Shown: piece after piece, positions 1 to 64,000 of the stretch
Layout: the number at the start of each line of letters is the position of its first letter
Numbering within the stretch: the first letter of the stretch is position 1
Assembly: GCF_037914945.1 (NCBI RefSeq)
Contig: NZ_CP149787.1
Location: 2,418,001-2,482,000, forward strand
Direction of reading: 5' to 3'
Length of the DNA stretch: 64,000 bases
Source of the DNA: Haloterrigena sp. KLK7
GTDB taxonomy: Archaea; Halobacteriota; Halobacteria; Halobacteriales; Natrialbaceae
The notes under the pieces: generated by a model
Told to the model about the DNA's origin: nothing
Databases searched by the model: none
The model's input: only the letters and a program-made list of their open reading frames with translations
Program-made: the position numbers and the translations under genes

Positions 1-690
1 TCGGACGCCCGACGCGCGGGCGATCTCGAGCAGGCCGGCCGCGACGCCGCCCTCCGTGGGGTCGTGCATCGCGGTCGCGTACTCGCGGACCGCGCGGGCG
101 TCGGGGACGACGCTGATCTCGTCGACGAAGGCCGCGGCGCGCTCGCGGACGGCGTCGTCGACTCCGAGGTCGTCGCCGAAGTCGGCCGCGAGGATGGCCG
201 TTCCCTCGAGCCCCGCGGCCTTCGTGATGACGACGCTGTCGCCGGGTTCGGCGCCGCCGGTCGGGACGAACGAGTCGGCGGTCCCCATCGCGGTCAGCGA
301 CAGGAGGGGACGCTCGAGCTGGTCGACGTACTCCGAGTGGCCGCCGACGATCGTCGCGCCGACGTCTCGGGCGGCCGCGTCGAGGTCGCCGGTGATCGCC
401 TCGAGGTCCGTCTCCTCGTCGGGGAGCATGATGACGACGGTCAGCCACCGCGGGTCGGCGCCGGAGGCGGCGACGTCGTTGCAGGCGATCGGCACCGCGA
501 GGGAGCCGACGCCCTCCGCGGCCAGCGAGATCGGGTCGGAGCTGACCACGAGGGTCTCGTCGCCGCCGAACGGGGCGATGGCGGCGGCGTCCTCGCCGTT
601 GGCCGGCCCCTGGAGGACCGTCTCGTCGTCGGTTCCCGTCCGCTCGAAGACGTGTGCGAGCAGGTCGTCCGGACTCACCTTGCCGGGCAT
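1..690 (-). CDS. AIR synthase / HypE-like protein (C-terminus beyond window)
   Basis: Only the first 230 codons lie in the window; the gene runs off the left edge with no stop. The start is the ATG at 690, opening MPGKVSPDD. The N-terminal half carries the AIR-synthase pattern: an acidic loop, DPISLAAEGVGSLAV, then NDVAASGADPRW (about residues 53-85), and later IVGGHSEY and HDPTEGGVAAG. This domain is shared by PurM, ThiL, SelD and HypE and binds ATP. In haloarchaea, stand-alone copies are usually annotated as AIR synthase family or HypE-like hydrogenase factor, and the true substrate is unknown. No hydrogenase gene is in the window, so a HypE role is not supported. The family is clear; the function is not. 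Confidence 0.8.
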   Translation of the reverse strand, partial: MPGKVSPDDLLAHVFERTGTDDETVLQGPANGEDAAAIAPFGGDETLVVSSDPISLAAEGVGSLAVPIACNDVAASGADPRWLTVVIMLPDEETDLEAITGDLDAAARDVGATIVGGHSEYVDQLERPLLSLTAMGTADSFVPTGGAEPGDSVVITKAAGLEGTAILAADFGDDLGVDDAVRERAAAFVDEISVVPDARAVREYATAMHDPTEGGVAAGLLEIARASGVR

Positions 691-762
691 ACCACGAACT
701 CCGTCGATCCGCGGTTTGTAGCTGTCGAAGGAAGCGGTGACGTCGACGGAGCGGAAGACCGC

Positions 763-1764
763 TCAGGCGTCGGGCGCCACCGCGTCCATCGTCCGCCGGA
801 TCTCGTCCTCGTCGGCGCCCCGCGGGAAGCTGACCGCGACGGCGTCGATCCCGTCGACCGCCTCGTAGCGTTCGAGTTGCTCCCGAGCAGTTTCGGGGTC
901 GCCGAACGCACAGAGATCGTCGAGGATGTTCTCGTCGACCAGTTCGAGGGCGCGCTCGCGGTCGCCGTCCTGCCAGGCGTCGTGGACCTCGACGGCCTCG
1001 TCGTACCCCTGGCGCTCGAGGGCGTCCCGGTAGAAGGTGCCCATTCCGCCGACATAGAAGGCGACGTGCTGACGGGCGAGCTCGCGGGCCCGTTCGGTGT
1101 CCTCGAGCGCACAGCAGGTGACGCCGGCAGTGATCCGTACCTCGTCCGGGTCGCGGTCGCCGAGTTCGGCGCCGCGCTCGATGTCTTCGACGCGGTCCGC
1201 CATGCCCTCGGGCGTGAGCATGATGCCGTGCCAGCCGTCGGCGAACCGACCGGCGAGTTCGACGGCCTTCGGTCCCATTCCGGTGACCTCGACCGGCGGC
1301 TGGGGGTCCGGGGCCTCACAGCGCAGCCGGAAGCCCGAGAGCTGGAAGTCGTCGCCGTCGTACTCGACCGTCTCGCCCGACAGGACCTGCCGGACGATCT
1401 CGACGGTCTCACGGGTTCGCCTGAGCGGGTTGCCGTACTCCATCCCGTGCCAGTTCTCGATCACGACGGGGCCGCTGGGCCCGAGGCCGAGTCGGAATCG
1501 CCCGTCGGAGACCTCCTGGAGCGTCGCCGCCGTCTGGCCGAGCAGCGCCGGCGATCGGGAGTAGGTGTTGAGGATGCTCGAGCCGATATCGATCGAGTCG
1601 GTCCGTTCGGCCATCGCCGTCAGGACGGTGACGCCGTCCCGCCCCCACGTCTCGGGGAGCCACGCGCAGTCGTAGCCGCCCTCCTCCGCGCGTTGCGTGT
1701 AGTCGACGATCGAGTCGACGGTCGGCTGGGCCGCGACCGGCAGGTGAACGTCTCGGTCTGTCAT
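763..1764 (-). CDS. LLM-class oxidoreductase, F420-dependent NP1902A type
   Basis: A 333-residue luciferase-like (TIM-barrel) oxidoreductase. Family features include AEEGGYDCAWLPETWGRDG near residue 27, SILNTYSRSPALLGQ around 63, DGRFRLGLGPSG around 87 and EVTGMGPKAVELAGRFADGW around 160. The sequence matches the haloarchaeal NP1902A-type family thought to use coenzyme F420 rather than FMN; this assignment is from recall of the family. Such enzymes transfer hydride to or from F420 on alcohols, aldehydes or polyketide-like compounds. The gene is on the same strand as the upstream histidine kinase but separated from it by about 150 bp, so an operon is uncertain. The substrate is unknown. Confidence 0.85.
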   Translation of the reverse strand: MTDRDVHLPVAAQPTVDSIVDYTQRAEEGGYDCAWLPETWGRDGVTVLTAMAERTDSIDIGSSILNTYSRSPALLGQTAATLQEVSDGRFRLGLGPSGPVVIENWHGMEYGNPLRRTRETVEIVRQVLSGETVEYDGDDFQLSGFRLRCEAPDPQPPVEVTGMGPKAVELAGRFADGWHGIMLTPEGMADRVEDIERGAELGDRDPDEVRITAGVTCCALEDTERARELARQHVAFYVGGMGTFYRDALERQGYDEAVEVHDAWQDGDRERALELVDENILDDLCAFGDPETAREQLERYEAVDGIDAVAVSFPRGADEDEIRRTMDAVAPDA

Positions 1765-1915
1765 CGTTGTGCACAGACCAGCGCCGTCCTTTTGGGTGTA
1801 TGGGAATTGGCAGCACGATCACTCCCGTTTACGGATCGCCTCCGGCGGACGGGCGGTCGTCGTTCGGCCATCTGCTCCCGACGGAGCGCGCTGGCGAACC
1901 ACAAGGTTCCGTTCG

Positions 1916-3478
1916 CTACGCGGTGAGCGGCTCACCGACGGAATTCGGCGGCCGCTCCTCGACGGGAACGGTGAAGTAAAACGTCGATCCATCGCCCGGC
2001 GCCGACTCGACCCAGATGTCTCCGTTGTGGCGCTCGACGATCCGTTCGCAGAGCGCCAGGCCGATGCCCGTTCCGTCGTGCTCGTCGGGGGGATGGAGGC
2101 GCTCGAACACCTCGAAAACGCGGTCGGGTTCGTCCGTGTCGATGCCGATTCCCTCGTCGCGGACGGCGATCTCCCACTCGTCCCCGTCCCGCTCGGCCGA
2201 GACGCGTACGCGGGGCGGCTCCTCGCCGCTGTATTCGATGGCGTTGTCCAGCAGGTTCCGGAACACCTGTCGAAGCTGCTCTCCGTCGCCGTAGACCTGC
2301 GGGAGCGAGTCGACCGCGATCTCGGCGTCGCTCGCTTCGATTCTCGGCCGGAGGTCAGCGCGGACGTCGCTCAGGACGGTATCCAGCTCGACGGCCTCGA
2401 ACGTGTCCGTCTCCTTGTCGACCCGGGAGTAGTCGAGCAGGGCGTCGATCATTCCGCGCATTCGATCGGCGCCGTCCACCGCGAAGTCGATGAACTCCCG
2501 GGCCTCGGCGTCGAGTTCGTCGGCGTACCGGTTCTCGAGCAGTCGGAGGTAACTCGAGATCATCCGAAGCGGTTCCTGCAGGTCGTGAGAGGCGGCGTAG
2601 GCGAACTGCTCCAACCGTTCGTTCGATTCCCGCAGATCGCGTTCGTACGCGACTCGTTCGGTGACGTCCGTGCAGGTGAGCACGGCTTTTCGCCGCTCGT
2701 CGTCCCGCAACGGTTTGCCGCTGATCAGTAGCCACACGCGCTCGCCGTCGGCTCGCTCGAACCCGATCGGACCCTCGTGAACGGTCTCCCCGTGCTCGAC
2801 GATTCGATAGGACGGACTCTCCTCCGGAGCGAGCGGCGTCCCGTCCAACCGGATCGGATCGAACAGGTCCGTGCGCTCCTCGTAGCCACCGATAGCGTCC
2901 GACGTGTACCCGAAGAGGTCCCGAATCTGATCGTTGAGGAAATCGAACGCGCCGTCGCCGTCGAGCGTCGCGATCCCGATCGGCGCCGTCTCGACGAGTT
3001 CCTCGATGAAGTTCCGTTCCTCGCGCAGCGCCTGCTCGCTCCGCTCGGCTTCCGCCGCGCGCGTGAGAGCCCGTGCTTCCATCACTCCGACCCCCAGACC
3101 GGCGATACTACCGACCGCCGTCTGCAGACCGATCTCCCGTATCGGGTCGCCGAGGGTGGCCTCGGGATTGAGCGCGAGCAGGCCGGTGACGCCGAGCAGC
3201 AGTACCAGACCACCGAAACACCAGCCGACGATGCGCGGATACCGATCGGGCGGGAGATCGCTTCGTCGTATCCGATACCCCCCGTAGAGGAGGACGACGG
3301 CGGGTCCGGCGAAGAGAACGAAATCGGCGAGCGCTTCCCTGACGGAGCTATCCGCCATCACGTCCTCGCTCACCTGAACTGCTCCCACGAGGACGAACAG
3401 TCCCCCGAGCGCCGAGACGAAGCGGATTCCGTTCGCGGTCGCGAAACGCCTCCACGGGGACATACCGTCCGTTGCCAT
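1916..3478 (-). CDS. Membrane PAS-domain sensor histidine kinase
   Basis: A 520-residue sensor kinase. The N-terminal 130 residues hold four hydrophobic helices. A PAS domain follows (IEELVETAPIGIATLD through TCTDVTERVAY). Next are the dimerisation/phosphoacceptor helix with H-box AASHDLQEPLRMI, the N-box NLLDNAIEYSG, and the ATP lid boxes RDEGIGI and GTGIGLAL, so all catalytic boxes look intact. No receiver domain is fused and no response regulator lies nearby, which is common for haloarchaeal orphan kinases. The start was placed at the ATG at 3478 (MATDGMSP); a 14-residue longer form begins with TTG at 3520 and seems less likely. The sensed signal is unknown. Confidence 0.88.
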   Translation of the reverse strand: MATDGMSPWRRFATANGIRFVSALGGLFVLVGAVQVSEDVMADSSVREALADFVLFAGPAVVLLYGGYRIRRSDLPPDRYPRIVGWCFGGLVLLLGVTGLLALNPEATLGDPIREIGLQTAVGSIAGLGVGVMEARALTRAAEAERSEQALREERNFIEELVETAPIGIATLDGDGAFDFLNDQIRDLFGYTSDAIGGYEERTDLFDPIRLDGTPLAPEESPSYRIVEHGETVHEGPIGFERADGERVWLLISGKPLRDDERRKAVLTCTDVTERVAYERDLRESNERLEQFAYAASHDLQEPLRMISSYLRLLENRYADELDAEAREFIDFAVDGADRMRGMIDALLDYSRVDKETDTFEAVELDTVLSDVRADLRPRIEASDAEIAVDSLPQVYGDGEQLRQVFRNLLDNAIEYSGEEPPRVRVSAERDGDEWEIAVRDEGIGIDTDEPDRVFEVFERLHPPDEHDGTGIGLALCERIVERHNGDIWVESAPGDGSTFYFTVPVEERPPNSVGEPLTA

Positions 3479-3589
3479 CCATCGAGTTGTGAATGTTGGG
3501 ATCGATGCGGCCGTTTCCAATAGGGCGCGACGGCGTCCCCGTCCGCTGGCCGTGAGGAGGCGGAGTCGATCGAACGGAGACGGGCGATC

Positions 3590-4366
3590 CTAGACGTCGC
3601 TCTCTTCGCTGATCTGCGGGACGCCCTGGGCCGTGATCGTCTCGCCGACGATGTACGACGAGGCCGGACTCGCGAGGAACTGCGCGAGGTCGGCGATCTC
3701 CTCGACGGTACCGATGCGGCGGGCGACCTCCTCGCGGTCGATGTTGTCGGCGGAGACGCCCATCTGGCTCTCGACGCCCGGCGTGGCGACGAAGCCGGGA
3801 GCGATGCAGTTGACGCGGACGTCGTCGTCGGCCCACTCGTAGGAGAGCGTCGTCGTGAGGTTGATGACCGCGGCCTTGGCGGCGCCGTAGGGGCTCATCA
3901 TCGGCGAGCCCCGCTGGCCGGCGACGCTGGCCAGGTTGATCACCGAGCCGCCGCCGTCCTTGAGGTGCTCCGCGGCGGCGTGGGTACAGTGGTACGTGCC
4001 GTTGACGTTGATGTCGATGATCGTCTCCCAGCCGTTCGGCGAGATGTCGTCGAAGTCGGCCATGAAGGAGGCGCCGGCGTTGTTGACCAGCACGTCCAGC
4101 CCGCCGAACTCCTCGACGGTCGCCTCGACCAGCGCCTCGACGGCGTCGCGGTCGGTCACGTCGCATTCGACGGCCAGCGCCTCGCCGGGGCGCTCGCTCT
4201 CGTTGATCTCCTCGGCGACGGGGTCGACGTTCTCCTGTTCGCGCGAACAGACGACGACGTCGACGCCGTCCGCGGCGAACCGCTTCGCGATGCCCCGCCC
4301 GATGCCGCTCGAGGAGCCCGTGACGATGGCGACGTCGCCGTCGACGCTGAACTGCTCGGTGCTCAT
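3590..4366 (-). CDS. Short-chain dehydrogenase/reductase (SDR)
   Basis: A 258-residue classical SDR. The NAD(P)-binding motif TGSSSGIGRGIAKRF sits near residues 16-30, DVLVNNAGAS near 92, the catalytic Ser in SVAGQRGSP and the YGAAK active-site Tyr/Lys follow, and IAPGFVATP closes the core. It resembles FabG-like 3-oxoacyl reductases and glucose 1-dehydrogenase-like enzymes, so it could reduce a ketone or acyl intermediate. It is divergent from the alpha-hydroxy-acid oxidase at 4553, with a shared intergenic region of about 190 bp. The start ATG at 4366 has a TATA-like element (minus-strand CTAACAATGG) about 30-40 bp upstream. The exact substrate cannot be read from sequence. Confidence 0.9.
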   Translation of the reverse strand: MSTEQFSVDGDVAIVTGSSSGIGRGIAKRFAADGVDVVVCSREQENVDPVAEEINESERPGEALAVECDVTDRDAVEALVEATVEEFGGLDVLVNNAGASFMADFDDISPNGWETIIDINVNGTYHCTHAAAEHLKDGGGSVINLASVAGQRGSPMMSPYGAAKAAVINLTTTLSYEWADDDVRVNCIAPGFVATPGVESQMGVSADNIDREEVARRIGTVEEIADLAQFLASPASSYIVGETITAQGVPQISEESDV

Positions 4367-4395
4367 CCGCGATCACCCGTGACTCGCTGTTTCGC

Positions 4396-4407
4396 TTCCA
4401 TTGTTAG
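4396..4407 (-). promoter_or_regulatory. Putative promoter element of the SDR gene
   Basis: Read on the minus strand this is CTAACAATGGAA, roughly 30-40 bp before the SDR ATG at 4366, where a haloarchaeal BRE/TATA is expected. A close relative, CTAACTTTACAATGGAA, occurs upstream of the alpha/beta hydrolase (12741-12757). It may be core promoter sequence or a shared operator; this is inference from position and similarity only. Confidence 0.35.
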
Positions 4408-4552
4408 TTCCACTCGAGTATACGCAGAGTTTGTTAATAAAGGTGAGCACAGACACCGTACCGTTAAGTGAGTGGCAACCGGTGACACGGATACGCAGAC
4501 AGCGGCGGGTCGGGCGCGGAGCTCTCCGGCGACGGCTCGCGAACTCTCAGCT

Positions 4553-5821
4553 ATGACAGACGACACCCCTCAGAACGATCCGACGGACGAAGATTCGGAC
4601 GACGCACCGTCGAACGAAGCTCCGGACGACGTACCGCGGTACGGACCGAACCGACAGCAGGAGGTCTACAGCCGCGGCATGCTCGAGGACGAACCGCCCG
4701 AGTTCCCCGTTTCCTACGAGGACCTCGTCGAGCGCGCCCGCGAGGAGCTCGACGAGGAGGCGTTCGCCTACGTCGCCGGCGGCGCCGGCTCCGAGTCGAC
4801 GGTCCGGGCGAACGACCGCGCCTTCGAGAAGTGGCAGATCGTCCCTCGAATGCTGCGGGACGTCTCGAGTCGCGACCTCTCGGTCGAACTCTTCGGCACC
4901 GAGTACCCCGCACCCGTCCTGCTCGCGCCGATCGGCGTCCAGGAGATCCTCCACGAGGAGGCCGAACTCGCCGTCGCCCGCGCGGCCCGCGAGTTCGAGA
5001 TTCCGATGGTCCTGAGCTCCGTCTCCTCGCACACGTTCGAGGACGTCGCGGACGAACTGGGCGACAGCCCCGGCTGGTTCCAGCTCTACTGGAGCGCCGA
5101 CCGGGACGTCGCCGCGAGCTTCCTCGAGCGCGCCGAGGACGCGGGCTACGAGGCCGTCGTCGTCACGCTCGACACGCCGAAGATGGGCTGGCGCGAGCGG
5201 GACATCGAACTCGGCTATCTCCCCTTCCTCGAGACCCACGGCCTGCAGAACTACTTCGCGGATCCCGCGTTTCGGGACCGACTCGAGGCCGATCCCGAGG
5301 ACGACCCCGTCTCGGCGATCCTCTCGTGGAAGGAGTGTTTCGGCGACGCCTCCCTGACGTGGGACGATCTCGAGTGGCTCCGCGAGCAGACCGACCTGCC
5401 GATCGTTCTCAAGGGCGTGCTCCACCCCGACGACGCCCGCGAGGCGGTCGATCGGGGCGTCGACGGCCTGATCGTCTCGAACCACGGCGGCCGACAGGTC
5501 GACGGCGCGATTCCGGCGCTCGACGCGCTGCCGGACGTCGTCGACGCGGTCGACGAGGCCACGGAGGCCGACGAGGAGTTCTCAGTCCTCTTCGACAGCG
5601 GTATCCGCCGCGGGAGCGACGTCTTCCGGGCGGTCGCGCTCGGCGCCGACGCGGTCCTGCTGGGCCGGCCTTACGCGCTCGGCCTCGGTATCGGCGGCGA
5701 GGACGGCGTGCGCGCGGTTCTCGCGAACCTGCTGGCCGACGTCGACCTGACGGTGGGCCTCTCGGGGTGTGCGAGCATCGACGAGGTCGACCGCTCGACG
5801 GTACGGAGGGCCGAGCGATGA
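4553..5821 (+). CDS. FMN-dependent alpha-hydroxy-acid oxidizing enzyme (lactate oxidase/monooxygenase-like)
   Basis: A 422-residue member of the FMN-dependent alpha-hydroxy-acid dehydrogenase family (lactate dehydrogenase LldD, lactate 2-monooxygenase, glycolate oxidase). Visible family elements are FAYVAGGAGSESTVRAN, the FMN-contacting VLLAPIGVQE, VTLDTPKMGWRERD, the catalytic lysine in LPIVLKGVLHPDD, the catalytic His/Arg in SNHGGRQVDG, and the phosphate loop DSGIRRGSDVFRAVALGADAV. Expected chemistry is oxidation of an L-2-hydroxy acid to the 2-keto acid. The ATG at 4553 (MTDDTPQND) was preferred over a GTG at 4472 that would add 27 residues. The stop overlaps the start of the HAD hydrolase gene (ATGA), indicating translational coupling. 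Confidence 0.9.
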   Translation: MTDDTPQNDPTDEDSDDAPSNEAPDDVPRYGPNRQQEVYSRGMLEDEPPEFPVSYEDLVERAREELDEEAFAYVAGGAGSESTVRANDRAFEKWQIVPRMLRDVSSRDLSVELFGTEYPAPVLLAPIGVQEILHEEAELAVARAAREFEIPMVLSSVSSHTFEDVADELGDSPGWFQLYWSADRDVAASFLERAEDAGYEAVVVTLDTPKMGWRERDIELGYLPFLETHGLQNYFADPAFRDRLEADPEDDPVSAILSWKECFGDASLTWDDLEWLREQTDLPIVLKGVLHPDDAREAVDRGVDGLIVSNHGGRQVDGAIPALDALPDVVDAVDEATEADEEFSVLFDSGIRRGSDVFRAVALGADAVLLGRPYALGLGIGGEDGVRAVLANLLADVDLTVGLSGCASIDEVDRSTVRRAER

Positions 5822-6573
5822 GCGGGGACGACGTCGGTACCGGTGACGGCAGCGATGCGGGCGGTGCCGACACCGACGCCAGCACCGCGCCCCCGGAGTG
5901 GGAGGCCGTCTTCTGGGACATCGGCGGCGTCATCCTCGACCTCGAGTCCGTGCAGGGCGCCCACGCGGCGTTCGTCGAGGGCCTGGTCGACCAACACGGC
6001 CTCGAGCTGAGCGTCGAGGAGGCCGTCGACGTCTGGCGGACGGCCGTCGGCGACTACTTCCGCGAGCGCGACGGCACCGAGTTTCGCTCGGCCCGCGAGG
6101 GGTACGCGAAGGGGGTCGAAGCCCTCGTCGGCGAGGAACTGCCCCGCGAGACGTGGGAGCCCGACTTCGAGGAGACCGTCAATGCATCGATCGAACCGAT
6201 CCCGGGCGCGCCGGAGACGATCGAGGCCCTCGCCGAGCGCGACCTCCACGTCGGCGTCATCAGCGACGTCGACGACGAGGCGGGAAAGGAGATGCTCGAG
6301 CGGTTCGGCGTCCGCGAGCAGTTCGACTCGATCACGACCTCGGAGGAGGTCGGCCGGACGAAGCCCGATCCCGTGATCTTCGAGACGGCCCTCGAGAAGG
6401 CCGGCGTCGCCCCCGAGCGATCGCTGATGATCGGCGACCGGTACGACCACGACGTGAGGGGCGCCGACGAGGTGGGAATGCACGGCGTCGCGTTCGGCGC
6501 CGAGGACGGCCCGGCCGTCTCCTATCGGATCGAATCGCCCGAGGAGGTGCTCGAAATCGTCGACGGGACGTGA
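5818..6573 (+). CDS. HAD-family hydrolase
   Basis: A 251-residue haloacid-dehalogenase-superfamily phosphatase. Motif I is FWDIGGVILD, where the nucleophile Asp is kept and the usual second Asp is Gly, a variant seen in many HAD enzymes. The motif II region is VGVISDVD, motif III is the lysine in RTKPDPVIF, and motif IV is MIGDRYDHDVRGA. The first 25 residues are a low-complexity Gly/Asp tail. The start ATG overlaps the stop of the upstream oxidase gene by four bases, so the pair is probably one operon. Glycolate-2-phosphate-like phosphatases sometimes travel with glycolate oxidases, which would fit the neighbour, but this substrate is a guess. Confidence 0.88.
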   Translation: MSGDDVGTGDGSDAGGADTDASTAPPEWEAVFWDIGGVILDLESVQGAHAAFVEGLVDQHGLELSVEEAVDVWRTAVGDYFRERDGTEFRSAREGYAKGVEALVGEELPRETWEPDFEETVNASIEPIPGAPETIEALAERDLHVGVISDVDDEAGKEMLERFGVREQFDSITTSEEVGRTKPDPVIFETALEKAGVAPERSLMIGDRYDHDVRGADEVGMHGVAFGAEDGPAVSYRIESPEEVLEIVDGT

Positions 6574-6811
6574 CTCTCGCGCTCGCGCCTCCGCGTCCGC
6601 GTCGTCCGCCGGCCGCTGTACTCTCGACGGAGATCGAACCGCTCGCGACCGTCGCGACCGTGCTGATTGATAACTCTCACCTCATGAACATTGTAAGAAA
6701 GAGATTCCAGCGAAACTATTTTCGTAAAGGAGAGAGGCGTTAGTACTGTCCACGAATGTCGAGCGCGCATCGCGATCCGACGGAGTTCGCCGCATCGTCA
6801 CCCCTCACGCC

Positions 6812-7873
6812 ATGAGCGACGAGTACTACGACCGACTGGTCGACGAAGACGCGCTGGTCGCGTACCTCTCCGAGCACCTCGGGGAGGTCGACGACTACGA
6901 GATCGAGCGCCACCAGGAGGGCCACTCCAACGAGACGCTGTTCGTCACCTGGGGCGGCGAGGAACTGGTCATCCGGCGGCCGCCGCCGGGCGAGACCGCC
7001 GACACCGCCCACGACGTCCTCCGGGAGTACCGGGTGACGAAGGCGCTTTCCGACACGGACGTCCCCGTCCCCGAGACGAAGGTGGCCTGCGACGACCACG
7101 ACGTCATCGGCAGCGACTTCTACGTGATGGAACGCCTCGAGGGCGACGTCCTCCGGGAGGAGGAACCCGAGCGGTTCGCCGACCCCGACCACCGCCGTCG
7201 GATCGGTGAGGATCTCGTCGACACGCTGGCGAAGATCCACCGGCTGGACTACGAGGAGATCGGCCTCGGCGAGTTCGGCCGACCCGCGGGCTACACCCAG
7301 CGCCAGGTCGACCGCTGGGGCAAGCAGCTCTCGTGGGCGTTCGAGGTCACCGAGGACGAGCGCGAGGTGCCCGACCTCTACGACGTCGGCGACTGGCTCC
7401 AGGAGAACGTCCCCGAGGACCACCCGCACTCGCTGGTCCACGGCGACTACAAGTTGGACAACGTGATGTTTGCACCCGGCACGCCGCCGGCGCTCAACGC
7501 CGTCTTCGACTGGGAGATGGCGACGCTGGGCGACCCGCGGGCCGATCTGGGCTGGATGCTCTCCTACTGGCGCGATCCGAAGGATCCCGACCCCGAGATT
7601 CCGGAACTGGTCACGCGGTTCATGGAACGCGAGGGCTACCCGACCCGCGTCGAACTCGTCGACCGCTGGGAGGAGCTGACCGGCCTCGAGTTCGAACGCG
7701 AGCGGTTCTACCGGACGCTCGCGGTCTACAAGCTGGCCGGCCTCGGCGAGATGTTCTTCCGCCGGCACCTCGAGGGCAACGCGGACAACCCGCTGTACCC
7801 GAAGATGGAAGACCGCGTGCCGGCGCTGGCCGCGCGGGCGAAACGGATCCTCGAGGGCGACGAACCGCTGTAG
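6812..7873 (+). CDS. Phosphotransferase family protein (APH/choline-kinase fold)
   Basis: A 353-residue aminoglycoside-phosphotransferase-fold kinase. The catalytic loop is LVHGDYKLDNVMF (about residues 209-221), followed by the metal-binding DWEMATLGDPRADLGW. The N-terminal lobe contains EGHSNETLFVTWGGEELVIRRPP. It belongs to the group related to the N-terminal kinase domain of ACAD10/11, which accompanies acyl-CoA dehydrogenases and phosphorylates 4-hydroxy acids or their CoA esters. No acyl-CoA dehydrogenase is adjacent, but the next operon encodes beta-oxidation enzymes. The start ATG at 6812 is the first in frame; the AT-rich stretch at 6690-6750 could hold the promoter. The substrate is unknown. 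Confidence 0.87.
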   Translation: MSDEYYDRLVDEDALVAYLSEHLGEVDDYEIERHQEGHSNETLFVTWGGEELVIRRPPPGETADTAHDVLREYRVTKALSDTDVPVPETKVACDDHDVIGSDFYVMERLEGDVLREEEPERFADPDHRRRIGEDLVDTLAKIHRLDYEEIGLGEFGRPAGYTQRQVDRWGKQLSWAFEVTEDEREVPDLYDVGDWLQENVPEDHPHSLVHGDYKLDNVMFAPGTPPALNAVFDWEMATLGDPRADLGWMLSYWRDPKDPDPEIPELVTRFMEREGYPTRVELVDRWEELTGLEFERERFYRTLAVYKLAGLGEMFFRRHLEGNADNPLYPKMEDRVPALAARAKRILEGDEPL

Positions 7874-8150
7874 CTGGGCCCCGAACGGCAATTTCGCTTT
7901 TCGGGGCGTGCGTTTCTCGAGCGAGATCCGTCCGGTCGTCCAGCGGCCGTATTGGCCGCTATCGGCCCGAATCGGCTGGGGAAGGCGTGGAACCATCGCC
8001 GCCGCGTTGCGTTCGAACGGCAGGCCGTAGATATGCGATCGTCGTCGAGAGTGTGGACGACTTACCGTCGCGACGGGGAGTTTCGTGACCGTTCAACCGC
8101 GCGCGACGGACGGCCACAGCGTTATCCCGCTCGCAGTCGTAACTTCGAGG

Positions 8151-8483
8151 ATGGCAGACGATAAAAAGGGCCGAAACAAGCAAGCGGACGACGAGGAGCG
8201 ACGCCAGCGAGAGCGAGAACTCCAGGAAGCGCGCGACCGCGGCGATGAACCCGAACCGGTAGACGCCGCGCTCGAGGACGCACTCGACGATCTGGACGAC
8301 AACCTCGAGGACCGCGAGTACCCGACGACGGCCGACGAACTCGTCAGCGCCCACGGAGACCGCGAGATCGAGACGGAGGACGGATCGAAACGCCTCGAGG
8401 ACGTGTTCGATCCGGTCGACGACGAATCGTACGACTCCGCCGACGAGGTTCGGAATCGGATTCGAGAACTGACTGACCGCTGA
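8151..8483 (+). CDS. Small acidic haloarchaeal protein (DUF5789-like)
   Basis: A 110-residue, highly charged protein starting at the ATG at 8151 (MADDKKGRNKQ). The first 45 residues are a Lys/Arg/Glu-rich helix. The rest contains EYPTTADELVSAHGD and a C-terminal DSADEVRNRIRELTD, a pattern that resembles the haloarchaeal DUF5789 family. An upstream extension to 8085 is possible but would add basic residues unlike the family. No catalytic residues are apparent and the function is unknown. It sits alone between the kinase gene and the beta-oxidation operon, on the same strand as both. Confidence 0.7.
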   Translation: MADDKKGRNKQADDEERRQRERELQEARDRGDEPEPVDAALEDALDDLDDNLEDREYPTTADELVSAHGDREIETEDGSKRLEDVFDPVDDESYDSADEVRNRIRELTDR

Positions 8484-8627
8484 CCGGGTGATCGATCGCT
8501 GAGCGGAGCGGCCGACTCGAGCGGACCCACGAGCAGTCACAGCCCGCGAAAGTAAACTCGACTCAATATTACTTCCGTTCATCGAGAAACCGAATCGACG
8601 AACGCACTGTACAACCGAAGACAACGC

Positions 8628-8644
8628 GCTTAACATTGCTAAGC
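8628..8644. promoter_or_regulatory. Inverted repeat upstream of the acyl-CoA operon
   Basis: GCTTA and TAAGC arms separated by seven bases (8628-8632 and 8640-8644), directly upstream of the probable TATA box at 8657-8662. The position suits an operator of the following beta-oxidation gene. The arms are short, so this is only a candidate. Confidence 0.3.
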
Positions 8645-8656
8645 AAGTGTCGGTGG

Positions 8657-8662
8657 TATTAA
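8657..8662 (+). promoter_or_regulatory. TATA box of the HADH/ECH gene
   Basis: TATTAA centred about 28 bp before the second in-frame ATG (8688) and 22 bp before the first (8682). With the usual haloarchaeal spacing, the transcript would start at about 8686, favouring leaderless initiation at 8688. Confidence 0.5.
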
Positions 8663-8681
8663 GACGATTCCGAGCGACACC

Positions 8682-10640
8682 ATGACTATGTCACTCGACA
8701 GCATCGACCGCGTCGCCGTGCTGGGCGCGGGGAACATGGGACACGGGATCACCGAAGTGACCGCGATGGCCGGCTACGACGTCACGATGCGCGACATCAA
8801 AGACGAGTTCGTCGAGGACGGCTACGAGTCCATCGAGTGGAGCCTCGAGAAGCTCGAGGAGAAGGAACTCATCGACGAATCGGCCGAGACGGTCCTCGAG
8901 CGAATCGACACCACGACGGATCTCGAAGCGGCCGTCGCCGACGCCGACCTCGTCATCGAGGCCGCCCCCGAGGACCTGGACCTGAAACACGACATCTTCT
9001 CGGACCTCGAGGAGTACACCAGCGAGGACACCCTGCTGGCGACCAACACCTCGAGCCTGCCGATCACGGACATCGCGGAGGCCGTCGATACGCCCGAGCG
9101 CGTGCTCGGTCTGCACTTCTTCAACCCGCCGGTGAAGATGGACCTCGTGGAGGTCATCTACGGGCAGGACACGAGCGACGAGGCGGCCGAGGCCGGCTAC
9201 GAGTGGGTCGAGTCGATCGGCAAGACGCCGATCTACGTCCGCAAGGACGTCCGCGGCTTCGTCGTCAACACGATCGTTGGCCCGTTCGGCGGCGAGCCCG
9301 CGTTCATGGTCTCGAACGGCGAGGCGACGATCCGGCAGGCCGACGCGACGATGGTCCACGAGCGGGGCTATCCGATGGGACCGTTCGAACTCGCCGACCT
9401 GACCGGCATCGACGTCGGCTACCACGTCCGTAAGGAGGGGGGGAGTCCGATTCCGCCGATCACGGAGGAGAAGGTCGAGGCCGGTGAGCTCGGCCAGAAG
9501 ACCGGCAAGGGCTTCTACGACTACGAGGACGGCGACGGCGCCGACTACGAACCCGAGGACGCGGGCGACTTCGACTGGCTCCGCGTCGAGGCCCGCATGA
9601 TCAACCGCGCCGCGTTCCTCGTCGGCGAGGACGTCGCCACTCCCGAGGAGGTCGACACCGGCGTCCAGCTCGGGCTCGGCTTCCCCGAGGGCATCTGCCG
9701 CCGCGCGGACAAGATCGGCCTCGACGAGGTCTTAGAGAAACTCGAGACGCTCCACGAGGAGACGGGCGCCGACCGCTTCGAGCCCCACCCGTACCTCGAG
9801 GAGCTCGTCGCTGAGGGCGAGACCGGCGAGGACGCCGGCGCGGGCTTCTACGACTACGGCGACGACGAACTCGGGCCCTACCACGACCTGAACTACGACC
9901 TCGAGGACGGCGTCCTGCAGGTCGAACTCGACCGCCCCTCGCGGATGAACGCCCTCTCGGGAGACCTGCTCGCGGAGATCGACGACCTGTTCTCGTCGAT
10001 CGACACCGACGAGGTTCGGTGTGCGACCATCGAGGGCACGGGCGACCGCGCGTTCAGCGCCGGCGCCGACATCTCCGAATTCAGCGACGCCGAGCCGACG
10101 GACCTGATGGACGTCACCCCCGCGTTCGAGACGGTCAACGATTTCCCCCGTCCCGTCCTCGCGAAGATCGACGGCTTCTGTCTCGGCGCCGGACTCGAAC
10201 TCGCGCTCGCCTGCGATCTGCGCGTCGCGACCGAGCGCTCCGCGTTCGGCGCCCCCGAGATCACCCTCGGGCTGATCCCCGGCGGCGGCGGCACCCAGCG
10301 GCTCCTCCGCGTGCTCGGGGAGACCCGCGCGAAGGAACTGGTCTTCCGCGGCAACCACATCGACGCCGACCGCGCCGAGGAGTGGGGACTGATCAACCGC
10401 TCGGTCGAGCGCGACGACTTCGACGATACCGTCGAGGAGTTCGTCTCCGACCTGCGAAACGGCCCGCCGATCGGCCTCGAGGTCGCCAAGAAGGTCATGA
10501 ACGAGGGCCAGGACGCGAGCATGGAGGCCGCCCTCACGATGGAGAGCCAGGGCTTCGGTCTGCTGTCCAGCACCGACGACGTGCTCGAGGGCACGACGGC
10601 CTTCGCCGAGGACCGCGATCCGGAGTTCGAGGGCGAGTAA
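8682..10640 (+). CDS. Fused 3-hydroxyacyl-CoA dehydrogenase / enoyl-CoA hydratase
   Basis: A 652-residue two-domain beta-oxidation enzyme. Residues 1-390 are a 3-hydroxyacyl-CoA dehydrogenase: NAD fold VAVLGAGNMGHGI, ATNTSSLPITDIA, the catalytic-histidine region GLHFFNPPVKMDLVEV, and two C-terminal helical repeats with KTGKGFYDY. Residues 400-652 are a crotonase domain with oxyanion-hole segments AFSAGADISEF and GFCLGAGLELALACD, the second active-site loop FGAPEITLGLIPGGGGTQ and a terminal FAEDRDPEF. Known homologues convert enoyl-CoA to 3-ketoacyl-CoA. In a phenylacetate island it could act as a PaaF/PaaH equivalent. The TATA box position argues that codon 3 (8688) may be the real start. The thioesterase gene follows after four bases. 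Confidence 0.93.
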   Translation: MTMSLDSIDRVAVLGAGNMGHGITEVTAMAGYDVTMRDIKDEFVEDGYESIEWSLEKLEEKELIDESAETVLERIDTTTDLEAAVADADLVIEAAPEDLDLKHDIFSDLEEYTSEDTLLATNTSSLPITDIAEAVDTPERVLGLHFFNPPVKMDLVEVIYGQDTSDEAAEAGYEWVESIGKTPIYVRKDVRGFVVNTIVGPFGGEPAFMVSNGEATIRQADATMVHERGYPMGPFELADLTGIDVGYHVRKEGGSPIPPITEEKVEAGELGQKTGKGFYDYEDGDGADYEPEDAGDFDWLRVEARMINRAAFLVGEDVATPEEVDTGVQLGLGFPEGICRRADKIGLDEVLEKLETLHEETGADRFEPHPYLEELVAEGETGEDAGAGFYDYGDDELGPYHDLNYDLEDGVLQVELDRPSRMNALSGDLLAEIDDLFSSIDTDEVRCATIEGTGDRAFSAGADISEFSDAEPTDLMDVTPAFETVNDFPRPVLAKIDGFCLGAGLELALACDLRVATERSAFGAPEITLGLIPGGGGTQRLLRVLGETRAKELVFRGNHIDADRAEEWGLINRSVERDDFDDTVEEFVSDLRNGPPIGLEVAKKVMNEGQDASMEAALTMESQGFGLLSSTDDVLEGTTAFAEDRDPEFEGE

Positions 10641-10644
10641 CGGG

Positions 10645-11145
10645 ATGCAGGAGTCAAACGACGCGACCGATGCAACCGATGTCCCCGATACGGACGACGC
10701 CACCGGCTGGCCCGAGTGGCAGTCGTTCGTCGACAGCCACGGCTACCTCTCGTGGCTCGACGTCCGCGTCGAGTCCCTCGAGGAGGGCCGTGCAGTCCTC
10801 GCCATCGACCACGACGAGGAGTTCGAGAACCCGGTCGGCAACGACGGGTACGACCCGATCCACGGCGGCATCGTCGCCACGCTGATCGACACCGCCAGCG
10901 CGTTCGCGCTTCGCTCGACGTTCGACGACCCGAGCGGGGCCGGGTTGACGACGACCGACCTCAACGTCTCGTATCTCCGGCCGGCGACCGGCGACCTCCG
11001 GGCCGAGGCGGAGGTCGTTCGCGCCGGCAAGACGTCCGGCGTCACGCGGGTGTCGGTCACCGGCGCCGACGGCGAGGCGGCCGTCGGCCGGACGACCTAT
11101 CGCCTCTTCCGGAGCGGCGGCGCCGAGAGCGCGGCTGATCGCTGA
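10645..11145 (+). CDS. PaaI-family hotdog thioesterase
   Basis: A 166-residue hotdog-fold protein. The PaaI signature is seen in DGYDPIHGGIVATLIDTASAFALRS, where the HGG loop and the acidic Asp of the helix are typical, followed by TTTDLNVSYLRPATGDLRAEAEVVRAG. The N-terminal 25 residues are a Thr/Asp-rich extension. It begins four bases after the HADH/ECH stop, so the two are surely co-transcribed. PaaI-type enzymes hydrolyse dead-end aryl- or hydroxyacyl-CoA esters to free CoA, which fits a protective role beside a beta-oxidation enzyme. This is one of three PaaI-like proteins in the island. Confidence 0.88.
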   Translation: MQESNDATDATDVPDTDDATGWPEWQSFVDSHGYLSWLDVRVESLEEGRAVLAIDHDEEFENPVGNDGYDPIHGGIVATLIDTASAFALRSTFDDPSGAGLTTTDLNVSYLRPATGDLRAEAEVVRAGKTSGVTRVSVTGADGEAAVGRTTYRLFRSGGAESAADR

Positions 11146-11232
11146 CTCGGCGCAGTCGTTGGCCGGTACGGGACCGGCCCGGCCCCCGCTGACCGACGTG
11201 GAGTCGACGAAAGACGGGATGGGACCCGCGTA

Positions 11233-11757
11233 CTACTCGGTCTGATCGCTGCGCAGGTCCTCGTAGATCTGCGGGTCGGTCCGGAACTTGAGCACGTTGT
11301 GGACCGAGGAGTTTCGGATGTTCGCGATGACGTCGCCGTGTTTCTTGTAACAGTCGTGGATCCACTTCGAGATCTGCTCGGAGCTCCGGAACATCATGAC
11401 GGTCTTCCACTGGTACTCCCCGTCGGAGAGGAAGTAAAACAGCGTGTGTTTGCTGCCCTGAATGTACTCCATCGCGTCGCGCCACCCGTCCTCGAAGTGT
11501 TCGGTGTTGAACTTGAACTCGAACAGCGCGAAGGTGTAGTACTCTTCGTTGGGGATGATCGCCTCCCTGAACACGCCCTCGTCGCGCATTCGGCGGATCG
11601 ACTCGCTGACGGTGACGTGCGAGACGTCGATGTCGTATTCGGACTTGAGGACGCTCGTCAGTTCTCGCGAGGAGAGCTGTGGGTCCTTCGAGAGCTCACA
11701 GAGGATGGCGATGTCGCGATCCTTGAAGTCCCAGTTCGGTTGGTCGTCATCAGTCAT
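11233..11757 (-). CDS. Winged-helix transcriptional regulator
   Basis: A 174-residue protein. Residues 8-65 form an Lrp/AsnC-like winged helix (FKDRDIAILCELSKDPQLSS, then VSHVTVSESIRRMRDEGVF as the recognition helix). The rest is a ligand or dimerisation domain rich in aromatic residues (YTFALFEFKF, KHTLFYFLSDGEYQWKTVMMF). The C-terminal domain is not the standard RAM domain, so the ligand cannot be predicted. It lies 39 bp downstream of the alpha/beta hydrolase on the same strand and is convergent with the thioesterase operon. It probably regulates one of the flanking catabolic operons. An AT-rich stretch (GTATAAAA on the minus strand near 11775) may be promoter sequence, but its spacing to the ATG is short. 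Confidence 0.82.
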   Translation of the reverse strand: MTDDDQPNWDFKDRDIAILCELSKDPQLSSRELTSVLKSEYDIDVSHVTVSESIRRMRDEGVFREAIIPNEEYYTFALFEFKFNTEHFEDGWRDAMEYIQGSKHTLFYFLSDGEYQWKTVMMFRSSEQISKWIHDCYKKHGDVIANIRNSSVHNVLKFRTDPQIYEDLRSDQTE

Positions 11758-11796
11758 ATAAGTGGTCTGTTTTATACGCTGGCATTATGTTTCCAT

Positions 11797-12648
11797 TCAT
11801 TTCAGAAAGTCGAGCAGGCGGTCGCCGTAGGCGTCCGATCGGTCCTCGGGGACCCAGTGATAGGCGTCCGACAGCGGTTCGAGCGTGGCGTCGTCGATGT
11901 CTTCGGCCAACCGCTCGGCGTAGTCGTAGGGTTGCATCACGTCGTCTTCGCCCCACAGCAACAGCGTCTCGGCCTCGATCGCACCGTAGTCGATCTCGGT
12001 CGTGTGGTTCGTGTTCGTCGCGACGGCGTCGCGGACCAGCGACACGTGACCCGCGTCGGTCAGCCACGGGGCCTTCATCCCCGCGACGAACTCCGGATCG
12101 GCCTCGCCGTAGGCGCCGTCGACGAACGCCGACTCGAGGCGGGCCTCGAGCTCCTCGCGCTCGAGGTCGGCCGTCGACGGGAGTCCGAGGGTCGAGACGA
12201 ACTCGACGGGCCAGGAGTCGTAACAGACGGCGTTCGAGAGCACGAGCTGCTCGACGGCGTCCAGGTTGTGCGCGGCGAACCGCAGGGCGACCCCGCCGCC
12301 GATGTCGTGGGCGACGAGGACGACTCGGTCGATACCGAGGTCCTCGAGCAACCCCTCGAGCATCGCCTCCTGGGCGCGGATCGAGCGGTCGAAGCCGTCG
12401 TGCATCGCGGAGTTCCCGTAGCCGACCATGTCCGGCGCGATCGTCCGGCGCTCCTCGGCGACCGCGGGGACGATATCGCGCCAGAGGAACGACCAGGTGG
12501 GGATGCCGTGGAGGAAGACGACGGGCGGTTCGTCGTCCGCGCCGTCCGCCGCTGGGCCGTCCTCGTGGTAGGCGACCTCGAGGTCGTGGCCGTCGACGGT
12601 GACGGTGGTCGTCGCCTGCTCGTCGCTCCACGTCTCGTGGTCGACCAT
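11797..12648 (-). CDS. Alpha/beta hydrolase, haloalkane-dehalogenase/epoxide-hydrolase-like
   Basis: A 283-residue alpha/beta hydrolase. The oxyanion region is VFLHGIPTWSFLWRDIVP (about residues 48-65), resembling haloalkane dehalogenases. The nucleophile elbow is VAHDIGGGVALRFA, with Asp as nucleophile, which points to dehalogenase or epoxide-hydrolase chemistry rather than esterase. The C-terminal catalytic His is in SDAYHWVPEDRSD. It may share a transcript with the wHTH gene that follows after 39 bp. A perfect 6-bp hairpin (12661-12676) lies just before its ATG in the likely leader. The natural substrate is not known; an epoxide or halide would suit the aromatic-degradation setting but is a guess. 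Confidence 0.87.
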   Translation of the reverse strand: MVDHETWSDEQATTTVTVDGHDLEVAYHEDGPAADGADDEPPVVFLHGIPTWSFLWRDIVPAVAEERRTIAPDMVGYGNSAMHDGFDRSIRAQEAMLEGLLEDLGIDRVVLVAHDIGGGVALRFAAHNLDAVEQLVLSNAVCYDSWPVEFVSTLGLPSTADLEREELEARLESAFVDGAYGEADPEFVAGMKAPWLTDAGHVSLVRDAVATNTNHTTEIDYGAIEAETLLLWGEDDVMQPYDYAERLAEDIDDATLEPLSDAYHWVPEDRSDAYGDRLLDFLK

Positions 12649-13545
12649 CTAGCCACCTCCGCTCGCGGTTGCGAGCGCCGAAACGGGCCGACCGTCCGAA
12701 ATCGTTCGTGCCTCCGACTGTGCCATACACCCGATTTGGTTTCCATTGTAAAGTTAGTTTGGGACCACGGTTTCGGACCGCCGACCGACGAACGTGTGGG
12801 ATCTACTGTCTATCATGCTGGCAGAATAATATTTTAGGTGGTAGGAATAGTATAGTGTCTTAGAGAAATTATGTGTAGCGTTGAGCGAGAGTCGAATTGA
12901 ATTCGACGAAACGATAGTCGATAGCGGACCCCTCGGTCGTACGAGCTGGAACCGATAGCTGCGTGGTTCAGGCGTACCACGCGGCGAATCGAGGCGAAAC
13001 GGACTGGAAGCGAGATTCGGATCACCGGATGTAATACGATCATCGTCTCGGAGACGAGATAACCACCGACACCGGCTTAATCGCCTCACTCGTAGCCGAT
13101 AGGCGCGCGATCGACGTCTCTTCTCGCGGATCGCTGATCGATGTATACGGCGACGTGGTGCCCGTTGTATCGAGTTCACTTCGACCAGAATACCATATTA
13201 GTGACTATGAAGAATATATGATATAGTCGCTGTCGGATAGCCGCTCTCGTGTCGGAGCGGGAACGGTGGTCACGTGAAGTTTCGGAGAGGCGATCGGACG
13301 CCGGTAGCGACGGAACGCCGGCAGCGAATCAATGGAAAGCGAGCGCTGGATAATTCGGGACCAGATCTCATGCGCTGCGGTCGGATAGCTATCGATCTCG
13401 CATCGCCGTGGTCGCCACCGAGTATCGGACCGAGGCAACGAACCGACTGTGATCGGACAGTTTCGATGGCCGGATCGATACGGATGCGATTCCGACGAAC
13501 GGGTCCGAACCGATGGCCTCCGTCGGCGACGCCGCGTTCTGCGCG
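12649..13545. other. Non-coding span of about 900 bp
   Basis: No credible gene is visible; the short open frames here lack haloarchaeal codon bias or a start context. Contents: the promoter region of the alpha/beta hydrolase (minus-strand CTAACTTTACAATGG at 12743-12757), a 6-bp GGTT-loop hairpin at 12661-12676, an AT-rich segment around 12820-12900, a palindrome GTCGAATT-G-AATTCGAC at 12891-12907, another AT-rich patch at 13190-13230, and the tail of the MaoC gene region. It may be the relic of lost genes. Confidence 0.6.
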
Positions 13546-14004
13546 CTATTCCTTTCGTTTGATGAGGAACTTCATGTCGCCCTGAAACACGACGGTGTCG
13601 TCCTGGTTCGTCATCTCGGTGTCGAGGACGACGATCCCGGCGTCGTCGTGTTCGACGTCCTTCTTCTCGCTGACCTCCATCTCGAGCGAGAGCGTGTCTC
13701 CGATGTAGACCGGATTCGGGAGATCCATGTAGTTCATCCCGAGGAAGGCGTACGCGGTGCGCTCGACGATCCCGGTTCGGTAGACGAAGCCCGTCGCCTG
13801 GACGAACGTCATCGGACCGTGAGCGATTCGGCCGTCGAAGGGACCGTCCTCCGCGTACTCCTTGTTCGTGTGCAGTTCGGTCCAGTCGCCGGCCAGCGCC
13901 GAGTGCATGACGAAATCGCTCTCCGTGACGGTTCGGCCGACGCTCTCGAACTCCTGGCCCGGTTCGAAGTCCTCGAAGTGATGCGGCTCGTAGCTATATG
14001 CCAT
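13546..14004 (-). CDS. MaoC-family (R)-specific enoyl-CoA hydratase-like protein
   Basis: A 152-residue single-hotdog MaoC-domain protein. The hydratase motif is recognisable: FEPGQEFESVGRTVTESDF, then HSALAGDWTELHTNKEYA with the catalytic Asp and His of the D-x4-H pattern, and GRIAHGPMTFVQATG. Family members hydrate enoyl-CoAs to (R)-3-hydroxyacyl-CoAs, or act as the hydratase partner in the phenylacetate pathway (PaaZ-like). It follows the first paaK on the same strand after 244 bp. It has its own TATA-like box (14030-14038) 30 bp before the ATG at 14004, so it can be transcribed independently. Confidence 0.87.
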   Translation of the reverse strand: MAYSYEPHHFEDFEPGQEFESVGRTVTESDFVMHSALAGDWTELHTNKEYAEDGPFDGRIAHGPMTFVQATGFVYRTGIVERTAYAFLGMNYMDLPNPVYIGDTLSLEMEVSEKKDVEHDDAGIVVLDTEMTNQDDTVVFQGDMKFLIKRKE

Positions 14005-14029
14005 ACGTGAACGTCCCTCTCATGACACA

Positions 14030-14038
14030 AATAATTTA
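14030..14038 (-). promoter_or_regulatory. TATA box of the MaoC gene
   Basis: AT-rich TAAATTATT on the minus strand, centred about 30 bp before the ATG at 14004, typical of a leaderless or short-leader haloarchaeal promoter. Confidence 0.5.
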
Positions 14039-14248
14039 CCTCAGTGATGGGTAACAGAGACGCGACCGAGATCGATGCGAGTCCGCGATCGATGCTGCTC
14101 GAATCGATGACCCTACTGCCGGGGCGTCCGTACACCACGGAGATATCACTACGGTCGGTCGACGCTGTCGGCGTCGGTTCCGACGCGACCGGTCGACTCC
14201 CTCGCGTGTCCGATCGACGGTGCGACTCGACGCGACGTCCCGAAGTGG

Positions 14249-15535
14249 CTATCTGTGGTCGTACACGCGTTTCACTTTGCCGACCTTCGTGCGCTCGATA
14301 CTGCCCGGTTCGACGACGTTCAGTTCGTCCGGCGTAAACGAGAGGACGTTCGATAACCGAGTGAGGATTCGGTCTCGAAGCTCCGCGACGTCGCCGTCGA
14401 ACCCCTCTTCCAGTTCGATCGTGAGTTCGAGGGTGTCGAGCGTGTCCTCGCGATCGAGGTCGATGCGGTAGTAGGGCGCGACCGCCTCGAACTCGAGGAC
14501 GACGGCTTCGATCTCGCTGGGATAGAGGTTGACGCCGCGGACGATGATGAGGTCGTCGGCGCGGCCGGTGACGTTGTCCATTCGGACCATCGTGCGGCCG
14601 CACTCGCATTCCGCAGACGTGAGCGTAGTGAGGTCGCCGGTTCGGTAGCGGAACACGGGCAAGGCCTCCTTCGTGAGCGTCGTCAACACGAGTTCGCCCT
14701 CCTCGCCCTCCGGAAGGGGTTCTCCCGTCTCCGGGTCGACCACTTCGGGATAGAAGTGGTCCTCCCAGATGTGCAGTCCCTCCTGCGCTTCGTGACACTC
14801 GTTGGAGACGCCGGGACCGATGATCTCGGACAGCCCGTAGATGTCGATCCCCGTGACGTCGAGGCGCTCCTCGATCTCCTCGCGCATCGGATCCGTACAG
14901 GGTTCCGCCCCGAAGATCACCGTCGACACCGGCAGCTCGCTGACGTCGACGCCCATCTCCTCGGCCGTCTCCGCGAGATACAGCGAGTACGACGGGGTAC
15001 AGGTGAGGACGTCGCTCTCCAAGTCCTGCAACAGCTCCACCTGCCGCTGGGTCTGCCCGCCGCCGATCGGGATGACCGTCGCGCCGAGTTCCTCGATCCC
15101 GTAGTGGAGGCCGAGCCCCCCCGTGAACAGGCCGTAGCCGTAGCCGTTCTGGACCGTTTCCCCCGGTTCGACGCCGGAGGCGGCGAGACACCGGGCGACG
15201 ACTTCGCTCCACACGTCCAGATCGTCCTCGGTATAGGAGACGATCTTGGGTTTGCCCGTCGTGCCCGAGGAGGCGTGGATCCGCCGGACGTCGGCGTCGT
15301 CGACGGCGAAGAGGCCGTCGGGGTACTCGTCGCGGAAGTCCTCCTTCGTCGTGAACGGGAGCTTCTGGATATCGTCGACCGTCTGTACGTCCTCCGGCGC
15401 GATGCCCGCGGCGTCGAGTTCCCGACGGTAGTAGTCGACGTTCTCGTAGGCGTGGCGCACGGTTTCGCGGAGCCGTTCGTTCTGTAGCTCCCGGATCTCC
15501 GACCGGGGGGCTGTCTCTATCTGCTTATAACTCAT
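14249..15535 (-). CDS. paaK: Phenylacetate-CoA ligase (copy 1)
   Basis: A 428-residue PaaK-type acyl-adenylate ligase that activates phenylacetate to phenylacetyl-CoA with ATP. Hallmarks are LPFTTKEDFRDEYPDGLF near residue 63, the phosphate loop IHASSGTTGKPKIV, NGYGYGLFTGGLGLHYG, VIFGAEPCTDPMREEIEE, IDIYGLSEIIGPGV, FRYRTGDLT and the C-terminal hinge GRADDLIIVRGVNLYPSEIE. The ATG at 15535 was chosen; a GTG two codons upstream is possible. A TATA-like box (ATTTTTAT, 15563-15570) precedes it, and an IR GTGGT-N10-ACCAC at 15574-15593 is a candidate operator. It shares a perfect 120-bp stretch with the second paaK (26079-27362) on the opposite strand, implying recent gene conversion. Confidence 0.95.
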   Translation of the reverse strand: MSYKQIETAPRSEIRELQNERLRETVRHAYENVDYYRRELDAAGIAPEDVQTVDDIQKLPFTTKEDFRDEYPDGLFAVDDADVRRIHASSGTTGKPKIVSYTEDDLDVWSEVVARCLAASGVEPGETVQNGYGYGLFTGGLGLHYGIEELGATVIPIGGGQTQRQVELLQDLESDVLTCTPSYSLYLAETAEEMGVDVSELPVSTVIFGAEPCTDPMREEIEERLDVTGIDIYGLSEIIGPGVSNECHEAQEGLHIWEDHFYPEVVDPETGEPLPEGEEGELVLTTLTKEALPVFRYRTGDLTTLTSAECECGRTMVRMDNVTGRADDLIIVRGVNLYPSEIEAVVLEFEAVAPYYRIDLDREDTLDTLELTIELEEGFDGDVAELRDRILTRLSNVLSFTPDELNVVEPGSIERTKVGKVKRVYDHR

Positions 15536-15562
15536 CCTCACTCAACAATCCGCAGTCCCTCG

Positions 15563-15593
15563 ATAAAAATCATGTGGTGGTTACACATACCAC
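15563..15593 (-). promoter_or_regulatory. Promoter and candidate operator of paaK copy 1
   Basis: Minus-strand ATTTTTAT (15563-15570) is placed about 30 bp before the paaK ATG. Directly upstream, GTGGT (15574-15578) and ACCAC (15589-15593) form an inverted repeat with a 10-bp spacer, a suitable operator geometry. No experimental support is available. Confidence 0.4.
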
Positions 15594-15723
15594 TGAGAAA
15601 CAACAGAATTGACAGGAGGAACCGACCGAGACCCTCGTCGGGCAGCGAACGATGCAGTCGTCCGAGTCCCGTCGCGACGCCCGTCGAACCCGCCGCACAT
15701 CGCCGCCAGACCGAACCGCGCCG

Positions 15724-16320
15724 CTACGGACGCACCGGTCGCTCCGCGGGCGGCAACCGGACCGCCTCGACGATCGGTTCGTCGAACGACAGTCGCATTC
15801 GGAGCTCGTTCCCGCTCCGGTCGATCGTCTCGAACCCCATCCGGCGGTAGACGTGGACGGCGCGTTCGTTCGCCGCATCGACGTCGAGTACGAGCGCCTC
15901 GTGGCCGGCGTCGGCCGCGCGGGCGACGACGTGTCGACAGAGCTCGCTCCCGATACCGCGGTCGTGATAGCTCGGATCGACGAACACGACGAACTGCGGT
16001 TCCCGACTCGAGCGCGGCGAGTACGCCGCGTGACCGACGATTCGTCCCTCGGACGCGGCGACGACGTTGGTGCCGCGCTCGAGCAGCCCCTCGAGCCAGT
16101 CTTCGATCCGATCGCGGGTCGCCGGCGGGAGTCCCATCGACCGGTGGCGATCGGGATAGTCGACGTACATCGAGACGAGGTCATCGAATCGAGACGCCGA
16201 ATACGGGACGACGAGGACGGGGTCGCCGTGCCTGTCGATAAACCGCGGGCAGCGCGGCGGGCAGTCAGCCGTTCCGGTACAGTGCTCGGGGTTCCAGACG
16301 GGGCAGGCATCGGTCGACAT
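15724..16320 (-). CDS. GNAT-family N-acetyltransferase with Cys-rich N-terminus
   Basis: A 198-residue GNAT acetyltransferase. The acetyl-CoA binding segment is YHDRGIGSELCRHVVARA (about residues 127-144, R/Q-x-x-G-x-G/A pattern), followed by LVLDVDAANERAVHVYRRMGF, the usual C-terminal strand-helix of the fold. The first 30 residues hold five cysteines (CPVWNPEHC, CPPRCPRF), an unusual addition that might bind a metal. The target amine is unknown. The gene stands alone, convergent with nothing and upstream of paaK copy 1 on the same strand; the start is the ATG at 16320. Confidence 0.88.
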   Translation of the reverse strand: MSTDACPVWNPEHCTGTADCPPRCPRFIDRHGDPVLVVPYSASRFDDLVSMYVDYPDRHRSMGLPPATRDRIEDWLEGLLERGTNVVAASEGRIVGHAAYSPRSSREPQFVVFVDPSYHDRGIGSELCRHVVARAADAGHEALVLDVDAANERAVHVYRRMGFETIDRSGNELRMRLSFDEPIVEAVRLPPAERPVRP

Positions 16321-16465
16321 GGGCGTTCACGTCCGAAACTGAGGCGCCCCTGAACCACAATACCACACCCCGTATATCTGCGGTGTTTATCCCGCAGCGG
16401 GGGACTGTGCGATCTCCTCGAGCCCCGTTCCCGTTCGTCGTTGCGGGTCGGACGACAGTCGGCGG

Positions 16466-16861
16466 TCACTCGTCGGGGCTGACGGTGACGACTGGCCTGT
16501 CGGTTCCGAGGATGACCGACTGGGTCACGCTCCCGAAGAGCACTTTCCCCGTCGGCGTCCGTTTCCGGCCGGCGAGACAGATCATGTCGACCTCCATCTC
16601 GTCGGCCGCCGCGATGAGTTCCGACGCCGGGTCGCCGCTCGTCTCGTAGTACTCGTAGTCGACGCCGCTCTCGTCGAAGACCGTAGCGGCGTGGCGGACG
16701 CCGGCGAGTTGCTGGACAGAGAGCCCCTCCGGGTTCTCTTGGAACACGTGCGCGAGGACGGCCGTGATCTCGTCGGACGAACCGGGAAGCGATTCGATCG
16801 TCGACGCCTGTGCTCGCGCGCGATTTTCGTCGGTATCGAGTCCGACCAGTATCCGAAACAT
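16466..16861 (-). CDS. Universal stress protein (UspA family)
   Basis: A 131-residue single-domain Usp. The N-terminal strand FRILVGLDTDENRARAQA and the C-terminal nucleotide loop GRKRTPTGKVLFGSVTQSVI with the G-x2-G-x9-G(S/T)-like spacing indicate an ATP-binding type; DRPVVTVSP closes the fold. Usp proteins respond to stress through unknown partners. It is divergent from the ABC transporter operon. An AT-rich box AATATT at 16889-16894 lies about 30 bp upstream of its ATG, consistent with a short or absent leader. A role linked to the adjacent transporter is possible but not shown. Confidence 0.88.
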   Translation of the reverse strand: MFRILVGLDTDENRARAQASTIESLPGSSDEITAVLAHVFQENPEGLSVQQLAGVRHAATVFDESGVDYEYYETSGDPASELIAAADEMEVDMICLAGRKRTPTGKVLFGSVTQSVILGTDRPVVTVSPDE

Positions 16862-17177
16862 ATCTCGCGAATAGACACCATTTCACATAATATTCCGGTT
16901 CGTTCCCGCACGGTGGGTCGTCAGAGCGGACACCTCGGCCGTCCGTTCGTCGAATGCGACCGGAACGAAATCGACGAGCGTCGGCGGATATCCGGACTCG
17001 ACGGGCCGCTCGAGTCCCGATCCGACCTCGAGGGCCGAACGGCGGTTCGACGGGCGCATTCGTCAGTATACTTGCCACAACCGGGGACGGATCGTCGCGG
17101 GATATCGGCGACGACGACCTATAAAACCGCCATAAAACGGGGTCGATTTTTATAGGATGGTGTAATCTACTGGAGGT
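16862..17177. promoter_or_regulatory. Divergent promoter region, usp / ABC importer
   Basis: A 316-bp gene-free region. It holds the usp TATA-like AATATT (16889-16894) and, at the other end, the importer promoter: a perfect 9-bp inverted repeat CCTATAAAA (17118-17126) / TTTTATAGG (17148-17156). The right arm itself is the TATA box, about 27 bp before the ATG at 17178, so a protein bound to the repeat would compete with TBP. A GGAGGT sits flush against that ATG, too close to work as a normal Shine-Dalgarno. Confidence 0.55.
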
Positions 17178-18443
17178 ATGGTTCGGGATAACAGGCCGCG
17201 TGGCCGGAGACGTGACGTACTGAAAGCAATTACCGCTGGTAGTACGATCGGGATATCCGGACTGGCCGGTTGCGTCGGCGATCCGGACGAGCTGGGTGGC
17301 GGGGACGACGAGAACTTCGACACGGTGCAGTTCGGCGTTCTCGAGCCGAGGACCGGCGAGTTCAGCTCCCTCGCGAAGGAACATTACCAGGGAACCGAAC
17401 TGGCGATCCGGCAGATCAGCGACAGCGACGAGTACGACTTCGCGATCGAACACGAGGAGTACGACACGCAACTCGACCCGGCGACGGCGACCCAGCAGGC
17501 CCAGCAGGCGGTGCAGTCCGACGGCGCGCAGTTCATCAGCGGCTGTATCTCGAGTTCGGCCGCGCTCGCGATCAACAGCTTCGCTGCCGATAACGAAGTC
17601 GTCTACACGCCCGGAGCGGCGGATATCTCGATCACGGGCGAGAACTGCAACGAGTACGTGTTTCGGTTCGAGACGAGCACCGCACAGATCGCGGAGGTGA
17701 TGGCCCAGTGGACCGCCGACGAACTCGGCGATCGGATCGTCTATCACATCGCGGACTACGCGTACGGCGAGTCGGTACTGAACGAAGTCGAGACGCGAAT
17801 GGAGTCGATCAGCGACTCCTACGAGCGGGTCAACGTAACCCGGTCGGATCAGGGCTCGACGAACTTCGAGGCGTTCATCAGTCAGATCGCGGACGTCAGC
17901 GACGAGGCCGACGCGCTCGTCGTGGGGATGACGGGTGCCGACCTCGCGATTTTCCTCTCGCAGGCCAGTTCGCGCGGCCTGCCGGACGAGATCCCCATCG
18001 TGACGACGACCGGATCGTTCCGGGCCGTACGGGCGGGCGGCGGGGCGGGAGTGTACAACACCTACAGCGGCGTCCGGTACGTTCCGGAGCTCGAGACCGG
18101 AGACAATCAGGAATTCGTCGAGGCCTACGAGAACGAGTACGACGCCCCGCCGGACAACTTCTCGCGCGTCGGCTACGAATCGATCCGTATGGTCGCGAAC
18201 GGCATCCGCGAGGCGGGGTCGCGCGCTCCCGCGACGGTCAGGGAGACGCTCTCGGGCATGGAACACGACACGATCTTCGGCTCCAACCAGTTCCGGCCGT
18301 GCGACCAGCAGGCGATGAATCCGGTCTGGATGGGCGAGTGCGTCGAACCGGATTCGGGGGAGCTCGCCGACGTCGAACTCCTGACCCAACTCTCCGGTGA
18401 AGAGGCCGCACCCAGCTGCGAGGAGACCGGCTGTGAACTGTAA
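17178..18443 (+). CDS. ABC importer substrate-binding lipoprotein (branched-chain amino acid type)
   Basis: A 421-residue periplasmic-binding-protein-like lipoprotein. The N-terminus has a Tat motif (GRRRDVLKA) and a lipobox ending LAGC, placing the lipidated Cys at residue 32. The mature part has the LivK/type-I fold: FGVLEPRTGEFSSLAKEHYQGTELAIRQI, FISGCISSSAALAINSF, and later DYAYGESVLNEV and VVGMTGADLAIFLSQ. In this family ligands range from leucine to urea, amides and aromatic acids. The location in the middle of a phenylacetate island suggests an aromatic or aryl acid ligand; that is inference. It is the first gene of a four-gene operon. Confidence 0.92.
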   Translation: MVRDNRPRGRRRDVLKAITAGSTIGISGLAGCVGDPDELGGGDDENFDTVQFGVLEPRTGEFSSLAKEHYQGTELAIRQISDSDEYDFAIEHEEYDTQLDPATATQQAQQAVQSDGAQFISGCISSSAALAINSFAADNEVVYTPGAADISITGENCNEYVFRFETSTAQIAEVMAQWTADELGDRIVYHIADYAYGESVLNEVETRMESISDSYERVNVTRSDQGSTNFEAFISQIADVSDEADALVVGMTGADLAIFLSQASSRGLPDEIPIVTTTGSFRAVRAGGGAGVYNTYSGVRYVPELETGDNQEFVEAYENEYDAPPDNFSRVGYESIRMVANGIREAGSRAPATVRETLSGMEHDTIFGSNQFRPCDQQAMNPVWMGECVEPDSGELADVELLTQLSGEEAAPSCEETGCEL

Positions 18444-18474
18444 CACGCCCATGAGGAACGTCATTCGATAACCA

Positions 18475-20433
18475 ATGGTTGGTGGAATCTTACAACAACT
18501 GGTCGACGGGCTGACGATCGGCGTGGTGTACGTCCTCTTGGCCGCCGGGCTGTCGGTCATCTTCGGCGTCATGCACGTCATCAACTTCGCTCACGGCGAA
18601 CTGTTCGCGCTGGGCGCGTACTTCGCCCTGGCGCTGATCGCGCCGTTCGGCGGGACGGCGTTTTTCGCCGCGTTGTTCGTCGCACCGCTGCTCGTCGGTC
18701 TCCTCGGCGTCGCGATCGAACGGTACACGGTGCGACCGTTGTACGGACGGAATCCGCTGTACCACATTCTGTTGACGTTCGGGCTGGTGCTGGTCATCAA
18801 CGACCTGATCTACCTGATCTGGGAGCCCGGCAACGTCAACCTCCCGACCCCGGCGGTCCTCTCGGGAACGATCGACGTCGTCGGACTCAACGCCAGCGTG
18901 TACAACATGTTCGTCATCGTCTTCGGCGCCGCGATGGCGCTCTCCGTCTGGGCGACGCTCGAGCACACGAAGTACGGTCTGATTATTCGTGCGGGTTCCC
19001 AGGACCGGCAGATGGTCCGGAACCTCGGTATCGATATCGATCGCTACTATTCGCTGGTCTTCGGAATGGGGGCGGCGCTCGCCGCGGTCGCCGGGATCAT
19101 CCTCGGCGGCTACCAAACGGTCAGCCCCGAGATGGGGATGTCGGTCATCATTCCGGCGTTCGTCATCGTCGTCCTCGGCGGCCTGGGCAGCTTCAAGGGG
19201 GCCGTCGCCGGCGGGCTCCTCGTCGGCATCATTCAGACGCTCCTGCGGACGTACGCGCCGATCCTCGAGGGAATGGTGATCTTCCTGCTGATGATCGGGA
19301 TTCTCCTCGTCCGGCCCCGCGGACTGTTCGGAGTCGAGATGGAGGAGGAAGGCGGCGAACTGCTGACCGGATCCGGCGGCGTCCTCGACGATCGGACCCG
19401 GAAGCGGGTCGGACTCGCGGCGATCGGGCTACTCGCCGTGATCCCGCTCGGGGCGGGGACGTTCTATTCGACGTACACGGTCACGCTCGTGATCGAGATT
19501 CTCGTCTGGGCGCTGTTCGCGCTCAGTCTGGACTTCGTGATGGGGTACACCGGACTGGTCTCGCTCGGTCACGCGCTGTTCTACGGGCTCGGCGCGTACG
19601 CCGTCGCGATCGCGTTACTGCACGTGAGCCAGTCGGCGTTCGTCGCGATCGCGCTCGCGATCGTCATCTCCGCGGCCATCGCGTGGGTCGTCGGTTACCT
19701 CTCGATCCGCGTCTCCGGCGTCTACTTCGCGATGATCACGCTCGGCTTCGCCGAACTGTTCTACAACATGCTGTACCGACTCGAGATCACCGGCGGCTCC
19801 GAGGGGTTGTTCGGGATCTCGACGTACTACGGGATCGCCGGGACGGGAGTGGCGCTCGACGAGATCGGTCTCTTCGTCGGTCCGGTCGCCCTGACCGGGC
19901 AGTCGCTGTTCTACTACATCGCGTTGACCGCCCTGATCGGGTCGTTCCTCCTCACCCGACGAATGCTCAACTCGCCGTTCGGGTCGGTCCTCAAGTCGAT
20001 CCGCGAGAACGAACAGCGAGCGACGTTCCTCGGTTACGAGACGACCCGGTACAAACGCCGCGCGTTCGTGGTCAGCGGGGCGCTGGCCGGCCTGGCCGGC
20101 GGGCTCTTCACGCTCAACTCGGGGTACGCGGCGCCGTCGTTCGCCTACTGGCTCCACTCCGGCGAGGTGATCGTGATGGTCATTCTCGGCGGGATGGGGA
20201 CGCTCTACGGGCCAATCATCGGCGCGACCGTGTTCTTCGGCCTCGAGGAGATCCTCACCGACTTCACGCCGCGATGGCGACTGGTGCTCGGGACGATTTT
20301 CGTCCTGTTCGTGATCTTCCTCCCGCGCGGACTGGTCTCGCTTCCGGCTCGGCTCAAACCCCTCGTGACGAGGGATTCGGGTCGGGGCGCGGAACCGACC
20401 CCGGACGACTCGGGCGTCAGAGGTGACGACTGA
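18475..20433 (+). CDS. Fused LivH-LivM-type ABC permease
   Basis: A 652-residue permease that joins two proteins normally separate. Residues 1-295 are LivH-like (GLTIGVVYVLLAAGLSVIFG, VINFAHGELFALGAYF, the EAA-like loop region GGLGSFKGAVAGGLLVG). Residues 310-640 are LivM-like (LVIEILVWALFALSLDFVMG, YTGLVSLGHALFYGLGAYAV, GGMGTLYGPIIGATVFFGLEE). A charged linker (EMEEEGGELLTGSGG, then DDRTRKR) connects them. One polypeptide therefore supplies both transmembrane halves of the importer. Its stop overlaps the ATG of the first ATPase gene by one base. The reading frame is continuous, so this is a true fusion rather than an annotation artefact. Confidence 0.93.
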   Translation: MVGGILQQLVDGLTIGVVYVLLAAGLSVIFGVMHVINFAHGELFALGAYFALALIAPFGGTAFFAALFVAPLLVGLLGVAIERYTVRPLYGRNPLYHILLTFGLVLVINDLIYLIWEPGNVNLPTPAVLSGTIDVVGLNASVYNMFVIVFGAAMALSVWATLEHTKYGLIIRAGSQDRQMVRNLGIDIDRYYSLVFGMGAALAAVAGIILGGYQTVSPEMGMSVIIPAFVIVVLGGLGSFKGAVAGGLLVGIIQTLLRTYAPILEGMVIFLLMIGILLVRPRGLFGVEMEEEGGELLTGSGGVLDDRTRKRVGLAAIGLLAVIPLGAGTFYSTYTVTLVIEILVWALFALSLDFVMGYTGLVSLGHALFYGLGAYAVAIALLHVSQSAFVAIALAIVISAAIAWVVGYLSIRVSGVYFAMITLGFAELFYNMLYRLEITGGSEGLFGISTYYGIAGTGVALDEIGLFVGPVALTGQSLFYYIALTALIGSFLLTRRMLNSPFGSVLKSIRENEQRATFLGYETTRYKRRAFVVSGALAGLAGGLFTLNSGYAAPSFAYWLHSGEVIVMVILGGMGTLYGPIIGATVFFGLEEILTDFTPRWRLVLGTIFVLFVIFLPRGLVSLPARLKPLVTRDSGRGAEPTPDDSGVRGDD

Positions 20434-21233
20434 TGGCTACGGAACCGATCGAAACGGACGACCGAGGCGCGGACGAGACGATCCTCCGAACGGACGAGCT
20501 GGTCAAGAAATTCGGGCAGTTCACCGCGACCGATCGCGTCGATCTGACGGTCGAACGCGGCGAGTTCCGCAGTATCATCGGTCCGAACGGTGCGGGAAAG
20601 ACCACGCTGTTCAACCTCGTCACCGGCGCGTTGCCGGTCACCGACGGCCGGATCTACTTCGACGGCGAGGACATCACGACGCTCTCGCCCGCGGAACGCG
20701 TCCGCCGCGGCATCGGCCGCTCGTTCCAGATTTCGAATATCTTCGGCGGACTCAGCGTCCGCGAGAACGTCAGGTTGGCGGCGCAGTCGATCGACCGTGA
20801 TCGGTACGGGTTCGTCGAATCGCTGTTCAAACCGACCGACCGGTACGACGGGATGAACGACCGGACCGACCGGATCCTCGAGCGCATCGGACTGAGCGAC
20901 GTCGCCGACGAGGAGGCGAACGCGCTCGCGTACGGCGACAAGCGACGGCTCGAGATCGGCGTCGTCCTCGCGACCGAACCCGACCTGGTGTTGTTCGACG
21001 AGCCGACCGCCGGCATGAGCGTCGAAGAGACCAGGGAGACGATCGAGCTGATCGAAGACGTACTGGTCGACCAGACGCTGCTGCTCATCGAACACGACAT
21101 CGAACTCGTCATGGAACTCTCCGACCGCATCACCGTGTTGAATCGCGGGCAGATCCTCGCGGAGGGGACGCCCGACGAAATCGCCGCGAATCAGGACGTC
21201 CAGGACGCGTATCTCGGGGGGATGATGGAATGA
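20433..21233 (+). CDS. ABC importer ATP-binding protein (LivG type)
   Basis: A 266-residue ATPase. Walker A is IGPNGAGKTTLFNLVTG (about residues 51-67). The LivG-specific insertion with RRGIGRSFQISNIFGGLSVREN follows, the signature region is degenerate (ALAYGDKRRLEIGVVLATEPD), Walker B is LVLFDEPTAGMS, and the H-loop is LLIEHDIELVM. LivG ATPases typically have such a Y-G-(D/E)-(Q/K)-R-x-L-E-I signature, so the degeneration is normal. It overlaps the permease gene by one base and the next ATPase gene by four. It energises uptake together with the LivF partner. Confidence 0.93.
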   Translation: MATEPIETDDRGADETILRTDELVKKFGQFTATDRVDLTVERGEFRSIIGPNGAGKTTLFNLVTGALPVTDGRIYFDGEDITTLSPAERVRRGIGRSFQISNIFGGLSVRENVRLAAQSIDRDRYGFVESLFKPTDRYDGMNDRTDRILERIGLSDVADEEANALAYGDKRRLEIGVVLATEPDLVLFDEPTAGMSVEETRETIELIEDVLVDQTLLLIEHDIELVMELSDRITVLNRGQILAEGTPDEIAANQDVQDAYLGGMME

Positions 21234-21952
21234 GCGCCGAACCGCTGCTCTCGGTCGACGCGATCGATTCGGGATACGGGGACACGCAGGTGCTTCGCGA
21301 GCTATCGCTCTCGATAGCCGAAGGCGAGGTCGTCTCGCTGGTGGGCCGCAACGGCGCCGGCAAGACGACGACGCTGCGGACGATCATGGGTATCCTCGAA
21401 CCGTCGAGCGGCACCGTCCGCTATCGGGGCGAGGATATTTCGACGCTCGACGCGACGGAAACGGTCGCTCGCGGGCTCGCGCTCGTCCCCGAGGAGCGCC
21501 AGATCTTCCCCGAACTGACCGTTCGAGAGAACCTGCAGATCGCCGACTACGGCGGTGCGTCTGACGTCGATTCGCTGTCGATCGAGGAAGCCCTCGAGAT
21601 GTTCGAGAACCTGAAAGCGCGGACGGCGAACGCCGGATCGTCCCTGTCCGGCGGCGAACAGCAGATGTTGGCGATCGCCCGCGCGCTCGTCGGCGGCGCC
21701 GATCTCATCCTGCTCGACGAGCCGACCGAGGGACTCGCGCCGTACATCGTCCAGGACGTGATGGACATCGTTCGCGAACTCAACGACCGGGGCATCACCG
21801 TCTTGCTCGTCGAGCAGAACGTCCACGTCTGCCTCGAGCTCGCGGACCGGAACTACGTCATCAATCAGGGCGAGATCGTCTACGAGGGGACCGCCGCGGA
21901 GCTCGAGGCGAACGACGAGATCCTCGATCGGTATCTCGGCGTCACCGCGTAA
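21230..21952 (+). CDS. ABC importer ATP-binding protein (LivF type)
   Basis: A 240-residue ATPase, second of the pair. Walker A is VGRNGAGKTTTLRTIMG, followed by RGLALVPEERQIFPELTVRENL. The signature LSGGEQQMLAIARALV, Walker B ADLILLDEPTEGLAPY and the H-loop position (VLLVEQNVHVCLEL, with Gln/Asn in place of the usual His, normal for LivF) are present. Its ATG overlaps the upstream stop (ATGA). It completes the operon: binding protein, fused permease, LivG, LivF. A short gap with a repeat and a hairpin follows, where the oppositely oriented thioesterase gene ends. Confidence 0.93.
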   Translation: MSAEPLLSVDAIDSGYGDTQVLRELSLSIAEGEVVSLVGRNGAGKTTTLRTIMGILEPSSGTVRYRGEDISTLDATETVARGLALVPEERQIFPELTVRENLQIADYGGASDVDSLSIEEALEMFENLKARTANAGSSLSGGEQQMLAIARALVGGADLILLDEPTEGLAPYIVQDVMDIVRELNDRGITVLLVEQNVHVCLELADRNYVINQGEIVYEGTAAELEANDEILDRYLGVTA

Positions 21953-22017
21953 TCGCCGCTCGAACGCGTTTTTCTGCGCGGTACCGTCTACAGCGCCGTC
22001 GTCTCGTCGGCACCGTG

Positions 22018-22063
22018 TCGGTGAACCGGTACGCGGAAAATCGGTGAACCGGTACGTGGAAAA
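22018..22063. repeat. 23-bp tandem direct repeat
   Basis: Two adjacent 23-base units (22018-22040 and 22041-22063) beginning TCGGTGAACCGGTACG and ending GGAAAA, differing at one base. They sit in the gap between two convergent genes beside a strong hairpin, and may be debris of a small mobile element. Confidence 0.7.
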
Positions 22064-22073
22064 CAGTGGAACG

Positions 22074-22093
22074 CCCGCGACTGAAGTCGCGGG
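22074..22093. terminator. Strong GC hairpin between convergent genes
   Basis: CCCGCGACT-GA-AGTCGCGGG, a perfect 9-bp stem with a minimal loop, five bases from the thioesterase stop. It can serve as a bidirectional terminator. The core resembles hairpins often found at ends of haloarchaeal IS200/IS605-type elements (recall, not checked), so it could instead be an element relic. Confidence 0.5.
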
Positions 22094-22098
22094 AGTAG

Positions 22099-22491
22099 TC
22101 ACGGTTTGTACACGCGTCCTCGAAACGTCGCGATCCGATCGTCGGCCTCGTCCGTGACGACGACCTCGTACTCGGCCGTCCGACCGCCGCCGTGGGTCTC
22201 CGCCGCGGTCGCGGTGAGAACGGCGCCGACCTCGACGGCCTCGAGGTACGAGACGTTCGTCTCCAGTGCGACCGCGGTCTCCCCGTGGGAGTTCGACGCC
22301 GCGGCGAAGGCCGCGTCGGCCAGCGAGTAGATCGCCCCGCCGTGGGGCGTACCGTGGAAGTTCGTCAGGTCCTCGCTCACTTCGAGGCGAGTGCTCGCGG
22401 CCCCCGGCTCGAGGTCGACGAGTTCGATACCGAGGGTCTCGCAGTAGGCGTCGCTCTCGATGCGCCGACGAACCGTTTCGATGTCTGCCAT
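22099..22491 (-). CDS. PaaI-family hotdog thioesterase
   Basis: A 130-residue hotdog protein with the PaaI pattern: FHGTPHGGAIYSLADAAFAAASNSHGE, ALETNVSYLEAVEVGAVLTATA and a final strand ATFRGRVYKP. The HGG loop and the acidic Asp in the following helix fit hydroxyphenylacetyl-CoA-type thioesterases. It lies 49 bp after the HTH regulator on the same strand but has a TATA-like TTTTA (22515-22519) 26 bp before the ATG, so it has its own leaderless promoter. Expected role is hydrolysis of stalled aryl-CoA intermediates. Confidence 0.9.
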   Translation of the reverse strand: MADIETVRRRIESDAYCETLGIELVDLEPGAASTRLEVSEDLTNFHGTPHGGAIYSLADAAFAAASNSHGETAVALETNVSYLEAVEVGAVLTATAAETHGGGRTAEYEVVVTDEADDRIATFRGRVYKP

Positions 22492-22512
22492 ACGGTATCA
22501 CACCGATACGGA

Positions 22513-22521
22513 GGTAAAAGT
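22513..22521 (-). promoter_or_regulatory. TATA box of the thioesterase gene at 22491
   Basis: Minus-strand TTTTA (22515-22519) centred 26 bp before the ATG at 22491, the canonical haloarchaeal spacing for leaderless initiation. Confidence 0.5.
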
Positions 22522-22540
22522 ATCTAGCGGCGGCTGAATC

Positions 22541-23179
22541 TCAGCTGAAAATCTGGCGGAACAGCGCCGCCTCGCCGCGTCGGAGTCGCTCGAGAAACGC
22601 CGATTTACTGATTCCGAGCTCGTCAGCGACCGCCTCCGACGAGACGCCCCGGGGGATAGTGAAGTATCCCATCTCGAGGGCCGTCCGAAGGCACTCCTCC
22701 TGGGCCGGCGTGAGGTTCCATCGGTTGCCGGGAGATTCCTTCGCTTCGGCCCGCATGGGATAGACGCGCTCGAGCGTGACCCCGACGGTCTCGCCGGCGG
22801 CCTCCATGACGCCCTTGAGGACGTCGCGACCGACGACCGCGCCGAAGATCATCGCCGCGCCGTCGCGGTATCGCAGCGTCTCGACGATGAGTCCGCCGTC
22901 GATCAGTCGGTGGACGACGCAGGGCTCTTTCGACAGGCAGCGGTACCGATAGCGGCCGTCGGTCCTCGAGACGTGCAGGTACGAGATCCGGTCGTCGTCG
23001 TCGAGCACTCGAGTGAGCCGCTCGCTCTTGGGCGAACTGAACTTAAGGAGATCGTAGCCGTCGCTGCGGTGCTGTGGCGGCTGCGCACCGATCTCGACGT
23101 CGACGTCCCGCGTCGCCTCCGAAAGCGGGCAATCGTCGTTCTGAACGCGGAATTCGACCGCGAGACATTCGTCGATCAT
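22541..23179 (-). CDS. HTH-10 (bacterio-opsin activator-like) transcriptional regulator
   Basis: A 212-residue regulator. The C-terminal 55 residues are the bat-type HTH: NLTPAQEECLRTALEMGYFTIPRGVSSEAVADELGISKSAFLERLRRGE. The N-terminal part (residues 1-150) is an uncharacterised sensor region with ECLAVEFRVQNDDCPLSEATR and several cysteines. It is divergent from paaABCD, with about 98 bp between starts, so it is the obvious candidate regulator of the epoxidase operon and may bind phenylacetyl-CoA or another inducer. The ATG at 23179 was chosen because GGAGG lies 11 bases upstream; a GTG at 23203 would add eight residues. Confidence 0.88.
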   Translation of the reverse strand: MIDECLAVEFRVQNDDCPLSEATRDVDVEIGAQPPQHRSDGYDLLKFSSPKSERLTRVLDDDDRISYLHVSRTDGRYRYRCLSKEPCVVHRLIDGGLIVETLRYRDGAAMIFGAVVGRDVLKGVMEAAGETVGVTLERVYPMRAEAKESPGNRWNLTPAQEECLRTALEMGYFTIPRGVSSEAVADELGISKSAFLERLRRGEAALFRQIFS

Positions 23180-23277
23180 GACGGATATGACCTCCGTTAA
23201 CACCCGACAGTATTTAAAACCGCGTTATACGGCGGTCAACCCCTAAGGGTCTATCCGTCGTTCGTTCGGACGAAACG
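23180..23277. promoter_or_regulatory. Shared intergenic region, regulator / paaA
   Basis: Ninety-eight bases between divergent starts. On the minus strand TTTAAA (23213-23218) is the likely TATA of the regulator and GGAGG (23191-23195) its ribosome site. On the plus strand CCTAAGGG (23242-23249) lies about 30 bp before the paaA ATG. Any operator for phenylacetate control should lie here. Confidence 0.5.
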
Positions 23278-24219
23278 ATGGACTTGGAGACTGCCAAAGA
23301 ACGCGCGGGGCCGCGGGAGTTCAGCCCCGCCGACGACCTCCCCGAGGAGTACCGGAAAGCGGCCACGCGGATGATCGAGTTCCACGCGAACAGCGAGATC
23401 ATGGGCGCGTACTTAGAGCGCCCGTTCATCCGTCAGGCGCCGAGTATCGATCGCAAGCTGGCGTTCTCCGCGAAGGTGCAAGACGAGATCGGCCACGGAC
23501 AGCTGCTCTACCGCGCCGCCGAGTCGCTGGGCGTCAAGACGCGCGAGGAGATGCTGGACGACCTCGCCAACGGCGACGGGAAGTTCTTGAACTGCTTCCA
23601 CTATCCGATGGAGGACTGGGTCGAGACGCCGATGATCGCCTTCTTCGTCGACGGCGCGGCGATGCGTCGGCAGGCGACGCTCCGACGGACCAGCTGGGAG
23701 CCGTACGCCCACGCGATGGACAAGGTGTGTTTCGAGGAGGGGTTCCACGTCAAACACGGCGAGGACATCCTCGCGGAACTCATGTCGGGCTCGAAGAAGG
23801 AACAGCGGATGACTCAGGAGGCCTTCGAGGAGTGGTGGCCCCGCATCATCCAGTTCTTCGGTCCGACCGACGACAAGAGCACCCACCACGACTTCGCGGC
23901 CTCGGTGGGGCTCAAACAGCAGTCCAACGACCAACTGCGCAACGCGTTCCTCGACCAGTACATCCCCAAGGCCCGAAAGTACGGCCTCGAGATCCCGGAC
24001 GAGCCCCGGATTCGCGAGCGGGACGACGGCACCTACGAGGTCGCGGAGGACGACCTCGACTGGGACGAGTTCTTCACGATCGCGAAGAACGACTACGAAC
24101 CCGGTCTGGACCAGATCAACGGCCGTAAGGCCGCACAGGAGGCCGTTCAGTGGGTCCGCGATACGATCGAGGGAGACGCTTCCGCCGCCGGCGGCCACGC
24201 GCCGCAGGCGGCCGACTGA
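23278..24219 (+). CDS. paaA: 1,2-phenylacetyl-CoA epoxidase, catalytic subunit PaaA
   Basis: A 313-residue ferritin-like diiron oxygenase subunit. The metal-binding helices are visible: TRMIEFHANSEIMGAY, FSAKVQDEIGHGQLLYRAA with the E-x2-H pair, and MDKVCFEEGFHVKHGED with the second E-x2-H. The length agrees with bacterial PaaA. Together with PaaC and PaaB it forms the complex that converts phenylacetyl-CoA to the 1,2-epoxide using O2 and electrons. It starts the tight paaABCD operon, and PaaB follows after two bases. No oxygenase reductase (PaaE) gene is encoded nearby. Confidence 0.96.
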   Translation: MDLETAKERAGPREFSPADDLPEEYRKAATRMIEFHANSEIMGAYLERPFIRQAPSIDRKLAFSAKVQDEIGHGQLLYRAAESLGVKTREEMLDDLANGDGKFLNCFHYPMEDWVETPMIAFFVDGAAMRRQATLRRTSWEPYAHAMDKVCFEEGFHVKHGEDILAELMSGSKKEQRMTQEAFEEWWPRIIQFFGPTDDKSTHHDFAASVGLKQQSNDQLRNAFLDQYIPKARKYGLEIPDEPRIRERDDGTYEVAEDDLDWDEFFTIAKNDYEPGLDQINGRKAAQEAVQWVRDTIEGDASAAGGHAPQAAD

Positions 24220-24221
24220 CC

Positions 24222-24539
24222 ATGATATGGGAAGTATTCCGCCAGGAGAAGACCGGCCGATATCACACGCACTGTGGCAACGTCCACGCGCCGGACCGCG
24301 AGATGGCCAAGCAGTTCGCCGCCATCCAGCACGGTCGGCGCAAGCCGACCAACAGCCTCTGGGTCGTTCCCAGGGAGGAGATCGGCGAGATCGACTCCGA
24401 AGACGTCGCGTTCGGCGGGACGACCGACAAGAGCTACCGGTGGGCGACCGCGTACAACACGACCGGCACGGACGCGAGCGAGGTCGTCGAGTCCGAAGAC
24501 GAACAGGCGACCGCCGAACGACAGCGGGGTGACGACTGA
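24222..24539 (+). CDS. paaB: 1,2-phenylacetyl-CoA epoxidase subunit PaaB
   Basis: A 105-residue small subunit beginning IWEVFRQEKTGRYHTHCGNVHAPD and containing the conserved AAIQHGRRKPTNSLWVVP segment. PaaB bridges PaaA-PaaC units in the oligomer and has no catalytic residues. The start ATG at 24222 comes two bases after the paaA stop; the stop overlaps the paaC ATG by one base. The C-terminal 20 residues are an acidic tail (ESEDEQATAERQRGDD) beyond the bacterial length. Confidence 0.95.
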   Translation: MIWEVFRQEKTGRYHTHCGNVHAPDREMAKQFAAIQHGRRKPTNSLWVVPREEIGEIDSEDVAFGGTTDKSYRWATAYNTTGTDASEVVESEDEQATAERQRGDD

Positions 24540-25411
24540 TGGCGGCGAGCCTCGAGAACCCCGACGAACTCGACGAGCGCGAGCGGACGGCCCTCGAGAC
24601 GCTGCTGAAGCGGCTGGCCGACGACGAGTTCGTGCTGGCCGAACGCTACACCGAGTGGCAGGTCCGCGCGCCGAGCCTCGAGTCCGACCTCGCGCTGGCG
24701 AACAACGCCCAGGACGAACTCGGCCACGCCCGCCTGTGGTACGACGTCCTCGGCGACGTCGGCCTCGAGGAGCGGGACCTCGTCTACGAGCGCGATCCCG
24801 GCGACTTCCGGCACAGCACGCTGGTCGAACTCCCCTTCGAGGAGGGCGACTGGGCCGACGCCGTCCTCCGGTCGTACCTCTACGACGTCGCCGAGGACCT
24901 CCGGCTCGAGGCGCTCGTCGACTCCACCCACCCGAAGATCGCCGACCGCGTCGGGAAGATCCGCAGCGAGGAGGAGTACCACCTCGAGCACGCCCAGAAC
25001 TGGCTGGAGCGGCTCGCCGACGACGGCGAGGGCCGCGAGCGCCTGCAGGACGCGCTCGACCGGCTGTTCCCGTACGCGTTCACGCTCTTCGAACCCGTCG
25101 ACCCCGACGTCGAAGACGATATCGTCGACCTCGGGCTTCGCGACGCGACCCTCGAGGAACTCGGTGAGGAGTGGCTGTCGATCGTCGTCCCGTACCTCGA
25201 GTCGCTCGACCTCGAGCTGCCGGTGGACGGGCGCGCGGGCGACGATACCGACGAGTTCGAGTTCGAAGTGACCGAGGACATGCTCCCCGAGGAGCGCGGT
25301 CGCGACGGGACCCACACCGACGCGTGGTTCGACCTCTACGAGGAGTTCACCCACACCTACCGCGAACTCGGGCGCACCGAGACGACCAGAATCATGGACA
25401 AACCAGAGTGA
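24539..25411 (+). CDS. paaC: 1,2-phenylacetyl-CoA epoxidase subunit PaaC
   Basis: A 290-residue ferritin-like structural partner of PaaA. Helices include LLKRLADDEFVLAERYTEWQ, LALANNAQDELGHARLWYDV, and RVGKIRSEEEYHLEHAQNW. The E-x2-H patterns are partly kept although bacterial PaaC does not bind iron. It overlaps paaB and paaD by one base each, indicating translational coupling and fixed stoichiometry. The length is somewhat greater than the E. coli protein because of acidic insertions in the C-terminal third. Confidence 0.95.
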   Translation: MAASLENPDELDERERTALETLLKRLADDEFVLAERYTEWQVRAPSLESDLALANNAQDELGHARLWYDVLGDVGLEERDLVYERDPGDFRHSTLVELPFEEGDWADAVLRSYLYDVAEDLRLEALVDSTHPKIADRVGKIRSEEEYHLEHAQNWLERLADDGEGRERLQDALDRLFPYAFTLFEPVDPDVEDDIVDLGLRDATLEELGEEWLSIVVPYLESLDLELPVDGRAGDDTDEFEFEVTEDMLPEERGRDGTHTDAWFDLYEEFTHTYRELGRTETTRIMDKPE

Positions 25412-25827
25412 TGAGTAGCAATATTCCGGACGACACCGACGCCACGCCCTGTGCGTACACCGACTACGACGAGGGCGAGGCCGTAGACGACCTTCCTGCG
25501 ACCGGCGCCGACGCGACCGGCCTCGCGGCCGACGTGTGGGACGCCCTCTACGGGATCGAAGACCCCGAGATGCCGATCAGCATCGTCGATCTCGGCCTGA
25601 TATACGGCGTCGACGTCGACGACGGCGCCGTGACCGTCGACATGACGCTCACCTACTCGGGGTGTCCCGCTCGAGACATGCTCACCGAGGACGTCGAAGC
25701 CGCGGTCGCCGCCGTCGACGGCGTCGACGACGTCGAGTTGCGACTCGTCTGGAGTCCGGAGTGGACCGTCGAGATGGTGACCGAACGGGGGGAAGAAGAC
25801 CTGCGAGAGTTCGGGCTCAGCGTATGA
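25411..25827 (+). CDS. paaD: PaaD, MIP18/DUF59 domain part
   Basis: A 138-residue protein with a 45-residue acidic N-terminal extension followed by a MIP18 (DUF59) domain: VWDALYGIEDPEMPISIVDLGLIYGVDV and the conserved cysteine in LTYSGCPARDM. The C-terminus ends LREFGLSV, with no zinc ribbon. In bacteria PaaD carries both the MIP18 domain and a C-terminal Cys-rich domain in one chain and is thought to help iron-sulfur or diiron cluster assembly for the epoxidase. Here the Cys-rich part is a separate gene overlapping by four bases. The start overlaps the paaC stop by one base. Confidence 0.92.
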   Translation: MSSNIPDDTDATPCAYTDYDEGEAVDDLPATGADATGLAADVWDALYGIEDPEMPISIVDLGLIYGVDVDDGAVTVDMTLTYSGCPARDMLTEDVEAAVAAVDGVDDVELRLVWSPEWTVEMVTERGEEDLREFGLSV

Positions 25828-25994
25828 GACGGAACCTCGATCCGAGCGTCACGACCAGCGGGGAGGCGACGGGCGCCGAGTGTCCCTACTGCGAGTCGAC
25901 GGACACCGTCCGCGAACACCCGAAGGGGCCGTCGCTCTGCCGGTCGATGCACTACTGTAACAGTTGCGAGCAACCGTTCGAGAAGTTCGAGTGA
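25824..25994 (+). CDS. Zinc-ribbon protein, split-off C-terminal part of PaaD
   Basis: A 56-residue protein, too short for most gene callers. It contains CPYCESTDTVREHPKGPSLC and YCNSCEQPFEKFE, i.e. two CxxC pairs plus an extra Cys, matching the zinc-ribbon tail of bacterial PaaD. Its ATG overlaps the paaD stop (ATGA), so the two halves are translated together. The order and content show that the single bacterial protein is encoded as two chains here. A hairpin (26000-26021) immediately downstream marks the operon end. Confidence 0.9.
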   Translation: MRRNLDPSVTTSGEATGAECPYCESTDTVREHPKGPSLCRSMHYCNSCEQPFEKFE

Positions 25995-25999
25995 TCGGC

Positions 26000-26021
26000 C
26001 TCGAGCCCGCGAGGGCTCGAG
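26000..26021 (+). terminator. Hairpin terminator after the paaABCD operon
   Basis: A 9-bp GC-rich stem CTCGAGCCC / GGGCTCGAG around a GCGA loop, six bases after the zinc-ribbon stop and before the next promoter region. It fits an operon-end structure, though haloarchaeal termination often relies on T-runs, which are missing here. Confidence 0.45.
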
Positions 26022-26078
26022 ACCGGCGACCGAGCGAAGAATTTTGCTACTCGATACCGTGCCCTAGCGCGGGCGACC

Positions 26079-27362
26079 ATGTCAGAGACTATCCAACACA
26101 CTCGCCGGGAGGAGCTGCGGGAACTGCAGTCCGAACGACTCCGCGAGACCGTCGCGTACGCCTACGAGAACGTCCCCTTTTACCGGGTAGCCCTGGACGA
26201 GGCCGGCGTCGCGCCGTCGAATATCGAGCAGATCGACGACGTCCGAATGCTTCCGTTCACGACGAAGGAGGACTTCCGCGACGAGTACCCCGACGGCCTC
26301 TTCGCCGTCGACGACGCCGACGTCCGGCGGATCCACGCCTCCTCGGGCACGACGGGCAAACCCAAGATCGTCGCCTACACCGAGGACGACCTCGAGCTGT
26401 GGGACGAGGTGATGGCGCGGTCGATGGACGCCGCGGGCCTCGAGCCGGGCGAGACGTTTCAGAACGCCTACGGCTACGGGCTCTTTACCGGCGGGCTCGG
26501 CTTCCACGGCGGTGCCGAAGCGTTCGGGGCGACGGTGATCCCCGCGAGCGGCGGGAACACCCAGCGCCAGGTCGAACTCGCGCGCGACCTCGAGAGCGAC
26601 GCGATCGGCTGTACGCCGTCGTACGCGCTCTACTTCGCCGAGACGGCCGCGGAGATGGGCGTCGATCCGCACGAACTGCCGCTCTCGACGGTGCTCTACG
26701 GCGCCGAACCCTGTACGGAACCGATGCGGGCGGAGATCGAAGAGCGTCTCGACGCGACCGGCATCGAGAACTACGGACTCTCCGAACTGATCGGTCCGGG
26801 CGTCGCCGTCGAGTGCCGCGAGGCCCAGAACGGGATGCACATCTGGGAGGATCACTTCTATCCCGAGGTCGTCGATCCCCGAACCGGCGAGGTCCTCCCG
26901 GAGGGCGAGGAGGGCGAACTCGTGCTCACGTCGCTCACGAAGGGGGCCCTGCCCGTGCTCCGCTACCGAACCGGCGACCTCACCACGCTCACGACCGACG
27001 AGTGCGAGTGCGGTCGCACGATGGTCCGAATGGACGGCGTCACCGGCCGCGCCGACGACCTCATCATCGTCCGCGGCGTCAACCTCTACCCGAGCCAGAT
27101 CGAAGCCGTCGTCCTCGAGTTCGAGGCGGTCGCGCCCTACTACCGCATCGATCTCGATCGCGAGGACACGCTCGACACCCTCGAGCTCACGATCGAACTG
27201 GCCGACGACTTCGACGGCGACCGGGACCGACTCCGAGGCGAGATCCTCGAGCGACTACAGAACGCGCTGTCGTTCACGCCCGACGAACTCGAACTGGTCG
27301 AGTACGGGACCCTCGAGCGAACGGAGGTCGGGAAGGTCAAACGCGTCTACGATCACCGCTGA
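26079..27362 (+). CDS. paaK: Phenylacetate-CoA ligase (copy 2)
   Basis: A 427-residue PaaK with the same motifs as copy 1: LPFTTKEDFRDEYPDGLF, IHASSGTTGKPKIVAYTE, NAYGYGLFTGGLGFHGG, VLYGAEPCTEPMRAEIEE, ENYGLSELIGPGVAVE and GRADDLIIVRGVNLYPSQIE. It forms phenylacetyl-CoA (or a related aryl-CoA), the substrate of the epoxidase encoded just upstream. Positions 26253-26372 are identical, base for base, to the complement of 15239-15358 in copy 1, while flanks differ. The two copies may have different substrate ranges or inducers. Confidence 0.95.
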   Translation: MSETIQHTRREELRELQSERLRETVAYAYENVPFYRVALDEAGVAPSNIEQIDDVRMLPFTTKEDFRDEYPDGLFAVDDADVRRIHASSGTTGKPKIVAYTEDDLELWDEVMARSMDAAGLEPGETFQNAYGYGLFTGGLGFHGGAEAFGATVIPASGGNTQRQVELARDLESDAIGCTPSYALYFAETAAEMGVDPHELPLSTVLYGAEPCTEPMRAEIEERLDATGIENYGLSELIGPGVAVECREAQNGMHIWEDHFYPEVVDPRTGEVLPEGEEGELVLTSLTKGALPVLRYRTGDLTTLTTDECECGRTMVRMDGVTGRADDLIIVRGVNLYPSQIEAVVLEFEAVAPYYRIDLDREDTLDTLELTIELADDFDGDRDRLRGEILERLQNALSFTPDELELVEYGTLERTEVGKVKRVYDHR

Positions 27363-27423
27363 ACCGGATCGCGGTCCCCCGAGTGACGTCGAACGCGTCC
27401 CGCCGGACGGCACCGACTCCCAC

Positions 27424-27429
27424 TTTTAA
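27424..27429 (+). promoter_or_regulatory. TATA box of the thioesterase gene at 27455
   Basis: TTTTAA centred about 28 bp before the ATG at 27455, typical of a leaderless transcript. Confidence 0.5.
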
Positions 27430-27454
27430 TACGGTTCGCGAGACAGTGTCGTGC

Positions 27455-27871
27455 ATGGACATCGAAGCCTTCTTCGAGGGCATGCCGTTCGCCTCCCTGC
27501 TCGGGATCGACGTCACCGAATGCGAGGACGGGCACGCCGAGGGCCGCCTCGAGATGAGCGAGGACCTCTCGTGGAACGAGGACCGGCTGATGGCCCACGG
27601 CGGCGTCACGTTCACGCTCGCGGACACCGTCGGCGGCGCGGCGCTGGTCTCGCTGGTCGAGCAACCCGTTCCGACGATCGACATGCGGATCGACTATCTC
27701 AACGCCGGCACCGGCGACCTCTACGCGGAGGCCGACGTCGTGCGCTGCGGGAGCGACGTCGGCGTCGTCGACGTGGACGTCTACGCCGAAGACGACGGGG
27801 AGTCTCCCGGCGACGGCGACGCCGACGGTACGCACATCGCCGACGCGCGCGGGGTCTACAAGACCGGCTGA
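27455..27871 (+). CDS. PaaI-family thioesterase
   Basis: A 138-residue hotdog-fold protein, third PaaI relative in the island. Key segments are FFEGMPFASLLGIDVTE, NEDRLMAHGGVTFTLADTVGGAALVS (HGG loop plus Asp) and TIDMRIDYLNAGTGDLYAEADVVR. An acidic loop (EDDGESPGDGDADG) precedes the last strand. It lies 92 bp downstream of paaK copy 2 with its own TATA box. It would recycle CoA from dead-end aryl-CoA esters formed when ring oxidation stalls. Confidence 0.9.
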   Translation: MDIEAFFEGMPFASLLGIDVTECEDGHAEGRLEMSEDLSWNEDRLMAHGGVTFTLADTVGGAALVSLVEQPVPTIDMRIDYLNAGTGDLYAEADVVRCGSDVGVVDVDVYAEDDGESPGDGDADGTHIADARGVYKTG

Positions 27872-27933
27872 TCGCTGCGCGTTCCCTCCGCGTTCCGTTT
27901 CGTCCCGTCCGGCTATCGACCCGGCCGTCCGCT

Positions 27934-28941
27934 CTACTCGAGTTGCGGAGCGACGTCCTCACCGAGCCGATGGATACAGTCGATCATCTCGTCGGTGCCG
28001 ACGCCGGGATGGTACGTCCGGAAGACGAAGTGGACGTCGTCGCCGAGCGCCTCGCGATACCGCTCGAGTTCGTCGACGACCTGCTCCGGCGTCCCGAAGA
28101 TCGCCTGCTCTTTCAGCTCCCGCTTGCGCTCGGGCTCGAGTTCGTCGACGGACTCGCCGGAGAAGATCTCCTGGTACCGTCGCTGGATGTAGAAGTAGCC
28201 GTCTCGCATCGTCTCCCAGGCGTCCTCGCGGGAGTCGCCGACCCAGCCGTGCTGGAGGACGTAGATCGTGAAGTCGCCCTCGAGGCCCTCCTCCTCGCGG
28301 ACCTGCCTGATATCCTCGACGCGCTTGCGAACGCCCTCGACCGAGAGCGCGGAGGGAGCACACCACGCGTCGCCGATTCGAGCCGCCCGCCGAACGGCCG
28401 GCTTCGCGCCGCCGCCGAGCATGATCGGGACCGTTCCGTCGACGGGCTTCGGCGTGATCGAGACGTCCGTCGGCACGTCGTGGAACGCGGAGTCGTAGCC
28501 GAGGTCGCCCCCGCTCCAGGCGCCCCGGAGGAACGGCACGAGGTCTGCGAGCCGCTCTGCCCGCTCGTCCTGTGGGACGCCGAAGACGTCGAACTCCCGC
28601 GGGTTCGAGCCGATCGCGAGCCCCAGCGTCAGTCGGCCGTCGGCGAGCAGATCGACGGTGGCGGCGTCCTCCGCGAGCCTGATCGGGTCGTACAGCGGTC
28701 CGAGTGCGACGCAGCTGCCGATCTCGAGGTCGTTCGTCTCGGCGGCCATTGCCCCGAGCGCGGGCATCGTCGCCGAGAGGTAGCCGTCCTCGGCGAAGTG
28801 GTGTTCCGAGACCCACGCGCTGTCGAGCCCCGCGGCCTCGATCTCGCGGGTCAACGCGAGTACCTCGTCGTACAGATCGCTCGCCTCGCGGTCGTCGTCC
28901 GGCCGCTGCTGGGCGGTGAACAGGCCCGTCCCGAGTTTCAT
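27934..28941 (-). CDS. LLM-class flavin/F420-dependent oxidoreductase
   Basis: A 335-residue luciferase-like monooxygenase-family protein. Family elements are LGTGLFTAQQRP, AGLDSAWVSEHHFAEDGYL (the conserved Glu-His-His near residue 48), DLEIGSCVALGPLYDPIRLAEDAA, LLADGRLTLGLAIGS and VPIMLGGGAKPAVRRAARIGDAW. It is distinct from the NP1902A-type paralogue at 763 and closer to bacterial flavin-dependent monooxygenases. A TATA-like ATTAAG (around 28968) sits 27 bp before the ATG, so it is probably leaderless. It is convergent with the thioesterase gene; its substrate is unknown. Confidence 0.88.
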   Translation of the reverse strand: MKLGTGLFTAQQRPDDDREASDLYDEVLALTREIEAAGLDSAWVSEHHFAEDGYLSATMPALGAMAAETNDLEIGSCVALGPLYDPIRLAEDAATVDLLADGRLTLGLAIGSNPREFDVFGVPQDERAERLADLVPFLRGAWSGGDLGYDSAFHDVPTDVSITPKPVDGTVPIMLGGGAKPAVRRAARIGDAWCAPSALSVEGVRKRVEDIRQVREEEGLEGDFTIYVLQHGWVGDSREDAWETMRDGYFYIQRRYQEIFSGESVDELEPERKRELKEQAIFGTPEQVVDELERYREALGDDVHFVFRTYHPGVGTDEMIDCIHRLGEDVAPQLE

Positions 28942-28965
28942 ACGCTCGATATCACGCGGAATCGG

Positions 28966-28971
28966 CTTAAT
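28966..28971 (-). promoter_or_regulatory. TATA box of the LLM oxidoreductase gene
   Basis: Minus-strand ATTAAG centred about 27 bp before the ATG at 28941. Confidence 0.45.
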
Positions 28972-29032
28972 TCTTGGCGAGTCGGCTATTCGTCGGGCTC
29001 GAGCGTAGTGTAGCGTTCTCCGGAGTCATCGA

Positions 29033-29223
29033 GGACACTACGAAAGCCCCTGGCCCCTTTCATTCCCGCCCGTACCGGCTGGTCGAGCAAGCCACCGCGG
29101 GTGGGAGTGAAAGGGGGCTGGAACCGTCCGGTCGATGGACTCGTTGCCGTTGTGCGCGCTCCCTCGGTCGCGTGCGTACGTCGTCCGCCTTCCCGGACGG
29201 TTCCAGGGCCTTTCGCGGTGTTC
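29033..29223 (+). ncRNA. Candidate structured RNA or MITE-like element (three-stem fold)
   Basis: Within a 324-bp gene-free gap, three nested pairings can be drawn by eye. An outer stem joins 29033-29053 with 29203-29223 (two mismatches). Stem A joins 29054-29072 with 29098-29116 over 19 pairs, two of them G-U. Stem B joins 29118-29131 with 29193-29206 over 14 perfect pairs; four bases (29203-29206) could serve either stem B or the outer stem. Four wobble positions read as G-U on the plus strand and would be A-C mismatches on the minus strand, which favours a plus-strand RNA. The terminal inverted arrangement also fits a non-autonomous transposable element. No known RNA family was recognised. 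Confidence 0.5.
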
Positions 29224-29265
29224 GTGACGAGTTCACCGGCGTTCGAGGTGTCTCGAACCGGGCGG

Positions 29266-30540
29266 CTAGTGGTCGATGACGGTGATCTCCTCGACCGGCC
29301 ACTGGCTCAGAATTTCGACGCCGTTTTCGCGGACGACGACCATCTCCTCGACGCGAACGCCCTGCCGACCGGCCGGCTCCTGGGTCTCGACGGCCATCGT
29401 CATCCCCTCCTCGATCTCGATGGGGTGATCGGGCGAGAGGCCGCGCCAGATCAGCGGCACCTCGTACAGCTGCAGTCCGAGTCCGTGGGCCCAGTGGTTC
29501 GTGGTCAGCTGCCAGTGTTCGTCGGCGTCGTAGTAGTCGGCGTGTTCGCCCTCCATGTCCGGGAACCCCTCGGCGATCTCGTCGGTCGTCGCGCCGGGTT
29601 CGATGCGCTCGAGCACGTCGTAGAGGTTGTCTCGAGCCGTCTCGTACGCCTCTCGCTGCTCGTCGGTCGGCTCGCCCACCGAGAAGGTGCGGTAATAACA
29701 CGACCGGTAGCCGAGGTAGCCGATATTATAGAAATCGGCGTAGACGAGGTCGCCGGGGCGGATCGTCCGGTCGGTGGTGTTGGCCTGGTGTTTCGGCCAC
29801 GTGTTGGGGCCGGAGGTGAGGTAGCCGCCGCCGACGAACGCGCCGTGGCGCCACAGTTCCTCGACCGCCTCTCCCCAGACCTCGTTCTCGCGCTTGCCCG
29901 GTTTCGCCGCGTCCGTGATCCGCTGGAAGCCGGCCTCGCAGATCGACGCGACCTGACGCAGGCACTCGATCTCGTCGTCGGTCTTGACCTTGCGGGCGTC
30001 CTCCATCACCGACTGCGCCGTTCCCGGATCGATCTCGAGGCCCTGGTCCTCGAGCGCGGCGAGCAGCCCCCGGTTGCCGACGTCGACGCCGAGCGTCTCG
30101 TCGGCGACGCCGTACTCGTCCATGGCCTCGTGGACCGTTTCGGCCATCTTCGAGAGCAGGAACTGCCGTGCCGACGGGCTGCCGGAGGCCCGCGGAACGT
30201 TCCCGAGGCCGGGACAGGCGTAGCGGATGTCGTGCAGCCAGGGACAGTTGAACCGCTGGTTGCTCGCGTGGTCGGCGGTGTCCCAGTGGACGACGTCGCC
30301 GTTCTCGGTCAGCAGCGTGTAGTGGTCCGCGCCGCTGCCGCCGGTCATCGCCAGTCCGGTGACGTACCGGATGTTCGGATCCGAAACGAGCAGCACCGCG
30401 CCGAGATCCGTCTCCCGAAGGCGCTCGAGGGCTCGCTCTTTGCGCTCTTCCCGAAGTCGCTGCGTGTCGATCCGTCGCTCCCAGTCGACGGCCTGCGTAC
30501 CGCGGGTGCCTTCCATGAAGTCCCGCTCGTAGAACGTCAT
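29266..30540 (-). CDS. M24-family (aminopeptidase P/creatinase/DddP-like) protein
   Basis: A 424-residue protein with a creatinase-type N-terminal domain (residues 1-180, VLLVSDPNIRYVTGLAMTGG) and a pita-bread catalytic domain. Expected metal ligands: Asp in LVYADFYNIGYLGYRSC is present; the second Asp, 12 residues later, is Cys; His in NHWAHGLGLQLYEVP, Glu in GMTMAVETQEP and Glu in VRVEEMVVV are present. The 12-residue spacing and IG-x2-GY pattern resemble DMSP lyase DddP more than peptidases (11 residues). Function is therefore open: peptidase, amidinohydrolase or lyase. The ATG at 30540 was preferred to a GTG at 30555 because ATTTAGT (30564-30570) is centred 27 bp before it. Confidence 0.85.
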   Translation of the reverse strand: MTFYERDFMEGTRGTQAVDWERRIDTQRLREERKERALERLRETDLGAVLLVSDPNIRYVTGLAMTGGSGADHYTLLTENGDVVHWDTADHASNQRFNCPWLHDIRYACPGLGNVPRASGSPSARQFLLSKMAETVHEAMDEYGVADETLGVDVGNRGLLAALEDQGLEIDPGTAQSVMEDARKVKTDDEIECLRQVASICEAGFQRITDAAKPGKRENEVWGEAVEELWRHGAFVGGGYLTSGPNTWPKHQANTTDRTIRPGDLVYADFYNIGYLGYRSCYYRTFSVGEPTDEQREAYETARDNLYDVLERIEPGATTDEIAEGFPDMEGEHADYYDADEHWQLTTNHWAHGLGLQLYEVPLIWRGLSPDHPIEIEEGMTMAVETQEPAGRQGVRVEEMVVVRENGVEILSQWPVEEITVIDH

Positions 30541-30563
30541 GTCGTGGCGTATCACAGGGATTC

Positions 30564-30611
30564 ACTAAATCGTACCGCTGGCGGTGATCGGCGAGGGACA
30601 CCCGTCTATAA
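30564..30611. promoter_or_regulatory. Divergent TATA boxes, M24 gene and small acidic gene
   Basis: Minus-strand ATTTAGT (30564-30570) is centred 27 bp before the M24 ATG; plus-strand TATAA (30607-30611) is centred 28 bp before the ATG at 30637. Both genes therefore look leaderless and share a 96-bp control region. Confidence 0.5.
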
Positions 30612-30636
30612 GGTCGTCGACGTACTGTGTTCCCAC

Positions 30637-30828
30637 ATGCCAATACCCGGCTACGATCCGGAAGATATCGACGAGATGCTCGAGTCGCGCCTCGGAGACG
30701 ACGAGATCGAGAGCAAGCTGACCGAATCGGAACTCGAGCGCTACCGAGCCGGCGACGAGAACCTGATGGACCTCCTCGACGAGGAGGAAATCGAGCGGGT
30801 CCGCGAGCGCGGGGAGGGCTCGGACTGA
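30637..30828 (+). CDS. Small acidic helical protein of unknown function
   Basis: A 63-residue protein (MPIPGYDPEDIDEMLES at its start) composed almost entirely of charged helix, with repeats of the pattern LxxxEIExxLxxxELERY. No domain is recognised. It has a good TATA box and a start at the expected distance, and its codon usage matches surrounding genes, so it is probably real. It could be an adaptor or ribosome/partner-binding protein, but nothing in the sequence identifies a role. Confidence 0.65.
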   Translation: MPIPGYDPEDIDEMLESRLGDDEIESKLTESELERYRAGDENLMDLLDEEEIERVRERGEGSD

Positions 30829-30851
30829 GTCGAACCGCCGAATACGGCGGG

Positions 30852-31817
30852 TCAGACCGGGTCGAGGCCCGCTTCCTCGCGCAAGACGTTGATGTACTTT
30901 CGGAACCCCGACTCGAGGTCGTACTGGACCTCGTACCCGAGGTCCTCCTGTGCCGTCGTCATGTCGAGGTTCTGCGTCCAGGGGAGTTCGCCGTCGTCCG
31001 AGACGTCGACGTCGGCGTCGGGCAGGATCGATTCGACGGTCTCGGCGGCTTCGCGGACCGTCGCGAGCACGCCGCGGACGTTGTACACTCGCTGCGACAG
31101 GTCGTCTTCGGGCGTGAACGCCGCCTTCCGGAACGCCTGGGCGATGTCCTCGACGTGCTGCCAGTCGATCGCTTGGTCGCCGTACTCGACGCTGTAGGAC
31201 TCTCCGAGGGCGGGTTTCTCGATGATGTTCGCGAGGAACGCCGACCCCCCCGTTTCGCGGTAGGGACCGTAGGCGACGGTCGGGCGGAGCGCGACGTGGT
31301 CGAGACCGTAGTCCTCGTGATAGACCCGGGCCTGATGTTCGTTGTACTCCTTGGTCGCGCCGTAGAGCGTGTCCGGATAGACGAGTTCGTCCTCGTCGAC
31401 CCACTCCGCGTCGTAGTTGCCCGGTGGGGCGTAGACCGCCGCCGAGGACGCCCACGCGACGCGCTCGATCTGATCGTCCAGCGTGCACGCCGCCTCGAAG
31501 ACGTTGTTCGTCCCCATGACGTTCACGTCGGCCGCCGCGCGGGGGTTCTCGCGCGCCGTCGTCGTCAGCAGCGCCGCGAGGTGGACGATGTGGGTCGCCC
31601 CGGTCTCCTTGACCGCGCGGATCACGTCGGTCGACTCGGAGACGTCGCCGCGCCGAACCTCGACGTCGTCGGCGACGCCGAGTTGCTCGAGGATCTCCGT
31701 GTCCGTCGAGAGGTCGTACGCGACGACGTCGTGTCCGTGTTCGAGCAGGTCCTGTACCACGTAGGAACCGATGAAGCCGGTTCCGCCGGTTACCAGTACG
31801 GTAGCGTCGTCTGTCAT
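30852..31817 (-). CDS. NAD-dependent epimerase/dehydratase family protein
   Basis: A 321-residue extended SDR. NAD motif VTGGTGFIGSYVVQDLL at residues 8-24, then THIVHLAALLTT, VAWASSAAVYAP with the active-site Ser, and the catalytic Y-x3-K in DTLYGATKEYNEHQ. A substrate region ALRPTVAYGPYRETGGSAF follows. It resembles nucleoside-diphosphate-sugar epimerases and uronate dehydrogenase-like proteins. The location next to a ThDP enzyme, EthD and VOC genes suggests a catabolic rather than cell-wall role. The ATG at 31817 (MTDDATVLVTGG) was chosen because an upstream 29-residue extension would precede the conserved NAD motif. Confidence 0.88.
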   Translation of the reverse strand: MTDDATVLVTGGTGFIGSYVVQDLLEHGHDVVAYDLSTDTEILEQLGVADDVEVRRGDVSESTDVIRAVKETGATHIVHLAALLTTTARENPRAAADVNVMGTNNVFEAACTLDDQIERVAWASSAAVYAPPGNYDAEWVDEDELVYPDTLYGATKEYNEHQARVYHEDYGLDHVALRPTVAYGPYRETGGSAFLANIIEKPALGESYSVEYGDQAIDWQHVEDIAQAFRKAAFTPEDDLSQRVYNVRGVLATVREAAETVESILPDADVDVSDDGELPWTQNLDMTTAQEDLGYEVQYDLESGFRKYINVLREEAGLDPV

Positions 31818-31900
31818 GTGTGGATAGTGTGTCGCTGGGTCACGTATAGGTTGGTGATCGTTCTCAGCCGCCCGCGGATCCCGTCGTCGCGCATCGCTCG

Positions 31901-33598
31901 TCACTCGTGGAGCCCGCCGACCGATTCGTAGAACGAGGAGGCCAACGTGGCGGCCATGTCCTCCTCGCGGTCGATTCGCACGTCGATGACGTGGGGGACG
32001 TCCGCCGCCTTACCGTCCTCGAGCGCCGCGGCGAACGCCTCGGGATCGGTCGCGCGCGTCCCGACGGCGCCGAAGGCTTCGGCGGCTTTCACGAAGTCCG
32101 TGTCGTGGAACTCGACGCCGGCGATGTCGCCGTCCTCGCCCTGCATCTGTCGGACCATCCCGAGGCTGGTGTCGTTGAGGACGACGAACGTGGGCGCGAC
32201 GCCGTATTCGACGGCGGTCTCGACGCTGTTCATCGTCATCGAGAACCCGCCGTCGCCGGCGACCGCGACGACGTCCTTCCCGGTGGTCAGGGCCGCGGAC
32301 ACCGCGGCCGGGTTCGCCCAACCCATTCCGCCGACGCCGCCGCTGCCGAAGTAGGTGCGGACGGCCGGGGTCTGCAGGTAGTACAGCAGCCAGAACCGGT
32401 TGTTCCCGGAGTCGGCGGTGACGACGGTGTCCTCGTCGACGACCGCTTCGATCTCCGCGACGGCGCGCTGGGGCTTGATCGGGCTCGAGTCGTCCTCGCA
32501 CTCGGGCGCGGCGAACCACTCTCTCGCCTCGGCCGCCCGCTCTATCGCCCAGTCGTTCGACGCCTCGCCGGCGTCCGCGAGCGCGGCGAGGCTCTCCTTC
32601 GCGTCGCCGACGAGACCCACGTCGGCGGGGTAGACCCAGCCGGCGTTGCGGGTATCGACGTCCGCGTGGACGATCGTCTGCTCGTCGGGACGGATGAACT
32701 CGGGGGCCTGCCAGTTCGTGTCCATCGGGTTCAGCCGGCAGCCGACGACGAGCAACGTATCGGCCTCGCTGACGACCCGATTCGCGCCCTCGTGTCCGAA
32801 CGACCCCATGACGCCGGCGGCGCGGTCGTCGGTCTCGGGATAGGTCGATTTGCCGAGATAGGAGGTAACGACGACGCAGTCGTACGCCTCGGCGACCGCC
32901 GCGAGTTCGTCGTAGGCCTGCGCGGCGTGGACGCCGTTGCCCGCGACGATCACCGGGCGTTCGGCGGCCTCGAGCGCCTCCGCGGCCGCCGCGACGTCGC
33001 TCGCGGTCGGCGCGGCGTCCCAGGTCCGCGTCTGCTCGGACGCGTCCCACGCGGGCGGCGTCGGATCGTCGGGCACGTCGTCGGTGATCGCGTCGCCGTC
33101 CAGGATGACCGCGGTCGGACCGGGACGACCGGCGACGGCGTGTTTGAACGCCAGCTGCGTCGAGCGCAGCGTTTCGACCGGCGTGCGCGGAAACCACCAC
33201 TCCTTGGAGACCCCGTCGAGGATCGAGGGGAGGCTGAACCCGCCGTAATCCCCGCGGGCTTGCTGGTACGGCGCCAGCGTCGAGTACTCGCCGCGTTCGG
33301 AGGCCTCGGTGAGCACGACCATCGGCGACGACGACAGCCGCGCCTCCATCTGACCGATCATCCCGAGACTGCCGATCCACGGTCCCTGTCCGGCGAGAAC
33401 GCCCGGCCGCCCCGTGAGCCGGCCGTAGGTCTCCGCCATGACGCTCGCCTCGCGCTCGTCTCGCGGTCTGACGAGGTCCACCGCCGATTCGGGGAGGTGC
33501 TCGAGCAGTTCGATGACTCGGCCACCCGGATAGCCGAAGACGTACTCGACGTCGAGGTCCTCGAGCGTCTCGACGAGTGCGGACGCGGTCGTCGTCAT
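31901..33598 (-). CDS. Thiamine-diphosphate-dependent enzyme (acetolactate synthase-like)
   Basis: A 565-residue ThDP enzyme with the three usual domains. The N-terminal Pyr domain has VEYVFGYPGGRVIELLEHL, the catalytic Glu in RPRDEREASVMAETYGRLTG, and GVLAGQGPWIGSLGMIGQM. The central domain is around residues 190-320. The C-terminal PP domain carries the ThDP-Mg motif AGDGGFSMTMNSVETAVEYG...VLND. It is annotated in most genomes as acetolactate synthase, but no regulatory subunit or isoleucine-valine genes are adjacent. Benzoylformate decarboxylase or another 2-keto-acid enzyme is equally possible. The ATG overlaps the EthD stop by four bases, so the EthD protein and this enzyme are co-translated. 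Confidence 0.88.
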   Translation of the reverse strand: MTTTASALVETLEDLDVEYVFGYPGGRVIELLEHLPESAVDLVRPRDEREASVMAETYGRLTGRPGVLAGQGPWIGSLGMIGQMEARLSSSPMVVLTEASERGEYSTLAPYQQARGDYGGFSLPSILDGVSKEWWFPRTPVETLRSTQLAFKHAVAGRPGPTAVILDGDAITDDVPDDPTPPAWDASEQTRTWDAAPTASDVAAAAEALEAAERPVIVAGNGVHAAQAYDELAAVAEAYDCVVVTSYLGKSTYPETDDRAAGVMGSFGHEGANRVVSEADTLLVVGCRLNPMDTNWQAPEFIRPDEQTIVHADVDTRNAGWVYPADVGLVGDAKESLAALADAGEASNDWAIERAAEAREWFAAPECEDDSSPIKPQRAVAEIEAVVDEDTVVTADSGNNRFWLLYYLQTPAVRTYFGSGGVGGMGWANPAAVSAALTTGKDVVAVAGDGGFSMTMNSVETAVEYGVAPTFVVLNDTSLGMVRQMQGEDGDIAGVEFHDTDFVKAAEAFGAVGTRATDPEAFAAALEDGKAADVPHVIDVRIDREEDMAATLASSFYESVGGLHE

Positions 33599-33918
33599 TC
33601 GTCGGCGTCCACGTGCACGGTCTCTTCGACGACCATTCGCGGCCCCGCGCCGGGGTCGGTGAACTCCGCGGCGTCGTCCATGACCTCCCGACCGACGTCC
33701 GACTCGAACGCCTCGTTCATGGCCCGTCCGTCCTCGAACGCGAGCTCGAGGACGCCGTCGTACTCCGCGTCGTCGGGGTTCGTCGGTACCGACGTGCTGT
33801 ACCGTTCCAATCCGGGGAGTTCGCGGGCCATCTCGGCGTGGTCGCCCTGCCACCGTTCGACGAACTCGTCGTGGCTGTACTCGACGTCCCGGACGAGAAA
33901 CTCGACCAATGTTATCAT
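33595..33918 (-). CDS. EthD-type dimeric alpha/beta-barrel protein
   Basis: A 107-residue ferredoxin-fold protein: ITLVEFLVRDVEYSHDEFVERWQGDHAEMAREL and the final strand MVVEETVHVDADE. The pattern strand, S-H-x-E/D-F, W-x-x-x-H, helix, AEYDGVLELAFED is the EthD signature, seen also in the two domains encoded at 34610. EthD proteins form dimeric barrels; known relatives include muconolactone isomerase-like and polyketide-cyclase-like enzymes. Its stop overlaps the ThDP enzyme start, so it is likely a partner in the same step. A TATA-like AACAAAG lies about 28 bp upstream. Confidence 0.87.
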   Translation of the reverse strand: MITLVEFLVRDVEYSHDEFVERWQGDHAEMARELPGLERYSTSVPTNPDDAEYDGVLELAFEDGRAMNEAFESDVGREVMDDAAEFTDPGAGPRMVVEETVHVDADE

Positions 33919-34036
33919 GCATCCACACTGTTGCCACCCGGCGACTTTGTTCTATCGGTGCGGTATGTTCCCTTCGATCACGGTGACTGTCAACACGAAC
34001 CGAAAAACTATGTGCGTCGACCGCGGTCTCCATTGT

Positions 34037-34504
34037 ATGCCCGAGATGCCAGCGATGCGCGTCGATCACGTCGGGATCGCCGTCGAATCGATCGGCGACG
34101 CCGAAGAACTGTTGTTCGTCCTCGGTTGCGAGAAGATCCACGAGGAGGCGAGCGAGTACGGTGCGTTCACATGGGCGACGTACGTCCTCGGCGACGCCTC
34201 CCGGCTCGAACTCATCGCTCCCGAGGACGGTTCGGAATCGTTCCTGACCGACTTCCTCGAGCGACGCGGCCCCGGCCTCCACCACGTCACGCTCGAGGTC
34301 GCCGACCTGGAGCGCGCAGCCGACGTCCTCGACGCACGCGGCGTTCCGGTCGCCGATTACGCCGAATTCGAACACTGGGGCGAAGCGTTCGTGGCGCCGT
34401 CGAACCCGACGGGCGCGTTGCTCCAGCTCATGGAGTACTACGACGGGTACGCGGAGACCCGCGAGGCGGGTCGGCGGCTGTTCGTCCGCGGCGAGCCTCT
34501 CTGA
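34037..34504 (+). CDS. VOC-family protein (methylmalonyl-CoA epimerase/glyoxalase-like)
   Basis: A 155-residue vicinal-oxygen-chelate protein. Two beta-alpha-beta-beta-beta modules: module 1 MRVDHVGIAVESIGDAEELL to SRLELIAPEDG with metal ligands His and Glu, module 2 GLHHVTLEVADLERAADVLDARG ending ALLQLMEYYDG. The HVGIAV...H(H)VTLEV pattern is shared with methylmalonyl-CoA epimerase. In this setting a dioxygenase or isomerase on an unsaturated acid is equally likely. ATG at 34037 was chosen over an in-frame start at 34010; AAAAACTATG lies 29 bp upstream. It is divergent from the EthD/ThDP pair. Confidence 0.87.
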   Translation: MPEMPAMRVDHVGIAVESIGDAEELLFVLGCEKIHEEASEYGAFTWATYVLGDASRLELIAPEDGSESFLTDFLERRGPGLHHVTLEVADLERAADVLDARGVPVADYAEFEHWGEAFVAPSNPTGALLQLMEYYDGYAETREAGRRLFVRGEPL

Positions 34505-34578
34505 CACCGCTGCGTCGGACGGTCGGCGTCGGGGTTTTCGGACCACGACGGCGTGCGGGGCGGTCACAGCCCTCTCCA

Positions 34579-34584
34579 TTTATT
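34579..34584 (+). promoter_or_regulatory. TATA box of the double-EthD gene
   Basis: TTTATT centred about 28 bp before the ATG at 34610, compatible with leaderless transcription. Confidence 0.5.
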
Positions 34585-34609
34585 GTACTGTGCGGAAAAC
34601 ACAGTCGTG

Positions 34610-35371
34610 ATGTACAAACACGTCGCGTTACTGGTCCGTAAGGACGGGATGTCCCACGAGGAGTTCGTCGACTACTGGCAGGAGAATCACACGCCGATCG
34701 CCCGCGAGATCGAGGGCGTCGTGCGCTATCAGCAGGTGTTGCCGACTGAACCGGACCACGCCGAGTTCGACGGCCTGGCGGAACTGTACTTCGAGGACCT
34801 CGAGGCGCTCCACGACGCGCTCGGCAGCGAGGGCTCGCGCGACTACGACCCCGAGAAAGGGAAGGCGAAGGAGGCTCGCGAGGACGTCGACAACTTCCTC
34901 GCGATCGAGGAGCGACCGCGGTTCATCGGCGAGGAGATCGTCCAGAAGGACGAGATCGACGGCGACAGCGTGGAGCGTAGCTCCACGAGCAACCGGACGA
35001 AGTCCGGTGACACCGACGGTCTGTACAAACACTCCGCGTTCCTGGTCCGCCAAGACGGGATGAGCCACGAGGAGTTCGTCGACTACTGGCAGGAGAATCA
35101 CACGCCGATCGCCCGCGAGATCGAGGGCGTCGTGAAGTACAACACGGTCCTCCCGACCGATCCCGAGAACGCCGAGTTCGACGGCGTCGCCGAACTCTAC
35201 TTCGAAGACCTCGAGAAACTGTACGACGCGCTCGGCAGCGAGGGCTCGCGCGACTACGACCCCGAGAAAGGGAAGGCGAAGGAGGCCCGCGAGGACGTCG
35301 ACAACTTCCTCGCGATCGACGAGCGGCCCCGGTTCATCGGCCGCGAGCGCCTCGTCAAGGCTGCGGAGTGA
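34610..35371 (+). CDS. Tandem double-EthD domain protein
   Basis: A 253-residue protein made of two nearly identical EthD domains (about residues 1-115 and 136-253). Both contain DGMSHEEFVDYWQENHTPIA and AEFDG, ELYFEDLE, SEGSRDYDPEKGKAKEAR, VDNFLAI. At DNA level, long blocks are identical between the halves, e.g. 69 bp around 34655-34723 and about 60 bp around 34815-34876 and their counterparts in the second half. The linker (SVERSSTSNRTKSGDTDG) is encoded by two hairpins (34969-35007). EthD dimers normally form one barrel; a fused pair would form it within one chain. This is a recent internal duplication or conversion. Confidence 0.9.
   Translation: MYKHVALLVRKDGMSHEEFVDYWQENHTPIAREIEGVVRYQQVLPTEPDHAEFDGLAELYFEDLEALHDALGSEGSRDYDPEKGKAKEAREDVDNFLAIEERPRFIGEEIVQKDEIDGDSVERSSTSNRTKSGDTDGLYKHSAFLVRQDGMSHEEFVDYWQENHTPIAREIEGVVKYNTVLPTDPENAEFDGVAELYFEDLEKLYDALGSEGSRDYDPEKGKAKEAREDVDNFLAIDERPRFIGRERLVKAAE
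34969..35007. repeat. Two adjacent palindromes inside the EthD linker
   Basis: CGTGGAGC-GTA-GCTCCACG (34969-34987, 8-bp arms) followed by CCGGAC-GAA-GTCCGG (34993-35007). They encode the linker between the two EthD domains, so they look like a palindromic element captured in frame, or a structured mRNA segment between domains. Confidence 0.6.
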
Positions 35372-35375
35372 TCGC

Positions 35376-35975
35376 ATGTCTACCACCGACCGCGACTTCG
35401 AGAGTCAGGTCCGCGACGCGTTTCCCGAACTCGAGCACATCGACGACGCCGACCTGCGGGACCGCGTCGTCGAGGCGTGGGTCCTCGGGTTAGAGCGCGG
35501 CGGCTGGCGGCGGATCGAAGACATCCCGTACGCCTGGAACATCCACGACGTCACGAACGTCGAACACGTTCGCGGCGTCGCGCGCATCGCGCTCGAGACC
35601 GCCCGCGAACAGCGGGAGTTCCACGGCGCCGATCCCGACATCGACGTGATCGTCGCCGCGTGTCTCCTCCACGACGTCGGCAAGTGCTACGAGTATCCCG
35701 ACTTCGTGGACGACGACCTGCTCGCCGATCCCGATCCGCGATACGTCAGCGAGGAGATCCCCCACTCCATCTCGGGGTACGCCCTCGCCCACGAGGTCGG
35801 CTGTCCGCTCGCCGTGCAACGCGCGATCCCGCACTTCCTCGGCGAGGTCCCCACGCGCACGCTCGAGGCCGAACTCGTCAAGAGCGCGAACTCCGCGTCG
35901 TCGAACGCCATCACGCAGGCGACGATGGGAATCACGCTCCAGGAGTGGGTCGAGGAGTACTCCCAGACCTCGTAG
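35376..35975 (+). CDS. HD-domain phosphohydrolase
   Basis: A 199-residue HD protein. Metal-binding residues are in VEHVRGVARIALETA (first His), AACLLHDVGKCYEYP (the HD pair) and the last Asp-equivalent near the C-terminal helices (TLEAELVKSANSASS). The H..HD..D set looks complete except that the final Asp position is not clear to the eye. It begins five bases after the EthD stop, hence one operon. HD proteins hydrolyse phosphoesters; a link to the EthD protein is not understood. It is unrelated to the HD of RelA/SpoT by length. Confidence 0.85.
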   Translation: MSTTDRDFESQVRDAFPELEHIDDADLRDRVVEAWVLGLERGGWRRIEDIPYAWNIHDVTNVEHVRGVARIALETAREQREFHGADPDIDVIVAACLLHDVGKCYEYPDFVDDDLLADPDPRYVSEEIPHSISGYALAHEVGCPLAVQRAIPHFLGEVPTRTLEAELVKSANSASSNAITQATMGITLQEWVEEYSQTS

Positions 35976-35994
35976 TCGTTCGACCGTCGCCGGC

Positions 35995-36072
35995 GCGGGT
36001 TCGCCGGTCTCTCGGTTCGATCCGGCGAACCCGCGTTCGAACTCCGCGAACGAAACCGAGAGGCGTTCGAAC
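35995..36072. promoter_or_regulatory. Hairpin with complementary loop, and twin GTTCGAAC palindromes
   Basis: A perfect 13-bp stem (35995-36007 / 36022-36034) has a 14-base loop whose CTCTCGGTT (36009-36017) is complementary to AACCGAGAG at 36054-36062. Two palindromes GTTCGAAC (36035-36042 and 36065-36072) are 30 bp apart, about three helical turns, immediately upstream of the iclR TATA. The palindromes are candidate operators of the regulator; the hairpin may end the upstream HD operon. Confidence 0.5.
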
Positions 36073-36083
36073 AGCGGGAACAA

Positions 36084-36090
36084 CTTTTTG
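36084..36090 (+). promoter_or_regulatory. TATA box of the IclR gene
   Basis: CTTTTTG centred about 28 bp before the ATG at 36115. Confidence 0.45.
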
Positions 36091-36114
36091 CCAATCCGTC
36101 ACGATTGTGAACGC

Positions 36115-36882
36115 ATGGCAAGCGAATCACAACACAGGTCGGTCGAAACCGTCGAGACGGCCTTCGACATCGTCGACGTGCTCAAACGCAACGACGGTGC
36201 CGGGATCACCGACATCGCCGACGAACTCGCCCTCGCGAAGAGTACGGTTCACCGACACGTGAAAACGCTCGAGTCGCGGGGGCTGCTCGTCCGGGAGGGC
36301 GACGTCTACCGCATCAGTACGTGGTTCCTCGACTACGGCATTCACGTGCGCAACCGCCACCGGTTGTACGACGTCGTCAGGCCCAAAGTCGACGAACTCG
36401 CCGCGGAGACCAACGAGAAGGTCTGGTGCGTGATCGAAGAGCACGGGATGGGCGTCCACATCTACGGCGCCGAAGGACGACACTCCGTCAAGACCCACGC
36501 GCGGATCGGACAGCGGACGTATCTCCACCAGTTCGCCGCCGGTAAAGCCATCCTCGCGAACCTGCCCGACGACCGCATCGAGTCGATCCTCGAGGACTAC
36601 GGCCTCGCCGCACAGACCGACCAGACGATCACCGAGCGCGACGCGCTCTACGACCAGCTCGCGACGATCCGCGACAGGGGATACGCGTTCAATCGCGAGG
36701 AGTCGGTCATCGGCGTCCACGCCGTCGGCGCCCCCATCAGAAACGAGTCGGGAACGGCCATCGGCGCGATCAGCGTCGCCGGCCCCGCGAACCGACTCCG
36801 CGGTGACCTGATGACCGAGGAACTCCCCAACCTCCTGCTCGGGGCGACCAACGAAGTGGAGATCAACCTCGCTCACTCGTAG
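36115..36882 (+). CDS. IclR-family transcriptional regulator
   Basis: A 255-residue regulator. Residues 8-65 are a winged helix (VETVETAFDIVDVLKRNDGAGITDIA, then the recognition helix LAKSTVHRHVKTLESRGLLVREG). Residues 80-250 form the GAF-like effector domain, with RIGQRTYLHQFAAGKAILANL and AVGAPIRNESGTAIGAISVAG. IclR proteins commonly regulate catabolic operons by binding the pathway's acid. Two GTTCGAAC palindromes in front of it suggest autoregulation. Its genetic position between the HD operon and the amidohydrolase suits control of the whole 28-38 kb cluster. Start at 36115 (ATG GCA AGC) agrees with the TATA position. Confidence 0.92.
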   Translation: MASESQHRSVETVETAFDIVDVLKRNDGAGITDIADELALAKSTVHRHVKTLESRGLLVREGDVYRISTWFLDYGIHVRNRHRLYDVVRPKVDELAAETNEKVWCVIEEHGMGVHIYGAEGRHSVKTHARIGQRTYLHQFAAGKAILANLPDDRIESILEDYGLAAQTDQTITERDALYDQLATIRDRGYAFNREESVIGVHAVGAPIRNESGTAIGAISVAGPANRLRGDLMTEELPNLLLGATNEVEINLAHS

Positions 36883-37395
36883 CGTTCCCACCGTCGCGCC
36901 TGCTCGTAGCAGCGCTTACTCTCACCTGCTCGTCACTGAACTCGTTTCTGCCTCCTCTCACCGAACACACCGACTCGTCTCACCGACGAACTCGTGCTCT
37001 CCGCCGGTTCGTCGCCGAGTGACCGCCACCGAGTTCGAATCTTTCGAACGGTATTCGGCGCGCATCACTCTGGAGAACCGATTCCCTTGATATCCGGCGT
37101 CTCGAGCGCTCGTTCCGGGATTCCGTTGTTCGTCCCTCGGGCCAATCCGGTCTGTACTTACAGCGGTGCCGATGTAATATATCGGTGTAAGAGGCAATTG
37201 ATTACAAGGGTACTACTGTAATTCAGTTGGCCGCGTTCGTGACGACGGTCGTTTCCGTAATTCGAACGGGGGAGGGGAGGAGAAGTCGGTTCCCCGAGAC
37301 CCGAGCGACTCGCTCGACGGACACTGATCGACGGGCGGCAATCCGACTGGGGGCGACCAGACCGCGCGGATCGACGGTTGCGGACGGCTGACGGA
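36883..37395. other. Non-coding span of about 510 bp
   Basis: Between the convergent IclR and amidohydrolase genes. No gene was recognised; small open frames have no support. It contains a TTCGAA-TCT-TTCGAA inverted pair near 37040 and an AT-richer stretch around 37160-37220 (including ATTACA-N10-TGTAAT). GC-rich sequence near 37230-37390 could be the 3' region of the amidohydrolase transcript. Confidence 0.55.
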
Positions 37396-38265
37396 CTACA
37401 GATCGAGGAACGCTTCTGCGTTCTCCCAGAGGATTTTCCGCTGGGTTTCCTCGTCGAAATCGAGGGCGGCGAACTGCTCGAGCCACGGTTGCGGTTCGAG
37501 CATCGGGTAGTCGGTCCCGAACATCACCTTGTCCGCGAGGAGGGACTTGGCGTACTGCAGCACCTGTTCGTCGATGTATCTCGGCATCCACCCCGAGAGA
37601 TCCATGTAGACGTTGCCCTTCTGCTGGCAAATCGCGAGCTGTTCTTTCTCCCAGGGGTAGGCGGGATGTGCGATGAGAATCCGGAGGTCCGGGTGGTCGG
37701 CCGCCACGTCGTCGATCAACATCGGGTTGCCGTACTTGATCTTCAGGCCGCGACCGCCCGGTGAACACGCGCCGAGAGTAGAGTTGCCTCCGTGAAAGAC
37801 GACTGGAACCCCGAGGTCCTCGATGGTGTCCCACAACTCCTCGTACTCGGGATCGGACGGGTCGAACCCCTGGGCGATCTGCTGGAACTTGAATCCGGAG
37901 AGATCCAGATCCTCGACGCAGCGGATCGCCTCCTCGACGCAATCGTCTTTGAGCGGATCGACGGAGCCGAACCCGATGAAGAAGTCGGAATACTCGTCAC
38001 GGACCTCGGCGACGTAGTCGTTCGGCACGGGCGGATTGCCCGTGTTCGTTTCCGCGTCCCAGCCGAGCAACACGGCTCGGCCGACCCCGGCCTCCCGATA
38101 CTCCGCGATCATGTTTTCGTACGTGTCCGGCTCGAGGTCGGCACCGAACCGATCGGCCGCGTCTCTCATCATCTGTCCGCCCGCGTCGTGGAGGAACTCG
38201 CTCGTCGGCTGGTGAGCGTGCGTGTCGATCGCGCGCGACTCCTCGAGTACCGTGGGAGAACCCAT
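37396..38265 (-). CDS. Amidohydrolase (amidohydrolase-2 family)
   Basis: A 289-residue TIM-barrel metal hydrolase of the ACMSD/LigJ type. The metal-binding H-x-H is in AIDTHAHQPTSEF (residues 11-24); FIGFGSVDPLKDDCVEEAIRCVEDLDLSGFKFQQ and later PVVFHGGNST and LRILIAHPAYPWEKEQLA supply further His ligands; KVMFGTDYPMLEPQPWLEQFAAL carries the catalytic Asp near the end. Family members decarboxylate or hydrolyse aromatic or 2-keto acid intermediates. The ATG at 38265 was chosen because it opens the family start (MGSPTVLEES) and ATACATAT lies about 29 bp upstream. It is probably the last step of the adjacent cluster; the substrate is unknown. Confidence 0.88.
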   Translation of the reverse strand: MGSPTVLEESRAIDTHAHQPTSEFLHDAGGQMMRDAADRFGADLEPDTYENMIAEYREAGVGRAVLLGWDAETNTGNPPVPNDYVAEVRDEYSDFFIGFGSVDPLKDDCVEEAIRCVEDLDLSGFKFQQIAQGFDPSDPEYEELWDTIEDLGVPVVFHGGNSTLGACSPGGRGLKIKYGNPMLIDDVAADHPDLRILIAHPAYPWEKEQLAICQQKGNVYMDLSGWMPRYIDEQVLQYAKSLLADKVMFGTDYPMLEPQPWLEQFAALDFDEETQRKILWENAEAFLDL

Positions 38266-38827
38266 ACCACGACCGACGTGAGGACGGCATATGTATTTTC
38301 CCACGAAAGACGAACGCGCTCGAACATCGGTACCGGCAGTCGACGATCTACTCGACAACGATGATTATCGGATAAAATATAGATATTTAGTCCAAACATC
38401 TCGATTATATGTTTGGGAGAACCCATCCAGTAATTCATATAGCGACGCTAGAGGGACCATATACTGCTTTTAGACGGCTTATCTCTTCTGACGGATGTTA
38501 GATGTGATAATGTCGCCGGTCATCTCTATCTGACGATTTCGAGATCATTGGACCCTATATACCGTGTCCCCCATACCTACGGCACAGTAGACAATATATC
38601 TATATATTTGTAGAATGTCATAGAAGACTATCTGGTAGTAACCGCGGACAGTATGCTGTTGGAGAACCATATCGAAGGGGACCGACCGCTAATCGTTCAA
38701 TTCACTTATATATCTCCGGACACGTGGCGGGGGTCGGTGATTCCGATATCGAGTGCGAGAGAACCGACGCGCTCGAGCGCGTCGAGAGAGTCCACGAGCC
38801 TGCTCGGGAGACTCGCGTCTCGAGCGC
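38266..38827. other. AT-rich non-coding span between amidohydrolase and helicase genes
   Basis: About 560 bp with markedly lower GC than its surroundings from 38340 to 38720. It contains the amidohydrolase promoter (minus-strand AAATACATAT at 38290-38299), an 8-bp inverted repeat CCAAACAT (38392-38399) / ATGTTTGG (38409-38416), several TATA-like stretches (38580-38630) and, at the helicase end, an 18-bp perfect palindrome (38766-38783) that may act as its terminator. No gene or cdc6 is visible. It may be an insertion remnant. Confidence 0.55.
38766..38783 (-). terminator. Palindrome downstream of the helicase gene
   Basis: GACGCGCTCGAGCGCGTC is self-complementary over all 18 bases and lies 45 bp past the helicase stop, on the 3' side of that gene. 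Confidence 0.4.
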
Positions 38828-41596
38828 CTAGTCCGTGGAGAGTCCGCGAAGCGACTCCTCGCCGATCTCCGCTAGGACGTGCTCGTGGAACGCCTGCAGG
38901 GCGGCGCTCTCGTCCTCCGCGAGGACGACGTCGCTGGCCGACAGCGTCGCCAGCCCGAAGGCCCGCGGCGTCGGCGAGTCGAGCAACTGTCGTTCGATCT
39001 CGAGGTCGCCGGCCGCGATGTCGCCGACGATCGCCTCGATTTCCGCGACGTTGAGTTTGTCCTCCAGTATTTCGCGGTAGGTCTCCTCGATGACCGCGAA
39101 GTCGTCGAGATCCTCCGCGAAGCCCAGCAGCATCTCGCTCGAGACCTGCTGTTCGCTCGCCGACTTCTCGTAGCCCTTGTAGCGTTTGAGGATCATCAGC
39201 GAGCGGGTCGCGTTGATCCGGAAGTACCGCTGGAGGAGATCGGTGCCTGAGAGGGCGTTCCGGAGGTCCTCGCGCACGTCGTCGGCCTCGAGGTCGTCGA
39301 CGATCCCCTCGATGTCGACCTTGCGGTTGAGGGGCATCGAGAGGACGAACCCGTTGTCCGCGACGGCGACGCGAACGTTGGCGGTCGCCTCCTGGGCGCA
39401 CCGGTACGCGAGGAGTCGCGAGAGGCCGTCGTTGAACTTGCGGCCGTAGGTGGAGTGGACGTAGTAGTGGCGCTCGTACTCGTCGCGGTCCCGGACGACC
39501 TCGATCGCGAGTCGGCCCTCCGTGCTGACGCTCTCGGCGTCCGCGTAGCGGATCTGGTGTTCGAACAGGCGCGCGATCGCGCGGACGCTGTCGTCGTCGA
39601 GCGGGAACTGCCGGAGCCACGCGCGGACCCGCGGGGGACCGCCCTCCTCGTAGCGCTCGAGGAGGGCGCCCTGGAACTCGAGGATCTCCCGCCCGAGGTC
39701 ATAGGAGAGCGGCAGGCGCTCGGAGTACCACGAGGGGACGGTCGGCCGCGCGCTCGTGCGGTCGACGTAGACCTTCGACCCGCGGCGGTAGCTGTACTCG
39801 AAGTGGTCGCCGCCGAGGACGAAGACGTCGCCCTTCTCCAAGGTGTCGAGGTAGTTCTCGTCTAACTGTCCGACCCACTCGTCGCCGGCGCGCGTGTAGA
39901 CGTCACAGGTGAAGGAGTCGGGGATCGTCCCGATGTTGGTCATGTAGATGACGCGGGCGAGTCGGCCGCGCTTGCCGATCAGCGGCTGGCCGACGGGATA
40001 CTCCTCGTGGTGGTGCTCGCCGCTGGGCGGATCGTTCTCGTCGCGCCAGATCTTCGCGTAAACGTTCTTCTCCTCTAACCCGGCGTAGTCCGCGGTGAGG
40101 TATCGGGCGAGCGACTCCCACTCCTCGTCGGTGTAGTTCCGGTAGGGGTAGGCCCGCCGCAGCGTGCCGATCACCTCCGACTCGGGACGGATCTCCGCGA
40201 TCGCCATCCCGTAGACGTGCTGGGCGGCGACGTCCTGGGCGTTCTCGGGGATCGCGACCGAGTCGACGAACCCCTCTTCGGCCTTTTTCAACATCACGGC
40301 GCACTCGAGGAGTTCGTCCCGGTCGAGGGCGATCACCCGACCCGTTACCGTTTGGCCGACGCGGTGGCCCGCGCGGCCGACGCGCTGGAGCAAGGCCGCG
40401 ACGGACTTGGGCGAGCCGACCTGGACCACGAGATCGACGTGGGGCATGTCGATCCCCAGTTCCAGTGAGGTCGAGGAGGTCACCACGTCGAGGCTCCCCT
40501 CCTTCAGCCGCCCCTCGACGTCGTGGCGGACCTCCTTCGAGAGGCTGCCGTGGTGACAGCCCGAGTTCTCCTCGTCGTAGGCGTCGAACCCCTCGCGGAG
40601 GTTGTGCAACACCCGTTCGGCACCGGATCGGGTGTTCGTGAACACGAGCGTGTTCGTGTGTTCCTGAATGTGCTCGTGGAGCATCCGATAGAACCGCTCC
40701 TGGACGACCTCGCGGGGCGTGTGAATCAGGTCGTCGGTCGGACACTCGAGTTCGATGTCGAACTCGCGGGCGAAGCGGGCGTCGACGATCTCGTAGTCTC
40801 GCGACGGCCCGCCGGGCTCTTCTCGGCCAACCAGAAACTCCGCGACCCCTTCGAGCGGTTCGATCGTCGCCGAACAGCCGATCCGGGTGATGTCGTGGTC
40901 GACCATCGCCTCGAGCCGCTCTAAGCTCACCGACAGGTGGGTGCCGCGCTTGCCGGAGGCCAGCGAGTGGATCTCGTCGACGATGACGTACTCGACGGTC
41001 CGGAGCTTCTCGCGGAACTTCGGCGAATTGAGGAGAATCGCGAGCGTCTCGGGCGTCGTGTTCAGGATGTGGGGCGTCTCCTCGAGCATCTTCTGGCGGT
41101 CGCTCGAGGAGGTGTCGCCATGGCGGATGGCATGGCGGATCTCGCCCATCTCCGCCCCGTCGTCCCGTTCCGCAATGACGGATTCGATCCCTTCGAGGGG
41201 CACCTCGAGGTTGCGGTGGATGTCGTTCGCGAGCGATTTGAGGGGAGAGACGTAGAGACAGTAGACGGAGTTCTCGAGGCCGTCTTTCGAGTCGCGATCG
41301 AGCTTGTACAGGTAGTTGATGATCGAGAGGAACGACGACATGGTCTTCCCGCTCCCGGTCGGCGCACAGACCAGCGTGTTCGTTCCCTCATGGATCTTCG
41401 GGATCGCCCCCTGCTGTGGCGGCGTGAAGAAGCCCTCGTTCTCGGGAACGAACTCGCCGAACTCCTCGAGCCACCACTCCTGGACCGCCGGCTCGAGGAG
41501 ATTGAAGACGTCGCCGTCCTCGATCGTCGCGGCGTCCGGATCGAAGGGGAGGTCGGCGTCGGAGACCGGCAACTCGAGGCGCTCGTTCCCGCTCAT
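38828..41596 (-). CDS. Lhr-type superfamily-2 ATP-dependent helicase
   Basis: A 922-residue helicase. Motif I VCAPTGSGKTMSSFLSI (near 77), Ia YVSPLKSLANDIHRNL, II VIVDEIHSLASGKRGTHL, III GCSATI, IV/V TLVFTNTRSGAERV and VVTSSTSLELGIDMPHVDLVVQ, VI QRVGRAGHRVGQ, followed by the Lhr winged-helix and C-terminal domains (YMTNIGTIPDSFTCDVYTRAG, RLLAYRCAQEATANVRVAV). It is Lhr-core-like, not a Hel308 helicase. Expected role is DNA/RNA unwinding in repair. ATG at 41596 was chosen over a further-upstream start. The length agrees with the archaeal family. Confidence 0.94.
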   Translation of the reverse strand: MSGNERLELPVSDADLPFDPDAATIEDGDVFNLLEPAVQEWWLEEFGEFVPENEGFFTPPQQGAIPKIHEGTNTLVCAPTGSGKTMSSFLSIINYLYKLDRDSKDGLENSVYCLYVSPLKSLANDIHRNLEVPLEGIESVIAERDDGAEMGEIRHAIRHGDTSSSDRQKMLEETPHILNTTPETLAILLNSPKFREKLRTVEYVIVDEIHSLASGKRGTHLSVSLERLEAMVDHDITRIGCSATIEPLEGVAEFLVGREEPGGPSRDYEIVDARFAREFDIELECPTDDLIHTPREVVQERFYRMLHEHIQEHTNTLVFTNTRSGAERVLHNLREGFDAYDEENSGCHHGSLSKEVRHDVEGRLKEGSLDVVTSSTSLELGIDMPHVDLVVQVGSPKSVAALLQRVGRAGHRVGQTVTGRVIALDRDELLECAVMLKKAEEGFVDSVAIPENAQDVAAQHVYGMAIAEIRPESEVIGTLRRAYPYRNYTDEEWESLARYLTADYAGLEEKNVYAKIWRDENDPPSGEHHHEEYPVGQPLIGKRGRLARVIYMTNIGTIPDSFTCDVYTRAGDEWVGQLDENYLDTLEKGDVFVLGGDHFEYSYRRGSKVYVDRTSARPTVPSWYSERLPLSYDLGREILEFQGALLERYEEGGPPRVRAWLRQFPLDDDSVRAIARLFEHQIRYADAESVSTEGRLAIEVVRDRDEYERHYYVHSTYGRKFNDGLSRLLAYRCAQEATANVRVAVADNGFVLSMPLNRKVDIEGIVDDLEADDVREDLRNALSGTDLLQRYFRINATRSLMILKRYKGYEKSASEQQVSSEMLLGFAEDLDDFAVIEETYREILEDKLNVAEIEAIVGDIAAGDLEIERQLLDSPTPRAFGLATLSASDVVLAEDESAALQAFHEHVLAEIGEESLRGLSTD

Positions 41597-41843
41597 TACC
41601 GTCGTCTCCGGGGCCGGTATGTAAGAGGGTTTGGACAGCGGGGTGAAAGTGAATGCGTTCGAACGAGGGCGGCGTGGCAGTTGCAAGCCTCGTATATATG
41701 TTGTCGATCGGCGACAGACCGAATCGGAAGAAGTGCGGTCGTCCTCACGTAACTGCGGAGTTGGACGAGCCGATTAGTCGCCGTGTCCCGCCGCTCGAGT
41801 CGCGTAGTCGCCACTGCGGACAGCCCATACTCGACCCATATCC

Positions 41844-42773
41844 ATGACTCGACTGACTCGGCGTCGACTGCTCGGTGCGCTCTCGCTTTCGACCGGCGCG
41901 GGCGCGCTGTCGATCGCAGCGCGAGAGTTCGGTCCGTTCGCGTCGGATTCCGAGTCCGATTCGGACGCCGACGCGATTGCGTTCGACCCGGCCGTCGACG
42001 GATTCGGGTTCGATAACTACGCGACGCCCCCCGAGTCGCCGTCGCCGAGCGAGTTCATCTCCCGGAGCGACCTTCGGGACCGTTTGACGTCGGTCGTGAA
42101 CCCGTCGCTTCTCGACTGGGGCGGGCTCTCGCTGGACGGCGCGCTGCGGTCGGGGATCGGCGCGATCGTCGATCGGCTCCTCTCGAACGCCGACTGGTTG
42201 TTCGGGACGAAGGGGTACTGCTACGGCATGGCCGCAGTCGCGCAGTGGTACGCCGAAGTACCGACCGCCGTTCCCGTCGCCCGGGACTCGGCCAGCGAGA
42301 TAACCCGGATCGACGTGCCGGTCGACCGCTCCGCGACGCCCGTGCGGGACGATATCGAACGGTTTCATCGAAGCCAGTTCACCGATGTCAACTCGTGGGT
42401 GCAGCGGTGGCCGCTTCTCCGCCCGGAACGGATCGACTACCGGTCGCAGGCGCGCACGCTCCGCGACGCGATCGACGAGTACGGGTCAGCAGGGGTGACC
42501 ATTACCGGTGAAAACGTCGTCGAGGGCCACTACGTGCTCTGCTACGAGTACGACGAGGGCGACACCGACGTGACGTTCGCCGCCTACGATCCGAACGTCG
42601 CCGCGGACGAGTACGCGACAGCGGCGACGTCTCGGACCATCGGGATCGACACGTCCGCCGGCGAGCCGCTGCTAGGGTCGTACGCGGCGGAGTACGATCG
42701 GTTCCTCTTCACTCGCGAGGACCGAGTCACGAACGAGCAGGCCAGAGCGGACAGATCGGAACGGGGTCGATAG
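41844..42773 (+). CDS. Tat-exported protein with a possible papain-like cysteine-protease site
   Basis: A 309-residue protein. A Tat signal (RLTRRRLLGALSLSTGAGAL) is followed by a low-complexity Ser/Asp stretch, so it is exported. Three positions suggest a cysteine-peptidase fold: Cys in FGTKGYCYGMAAVAQWYAE (about residue 127), His in VVEGHYVLCYEYDEGD (about 238) and Asp/Asn in VTFAAYDPNVAADE (about 256). The order Cys-His-Asp fits papain/C39-like enzymes. No family name was recognised; a peptidase, transglutaminase or acyltransferase is possible. It is divergent from the helicase gene. Start 41844 is the first ATG of the frame. Confidence 0.8.
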   Translation: MTRLTRRRLLGALSLSTGAGALSIAAREFGPFASDSESDSDADAIAFDPAVDGFGFDNYATPPESPSPSEFISRSDLRDRLTSVVNPSLLDWGGLSLDGALRSGIGAIVDRLLSNADWLFGTKGYCYGMAAVAQWYAEVPTAVPVARDSASEITRIDVPVDRSATPVRDDIERFHRSQFTDVNSWVQRWPLLRPERIDYRSQARTLRDAIDEYGSAGVTITGENVVEGHYVLCYEYDEGDTDVTFAAYDPNVAADEYATAATSRTIGIDTSAGEPLLGSYAAEYDRFLFTREDRVTNEQARADRSERGR

Positions 42774-42805
42774 CGCCGATCGGATCGCGTTCGGCACTCC
42801 GTCGG

Positions 42806-43885
42806 TTACAGCTCCGTCACGACTTCCACGCCGCGGGTCTCGTAGTCGCTCATCGCGGCGAGCCGATCCGAGACGTCCTCGAGTCCCACGCGCCGCGTGA
42901 CCAGTTTCTTGGGCTCGAGACGGTCGCCTTCGATCATTCGAAGGAGCTCGTCGTACCGCGAGGGCGGCATCCCGCGGGAGCCGACGACGGTGACGTCCCA
43001 GCGGGTCAGCTCGTCCATCGGCAGCGAGACCTCCCCCTCCTCGGCGCTGGTCGTCAGCCCGATCTGAACGTGCGTCCCGCGAATGCGGAGGCAGTCGACG
43101 CTGTTGCGGCAGGTCTCGGCGCGGCCGAGCGCGTCGACGGAGACGTGGGCTCCGCCGTCGGTGATCGACTCGATCGCGGACGGGACGTCCGCCGCTCCGC
43201 CTCCGTCCTCGAGGGCCGACGCGTCGATCGTCTCCTCGGCGCCGAGGTCGGCGGCCATCCCGAGCGGTTCCTCGCGGACGTCGACGGCGATCACCCGTCC
43301 GCCCAGCGCGGTCGCGATCTGGACGGCCGCGAGGCCGAGGCCGCCGCAGCCGTGGACGGCGACCCAGTCGCCCGCGTCGATGTCGGCCCGGTGTGCGAGC
43401 GCGTGGAACGCCGTGACGTACCGACAGCCCAGCGCGGCGACCGCTTCCGGGGCGACCCCGTCGGGCAGCGTCGTGACATTGAACTCGGCGTGGGGGACGT
43501 GGACCTGTTCGGCGAACGCGCCGGGAACGCTCGACTCGAAGCCGAGCGCGTAGCCGTCCTCGCAGACGTTGCCGTGGCCGTTGCGACACTGGTAGCACGA
43601 CCCCTCGCCGAGGTTGAACGGGACGGCGACGCGGTCCCCGACCGCGAGCGCGTCGACGTCGTCGCCGACCCGCGCGACTCGGCCCGCGGGTTCGTGGCCC
43701 AGAATCTGTCCGAGCGGTACCTGATCGTCGGCCCACTCGCCGTGGCCCCGCCAGGCGTGCCAGTCGCTCCGGCAGATGCCGCAGGCCTCGACGTCGACGA
43801 CGACGCCGTGGGGTGCGAGTTCGGGCGGATCGACCGACTCGATCGACAGCGGTTCGCCGTAGGCCTCGAGCACAGCAGCGCGCAT
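42806..43885 (-). CDS. Zinc-dependent alcohol dehydrogenase (MDR family)
   Basis: A 359-residue medium-chain dehydrogenase. Catalytic zinc ligands are in EACGICRSDWHAW and GHEPAGRV (Cys and the usual downstream His/Glu), and the Rossmann motif is VHGCGGLGLAAVQIA. The structural-zinc loop has GEGSCYQCRNGHGNVC: only three of the four Cys remain, the first being Glu. The Gly/Glu replacement is seen in other haloarchaeal relatives (recall). It oxidises a primary or secondary alcohol; specificity is unknown. It converges with the Tat-exported protein gene and is divergent from the RNase Z-like gene. Confidence 0.9.
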   Translation of the reverse strand: MRAAVLEAYGEPLSIESVDPPELAPHGVVVDVEACGICRSDWHAWRGHGEWADDQVPLGQILGHEPAGRVARVGDDVDALAVGDRVAVPFNLGEGSCYQCRNGHGNVCEDGYALGFESSVPGAFAEQVHVPHAEFNVTTLPDGVAPEAVAALGCRYVTAFHALAHRADIDAGDWVAVHGCGGLGLAAVQIATALGGRVIAVDVREEPLGMAADLGAEETIDASALEDGGGAADVPSAIESITDGGAHVSVDALGRAETCRNSVDCLRIRGTHVQIGLTTSAEEGEVSLPMDELTRWDVTVVGSRGMPPSRYDELLRMIEGDRLEPKKLVTRRVGLEDVSDRLAAMSDYETRGVEVVTEL

Positions 43886-44007
43886 ACCGCCGCCAACGAG
43901 TGCGGGGGAGGTAATGGCTCCGACATGCGGTCCGCCAGCGGGCTCCCCGCCTACCGGGGCGAGCGGACAAGACTATGCTTATCGGTCAGGGCGTGCGAGA
44001 GTCCAGC

Positions 44008-44742
44008 ATGCGCGTCACCTTTCTCGGAAGCGGCAGCGCGATGCCGACCGGCGAGCGGTTCCAGACGGGGATCCTCGTCCAGAACGACGGCCGAACCCTG
44101 CTGATCGATTGCGGATCGGGCGTCCTCCACCGCCTCCAGCAGTCCGGCGTCGGCTACGAGAACGTCTCGAGCGTGCTCCTCACGCACCACCACCTCGACC
44201 ACGTCGCCGACCTGCTCCCGCTGATGAAGGCCCGCTGGCTCGCCGGCGAGGAGCACCTCGAGGTCGTCGGGCCACAGGGGACGAAGGCCCTGCTCGACGA
44301 CCTCCTCTCCGTCCACGAGTACATGCAGGGCAAACTCGACCTGCAGGTGCGGGAGGTCGTCGCCGGCGAGTTCTCCGTCGCGGGGTTCGACGTCTCGGCC
44401 TACGAGACGCGCCACTCGCTGCCCTGTCTCGCCTACCGGTTCGGCGATCTGTTCACCTTCAGCGGCGACAGCGAGGCCTTCCCGGGGTTGGCGAACTTCG
44501 CCGACGGCTCGGCCATTCTGGCCCACGACTGTTCGTTCCCCGACGACGTCGACGTCTCGAACCACCCCACGCCGGGGACGCTCGGCGAGGCGCTGGCCGG
44601 CCACGAGATCGGCCGCGTCTACCTGACCCACCTCTATCCGCACACGGACGGTCGCCACGACGAGATGCTCGAGTCGATCGGCGCCCGCTACGACGGCGAC
44701 GTCCGGTTCGCCGAGGACCTGAAGACGATCACGATCGAGTGA
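44008..44742 (+). CDS. Metallo-beta-lactamase fold hydrolase (RNase Z-like)
   Basis: A 244-residue MBL protein. Start MRVTFLGSGSAMPTGERFQT; the metal-binding H-x-H-x-D-H is VLLTHHHLDHVADLLPLM (about residues 54-71); further ligands appear in FTFSGDSEAFPG and ILAHDCSFPDD, and the last His is in VYLTHLYPH. The pattern and short length place it in the RNase Z/ElaC-like group, but it lacks the exosite flap of tRNase Z, so a tRNA role is unproven. The ATG at 44008 was chosen because it opens the family consensus; an upstream ATG at 43975 adds 11 residues. Confidence 0.87.
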   Translation: MRVTFLGSGSAMPTGERFQTGILVQNDGRTLLIDCGSGVLHRLQQSGVGYENVSSVLLTHHHLDHVADLLPLMKARWLAGEEHLEVVGPQGTKALLDDLLSVHEYMQGKLDLQVREVVAGEFSVAGFDVSAYETRHSLPCLAYRFGDLFTFSGDSEAFPGLANFADGSAILAHDCSFPDDVDVSNHPTPGTLGEALAGHEIGRVYLTHLYPHTDGRHDEMLESIGARYDGDVRFAEDLKTITIE

Positions 44743-44958
44743 GCGACTGATCGCTCGCGAGTGAGCGGCCGATCGCCCGCGAGCGGACGGTACTGCAGGC
44801 GAATCGCGGTCAACCGGCGACACGGCTTCGCGGTCGGATTTGCGATTCTTTCACATCCTGACAGGAACATCCGAACTGGTATATGGCCCAAGTTTGTAGG
44901 ATCATAACAACAGAATGGTCGCCAGAGTCGAAACGGTTGATTTCGGAGGCGAGATCGG

Positions 44959-47900
44959 ATGAGCGTGCCGGATAGGATCGCAGACGCGGTGACGAGTCAC
45001 TCGCTGATCGTCATCGCTGTACTCCTGCTCCTGACGGCGGCCGTCGGCGCCGGAATGCCGATGGTCGAACAATCCTCGTCGCTCGATCAGTTCGAGAGCG
45101 AGTCCGAGGAGGCGAAGGCCCTCGAGCGCATCCAGGGCAACTCCGAGGGCGGGATCGACCCCTACTTCGCGACGGAGGGCGACGAGAACACGACCAGCGT
45201 TCAGGTGATCGTCCGCGGTAACGGCGACAACGTCCTCACGCAGGAGTCGCTGGTCTCGTCGCTCGAGTTCCAACAGGAGCTCCGAACCGACGAGTCGATC
45301 AACGAGACGCTGGCGGAGAACCGGTCGATCACCGGCGTCGAGAACCTCGTCGCGTTCACCGCGATCAGCGGCGATCTCGCCGAACGAGAGGCGGTGCTCG
45401 AGAGCGGACTCAACGACACGCTGACGCTGCAGCGCGAGTACCTGAACGAGACCGCCGCCGGCGACGAGGAGGCGGCCGCCGAGACCGAAGCCGAGATCAA
45501 CGCCACGATCGAACAGTCGGCCGAAACGGCTGAACTCGACGACCAGCAGGCCGCCGAGTACGAGGAGTTGGTCCAGCAGGCTCGAGAGGTCGAGTCCGGC
45601 CGCTGGGAGATCGAACAGCAGACCGACGACTACGAGGCGAGCGAGGAGTACCGGAATCTGACCGCGAACCTCGAGCAGATTCGCCTCGGTGCGACGACCG
45701 GGATCTTCGAAGCCGAATACGCGCAGCTACAGGAGGGTACCGTCCCGCTCGAGGAGCAGATCGCGGCCCTCGAGAGCCTCGACGACGAGGCGTACGAGCG
45801 GGTCCTCGTGCAGACGCTCTCGGACGACGGTAGCGGGGAGAACGTCGCGCTCGCGCTGATGCCCTCCTCCTACGAACCGGGCAGTACCGAGGCCGAGACG
45901 CGGATGACGTCGGTGACGCAGGCGACCGCGAGTGAGACGACGGGCGGCGGGATGGGCGGCGGTGCGATCAGCGATCGAATCGTCGAGAGCCAACTCGAGA
46001 TCCGCGACCTCGCGAACGCCCAGGACGAGGACTACATCGTCTTCGGGGGCGGAGTCATCACCGACGAGATCGACCGTTCGATGGGCGACAGCCTCGCCAT
46101 CGTCGGTCCGTTCGCCCTGCTGTTCGTCGTCGTCGCCCTGCTGATCGCTTACCGGGACCTGATCGACATCGTGCTGGGCGTCGTCGGCATCGTCGCGGTG
46201 CTCGTCTGGACGTTCGGCTTCATGGGCTGGGCCGATATCGCGTTCAACCAGATGTTCGTCGCGGTGCCGGTCCTGTTGATCGGGCTCTCGATCGACTACG
46301 CGATCCACGTCTTCATGCGTCATCGAGAGCAACGCGAGGAAGACGGACGGACCGGGTCCGTCCGCGGCTCGATGAAGATCGCGCTGGCCGGCGTCGGCGC
46401 CGCGCTCCTCTGGGTGACGGCGACGACCGTCATCGGCTTCCTCTCGAACCTCGTCAGTCCGATCGGCCCCATTCGGGAGTTCGGGATCGTCAGCTCCGTC
46501 GGGATCGTCGCCGCGCTGATCATCTTCGGCGCGCTGATCCCCGCGATGAAGGTCGAACTCGACGAGTTCCTCGAGTCGCGCGGCTTCGACCGGCGCAAGC
46601 GCGCGTTCGGGACCGGCGGCGGTCGCTTCAGCGAGGTGCTGACAGTCGGCTCGACGGCCGCCCGGAAGGCGCCGCTGGTCGTCCTCGTCCTCGTCGTCCT
46701 GCTCTCGGTAGGCGGGGTCTACGGCGCGACGCAGGTCGACACCAGCTTCCAGGAGGAGGACTTCCTCGCGGAGAGCCCGCCGGCGTGGACCGATAACCTG
46801 CCGGGCGGGATGAGCCCCGGCGAGTACCAGGCCAAGGACGATCTCGACTTCGTCAACCAGCACTTCCAGCGCGAGGACAGCCAGGCCCAGATCCTCGTCG
46901 AGAGCGACGGCGGCGGCGTCGACGACCCCGAACTGCTCGCGGCGATCAACGAGACGCGCGACGACGCCGCGGAGAGCGACGTCGTCTACACGATGGCGAA
47001 CGGCGACGCCGACGTGCGGGATCCGCTGTCGACGATGGAGTCCGTCGCCGCGCAGAACGAGTCGTTCAACGAGTCGTTCCGGGCGGCCGACACCGACGGC
47101 GACGGCGTCCCCGACGAGAACGTCTCGGCGCTGTACGACCAGCTGTTCGAGACCGACGAGGAGGCCGCGAGTCAGGTCCTCCACCGGACCGACGACGGCG
47201 AGTACGACGCTGCACGGATGGTCATCGGGATCGAGGGCGGCGCCAGCGCCGCCGACACGACCAGCGAGATGCGCACGTTCGCCGACGACATCGAAGACGA
47301 CAGCGACGGCCGCTGGACCGCCATCGCGACCGGCGATCCGATCGTCAGCCACATCGTCGAGCAGGACCTGCTGAACACCGTCCTCGAGAGCCTGCTGATC
47401 ACGCTCGTGGCCGTGTTCGTCTTCCTGTCGGCCGCCTACTGGCTGACCGGCGACAGCGCGGCGCTGGGCGCCGTGACCCTGCTGCCGGTCGCGTTCACCG
47501 TCAGCTGGATCCTGGGGACGATGTACCTCATCGGCATGCCCTTCAACGTGCTCACGGGGATGATCACGAGCCTCACGATCGGGCTCGGCGTCGCCTACAG
47601 CATCCACGTCAGCGACCGCTACACGCTCGAGCTCGAGCGCCAGGGCAACGTCTGGGCGGCGCTGCGGACGACCGTCACCGGCACCGGCGGCGCGCTGCTC
47701 GGCAGCGCGGCGACGACCGTCGGCGGCTTCGGGACGCTCGCCTTCGCCATCCTGCCTGCGCTGCGCCAGTTCGGGATCATCACCGGGCTGACGATCACCT
47801 ACGCGTTCCTCGCCAGCGTCATCGTCCTGCCGTCGCTGCTGGTGCTGTGGACGCGGTACTTCGGTCCCGACGTCTCGTTCGACGCGCCGGGATCGCCCGC

Positions 47901-47994
47901 CGGAACGGCGACCGCGAGCGACGGCGGCCGCGAGACCGAAACGGACGTGGCGACCGACGCGAGAGACGGAGACGATTCGGAGGGAGAGGAGTGA
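44959..47994 (+). CDS. RND/MMPL-family transporter
   Basis: A 1011-residue RND-type efflux protein with 11-12 TM helices: one at residues 14-35 (LIVIAVLLLLTAAVGAGMPM), an external loop of 330 residues with a coiled region (EEAAAETEAEINATIEQSAE), then a helix bundle (GPFALLFVVVALLIAYRDLI to ALIPAMKVELDEFLES), a second long loop, and a second bundle after residue 805. The paired signatures GLSIDYAIHVFMRH and GLGVAYSIHVSDRY mark the internal duplication. It may export lipid or hydrophobic compounds. GGAGG lies 9 bases before the ATG at 44959. It overlaps the TrmB-type regulator gene by four bases (GTGA), so that protein probably controls it. Confidence 0.92.
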   Translation: MSVPDRIADAVTSHSLIVIAVLLLLTAAVGAGMPMVEQSSSLDQFESESEEAKALERIQGNSEGGIDPYFATEGDENTTSVQVIVRGNGDNVLTQESLVSSLEFQQELRTDESINETLAENRSITGVENLVAFTAISGDLAEREAVLESGLNDTLTLQREYLNETAAGDEEAAAETEAEINATIEQSAETAELDDQQAAEYEELVQQAREVESGRWEIEQQTDDYEASEEYRNLTANLEQIRLGATTGIFEAEYAQLQEGTVPLEEQIAALESLDDEAYERVLVQTLSDDGSGENVALALMPSSYEPGSTEAETRMTSVTQATASETTGGGMGGGAISDRIVESQLEIRDLANAQDEDYIVFGGGVITDEIDRSMGDSLAIVGPFALLFVVVALLIAYRDLIDIVLGVVGIVAVLVWTFGFMGWADIAFNQMFVAVPVLLIGLSIDYAIHVFMRHREQREEDGRTGSVRGSMKIALAGVGAALLWVTATTVIGFLSNLVSPIGPIREFGIVSSVGIVAALIIFGALIPAMKVELDEFLESRGFDRRKRAFGTGGGRFSEVLTVGSTAARKAPLVVLVLVVLLSVGGVYGATQVDTSFQEEDFLAESPPAWTDNLPGGMSPGEYQAKDDLDFVNQHFQREDSQAQILVESDGGGVDDPELLAAINETRDDAAESDVVYTMANGDADVRDPLSTMESVAAQNESFNESFRAADTDGDGVPDENVSALYDQLFETDEEAASQVLHRTDDGEYDAARMVIGIEGGASAADTTSEMRTFADDIEDDSDGRWTAIATGDPIVSHIVEQDLLNTVLESLLITLVAVFVFLSAAYWLTGDSAALGAVTLLPVAFTVSWILGTMYLIGMPFNVLTGMITSLTIGLGVAYSIHVSDRYTLELERQGNVWAALRTTVTGTGGALLGSAATTVGGFGTLAFAILPALRQFGIITGLTITYAFLASVIVLPSLLVLWTRYFGPDVSFDAPGSPAGTATASDGGRETETDVATDARDGDDSEGEE

Positions 47995-48752
47995 CGACCG
48001 ACGAGAGTGAGGCCGTCGACGCGTTCGAGCGCCTCGGACTCACCAGCTACGAGGCCAAGGTCTTCATCGCCTTACACCGGCTGGGGTCCGGCGCGGCGCG
48101 CGACGTCGCCGACGTGACCGACGTGCCCCGCTCGCAGGTGTACAGCGTCGCCGAGAGTCTGGAGAACCGGGGGCTGCTCGAGATCCAGCAGTCGAACCCG
48201 ATCCGCTATCGGCCGGTGAGCATCGAGGAGGCCCAACAGACCCTCGAGGACCGGTTCGAACGCGAACGGGAACGGGCGTTCGACTACGTCGACGCGGTCA
48301 AACAGGAGGCGACGAGCGAGGAGACCCAGGAGGACATCTGGACCGTTCGGAGCCGCGAGCGCGTCGACGACCGCGCCGTCGACCTCCTCTCGGGGGCGAC
48401 CGAGAAGATCGTCATCGGGATGCGGCTCCCGGAACTGCTCACGGAATCGATCGTCCGGACCCTCGAGGAACGCGCCGCGGCCGGCGTCTCGGTGATCGCG
48501 ATCAGTCGGACCGACGAGATCCGGGAGCGACTCGACGCCGTCGACGGCGTCGACGTCGAGACGCCGCCAGCCTATCGAGAGGGCGACCAGCGATCGGGAC
48601 GCATCGTCATCGCCGACGACGACGGGATCCTGTTGAGCGTGGTCGACGACGACGGGAGCGAAACGGCGATCTGGAGTTCGGGATCGCTGTTCGCCTCCGT
48701 GTTGATCCAGTTGATCGACGCCAGCGACGAACTGCGACACGACCCCGAGTAA
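47991..48752 (+). CDS. TrmB-family transcriptional regulator
   Basis: A 253-residue protein starting at GTG 47991 inside the RND stop. Residues 10-80 hold the TrmB winged helix (LGLTSYEAKVFIALHRLGSGAARDV, VPRSQVYSVAESLENRGLLEI). The C-terminal part (VRSRERVDDRAVDLLSGATEKIVIG onwards) is a phospholipase-D-like/sensor domain (ERAAAGVSVIAISRTDEI). Translational coupling to the RND transporter suggests it responds to a transported substrate. No other start fits the frame; GTG is common in haloarchaea. Confidence 0.9.
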   Translation: MTTDESEAVDAFERLGLTSYEAKVFIALHRLGSGAARDVADVTDVPRSQVYSVAESLENRGLLEIQQSNPIRYRPVSIEEAQQTLEDRFERERERAFDYVDAVKQEATSEETQEDIWTVRSRERVDDRAVDLLSGATEKIVIGMRLPELLTESIVRTLEERAAAGVSVIAISRTDEIRERLDAVDGVDVETPPAYREGDQRSGRIVIADDDGILLSVVDDDGSETAIWSSGSLFASVLIQLIDASDELRHDPE

Positions 48753-48779
48753 CGTCACGCCGGCGCTCGGTTTTCGCCG

Positions 48780-48850
48780 CTACTCGAGTCGATACCGTAC
48801 CAGCGCCGCGATCTCGTCGAGATTCGACGGCTGCTGGCCCGGGGGAACTC
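48780..48850 (-). pseudogene. Decayed copy of the pelota (pelA) 3' end
   Basis: Read on the minus strand the frame gives PPGQQPSNLDEIAALVRYRLE and a TAG stop (48780-48782). The intact pelota gene ends [21 protein letters not shown] with TGA (51336-51338). The nucleotide alignment of about 70 bp is roughly 85% identical by eye, with a one-base deletion just upstream of PPGQQ. Both copies have the same orientation and flank the GH3 gene, so the interval 48.78-51.34 kb looks inserted at the 3' end of pelA. Confidence 0.75.
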
Positions 48851-49017
48851 CGGAACCTTCGCCGCTCTCTCTCTCGTTTCGTCCCGTTCCACGCCGCGGC
48901 ACCAATTTTTCACTCGAATTATTGTAAATGCAGGATATCGTCCGATAGATCTATGATCGATCGAGATTTCCACTTACAATCGATTATTATGTATAATATT
49001 TATTATATTTATGGATT

Positions 49018-49033
49018 GTGGGCGTTCGCCCAC
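49018..49033. promoter_or_regulatory. Hairpin upstream of the GH3 gene
   Basis: GTGGGCG-TT-CGCCCAC, a perfect 7-bp stem in an AT-rich leader about 60 bp before the GH3 ATG. It may be an operator or part of the inserted element. Confidence 0.4.
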
Positions 49034-49090
49034 CGTGATTCGGGAGTGAGATAATATTTATCACGATAGTAAATCCCACAGTGCCGATCA

Positions 49091-51319
49091 ATGGCACGGA
49101 ACAACCGAACCGACGATGATGACGAAGCCGATCCGATCGACTATCCGCGTCGATCGGTGTTACGAGCGGGAAGTATCGCCTCAGTGGCCGCACTGGGGCT
49201 CTCGGCGACCGGTCTCGGGACGAGCGACGACGGAGACGGAGGCGGAGACGATATCACGGCGCTCGTCGACGAGTTGACCCTCGAGGAGAAACTCCAGTTA
49301 GTCCAGGGAGAAGGGTTCTCCGAACAGGTCGACGGCGAGCAGGTCGCGACCGGGTACGTACAGCCGATCGAGCGCCTCGGGATTCCGTCGTTCGAGATGA
49401 TCGACGGTCCCGCCGGTGTCGCCCCGCCACCGGAGCGAGAGGCCACCGCCTTTCCCGCGCCGATATCGCAGGCGTCGACGTGGAACACGGACCTGCTCCG
49501 CCGGTTCGGCGTCGCGCTCGGAGCGGAAGCGAAGTCCGACCGCTGGGATATGGACGTCATGCTCGCACCCGGGGTCAACATCACTCGCGTTCCGCAGGGC
49601 GGGCGGACCTTCGAGTACTTCGGCGAGGATCCCCACCTCACGTCGCGCGCAGCGGTCGAGATCATCGAGGGCGTCCAGTCCGAAGACGTCATCGCGACGG
49701 TCAAACACTATGCGGTCAACAACTGGGAAGGGAACCGACACACCGTCAGCGCGAATATCGACGACCGACCGCTACGCGAGATCTATCTGCCGGCGTTCAG
49801 AGCCGCCGTCGAGGAGGCCGAGGTCGGCTCGGTCATGTCGGCGTACAACCGGGTCAACGGGACGTACGCCAGCGAGCACCACCGTCTCCTGACCGATATC
49901 CTGAAAGAGGAGTGGGAGTTCGACGGCTACGTCGTCTCCGACTGGTGGGCGACCCAGAGCGCGGCTCCCTCGGCGAACGCGGGCCTCGACCTCGAGATGC
50001 CCGGCGGCGGGGGCTTCGGCGATCCGTACTCGGGCGAGTACTTCGGCGACGACCTTCGGCAGGCGGTCGAGGACGGCGAGGTCAGCGAGGCGACGATCGA
50101 CGAGATGGTCACCAGGATTCTCGCCACTCGAGCCCGGTTCGGGCAACTCGAGGGCGACCGGGACCCGGGTGCGATCGACACGCCCGAACACCGGGCCCTC
50201 GCCCGACAGCTCGCCACGGAGGGGTCCGTCCTGCTGAAGAACGAGGCGGAGGTGCTGCCGATCGACGCGGGAGCGATCGACTCGATCGCGGTCGTCGGTC
50301 GCGCGGCCGACGAAGCGACGACCGGCGGTGGCGGCAGTTCGCAGGTCGTCCCGTCCTACGCCGTCAGCCCCCTCGAGGGCGTTCGGGAACGAGTCGGCGA
50401 CGACGCGAGCGTCGAGCACGTGGGTGCCGACGGAGACGACGCCGTTGTCGACATCGACGAGGCCGCCGCCGCTGCCGAGGAGACGGACGTCGCGCTGGTG
50501 TTCGTCGACCGACCGGCGACCGAGGGCGACGATCAGGAACACCTCGACCTCCCGGGCAACCAGGCGGAGCTGATCGAGCGCGTCGCCGGGGCGAACGACC
50601 GCACCGTAGTCGTCCTGAACACCGGTGCGCCGACGATCATGCCGTGGATCGATTGCGTCCCCAGTGTGCTCCAGTCGTGGTTCCCCGGCCAAGAGGACGG
50701 GACCGCCACGGCCTCGCTGCTGTTCGGCGATGCGACCCCGTCCGGAAAGCTCCCGATCACGTTCGCGGAGCGCGAGGCCGACTATCCGGCCACCGAGGAA
50801 TCGGAGTATCCCGGCACCGACCGCGGCGACGGCTACCCGGTCGCCGACTACACGGAGGGAATCTTCGTCGGCTACCGCTACTTCGACGAACACGACATCG
50901 AGCCGCTGTTCCCGTTCGGCCACGGCGAGTCCTACACCGAGTTCGAGTACTCGAACCTGCGGGTAAACCCCGGTCGCGTCGATCCCGACGGGACGGTGAA
51001 CGTCGTCGTTCACGTCGAGAACGTCGGCGACCGCGAGGGTGCCGAGGTCGTCCAGGCCTACGTCGAGGACCGCGAGGCGAGCGTCGATCGACCGCCGAAG
51101 GAACTCGCGGGCTTCGAGAAGGTCCGGTTGAAACCGGGCCAGCGGCGCGCGGTGACGATCCAGATCGACGCGGACGACCTCGCGTTCTACGACGAGGACG
51201 CGGGCGAGTGGACGCTCGAACCCGGTCCGTTCGCGGTCCGCGTCGGACGCTCCGCCGGCGATATCCGACTGCAGGAGTGTTTCGAGGTGGCAGCGAAGCC
51301 GCCGGAGCGCGACGGCTAG
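49091..51319 (+). CDS. Glycoside hydrolase family 3 (beta-glucosidase-like), Tat-exported
   Basis: A 742-residue GH3 enzyme. A Tat signal (RRSVLRAGSIASVAALGLS) indicates export. The catalytic (alpha/beta)8 barrel has GFSEQVDGEQVATGYVQPI, GVNITRVPQGGRTFEYFGEDPH, TVKHYAVNNWEGNRH and the nucleophile Asp in FDGYVVSDWWATQ; the second domain holds the catalytic acid/base region (around DYPATEESEYPGTD), and a fibronectin-III-like domain (YTEFEYSNLRVNP to VGRSAGDI) ends the protein. It likely releases glucose from beta-glucosides or xylosides outside the cell. Sequence flanks (pelota relic, AT-rich leader) suggest recent acquisition. The start at 49091 is well supported by the Tat signal. Confidence 0.95.
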   Translation: MARNNRTDDDDEADPIDYPRRSVLRAGSIASVAALGLSATGLGTSDDGDGGGDDITALVDELTLEEKLQLVQGEGFSEQVDGEQVATGYVQPIERLGIPSFEMIDGPAGVAPPPEREATAFPAPISQASTWNTDLLRRFGVALGAEAKSDRWDMDVMLAPGVNITRVPQGGRTFEYFGEDPHLTSRAAVEIIEGVQSEDVIATVKHYAVNNWEGNRHTVSANIDDRPLREIYLPAFRAAVEEAEVGSVMSAYNRVNGTYASEHHRLLTDILKEEWEFDGYVVSDWWATQSAAPSANAGLDLEMPGGGGFGDPYSGEYFGDDLRQAVEDGEVSEATIDEMVTRILATRARFGQLEGDRDPGAIDTPEHRALARQLATEGSVLLKNEAEVLPIDAGAIDSIAVVGRAADEATTGGGGSSQVVPSYAVSPLEGVRERVGDDASVEHVGADGDDAVVDIDEAAAAAEETDVALVFVDRPATEGDDQEHLDLPGNQAELIERVAGANDRTVVVLNTGAPTIMPWIDCVPSVLQSWFPGQEDGTATASLLFGDATPSGKLPITFAEREADYPATEESEYPGTDRGDGYPVADYTEGIFVGYRYFDEHDIEPLFPFGHGESYTEFEYSNLRVNPGRVDPDGTVNVVVHVENVGDREGAEVVQAYVEDREASVDRPPKELAGFEKVRLKPGQRRAVTIQIDADDLAFYDEDAGEWTLEPGPFAVRVGRSAGDIRLQECFEVAAKPPERDG

Positions 51320-51335
51320 CCGACCGACGGCGGAC

Positions 51336-52403
51336 TCACTCGAGTCGATACCGTAGCAGCGCCGCGATGCCGCCGAGGTTCGACAGCTGCTGACCGGGCG
51401 GGAACTCGCTCGAGAAGACCGTCACCTCGCCGCCCTTCTGTTCGGTCGTGCGGACGATTTCGTCGACGCTCAACTCCCACTCGCCGTCGGGGCCGCGTTC
51501 CTTCTGTAATCGATCGTCGAGGACGAGCAGGTGCTCGATCGCGCCGAACTCGGCGGCCTTCTTCACCTGGTCGGGACCGTAGGCCGCTTTCGCGCCCTCG
51601 GCCATGCGGCGCGTGAGTTCGTCGATGTACTCGGCCTCGCTCTCGATGCGGGTCTCCTGTTGCACGTCGGCGACGGCGCCGCGCTTGAGCACCTCGTGGA
51701 CGCCCCGGTCCCCGACGCTGGCCGTGTCGACCATCGTGATCTTCTCGGTGAGTTCGGATTCGTTCTGCTCGATGTGCTTGTAGGCGTCCTGCTTCGTGAA
51801 GCCGGGCCCGGCGAGGATGATCGCGTCCGCGTCCTGTCGCTTCAGGACCGTCGCGAGTTCGTCGAACAGCTCCGAGCGCCCGCGGGCGTACTCGCCTTTC
51901 CCCGTCGTCCCGGTGATCGTCGCCCGCTCCTCGGTGCCGTACTGGGCGACCGTGTGGACGTGGGCCTGCCCTTCCTCGACGGTGGCGATGGCGACGTCCG
52001 GGTTCTCGGTGGCCTCCTCGGCCTCCTCGAGGCGGGCCTCTTGGTCCGGTTTGAAGCGCTTCTCGATCGAGAGCTCGTCGCGTTCCTCGACGTTCAGCGT
52101 GTGGTGAAAGCCCAGCTGGTCCTCCCGCGAGCAGGCGACGATCTCGCCGCCGACCCGCAGTCGATTGGCGAACTTGTGGAACTCGACGTCCTCGACGGCG
52201 ATAGCGACCCACATGTGCTCGCGCTCGCCGCCGGTGTCGCGCATCTGGTCGTCGTTGCGCTGGATCCGTCGAGTCGTATCGCCCGCGACGCGGTCGCCGG
52301 GCTCGAGGACGTACTGGAGGTGCCAGAGGTCGTCGACGCTCTCGGGGACGACGGTCACCCGTTCGCGTCCGCCCTCGACGTGCTCCCGGTCTTTGATCTG
52401 CAT
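51336..52403 (-). CDS. pelA: mRNA surveillance protein pelota (Dom34)
   Basis: A 355-residue eRF1-like protein. Domain 1 (residues 1-130) opens [25 protein letters not shown], with the Sm-fold; domain 2 (about 131-260) contains [21 protein letters not shown] and [18 protein letters not shown]; domain 3 (261-355) has [23 protein letters not shown]. It lacks GGQ, as expected. Pelota with an EF-Tu-like partner rescues stalled ribosomes, the same general job as RqcH encoded at 58298. Its 3' 70 bp are duplicated at 48780. TTAC about 26 bp upstream of the ATG gives a weak TATA. Confidence 0.95.
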
Positions 52404-52502
52404 GGGCGTGGCTTCGCGTGGGTGGGGTAAGTGGGCTGCGATCCTCGAGACGACGTCTGCGGCCGAATCGCTCCGTCGAACGGGCGCTCGAGTCCGTACG
52501 CG

Positions 52503-52548
52503 TCACCGGACGTGGTCCGCGTGGCTCACCGGTCGCGGTCCGCGTGGC
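52503..52548. repeat. 23-bp tandem direct repeat
   Basis: Units 52503-52525 and 52526-52548 (TCACCGG, then GGTCCGCGTGGC) differ at two bases and lie between the divergent pelota and DUF418 genes. They could be paired operators or slippage products. Confidence 0.65.
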
Positions 52549-52635
52549 TCGCAGTGAGGGATGGTATCGCGGATCGTCGTCTCGGACCGCTGTACCACCT
52601 CTTTTGTATCCCCCACACCACGGGACGGGTAAGCG

Positions 52636-53850
52636 ATGAGTTCCGAGACCGGGCCGACGCCGCCGTCCGATCGGATCGTCGGCCTCGACGTGCTGCGGGG
52701 AGTCGCGCTCCTCGGGATTCTACTGGTCAACGTTCGAGTGTTCTCGATGCCGTCGGTGGTGCTGACGAACCCGACGACGTACGGCGACCTGACCGGGGCG
52801 AACTACTGGGTCTGGTTCGTCGGCCACGTCTTCGGCCAGCAGAAGTTTCTCACGATATTCACGCTCCTGTTCGGCGGCGGCGTCGTGTTGTTCACCCGCA
52901 GCGCCGAGAAACGCGGCCGGTCCGCGGTCGACGTACACGTCCGGCGGTCCGTCTGGCTCGTCGTCGCCGGACTCGCACACGCCTACCTGCTGTGGTACGG
53001 CGACATCCTCGTCGCCTACGGGATCTGCGCGATCGTCGTCGGCTTCCTTCGCGATCACGACGCGCGGGATCTGGCGGCCTTCGGGCTCGCCCTGCTGGCG
53101 GTCCCGTCGCTCCTCGAGGTGGCGTCGGGGCTCACTACGGATCCGGCCGCGATCGCGGACTCGTGGCGGCCGGCCGAGGCGGTGCTTCGGTCCGAAATCG
53201 AGACGTATCGCAGCGGCTGGCTCGCCCAACTCGACCATCGGGTCCCGACCGCGTTCCAGCGCCAGACGTCGGGCTTCTTCGGCTACAGCGCCTGGCGCGT
53301 CACCGGCTCCATGCTGCTCGGGATGGCGCTGTTCGAGTGGGGCGTCCTGACGAACGACCGCTCGTCGCGGTTCTACCGCCGGCTGATCGGCGTCGGGGCC
53401 GTCAGCGGGCTCGCCGCGATCCTCGCCGGCGTCTGGTACATCGAGGCGAACGACTGGGCTGCCGGTGCGGCCCTGTTCTGGCGGCAGTTCAACTACTGGG
53501 GGAGTTTCCCCCTCGCCGGCGCGTACATCGGGATCGTGATGCTGTTCTGCCGGTGGCGGCCCGCGGGACTCGCGACCCGTGCGTTGGCCGCCGTCGGCCG
53601 GACCGCCTTCAGCAACTACATCCTGCAGACGGTCCTCGCCACGTCGATCTTCTACGGCCACGGGCTCGGGCTGTTCGGGCGGCTGACCCGAGTCGAGGCC
53701 CTCGGCGTCGTCCTGCTCATCTGGGCGATACAGATCCCGCTGTCGGTCCTCTGGCTGCGGTACTTCCGGTTCGGCCCGCTCGAGTGGCTCTGGCGCGTAC
53801 TCACGTACGGCGAACTGCAGCCGCTTCGGTACGGCCGACGCGAGGACTGA
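52636..53850 (+). CDS. DUF418/YeiB-family membrane protein
   Basis: A 404-residue polytopic protein. GLDVLRGVALLGILLVNVRVFSMPS near the start and GRTAFSNYILQTVLATSIFYGHG near residue 320 are characteristic of DUF418, and about 10 TM helices alternate with short charged loops. Relatives (YeiB) are related to acyltransferase-3 proteins; a cell-envelope acyl-transfer role is suspected but unproven. The start ATG at 52636 is the first with a reasonable AT-rich box (TTTTGTAT near 52600) upstream. It is divergent from pelota with about 230 bp between. Confidence 0.9.
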   Translation: MSSETGPTPPSDRIVGLDVLRGVALLGILLVNVRVFSMPSVVLTNPTTYGDLTGANYWVWFVGHVFGQQKFLTIFTLLFGGGVVLFTRSAEKRGRSAVDVHVRRSVWLVVAGLAHAYLLWYGDILVAYGICAIVVGFLRDHDARDLAAFGLALLAVPSLLEVASGLTTDPAAIADSWRPAEAVLRSEIETYRSGWLAQLDHRVPTAFQRQTSGFFGYSAWRVTGSMLLGMALFEWGVLTNDRSSRFYRRLIGVGAVSGLAAILAGVWYIEANDWAAGAALFWRQFNYWGSFPLAGAYIGIVMLFCRWRPAGLATRALAAVGRTAFSNYILQTVLATSIFYGHGLGLFGRLTRVEALGVVLLIWAIQIPLSVLWLRYFRFGPLEWLWRVLTYGELQPLRYGRRED

Positions 53851-53935
53851 CTGCCGACGCGGACGGATCTCACCGGCGAGGCCGGGCTTCACTGTTAGGG
53901 CGCAGCGGTATCCCCGGTGGGTGCTAATATGTAGC

Positions 53936-54466
53936 ATGAAGCTCGCACACGTCACGCTCCTCGAGGACTTCGGTACGCGCTCGGTCGCGGTCCACGCGCT
54001 CATGGTGCTCGCGTTCGCCAACGCGGTGCTGGCGGGGCTGTTCCTCGCCGGTCAGGTCGGACTCGTCTCGTTCGTCGCGCTGCTCAACTTCACCGCCGGG
54101 CTGTGGGTCGCCCACTCGGTCCACTCGCTCGGGAACGCGGTGGGCGACGGCGAGTACGCGGGGGTCCTCAACGAACTGGTCGACGGCGGCGCCGACGAAT
54201 CCGATCGCGGGCTGAACACGGGTCGGTTCGGTCGACTGCTCGCGCTCGTCGCGGCCGTGACGGCCGTCGCGCTGTTGACCTCGGCGCAGGTCCTCCCGGG
54301 AGACGTCGTCCCGATCGCGATCGTCGCCGTCGGCAGTATCGCCGTCGTGACCGCGATCACCGGGTTCCTGATCGCCCTCGGCGCGTCCTACGACGAGAAT
54401 CAACGGCAGACGATCGACCGGATCGATCGGAACGAAGCGGCGGACGGCGGCGAGATCGACGGCTGA
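53936..54466 (+). CDS. Hypothetical four-helix membrane protein
   Basis: A 176-residue protein with four hydrophobic stretches: VAVHALMVLAFANAVLAGLF, LVSFVALLNFTAGLWVAHSV, LLALVAAVTAVALLTSAQV and IAIVAVGSIAVVTAITGFLIAL; the C-terminal tail is acidic. No family is recognised. The ATG at 53936 (MKLAHVTLLEDFG) is preferred over one at 53921 (MLICSM). It lies 85 bp after DUF418 and could belong to the same transcript. Function unknown. Confidence 0.72.
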   Translation: MKLAHVTLLEDFGTRSVAVHALMVLAFANAVLAGLFLAGQVGLVSFVALLNFTAGLWVAHSVHSLGNAVGDGEYAGVLNELVDGGADESDRGLNTGRFGRLLALVAAVTAVALLTSAQVLPGDVVPIAIVAVGSIAVVTAITGFLIALGASYDENQRQTIDRIDRNEAADGGEIDG

Positions 54467-54490
54467 CGCCGGCGGAGTCGAACGCCGATC

Positions 54491-54868
54491 TCAGGAGAGT
54501 TGCGCGGTGACGTCGGTCGAGGAGACCATCCCGAGGTAATCGTCCCCCTTCACGACGGGCAGGTGTCCGATGCCGAGGCCGGTCATCATCGCGGCGACCT
54601 CCTCGAGGTAGAGGTCCGGCGGCACGGTCTCGACGGACTCCGTCATCACGTCCCTGACCGCGACGGCGGTCGGGTCGCGGCCCTCGGCGGCGGCGTTCAC
54701 GAGATCGGTGCTGGTGACGATCGATGGGGGATCCGTCGTCACGACCAACGCGGTGATTTCCTCGTCGCGCATTCTCGTCGCGGCCTCCTGAATCGTCGCG
54801 CTCTTCGAGATCGTCTCGAGCGGCGTCGACATCACGTCGTTGACGCGGGTTCCGTTCGTCGGTGACAT
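54491..54868 (-). CDS. Two-CBS-domain protein
   Basis: A 125-residue protein with two CBS modules: NDVMSTPLETISKSATIQEAA to TSTDLVNAAAEG, and VRDVMTESVETVPPDLYLEEV to MVSSTDVTAQLS. Small tandem CBS proteins bind adenosine nucleotides and regulate partners. The ATG at 54868 (MSPTNG) was chosen; a start nine codons upstream (54895) is also possible. No partner gene is obvious; it converges with the preceding membrane-protein gene. Function in detail is unknown. Confidence 0.85.
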   Translation of the reverse strand: MSPTNGTRVNDVMSTPLETISKSATIQEAATRMRDEEITALVVTTDPPSIVTSTDLVNAAAEGRDPTAVAVRDVMTESVETVPPDLYLEEVAAMMTGLGIGHLPVVKGDDYLGMVSSTDVTAQLS

Positions 54869-54985
54869 ACGCCTACGTACGGTAACATCCCTCATGGCTT
54901 TTACCCACGCCCGTACGAATTCGCGTCCGCATTCGACGCGCAATCCCGTCTCGGACGGCGCCGTCACGCCGGCGACCGACCGGTG

Positions 54986-55279
54986 TCAGTCCCGCATCTC
55001 CTCGAGTTTCCCTTTCGCCTTCTCGATCCCGGACTCGAACGTCTCCTCGATCTCTTCGACGGTGCGTTCGACGTAGCGGACGCGCTCTTTCGGAACGCGG
55101 CGAACGACGTCGTCGCCGTTCTCGTTGGTCCCGTACGCGAACAGCCAGTGATCTTGGAAGTAGGCGATGTGGTCGTTGTCGACGGTCGCGCGCTCGAACT
55201 CGCCCGTCGCGGTCTCGTAGACGATCGTCGCCTTCCCCAGCTCGAGGTCGGTCTCGGTGTCGGTATCGATATCGGCCAT
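54986..55279 (-). CDS. Conserved haloarchaeal hypothetical protein, beta-strand rich with C-terminal helix
   Basis: A 97-residue acidic protein: LELGKATIVYETATGEFERATVDNDHI, HWLFAYGTNENGDDVVRRVPKERVRYV, then a basic-acidic helix VEEIEETFESGIEKAKGKLEEM. No named domain recognised. The ATG at 55279 fits the start, and codon usage is normal. It could be an adaptor protein; no function is proposed. Confidence 0.72.
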   Translation of the reverse strand: MADIDTDTETDLELGKATIVYETATGEFERATVDNDHIAYFQDHWLFAYGTNENGDDVVRRVPKERVRYVERTVEEIEETFESGIEKAKGKLEEMRD

Positions 55280-55622
55280 GATCGGTTCGTCTACAGTCGG
55301 CGGTGTAGACCTGGACCCGGCACGTGCAGCCTGACCGACGGAGACCGCCCCGTTCGTCTCGGGATCGGGGCCTGGCCGACGACCACCCCGTTCGTCAGCA
55401 GCGTCGCGTGTGCAGGTGCTGTGACGGCACGACACCGGCGACACGAAGTCGGATCGTTCTCTCCCGTCTGCCGCATAACAGAAAGAATAGCCGCTATCTC
55501 GGACCGCACCGTCGCCGTTGGATCGACCGCCGTCGCGTGATTTTCGTCCAGTCCGGCGTTCTCGAATCGGTAAGCGTTGCCCTGGCCGACGGATGGAGAT
55601 CCGTCGCGACCCGATCGGTCGT

Positions 55623-55979
55623 ATGACGATCGCACTGCGAACGCTCGACGACGGCGCGTGGATCAGCGTCAACGACAGCCGCGAGGTGAGCGTCAGCGAC
55701 GTCTGGACCCTCTCTCGAGGCGTGTTCTGTGACTGTGAACCCGCGTACGTCCTCCTGGAGGGGTTCGTCGACGTCGGCGTTGACGGACCGATCGTGACCG
55801 TGGACGCCGTCGGACAGTGTCTCGAATGCGGCACTCGAGACTCGATCGATCGGTTACCCGTCGGTCGGATCGTCGATGGCGAGTTCGAACCGTACGATCC
55901 CGAGAGCGTCCAGTCGCTCGTCGAGCCCGACGCTGAGACGGGAGCGAACGATAGCGGCAACGATGTCCGAGAGACGTGA
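55623..55979 (+). CDS. Hypothetical protein with Cys pairs (possible zinc binding)
   Basis: A 118-residue protein starting MTIALRTLDDGAWISVNDS. Two cysteine pairs, CDC in RGVFCDCEPAYV and CLEC in GQCLECGTRDS, may bind zinc. The rest is a small beta-rich fold with an acidic tail (EPDAETGANDSGNDVRE). The upstream open frame adds 35 residues (to 55518), which are probably untranslated. Function is unknown; no neighbour clarifies it. Confidence 0.7.
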   Translation: MTIALRTLDDGAWISVNDSREVSVSDVWTLSRGVFCDCEPAYVLLEGFVDVGVDGPIVTVDAVGQCLECGTRDSIDRLPVGRIVDGEFEPYDPESVQSLVEPDAETGANDSGNDVRET

Positions 55980-56041
55980 GCGCCGGGGAGAACTGACGGC
56001 AGACGGAGTTGCTTATACGTTCCCGCCATATAACGGACTCA

Positions 56042-57817
56042 ATGGCAAGTGACGTCGAGCAGTGGAAGGACGAACTCTACGGAACCGATATTCGCGACGC
56101 GATAGAACGCTTCGCCGAGGAGGGATGGGAGTCCATCCCCGACGACGAACACGACGCCTGGTTCGAGCGGTTCAAGTGGTACGGCCTGTACCACCAGCGA
56201 GCCGGCCAGGAATCGTATTTCATGATGCGGATCGGTCCGCCGGGGGGCGTCCTCGAGCCCGGCCAGTTCCGACGCATCGTCGAAATCGCGGACGAGTTCT
56301 CCCGCGGGCCCGTCGAGAACCCCGAGTTCGGCAACGGCTGGCTCGACGTCACGACTCGTCAAGCGATCCAGCTCCACTGGATCCGTCTCGAGGACGTCCC
56401 CGAGATCTACGAGCGACTCGAGGACGTCGGTCTCTCGACGGTCCAGGCCTGCGGTGACTCCTGGCGGAACATCGTCGGCTGTCCGGTCGCCGGCAAGGAC
56501 AAACACGAGCACGTCGACGCCGACTGGCTCGCGAACGAGCTCCACGACACGTACAAGCAGAACGAGGCCCACTCGAACCTCCCGCGCAAGTGGAAGGTGT
56601 CGGTGACGGGCTGTGACGAGGGCTGCGGACAGGGCGACATCAACGACCTCGCGTTCGAGCCCGCCGAGAAGGAGATCGACGGGGAGCGCGTGACGGGCTA
56701 CAACGTCCGCGTCGGTGGCGGCCTCTCGCGCAACGAACCGCGCTTCGCACGCGACATCGACGTCTTCGCGACGCCCGAGCAGGCCGTCGACGTCGCCGGG
56801 GGTCTCTCGGCGCTGTTCCGCGACCACGGCGACCGGGAGGACCGATACAACGCGCGTATCAAGTTCCTCGTCGACGAGTGGGGGCCCGAGAAAGTGCGCG
56901 AGACGCTGCAGGAAGACTACGTCGACTTCGAACTCGAGACCGCGGGCGACGACCTTCGAGACTCGTACTCGTACAACGCGGGCGAGGCCGACGGCAAGCA
57001 CGACCACGTCGGCGTTCACGAGCAGGTCGACGGCGACTACTACGTCGGACTGAACGTCCTCGTCGGTCGAATCGGCGTCGACGACGGCTACGCGATCGCC
57101 GACGCGGCGGAGGAGTACGGCTCGGGCGAGGTTCGCCTGACTCAGCGCCAGAACATCATCCTCACCGACGTGGCCGAGGAGAACGTCGACGACCTGCGCG
57201 CGGAACCGGTGCTCGAGGACTACAGTCCGGATCCCCACCCGTTCCAGCGCGGCTCCATCGCCTGTACGGGCACCGAGTTCTGTTCGCTCTCGATCGTCGA
57301 GACGAAGAACCGTCAGGTCCGCTTCGGCCGCTGGCTCACCGACAACGTCGAGCTCCCCGACGGCGTCGAGGACTTCCACATCCACCTCTCGGGCTGTACG
57401 GCGTCGTGTGCCCAGCCGCAGATCGCCGACGTCTCCCTGCGCGGGATGAAGACGCGAAAGAACGGTAACCCGGTCGAGGCGCTCGACATCGGACTCGGCG
57501 GCGGTCTCGGCGAAGAGCCCCAGTTCGCCTCGTGGGTCACCGAGCGCGTTCCGGCGGACGAAGTCCCCGGTGCGATCGCGAACCTGATCGAGAACTTCGC
57601 CGAGGCTCGCGACGGCGAGGAGAGCTTCCGGGAGTTCGTCGCCGCGCGCGACGACGAGGAACTCGCCGAGCTGGTCGAACCGGAGGAGACGGACTACGAC
57701 GACCCGTACATGCACAACACGAAGCGAACGTGGTACCCCTACGCCGAGGACGACGAGCTCGACGAGAGTCCCGCGCCCGCTCGCGCCGACGGCACGCCGA
57801 TCACGTCGGACGACTGA
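56042..57817 (+). CDS. nirA: Ferredoxin-dependent nitrite/sulfite reductase
   Basis: A 591-residue siroheme/4Fe-4S enzyme. Two ferredoxin-like halves: N-half FMMRIGPPGGVLEPGQFRRI, DVTTRQAIQLHWI; C-half LTQRQNIILTD. The cluster-siroheme ligands are C-x5-C in ACTGTEFCSL and C-x3-C in LSGCTASCAQPQ; the N-half has a decoy GCDEGCG. It reduces nitrite to ammonia (or sulfite to sulfide) with six electrons. No nitrate reductase or transporter is adjacent, so assimilatory sulfite reduction remains possible. Start at the ATG 56042; a TATA-like CTTATAC lies near 56013. Confidence 0.93.
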   Translation: MASDVEQWKDELYGTDIRDAIERFAEEGWESIPDDEHDAWFERFKWYGLYHQRAGQESYFMMRIGPPGGVLEPGQFRRIVEIADEFSRGPVENPEFGNGWLDVTTRQAIQLHWIRLEDVPEIYERLEDVGLSTVQACGDSWRNIVGCPVAGKDKHEHVDADWLANELHDTYKQNEAHSNLPRKWKVSVTGCDEGCGQGDINDLAFEPAEKEIDGERVTGYNVRVGGGLSRNEPRFARDIDVFATPEQAVDVAGGLSALFRDHGDREDRYNARIKFLVDEWGPEKVRETLQEDYVDFELETAGDDLRDSYSYNAGEADGKHDHVGVHEQVDGDYYVGLNVLVGRIGVDDGYAIADAAEEYGSGEVRLTQRQNIILTDVAEENVDDLRAEPVLEDYSPDPHPFQRGSIACTGTEFCSLSIVETKNRQVRFGRWLTDNVELPDGVEDFHIHLSGCTASCAQPQIADVSLRGMKTRKNGNPVEALDIGLGGGLGEEPQFASWVTERVPADEVPGAIANLIENFAEARDGEESFREFVAARDDEELAELVEPEETDYDDPYMHNTKRTWYPYAEDDELDESPAPARADGTPITSDD

Positions 57818-58005
57818 CCGCGAATCCGACTCCCCGTTCGAACCCTCGTGGTACCGTTCTGCGGACCTCCATTCCCGTCTCGAGGAGCAGTATCGAGCGC
57901 CCTGGGAGTCACTGCAACCGAGACGCGTCGCCGACCGGCGTCCGCTCCGTACTCCGCCGGTCGACCGTCGAGTCGCCTAAGTGCGTTCGACGGCTCTCCG
58001 GAGAC

Positions 58006-58290
58006 ATGACCGATCGACTGATGAAAGTCAACGCTTACACGACGCTCGACCTCGTCGACGCCGTCGCGACGGGACGGGACTTCGAGACCGAGGCCTTTGC
58101 CGTCGCGAACGCGACTTCCGACAAGGAGAACCCCGATCGCGTCCGGTTGCAGTTCGAACTCGACAACATGACCGAGGAACACCTCCCCGCGCATATGGAA
58201 GCGCTCGAGTTGACGCCCGATCAGGCGCGGACGCTCGCGGCCGACCTCGAGAAACACGCGGATCGCGTCGAGGACGCGAGCAACGAATAG
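58006..58290 (+). CDS. DUF6360-family protein
   Basis: A 94-residue haloarchaeal protein: KVNAYTTLDLVDAVATGRDFETEAFAVANATS, RVRLQFELDNMTEEHL, LELTPDQARTLAADLEKHADRVE. The pattern matches the small DUF6360 family of unknown role (recall). The ATG at 58006 is the first of the frame and comes 189 bp after nirA. It is convergent with the RqcH gene, whose stop is eight bases away. Confidence 0.82.
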   Translation: MTDRLMKVNAYTTLDLVDAVATGRDFETEAFAVANATSDKENPDRVRLQFELDNMTEEHLPAHMEALELTPDQARTLAADLEKHADRVEDASNE

Positions 58291-58297
58291 CGAACAG

Positions 58298-60469
58298 TCA
58301 CTCCTCGCTGATCCGACTCCCGCCCGGCGGCATGAAGTGCTGGATGCGGTCTGGGCTGGCGATCTTCCGGACGAACGACTCGTCCTCGAACCGCTCGCGG
58401 AACCGCCGGTAGAGCCGCTTGGCCGCGTCGGCCTGCGCGTAGCGACCCGGCTCGAGGTCGATCGTCGTCTCCGCCTGGCCCTCGATGGCCGACGGCGGGC
58501 CGCCGATGACCCGGGTGTAGGGCTCGCACTGAATGCCGACCGCGACGCCGACCGGCGTGTCCCGGTAGTAGGTGCGGTCGCCGCGGACCGCGAACCCGCC
58601 CTTCTCCAGGTACTCGCCGCTCTCGGGGGTCTTGGTGACCTGGTCGGAATCGACGGCGTAGACGTCGCCGGCGTAGCGGCCGTCCTTCCAGACCGACGAG
58701 TAGGAGACCGCGAACTGCGCGGCCTCCTCGATGCTCGACTCCGGTAACTCGATGTCCGACGATGAGGCCTCGCTGGGATCGGTCGCCTTCAGCACGGTGA
58801 CGGGACCGCCGTGGGCCTGCGTGTGGAGGACCTTGTCGCCGGGCTCTAAGTACTTCTTGACGAGTTCCTCGTTCTGGTCGGCGTTTCGTCCCCCGATCAC
58901 GAGGTAGCCGTCGCTGGTGTGGAACCAGCGGAACCGGTCGAACCACGGCTCGTTCTCCCGGATCGGGACGGAGGGCTCCGAGAGCCAGTCGCGTTCCTCG
59001 CTCTCGTCGTCTTCGTCCTCGTCGCCCTCGTCGGCGGCGTCCTCGGCCTCCCACCGCTCCTGGCGCGCCTTGGCCTCCTCGAGATCATCTCGGGTGTCCT
59101 CGATGGCCGCCAGCGCGCCCTCCTTCTTCTCCTCGACGCGCTTGGCCTCGGTGTAGAGGCGGTCGGCGTTCTGCTCGACGCCCCGCTGGGCCACGAGGTC
59201 GATGCGCTCGCCGTCGATCTCGACGGTGACGATCCCCTCGCTGCCGTCGACGTCGACGACGGCCTCGGCGGCCGCGATGCCGCGGTCGGCCCCCTCCGCG
59301 AAGCGTTCCTCGATCTCGTCCCAGGGGCGATCCTGCGCGCGGGCCTCCTGGACCGTCGAGAGGATGTCGTCGACCAGCCCGTACTCGGCGTACAGCAGTT
59401 CCGCCTGCTCGCGGAGGGCGTCGGCCTCCTGCTCGAACCCCTCGATCGCCCCCTGCTGTTGCTCGATGATCCGCTCGTACTTGGCGATCTCCTCCTCGAA
59501 GTCGGGCCGCTGGGCGGTCGGATCGGTCTCCTCCTCGTCCTCGGCGAGCTCGAGCCGGTAGAAGTAGTCGTCCAGCGCCGCGAGGAAGGAGTCGTACGGC
59601 TCCGAGGCCAGTTCGACGTGCTCCTCGAGCGGGAACGGCGTCGCGTCGACGACCCGGTCGGGGCTCGAGTCCTCGTCCACGTCCTCATCGTCATCGCTGC
59701 CCTCGTCCCCGTCGTCCTCGTCCGCGACGTACAGCCGCGGATCGAAGTTCCCGTTTCGCAGGTCCAAGGCGAGCCGTTCGATGGCACCGTAGATGCGGTC
59801 GTAGACGTCCTCGTCGGCCTCGGCGATGTCCATCGCCTTCTCGACGCCGGCGCGGGTACAGATCTCCTCGGCGTAGAGCCCCCCGAAGTTGAGCTGGGTC
59901 GCTAGCGTCCGAACGACGTCGGTGTCTGAGTCTTCCATCTCGCGATCGAACGCCTCCCGGGAGACCGTCAGCGGGTTCGTCCGACTGTCCGGGAACTCGT
60001 AGCGCGAGCCCGGCACGACGGTCCGCGATTTGAGGCGGACGGTCTCGAGGCAGTCGATCACCTCGTACTCGCCGTCGGTGACGGCGACGTTCCCCTGGCC
60101 GAACAGTTCGACGATGATCCGGGTGGTGCCGTCGTCGCGCTCGAAGACGAACTCGAGGATGCGGTCGAACTCGTACTGTTCGACGCCCGCGAAGTCGGCC
60201 CCGGAGAGCCGGTTGCGGAGCATCATCGCGAACTGCGGCGGTCGGCCGGGGGCGTCGGGCACCCGCTCGGGGGCGACCGTGTGCGCCCGCTTGGTCTCGC
60301 CGACCTCGAGCAGCAACTCGACGCGGCCCCGGTCGAAGTCCCGCATCTTGAGCCGGACGAGATCGTCGCCGTAGAGATAGGCCTTGTCGACCTTGGCCCC
60401 CTCGTAGGCACCGAGTTCCCCGACGAGGGCGGCGAGGTCGACGCTGGTAAGCTCCCGCTTTGGATCCAT
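58298..60469 (-). CDS. rqcH: Ribosome-associated quality-control factor RqcH (NFACT)
   Basis: A 723-residue NFACT protein. Opening NFACT-N: MDPKRELTSVDLAALVGELGAYEGAK, DLVRLKMRDFDRGRVELLLEVGE, MLRNRLSGADFAGVEQYEFDRILEF, with the Asp-Arg pair. A long coiled coil (residues about 320-370 and 400-470) follows, then NFACT-R: RWFHTSDGYLVIGGRNADQNEEL, VLHTQAHGGPVTV. RqcH binds 50S-tRNA complexes and adds C-terminal alanines to stalled chains. It works in the same field as pelota (51336). The acidic insert EDDGDEGSDDDEDVDED is haloarchaeal. It is divergent from the gene at 60756. Confidence 0.95.
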   Translation of the reverse strand: MDPKRELTSVDLAALVGELGAYEGAKVDKAYLYGDDLVRLKMRDFDRGRVELLLEVGETKRAHTVAPERVPDAPGRPPQFAMMLRNRLSGADFAGVEQYEFDRILEFVFERDDGTTRIIVELFGQGNVAVTDGEYEVIDCLETVRLKSRTVVPGSRYEFPDSRTNPLTVSREAFDREMEDSDTDVVRTLATQLNFGGLYAEEICTRAGVEKAMDIAEADEDVYDRIYGAIERLALDLRNGNFDPRLYVADEDDGDEGSDDDEDVDEDSSPDRVVDATPFPLEEHVELASEPYDSFLAALDDYFYRLELAEDEEETDPTAQRPDFEEEIAKYERIIEQQQGAIEGFEQEADALREQAELLYAEYGLVDDILSTVQEARAQDRPWDEIEERFAEGADRGIAAAEAVVDVDGSEGIVTVEIDGERIDLVAQRGVEQNADRLYTEAKRVEEKKEGALAAIEDTRDDLEEAKARQERWEAEDAADEGDEDEDDESEERDWLSEPSVPIRENEPWFDRFRWFHTSDGYLVIGGRNADQNEELVKKYLEPGDKVLHTQAHGGPVTVLKATDPSEASSSDIELPESSIEEAAQFAVSYSSVWKDGRYAGDVYAVDSDQVTKTPESGEYLEKGGFAVRGDRTYYRDTPVGVAVGIQCEPYTRVIGGPPSAIEGQAETTIDLEPGRYAQADAAKRLYRRFRERFEDESFVRKIASPDRIQHFMPPGGSRISEE

Positions 60470-60755
60470 ACCCCAAACTGCCCGGCGCTGTCAAAAAGGA
60501 GTGTCGCTCCGCCCCGGTCGGCTCGCGCCCTCGCTGCGGTCGGAACCGGTCCGCGACGCGGGCGACGACCACCGTCGCCAACGTCCGTCGAAGGCGGTCA
60601 GAAAGCCTAATCCGCGCCGAGGCCCACCGTACGCCTATGTACGACAGCGTCGACGCGCGCCGTCGGGGCCGACGCCCGACCGCCGCGGCCGTTCGGCACC
60701 GCAGCGACGACCGACCCGTGGTCCCATGCGGATACCGGCCCGCCGGAGGTCGCCG

Positions 60756-61418
60756 ATGAGTCAGCCGGGCCCGGACTCGAGCCCCGACCCCGACGACCGG
60801 CCGTGGGACGACGTCTCCCGGTTCCCCACGTTCGTCGACCACCTCGAGAACGAGGGAGCGTTCTCCGTCCGGGAGATCGTCGCCAGTCTGGACGCGGACA
60901 TTCCCGTCGACGGCATCGTCTACCACGACCGGGGGATCCGCGTCCCCGGCTACGACGCGACGTTCGTCCACGAGCCCTCCCGCGGGCGGCCCGCCTTTAG
61001 CCTCGAGGTGGACACGGTCGGGCCGCGAAACGCGTGGGCCGTCTTCGACGCCCAGCTCGGCTGGGACCTCTACCTCCTGCAGACCGACGGCGTGGCGGCA
61101 CTGGCCTGGGTCAGCGACGAGGAGTACAAGACCGAGGAGGCGACGCACTTCCGGACGAAACACGACGCGCTGGCCGCGGGCCGGTTCTCCTTCGGCGTCT
61201 TCTGCTACTCGGGCAGCGACTGGGACGAACGGGTCGCCCGGATCGAAGGCACGGACGCCCCCGCCTACCTCAAAAGCGACGACGGGACGCCGGTGATCCC
61301 TCAGAACCCCTCCGAGTTCTACGACTACATCGGCGCGAGCGCCACCGATCTTCGCCAGACCGGCGGCGGTGCGCCGCCCCACCTCGGGCTTCTGGAACTC
61401 GAGATCACGATCAACTGA
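60756..61418 (+). CDS. Conserved haloarchaeal hypothetical protein
   Basis: A 220-residue protein from the ATG at 60756, with GGAGGT five bases upstream (60745-60750), a real Shine-Dalgarno arrangement. Visible segments: FVDHLENEGAFSVREIVASL, VPGYDATFVHEPSRGRPAF, AVFDAQLGWDLYLLQTDGVAAL, EEYKTEEATHFRTKHDALAAG, FYDYIGASATDLRQ. Possibly an alpha/beta nuclease-like fold, but no motif is convincing. It is divergent from rqcH and might be functionally linked; this is guesswork. Confidence 0.75.
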   Translation: MSQPGPDSSPDPDDRPWDDVSRFPTFVDHLENEGAFSVREIVASLDADIPVDGIVYHDRGIRVPGYDATFVHEPSRGRPAFSLEVDTVGPRNAWAVFDAQLGWDLYLLQTDGVAALAWVSDEEYKTEEATHFRTKHDALAAGRFSFGVFCYSGSDWDERVARIEGTDAPAYLKSDDGTPVIPQNPSEFYDYIGASATDLRQTGGGAPPHLGLLELEITIN

Positions 61419-61474
61419 CCGAGAGAAACGGGCCCTCGGACCGCGACTCCCGTGGTATCACGACCCTCGGAACC

Positions 61475-61480
61475 CTTATT
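61475..61480 (+). promoter_or_regulatory. TATA box of the cold-shock gene
   Basis: CTTATT centred 30 bp before the ATG at 61508, suggesting a leaderless or nearly leaderless transcript. Confidence 0.45.
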
Positions 61481-61507
61481 CGTGGGCTGACCCTACAATT
61501 GTTCGTA

Positions 61508-61705
61508 ATGGCAAACGGCAAGGTTGATTTCTTCAACGACACAGGCGGCTACGGTTTCATCTCGACTGCGGACGCGGACGATGACGTGTTTTTCCACATG
61601 GAAGACGTCGGCGGCCCGGATCTGGAGGAAGGCGAGGAGATCGAATTCGACATCGAACAGGCCCCCAAGGGGCCCCGCGCGACGAACGTCGTCCGCAATA
61701 ACTGA
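61508..61705 (+). CDS. cspA: Cold-shock domain protein (CspA type)
   Basis: A 65-residue single CSD protein. RNP1 is GYGFISTAD (KGYGFI-like) and RNP2 is DVFFHMEDV (VFVH-like), the nucleic-acid-binding strands; the C-terminus is GPRATNVVRNN. It binds single-stranded RNA/DNA and can act as an RNA chaperone. The first residues MANGKVDFFNDTGG match the haloarchaeal CspA family. It is transcribed from its own promoter 90 bp after the hypothetical gene. Confidence 0.93.
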   Translation: MANGKVDFFNDTGGYGFISTADADDDVFFHMEDVGGPDLEEGEEIEFDIEQAPKGPRATNVVRNN

Positions 61706-61937
61706 TCGCGACGGCTTCGTCGCCAGCGGGCGACGCTGACTGTCGCTGTGCTTTTCTCGCGTTCCGTGCTGAGCGATCGCTCCGTGCGTTCGGTAGCGCG
61801 GTCGATACGGAATCGACCAGCGCCGACTCGAGACCCATGTCAGTAGATCGGAGAACGGGGTTCTTCTCAGTAGTCGGTAATACGGTTTATTCGTCCCATC
61901 TAGGAGTCACAATTCGCGTTCAGTATCGGGAACGGAT

Positions 61938-62657
61938 TTATCCGTCTGTCTCTTTCCAGTCGTCCGGTTCCCCTTCGCGGAATTCACCCTTGGCATGGCG
62001 CTCGTGGGGCCAGAAGGTGACGCCCAGCAGTACGACGTAGAACACACCCACAACGGCAACCACAGCAATCCCGGGGATACTGGCGATTCCAGCGGTTGTC
62101 AGCCAGTCCTGGCGCGGCGCGAACGCTGTAATCCTGAAGACCCATGCGACCAAGAGGACACTGAGCAGAGCAAGGTACACACGCCGGAGCCGGTTTGCGA
62201 GCGCTTCGTATACCGAGACTTTCAGCGTCGGCCTGCGATAGTCCCTGCTCAGTTCCGCTCGCCAGTCGTGACTTTCAGTGCCTTGAGACGGATCGAGGGC
62301 GTTTGCGAATAAGTTCTCTTGGATGACTCGTGCGCGAGAGCGAAAGACGTCGTAGTCCCGGTACCGCCGTGCTTCGATGCCCAGAAAGACGGTGACGACA
62401 ACGATCCCGATCAGCAAGAGATAGTGTGGGTTATCGGTACTCGAAAACCCCCACGTCAAGATCGCTGCCATCAGCGTCACCGCCCACGTCGTCGTCTCGT
62501 CGAGGCGCTGTCGCCACGTCCCCACTCGGTCTATCTCTCCGCGATAGGCGTGGGCCATCACCGAACCGAGTCCCGTACTGTCGTCGACCATTTCGCGGCC
62601 GATCTCCCGTTGGTCCGGTGCTGTTGGGTCGAACTCGTCGCTACTCGAATCGGTCAT
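61938..62657 (-). CDS. DUF2270 membrane protein
   Basis: A 239-residue protein with about four TM helices: WAVTLMAAILTWGF, HYLLLIGIVVVTVFLGIEA, VYLALLSVLLVAWVFRI and IPGIAVVAVVGVFYVVLLGV. The cytoplasmic region around YRDYDVFRSRARVIQENLFANALDP and the SHDWRAELSRDYRRPTLKVS segment are characteristic of DUF2270. Function is unknown. A CTTATG box (62681-62686) lies 27 bp before the ATG. The local GC content is lower than in the main part of the window. Confidence 0.87.
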   Translation of the reverse strand: MTDSSSDEFDPTAPDQREIGREMVDDSTGLGSVMAHAYRGEIDRVGTWRQRLDETTTWAVTLMAAILTWGFSSTDNPHYLLLIGIVVVTVFLGIEARRYRDYDVFRSRARVIQENLFANALDPSQGTESHDWRAELSRDYRRPTLKVSVYEALANRLRRVYLALLSVLLVAWVFRITAFAPRQDWLTTAGIASIPGIAVVAVVGVFYVVLLGVTFWPHERHAKGEFREGEPDDWKETDG

Positions 62658-62851
62658 AGCGGAGAGACATCTCCTCGCTCCATAAGCAGTTGTGGTGACG
62701 GCGTAATCTGAATGTCATGTACTGGAGAACATCGAATAGTACGCATACGTAGTTGCCGTACGAGACAGGCAGTCAAGTAACCGATTCGAGGAGACAGATA
62801 GCGATCACAGCGATAAAAATGCACGCTTAGATATTCGGATAAAACTGACAG

Positions 62852-63127
62852 TTACTCCCGGTCTGCTGGTTGAAGTAGAAGAAACTTGCCTCTCTCAACG
62901 GTAATGTGGAAGTCGTTGAAGACGAATTTGACTGTCCCATTCCGTTGTGACTCACACAGCATATCCAACAGTTCAGGATCTATTGTCTCATACAACGGGG
63001 GCAACTCCCAAGGCTCACACTGTTTCAATGAGCTTACAGCGTGGATGGCTGCTCTACTCACGGATTCGTCTTCCGGAATTTCGTATTCCACCACCAAACG
63101 AGGTTCCGGATCTTGGGTTTCCATCAT
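62852..63127 (-). CDS. HalOD1 output-domain protein
   Basis: A 91-residue single-domain protein: RLVVEYEIPEDESVSRAAIHAVSSL, PPLYETIDPELLDMLCES, VKFVFNDFHITVERG. This is the haloarchaeal HalOD1 domain found in signalling proteins. Codons 1 and 2 are both ATG (63127 and 63124). Minus-strand ATTTA (63151-63155) is 26-29 bp upstream. It sits in an accessory, lower-GC stretch. The partner is unknown. Confidence 0.88.
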   Translation of the reverse strand: MMETQDPEPRLVVEYEIPEDESVSRAAIHAVSSLKQCEPWELPPLYETIDPELLDMLCESQRNGTVKFVFNDFHITVERGKFLLLQPADRE

Positions 63128-63343
63128 CAGGTACAGTGGCCGTACTCGGATAAATCCCGACTTTGAAATGTAATTGGTCGCTGGGTTAGCATCTCTGGTT
63201 GCCCTTCAGCGCAGATGAGGAAGTTATCGCAGCAGTTGGAGGAGAGAAAGAGCTGTCAGCAGAGGGAAGCAATCGAGTAGAAGTTCCGACTGGAACAGAA
63301 AATCCGCTTTCATGGGTTGTAACTCCGTGGAGCTGTGCGTGGA

Positions 63344-63709
63344 ATGAGCGTAGACATGGGTTCGTCCGAACTGGATGACCGGAATCGGCAAATTCTCCAT
63401 CTCCTCCAGCAGAACGCTCGCAGTATTAGTACCGAGAATATCGGTAGGCAGATCGGTATCGCGGCCCTTACTGTCCGAAACCGTCTCAAGAAGATGGAAG
63501 GTGCTGGGATCATTCGAGGCTATCATCCTGAAATCGACTACGATAACTGGTGCATCGAGATCGATCTCACTCGGTCGGGACTAGCTTTCGACGAGAACGG
63601 CCGTCATCCGCCGCGAACGCTGTCGCTCGAGGGCAGTAGTAATCGGCGAGAAATGCGATCAGTTCGAGTTACCGAGGTTCAATCGATGTGGCCTTCGCGA
63701 CGCAGTTGA
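63344..63709 (+). pseudogene. Truncated Lrp/AsnC-type regulator
   Basis: The open frame starts with an intact winged helix: LDDRNRQILHLLQQNARSIS, then the recognition helix IGIAALTVRNRLKKMEGAGIIRGYHPEIDYDN. After about residue 65 the sequence (WCIEIDLTRSGLAFDENG...) no longer resembles the C-terminal RAM/regulatory domain and ends in a run of Arg/Ser that overlaps the eIF-1A gene on the other strand by 31 bp. The gene therefore seems cut by a rearrangement. It may still bind DNA but cannot sense a ligand. Starts at ATG 63344 or 63356. Confidence 0.7.
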
Positions 63710-63963
63710 TCTGCGTCCTGGCTGGTGTAGCGCCACTCGATCGTCGCCTTCTCGTCCTGCCAGTCCCAGGGTTCGGCGACGACGATGTCGTCTTGTTCGA
63801 TCCACGTGCGGTATTTCATCCGACCGGGGATGCGGCCGAGGCGTTCCTCGCCGTCGGCACAGCGCAGTTGGACGTGGTTGCCACCGAGGTGTTCGGTCAC
63901 GACGGCGAATACTTCATCGTTGTTGGGCATACGGAGGTTCCGGCGCCCGGATTCTTCTGTCAC
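63679..63963 (-). CDS. eif1A: Translation initiation factor eIF-1A
   Basis: A 94-residue OB-fold factor from GTG 63963: [69 protein letters not shown]. It binds the small ribosomal subunit and helps start-codon selection. The minus-strand TTTAAA (63987-63992) is centred 26 bp before the GTG, whereas the in-frame ATG at 63987 overlaps the TATA and cannot be used in this transcript. This makes GTG the likely start of a leaderless mRNA. The sequence departs slightly from the usual haloarchaeal consensus (e.g. [11 protein letters not shown]), so it may be one of two copies. Confidence 0.9.
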
Positions 63964-63986
63964 AACTGTACTACGGGCGGGAGACA

Positions 63987-63992
63987 TTTAAA
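63987..63992 (-). promoter_or_regulatory. TATA box of the eIF-1A gene
   Basis: TTTAAA centred 26 bp before GTG 63963. It overlaps the alternative ATG at 63987 and so decides the start in favour of GTG. Confidence 0.6.
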
Positions 63993-64000
63993 GGATTGGA

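Follow-up and report, generated by a model that had tools for sequence, protein, structure and literature searches.

Several families of small non-coding repeats resemble the element described here. The SMR of Haloquadratum are haloarchaeal repeats with prominent inverted ends that have neither target duplications nor a transposase and that nest in palindromes; SMR-A, of ~110 bp, is mostly >95% alike within type (PMC3119063). PATE are palindrome-associated, related to the IS605 type, and carry neither terminal inverted repeats nor target duplications (PMC3119063). Together with the MITEs of Haloquadratum and the bacterial REP sequences, these were the only related work in the literature searched, and the terminal sequence of our element was absent from the relevant part of it. 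The element lies in a 64,000-nucleotide stretch of the Haloterrigena sp. KLK7 chromosome (hereafter the window) at positions 29033-29223, with no strand assigned to it or to its parts, and is a degenerate family copy of the form P1-A-B-P1' that has lost its second B hairpin. We consider it likely that this feature is an old copy, since rearranged and in part deleted, of a family of non-coding, non-autonomous palindromic DNA elements that are interspersed in haloarchaeal genomes class-wide and are apparently undescribed in the literature searched.

A reading made from the sequence alone had placed three stems here, and re-pairing the bases returned the same coordinates. The outer stem P1 joins 29033-29053, for which the family consensus is AACACCACGAAAGCCCCTG, to 29203-29223, an arm delimited by stem pairing and the end logo, with 17 Watson-Crick pairs, two G.T pairs, one A-C and one C-C mismatch. 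The A hairpin (29054-29116) has arms at 29054-29072 and 29098-29116 around a loop at 29073-29097 and contains 17 Watson-Crick and two G.T pairs; in the alignment its arm, GCCCCTTTCAxTCCCACCC, is kept class-wide in sequence. The basal stem of the B hairpin (29118-29131 with 29193-29206) is Watson-Crick at all 14 positions, and across the family its complementarity is kept while its sequence is free. Inside B lie two conserved unpaired segments, one on the 5' side at 29139-29147 (family CTCGCTGCG; window CTCGTTGC, followed by a short insertion) and one on the 3' side at 29172-29183 (family GTGCTTRCGTCG; window GTGCGTACGTCG). The final four bases of the 3' arm of B, CCAG at 29203-29206, also belong to P1. 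They had been taken for a possible switch and are indeed common to two stems, but sequence reading identified them as the CTG/CAG feet of every module.

The sequence-only reading further counted four G-U, one A-C and one C-C position on the plus strand, which is exact, and took this bias as a sign of selection for RNA pairing. A functional RNA, either a leader or a small RNA, would then be made from the plus strand. Folding of the window copy gave -125.6 kcal/mol (z -6.7) for the plus strand and a somewhat poorer -115.1 kcal/mol (z -5.1) for the minus strand, and none of 200 shuffles was as good on either. However, the gap that holds the element (28942-29265) is flanked by two minus-strand genes, so read-through RNA would be of the minus strand, where the four wobbles are A-C. 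Elsewhere in the window, by inspection only, ORFs at 23278-27362 resemble a phenylacetate-degradation cluster (PaaA-, PaaB-, PaaC- and PaaD-like, with a PaaK-like ligase).

Copies in haloarchaea, which the same reading had suggested looking for with BLASTn, were readily found, and the family is widely dispersed. In the genome of the window, blastn returned one good copy and there is a solo end at C1:74017, which by sequence reading (L046 against L033/L038) sits in a neighbourhood that contains other copies in relatives. Matches were present in all six genomes of the genus, in 71 of 125 genomes of the Natrialbaceae set and, with a complete copy as the query, in 220 of the 391 genomes of the class, spread over 63 of the 86 genera; the richest genomes have ~6-7 distinct sites each after overlapping matches were merged. 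The same units were recognized at all 20 sites read outside the Natrialbaceae, 14 of which carry the full standard element. Exact scanning of 84,980 species for the terminal 18-mer returned Natrialbaceae, including Natronococcus, Halopiger, Haloterrigena salina, Natronorubrum and Natribaculum; four unrelated single matches outside this family were judged to be chance. Phages gave no match to the element, and three exact 17-mer matches in viral contigs, with no element around them, were likewise attributed to chance. Rfam holds no family for the element and returned sub-threshold miRNA hairpins only.

Comparison of the copies revealed a modular architecture. In intact copies the outer stem P1 encloses three hairpins (B1, A and B2, the last being an inverted B), and such copies read AACACCACGAAAGCCCCTG - B1 - CAGCCCCTTTCAxTCCCACCC - loop - GGGTGGGAxTGAAAGGGGCTG - B2 - CAGGGGCTTTCGTGGTGTT. 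The full form measures ~250-270 bp, complete copies being given as about 250-430 bp, and is an inverted pair of hairpin units of ~125 bp, each composed of GAAAGCCCC, a B hairpin and the A arm GCCCCTTTCAxTCCCACCC. The three-way layout proposed earlier is therefore present in the window but is not the native shape of the family, whose intact copies are four-armed. The window copy retains P1, A and a single B; its second B is missing, and the one that remains stands in an unusual orientation that reading found in only two of 114 B hairpins (this one and one in L093). Modules are swapped and permuted among copies, partial copies with A only or B only exist, and outside the Natrialbaceae P1 varies on both sides together (CACCTC, CAGCAA, CAGCCA, CAGCAT, CAGCGT). 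The unpaired B segments CTCGCTGCG and GTGCTTRCGTCG are conserved in the logo of 102 modelled hairpins.

Some copies carry additional sequence. Extra palindromes recur nested in B (for example TTCGAGAGAGC..GCTCTCTCG..GACGC..GCGTC..GAAC; L101, L118, L119, L121, L122, L082 and L124), with elements reaching >400 bp, and at ~5900-6000 of L070 another small palindromic repeat (ATAATGATGGCTGTGACTGGTTGCCGCC...GGCGGTAACGACTCACAGCTATCGTTAT) lies inside the A hairpin of one copy. A further repeated block (GAGCGAGTCGGCTGGGGAGGGCGTGGCGATCCCCTG...) adjoins truncated or chimeric copies, most of them in Natronococcus (genus g19; L067, L074, L075, L086, L175, L176, L185, L186 and L188). Two copies at different loci of one genome, G306 (L224 and L225), have apparently identical B1 hairpins and differ in P1, A and B2, which is module copying between elements.

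To describe the pairing across the family, each B basal-stem arm was compared with its own partner arm and with the arms of other copies, giving 88.7% and 50.7% Watson-Crick pairs, respectively. The arms of the two B's within one element are only 44% alike, indicating that the pairing is that of a local hairpin and ruling out long terminal repeats in which B pairs with B'. When 36 intact copies were aligned (A1), the RNAalifold consensus had 74 pairs, of which 47 showed compensatory double changes, so that conserved structure with abundant covarying substitutions, as the sequence-only reading had asked of a conserved RNA, is present. The covariation score was 0.464, whereas slid structures reached 0.078 at most, and all five covariation measures exceeded 500 of 500 shuffles; the shuffles leave relatedness in, and the slid-structure control retains it. 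The covariation is almost exclusively Watson-Crick, since one-sided (G-U) changes are nearly absent beside 466 cells with double changes in A1.

The strong consensus fold with its compensatory changes is what a functional RNA would produce, and the same architecture would arise whichever strand was transcribed, because the B-A-B(inverted) layout is identical read from either strand. Nevertheless, the bias that had suggested an RNA disappears at the level of the family. The stems of 74 Natrialbaceae copies hold 103 G.T and 98 A.C pairs, and there is no per-copy strand excess (chi2 65.0, 65 df, p 0.48) in a test that by calculation detects a bias of ~80:20 and not a mild one. Double changes with almost no G-U, together with equal G.T and A.C, favour hairpins kept as DNA and argue against a stranded RNA, and with both window neighbours on the minus strand we regard a plus-strand RNA as very improbable. 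The hint given by the wobbles of one copy (four against one) that the family does not bear out calls for caution with such counts. These data point to hairpins that are maintained as DNA, and a shape that is kept while the letters of its stems turn over offers a natural test for selection on DNA, rather than RNA, hairpins.

Complementarity that is nearly Watson-Crick only could also come about with no selection at all, if template switching at palindromes or gene conversion keeps the arms complementary, and the copying of modules between elements, as in the two G306 copies that share one B hairpin, and their inversion or permutation would fit such a process. Yet the same process would be expected to remove the mismatches of the internal loop in B as well, and this loop is conserved as unpaired across the family. 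Simple palindrome repair does not explain the conserved unpaired B segments, and we find this account barely credible.

The ends of the element are sharply bounded and conserved (AACACCACGAAAGCCCC in the end logo), and both are present as terminal inverted repeats in 65 of 74 copies; the stem foot reads AACACCACGAAAG in the same logo, without a GTAG or CGTC tag. Such ends, the concerted variation of P1 on both sides between families and the many neighbours would suit a conventional MITE, mobilised in trans by a DDE transposon whose terminal inverted repeat is P1, with hairpins that are incidental. However, no target-site duplication was detectable over 79 copies (best z 2.3 among ~2000 length/offset combinations), and 22 haloarchaeal loci, each 8 kb long at most, held no transposase between paired ends. 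One filled/empty pair at the window site is compatible with a short shared GAG, and at two further sites the flanks were too divergent for an occupied/empty comparison. Since no target duplication marks the sites, insertion is deduced from dispersal and occupancy and not from a signature. The element is too short to code, and Y1 transposase (PF01797) matches two places in the window genome (G000), neither of them near the element. The MITE account also leaves the covariation of the B stems and the conserved unpaired loops unexplained, and we hold it to be unlikely. A non-autonomous transposon with inverted ends, the main alternative of the sequence-only reading, thus came closer than its RNA proposal, although the target-site duplications expected of one are missing.

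At the window site, the family persists vertically and decays. The orthologous gap is full in six relatives (G004, G107, G104, G089, G086 and G094), partial in four (G093, G003, G005 and G109), reduced to the ends in three (G002, G091 and G021) and empty in two (G088 and G092); the empty sites could be precise losses. G104 has a B hairpin with the arms of the window copy, GGAACCGTCCGG, in the same strand orientation but ahead of A, so that between the two the order of A and B is permuted and the window lacks the other B. The shared B arms and the permuted order indicate that the window copy is an inherited, rearranged relic, probably without present function.

The surroundings of the copies were then compared. 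Element-bearing gaps were 38 tandem, 8 convergent and 24 divergent, against 77, 24 and 22 for background gaps, as approximate counts from a home-made gene caller. In 15 of 63 independent downstream genes the element ends 90-94 bp upstream of the start codon, with at most 4 in any other 5-bp bin, and the distance from a stop codon to the element downstream of it is 29 bp or more, commonly 41-48 bp. In the window, 28942-29032 is the part of the gap cited with this start-codon distance peak. The peak at ~91 bp may come from preferred insertion at this distance, from purifying selection near promoters or from a function, and a role for the host could stand in place of mobility or next to it. The peak and the long persistence at orthologous sites speak for a cis-acting DNA element useful to the host (serving as an upstream promoter element, as an insulator or for protein loading) that was retained after its dispersal. 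Against this, the window site has been lost or has decayed in several close relatives, genus mates included, and there is no fixed gene partner between families, neighbour genes being common to Natrialbaceae orthologs and mostly not shared between families. We consider such a role quite unlikely.

Several plasmid matches cover only ~110 bp, corresponding to one half-unit in a fixed orientation. Downstream of the half-unit, six plasmids from six organisms carry a structured non-coding stretch that is conserved and then a gene for an OB-fold 'DNA-binding protein' of ~290-300 codons, whose start lies ~550-650 bp from the half-unit. This region matches 164 plasmid records, 44 of them over at least 80%, and automatic parsing plus inspection by eye located the half-unit in 55 of 56 such loci, the exception being L314. 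The C-terminal OB fold of the protein gives only weak matches to models of replication factor A and SSB, and viral contigs yielded no relative of the protein. The structured leader of ~500 nt is highly conserved on many haloarchaeal plasmids (L268-L273 at ~3000-3650, L278-L312 and L315-L327); its strand bias is weak and varies with the strand folded, and neither half-unit nor leader matches Rfam. No right-hand partner of the half-unit was found in four plasmid stretches of 23-41 kb. On the sense strand of the gene, the plasmid B stem has 19 A-C against 7 G-T (p 0.03, relatives counted separately), so a sense RNA is not favoured here either. It is a tentative, rather doubtful idea that the B unit is a haloarchaeal module of hairpin ssDNA that serves the OB-fold gene, for example as a promoter or initiation site on the single strand upon entry of plasmids in that form, and that inverted pairs of this unit seeded chromosomes class-wide, preferentially ~91 bp upstream of genes; the promoter or initiation site is speculation from position (cf. 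PMC11541004). The half-unit beside the conserved leader and OB-fold gene nonetheless provides a concrete lead to a binder or mover of the family.

Returning to a dispersed palindromic DNA family, its full form can fold into the outer stem and three hairpins, and its copies probably spread non-autonomously in the manner of REP/BIME pairs or the haloarchaeal small mobile repeats. The hairpins would matter as DNA, single-stranded or cruciform. We infer that they are recognised by a protein, for which the loop of B, conserved as unpaired, would be the contact. A factor encoded by the element or by the host may disperse the copies.

Frpo of F-type plasmids (PMC11541004) resembles the plasmid arrangement in position only, as hairpin DNA before a gene of the ssDNA-binding type on plasmids with transfer-like genes. 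The terminal inverted repeats are shared with MITEs, whose target-site duplication was not detectable in the family. PATE are also haloarchaeal non-coding palindromes without target duplications, but the present family has inverted ends. With SMR it shares inverted ends, the lack of target duplications and of a transposase gene, and nested insertions into palindromes; it differs, compared by SMR description only, in being divergent and class-wide, with covarying hairpins and a length of about 250-430 bp. Like REP/BIME (PMC3733652), it comprises small, dispersed, non-coding intergenic hairpin units in many copies, single or in inverted pairs, for which the palindromic form matters and which adjoin a gene that may act on them. 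Unlike REP/BIME, it is archaeal, its units are ~125 bp instead of 20-40, the stem foot bears no GTAG/CGTC tag, and the plasmid neighbour gene encodes an OB-fold protein instead of a RAYT tyrosine transposase. The best reading is therefore a palindromic non-autonomous repeat that is REP/BIME- or SMR-like and, with SMR compared by description, stands outside any named family.
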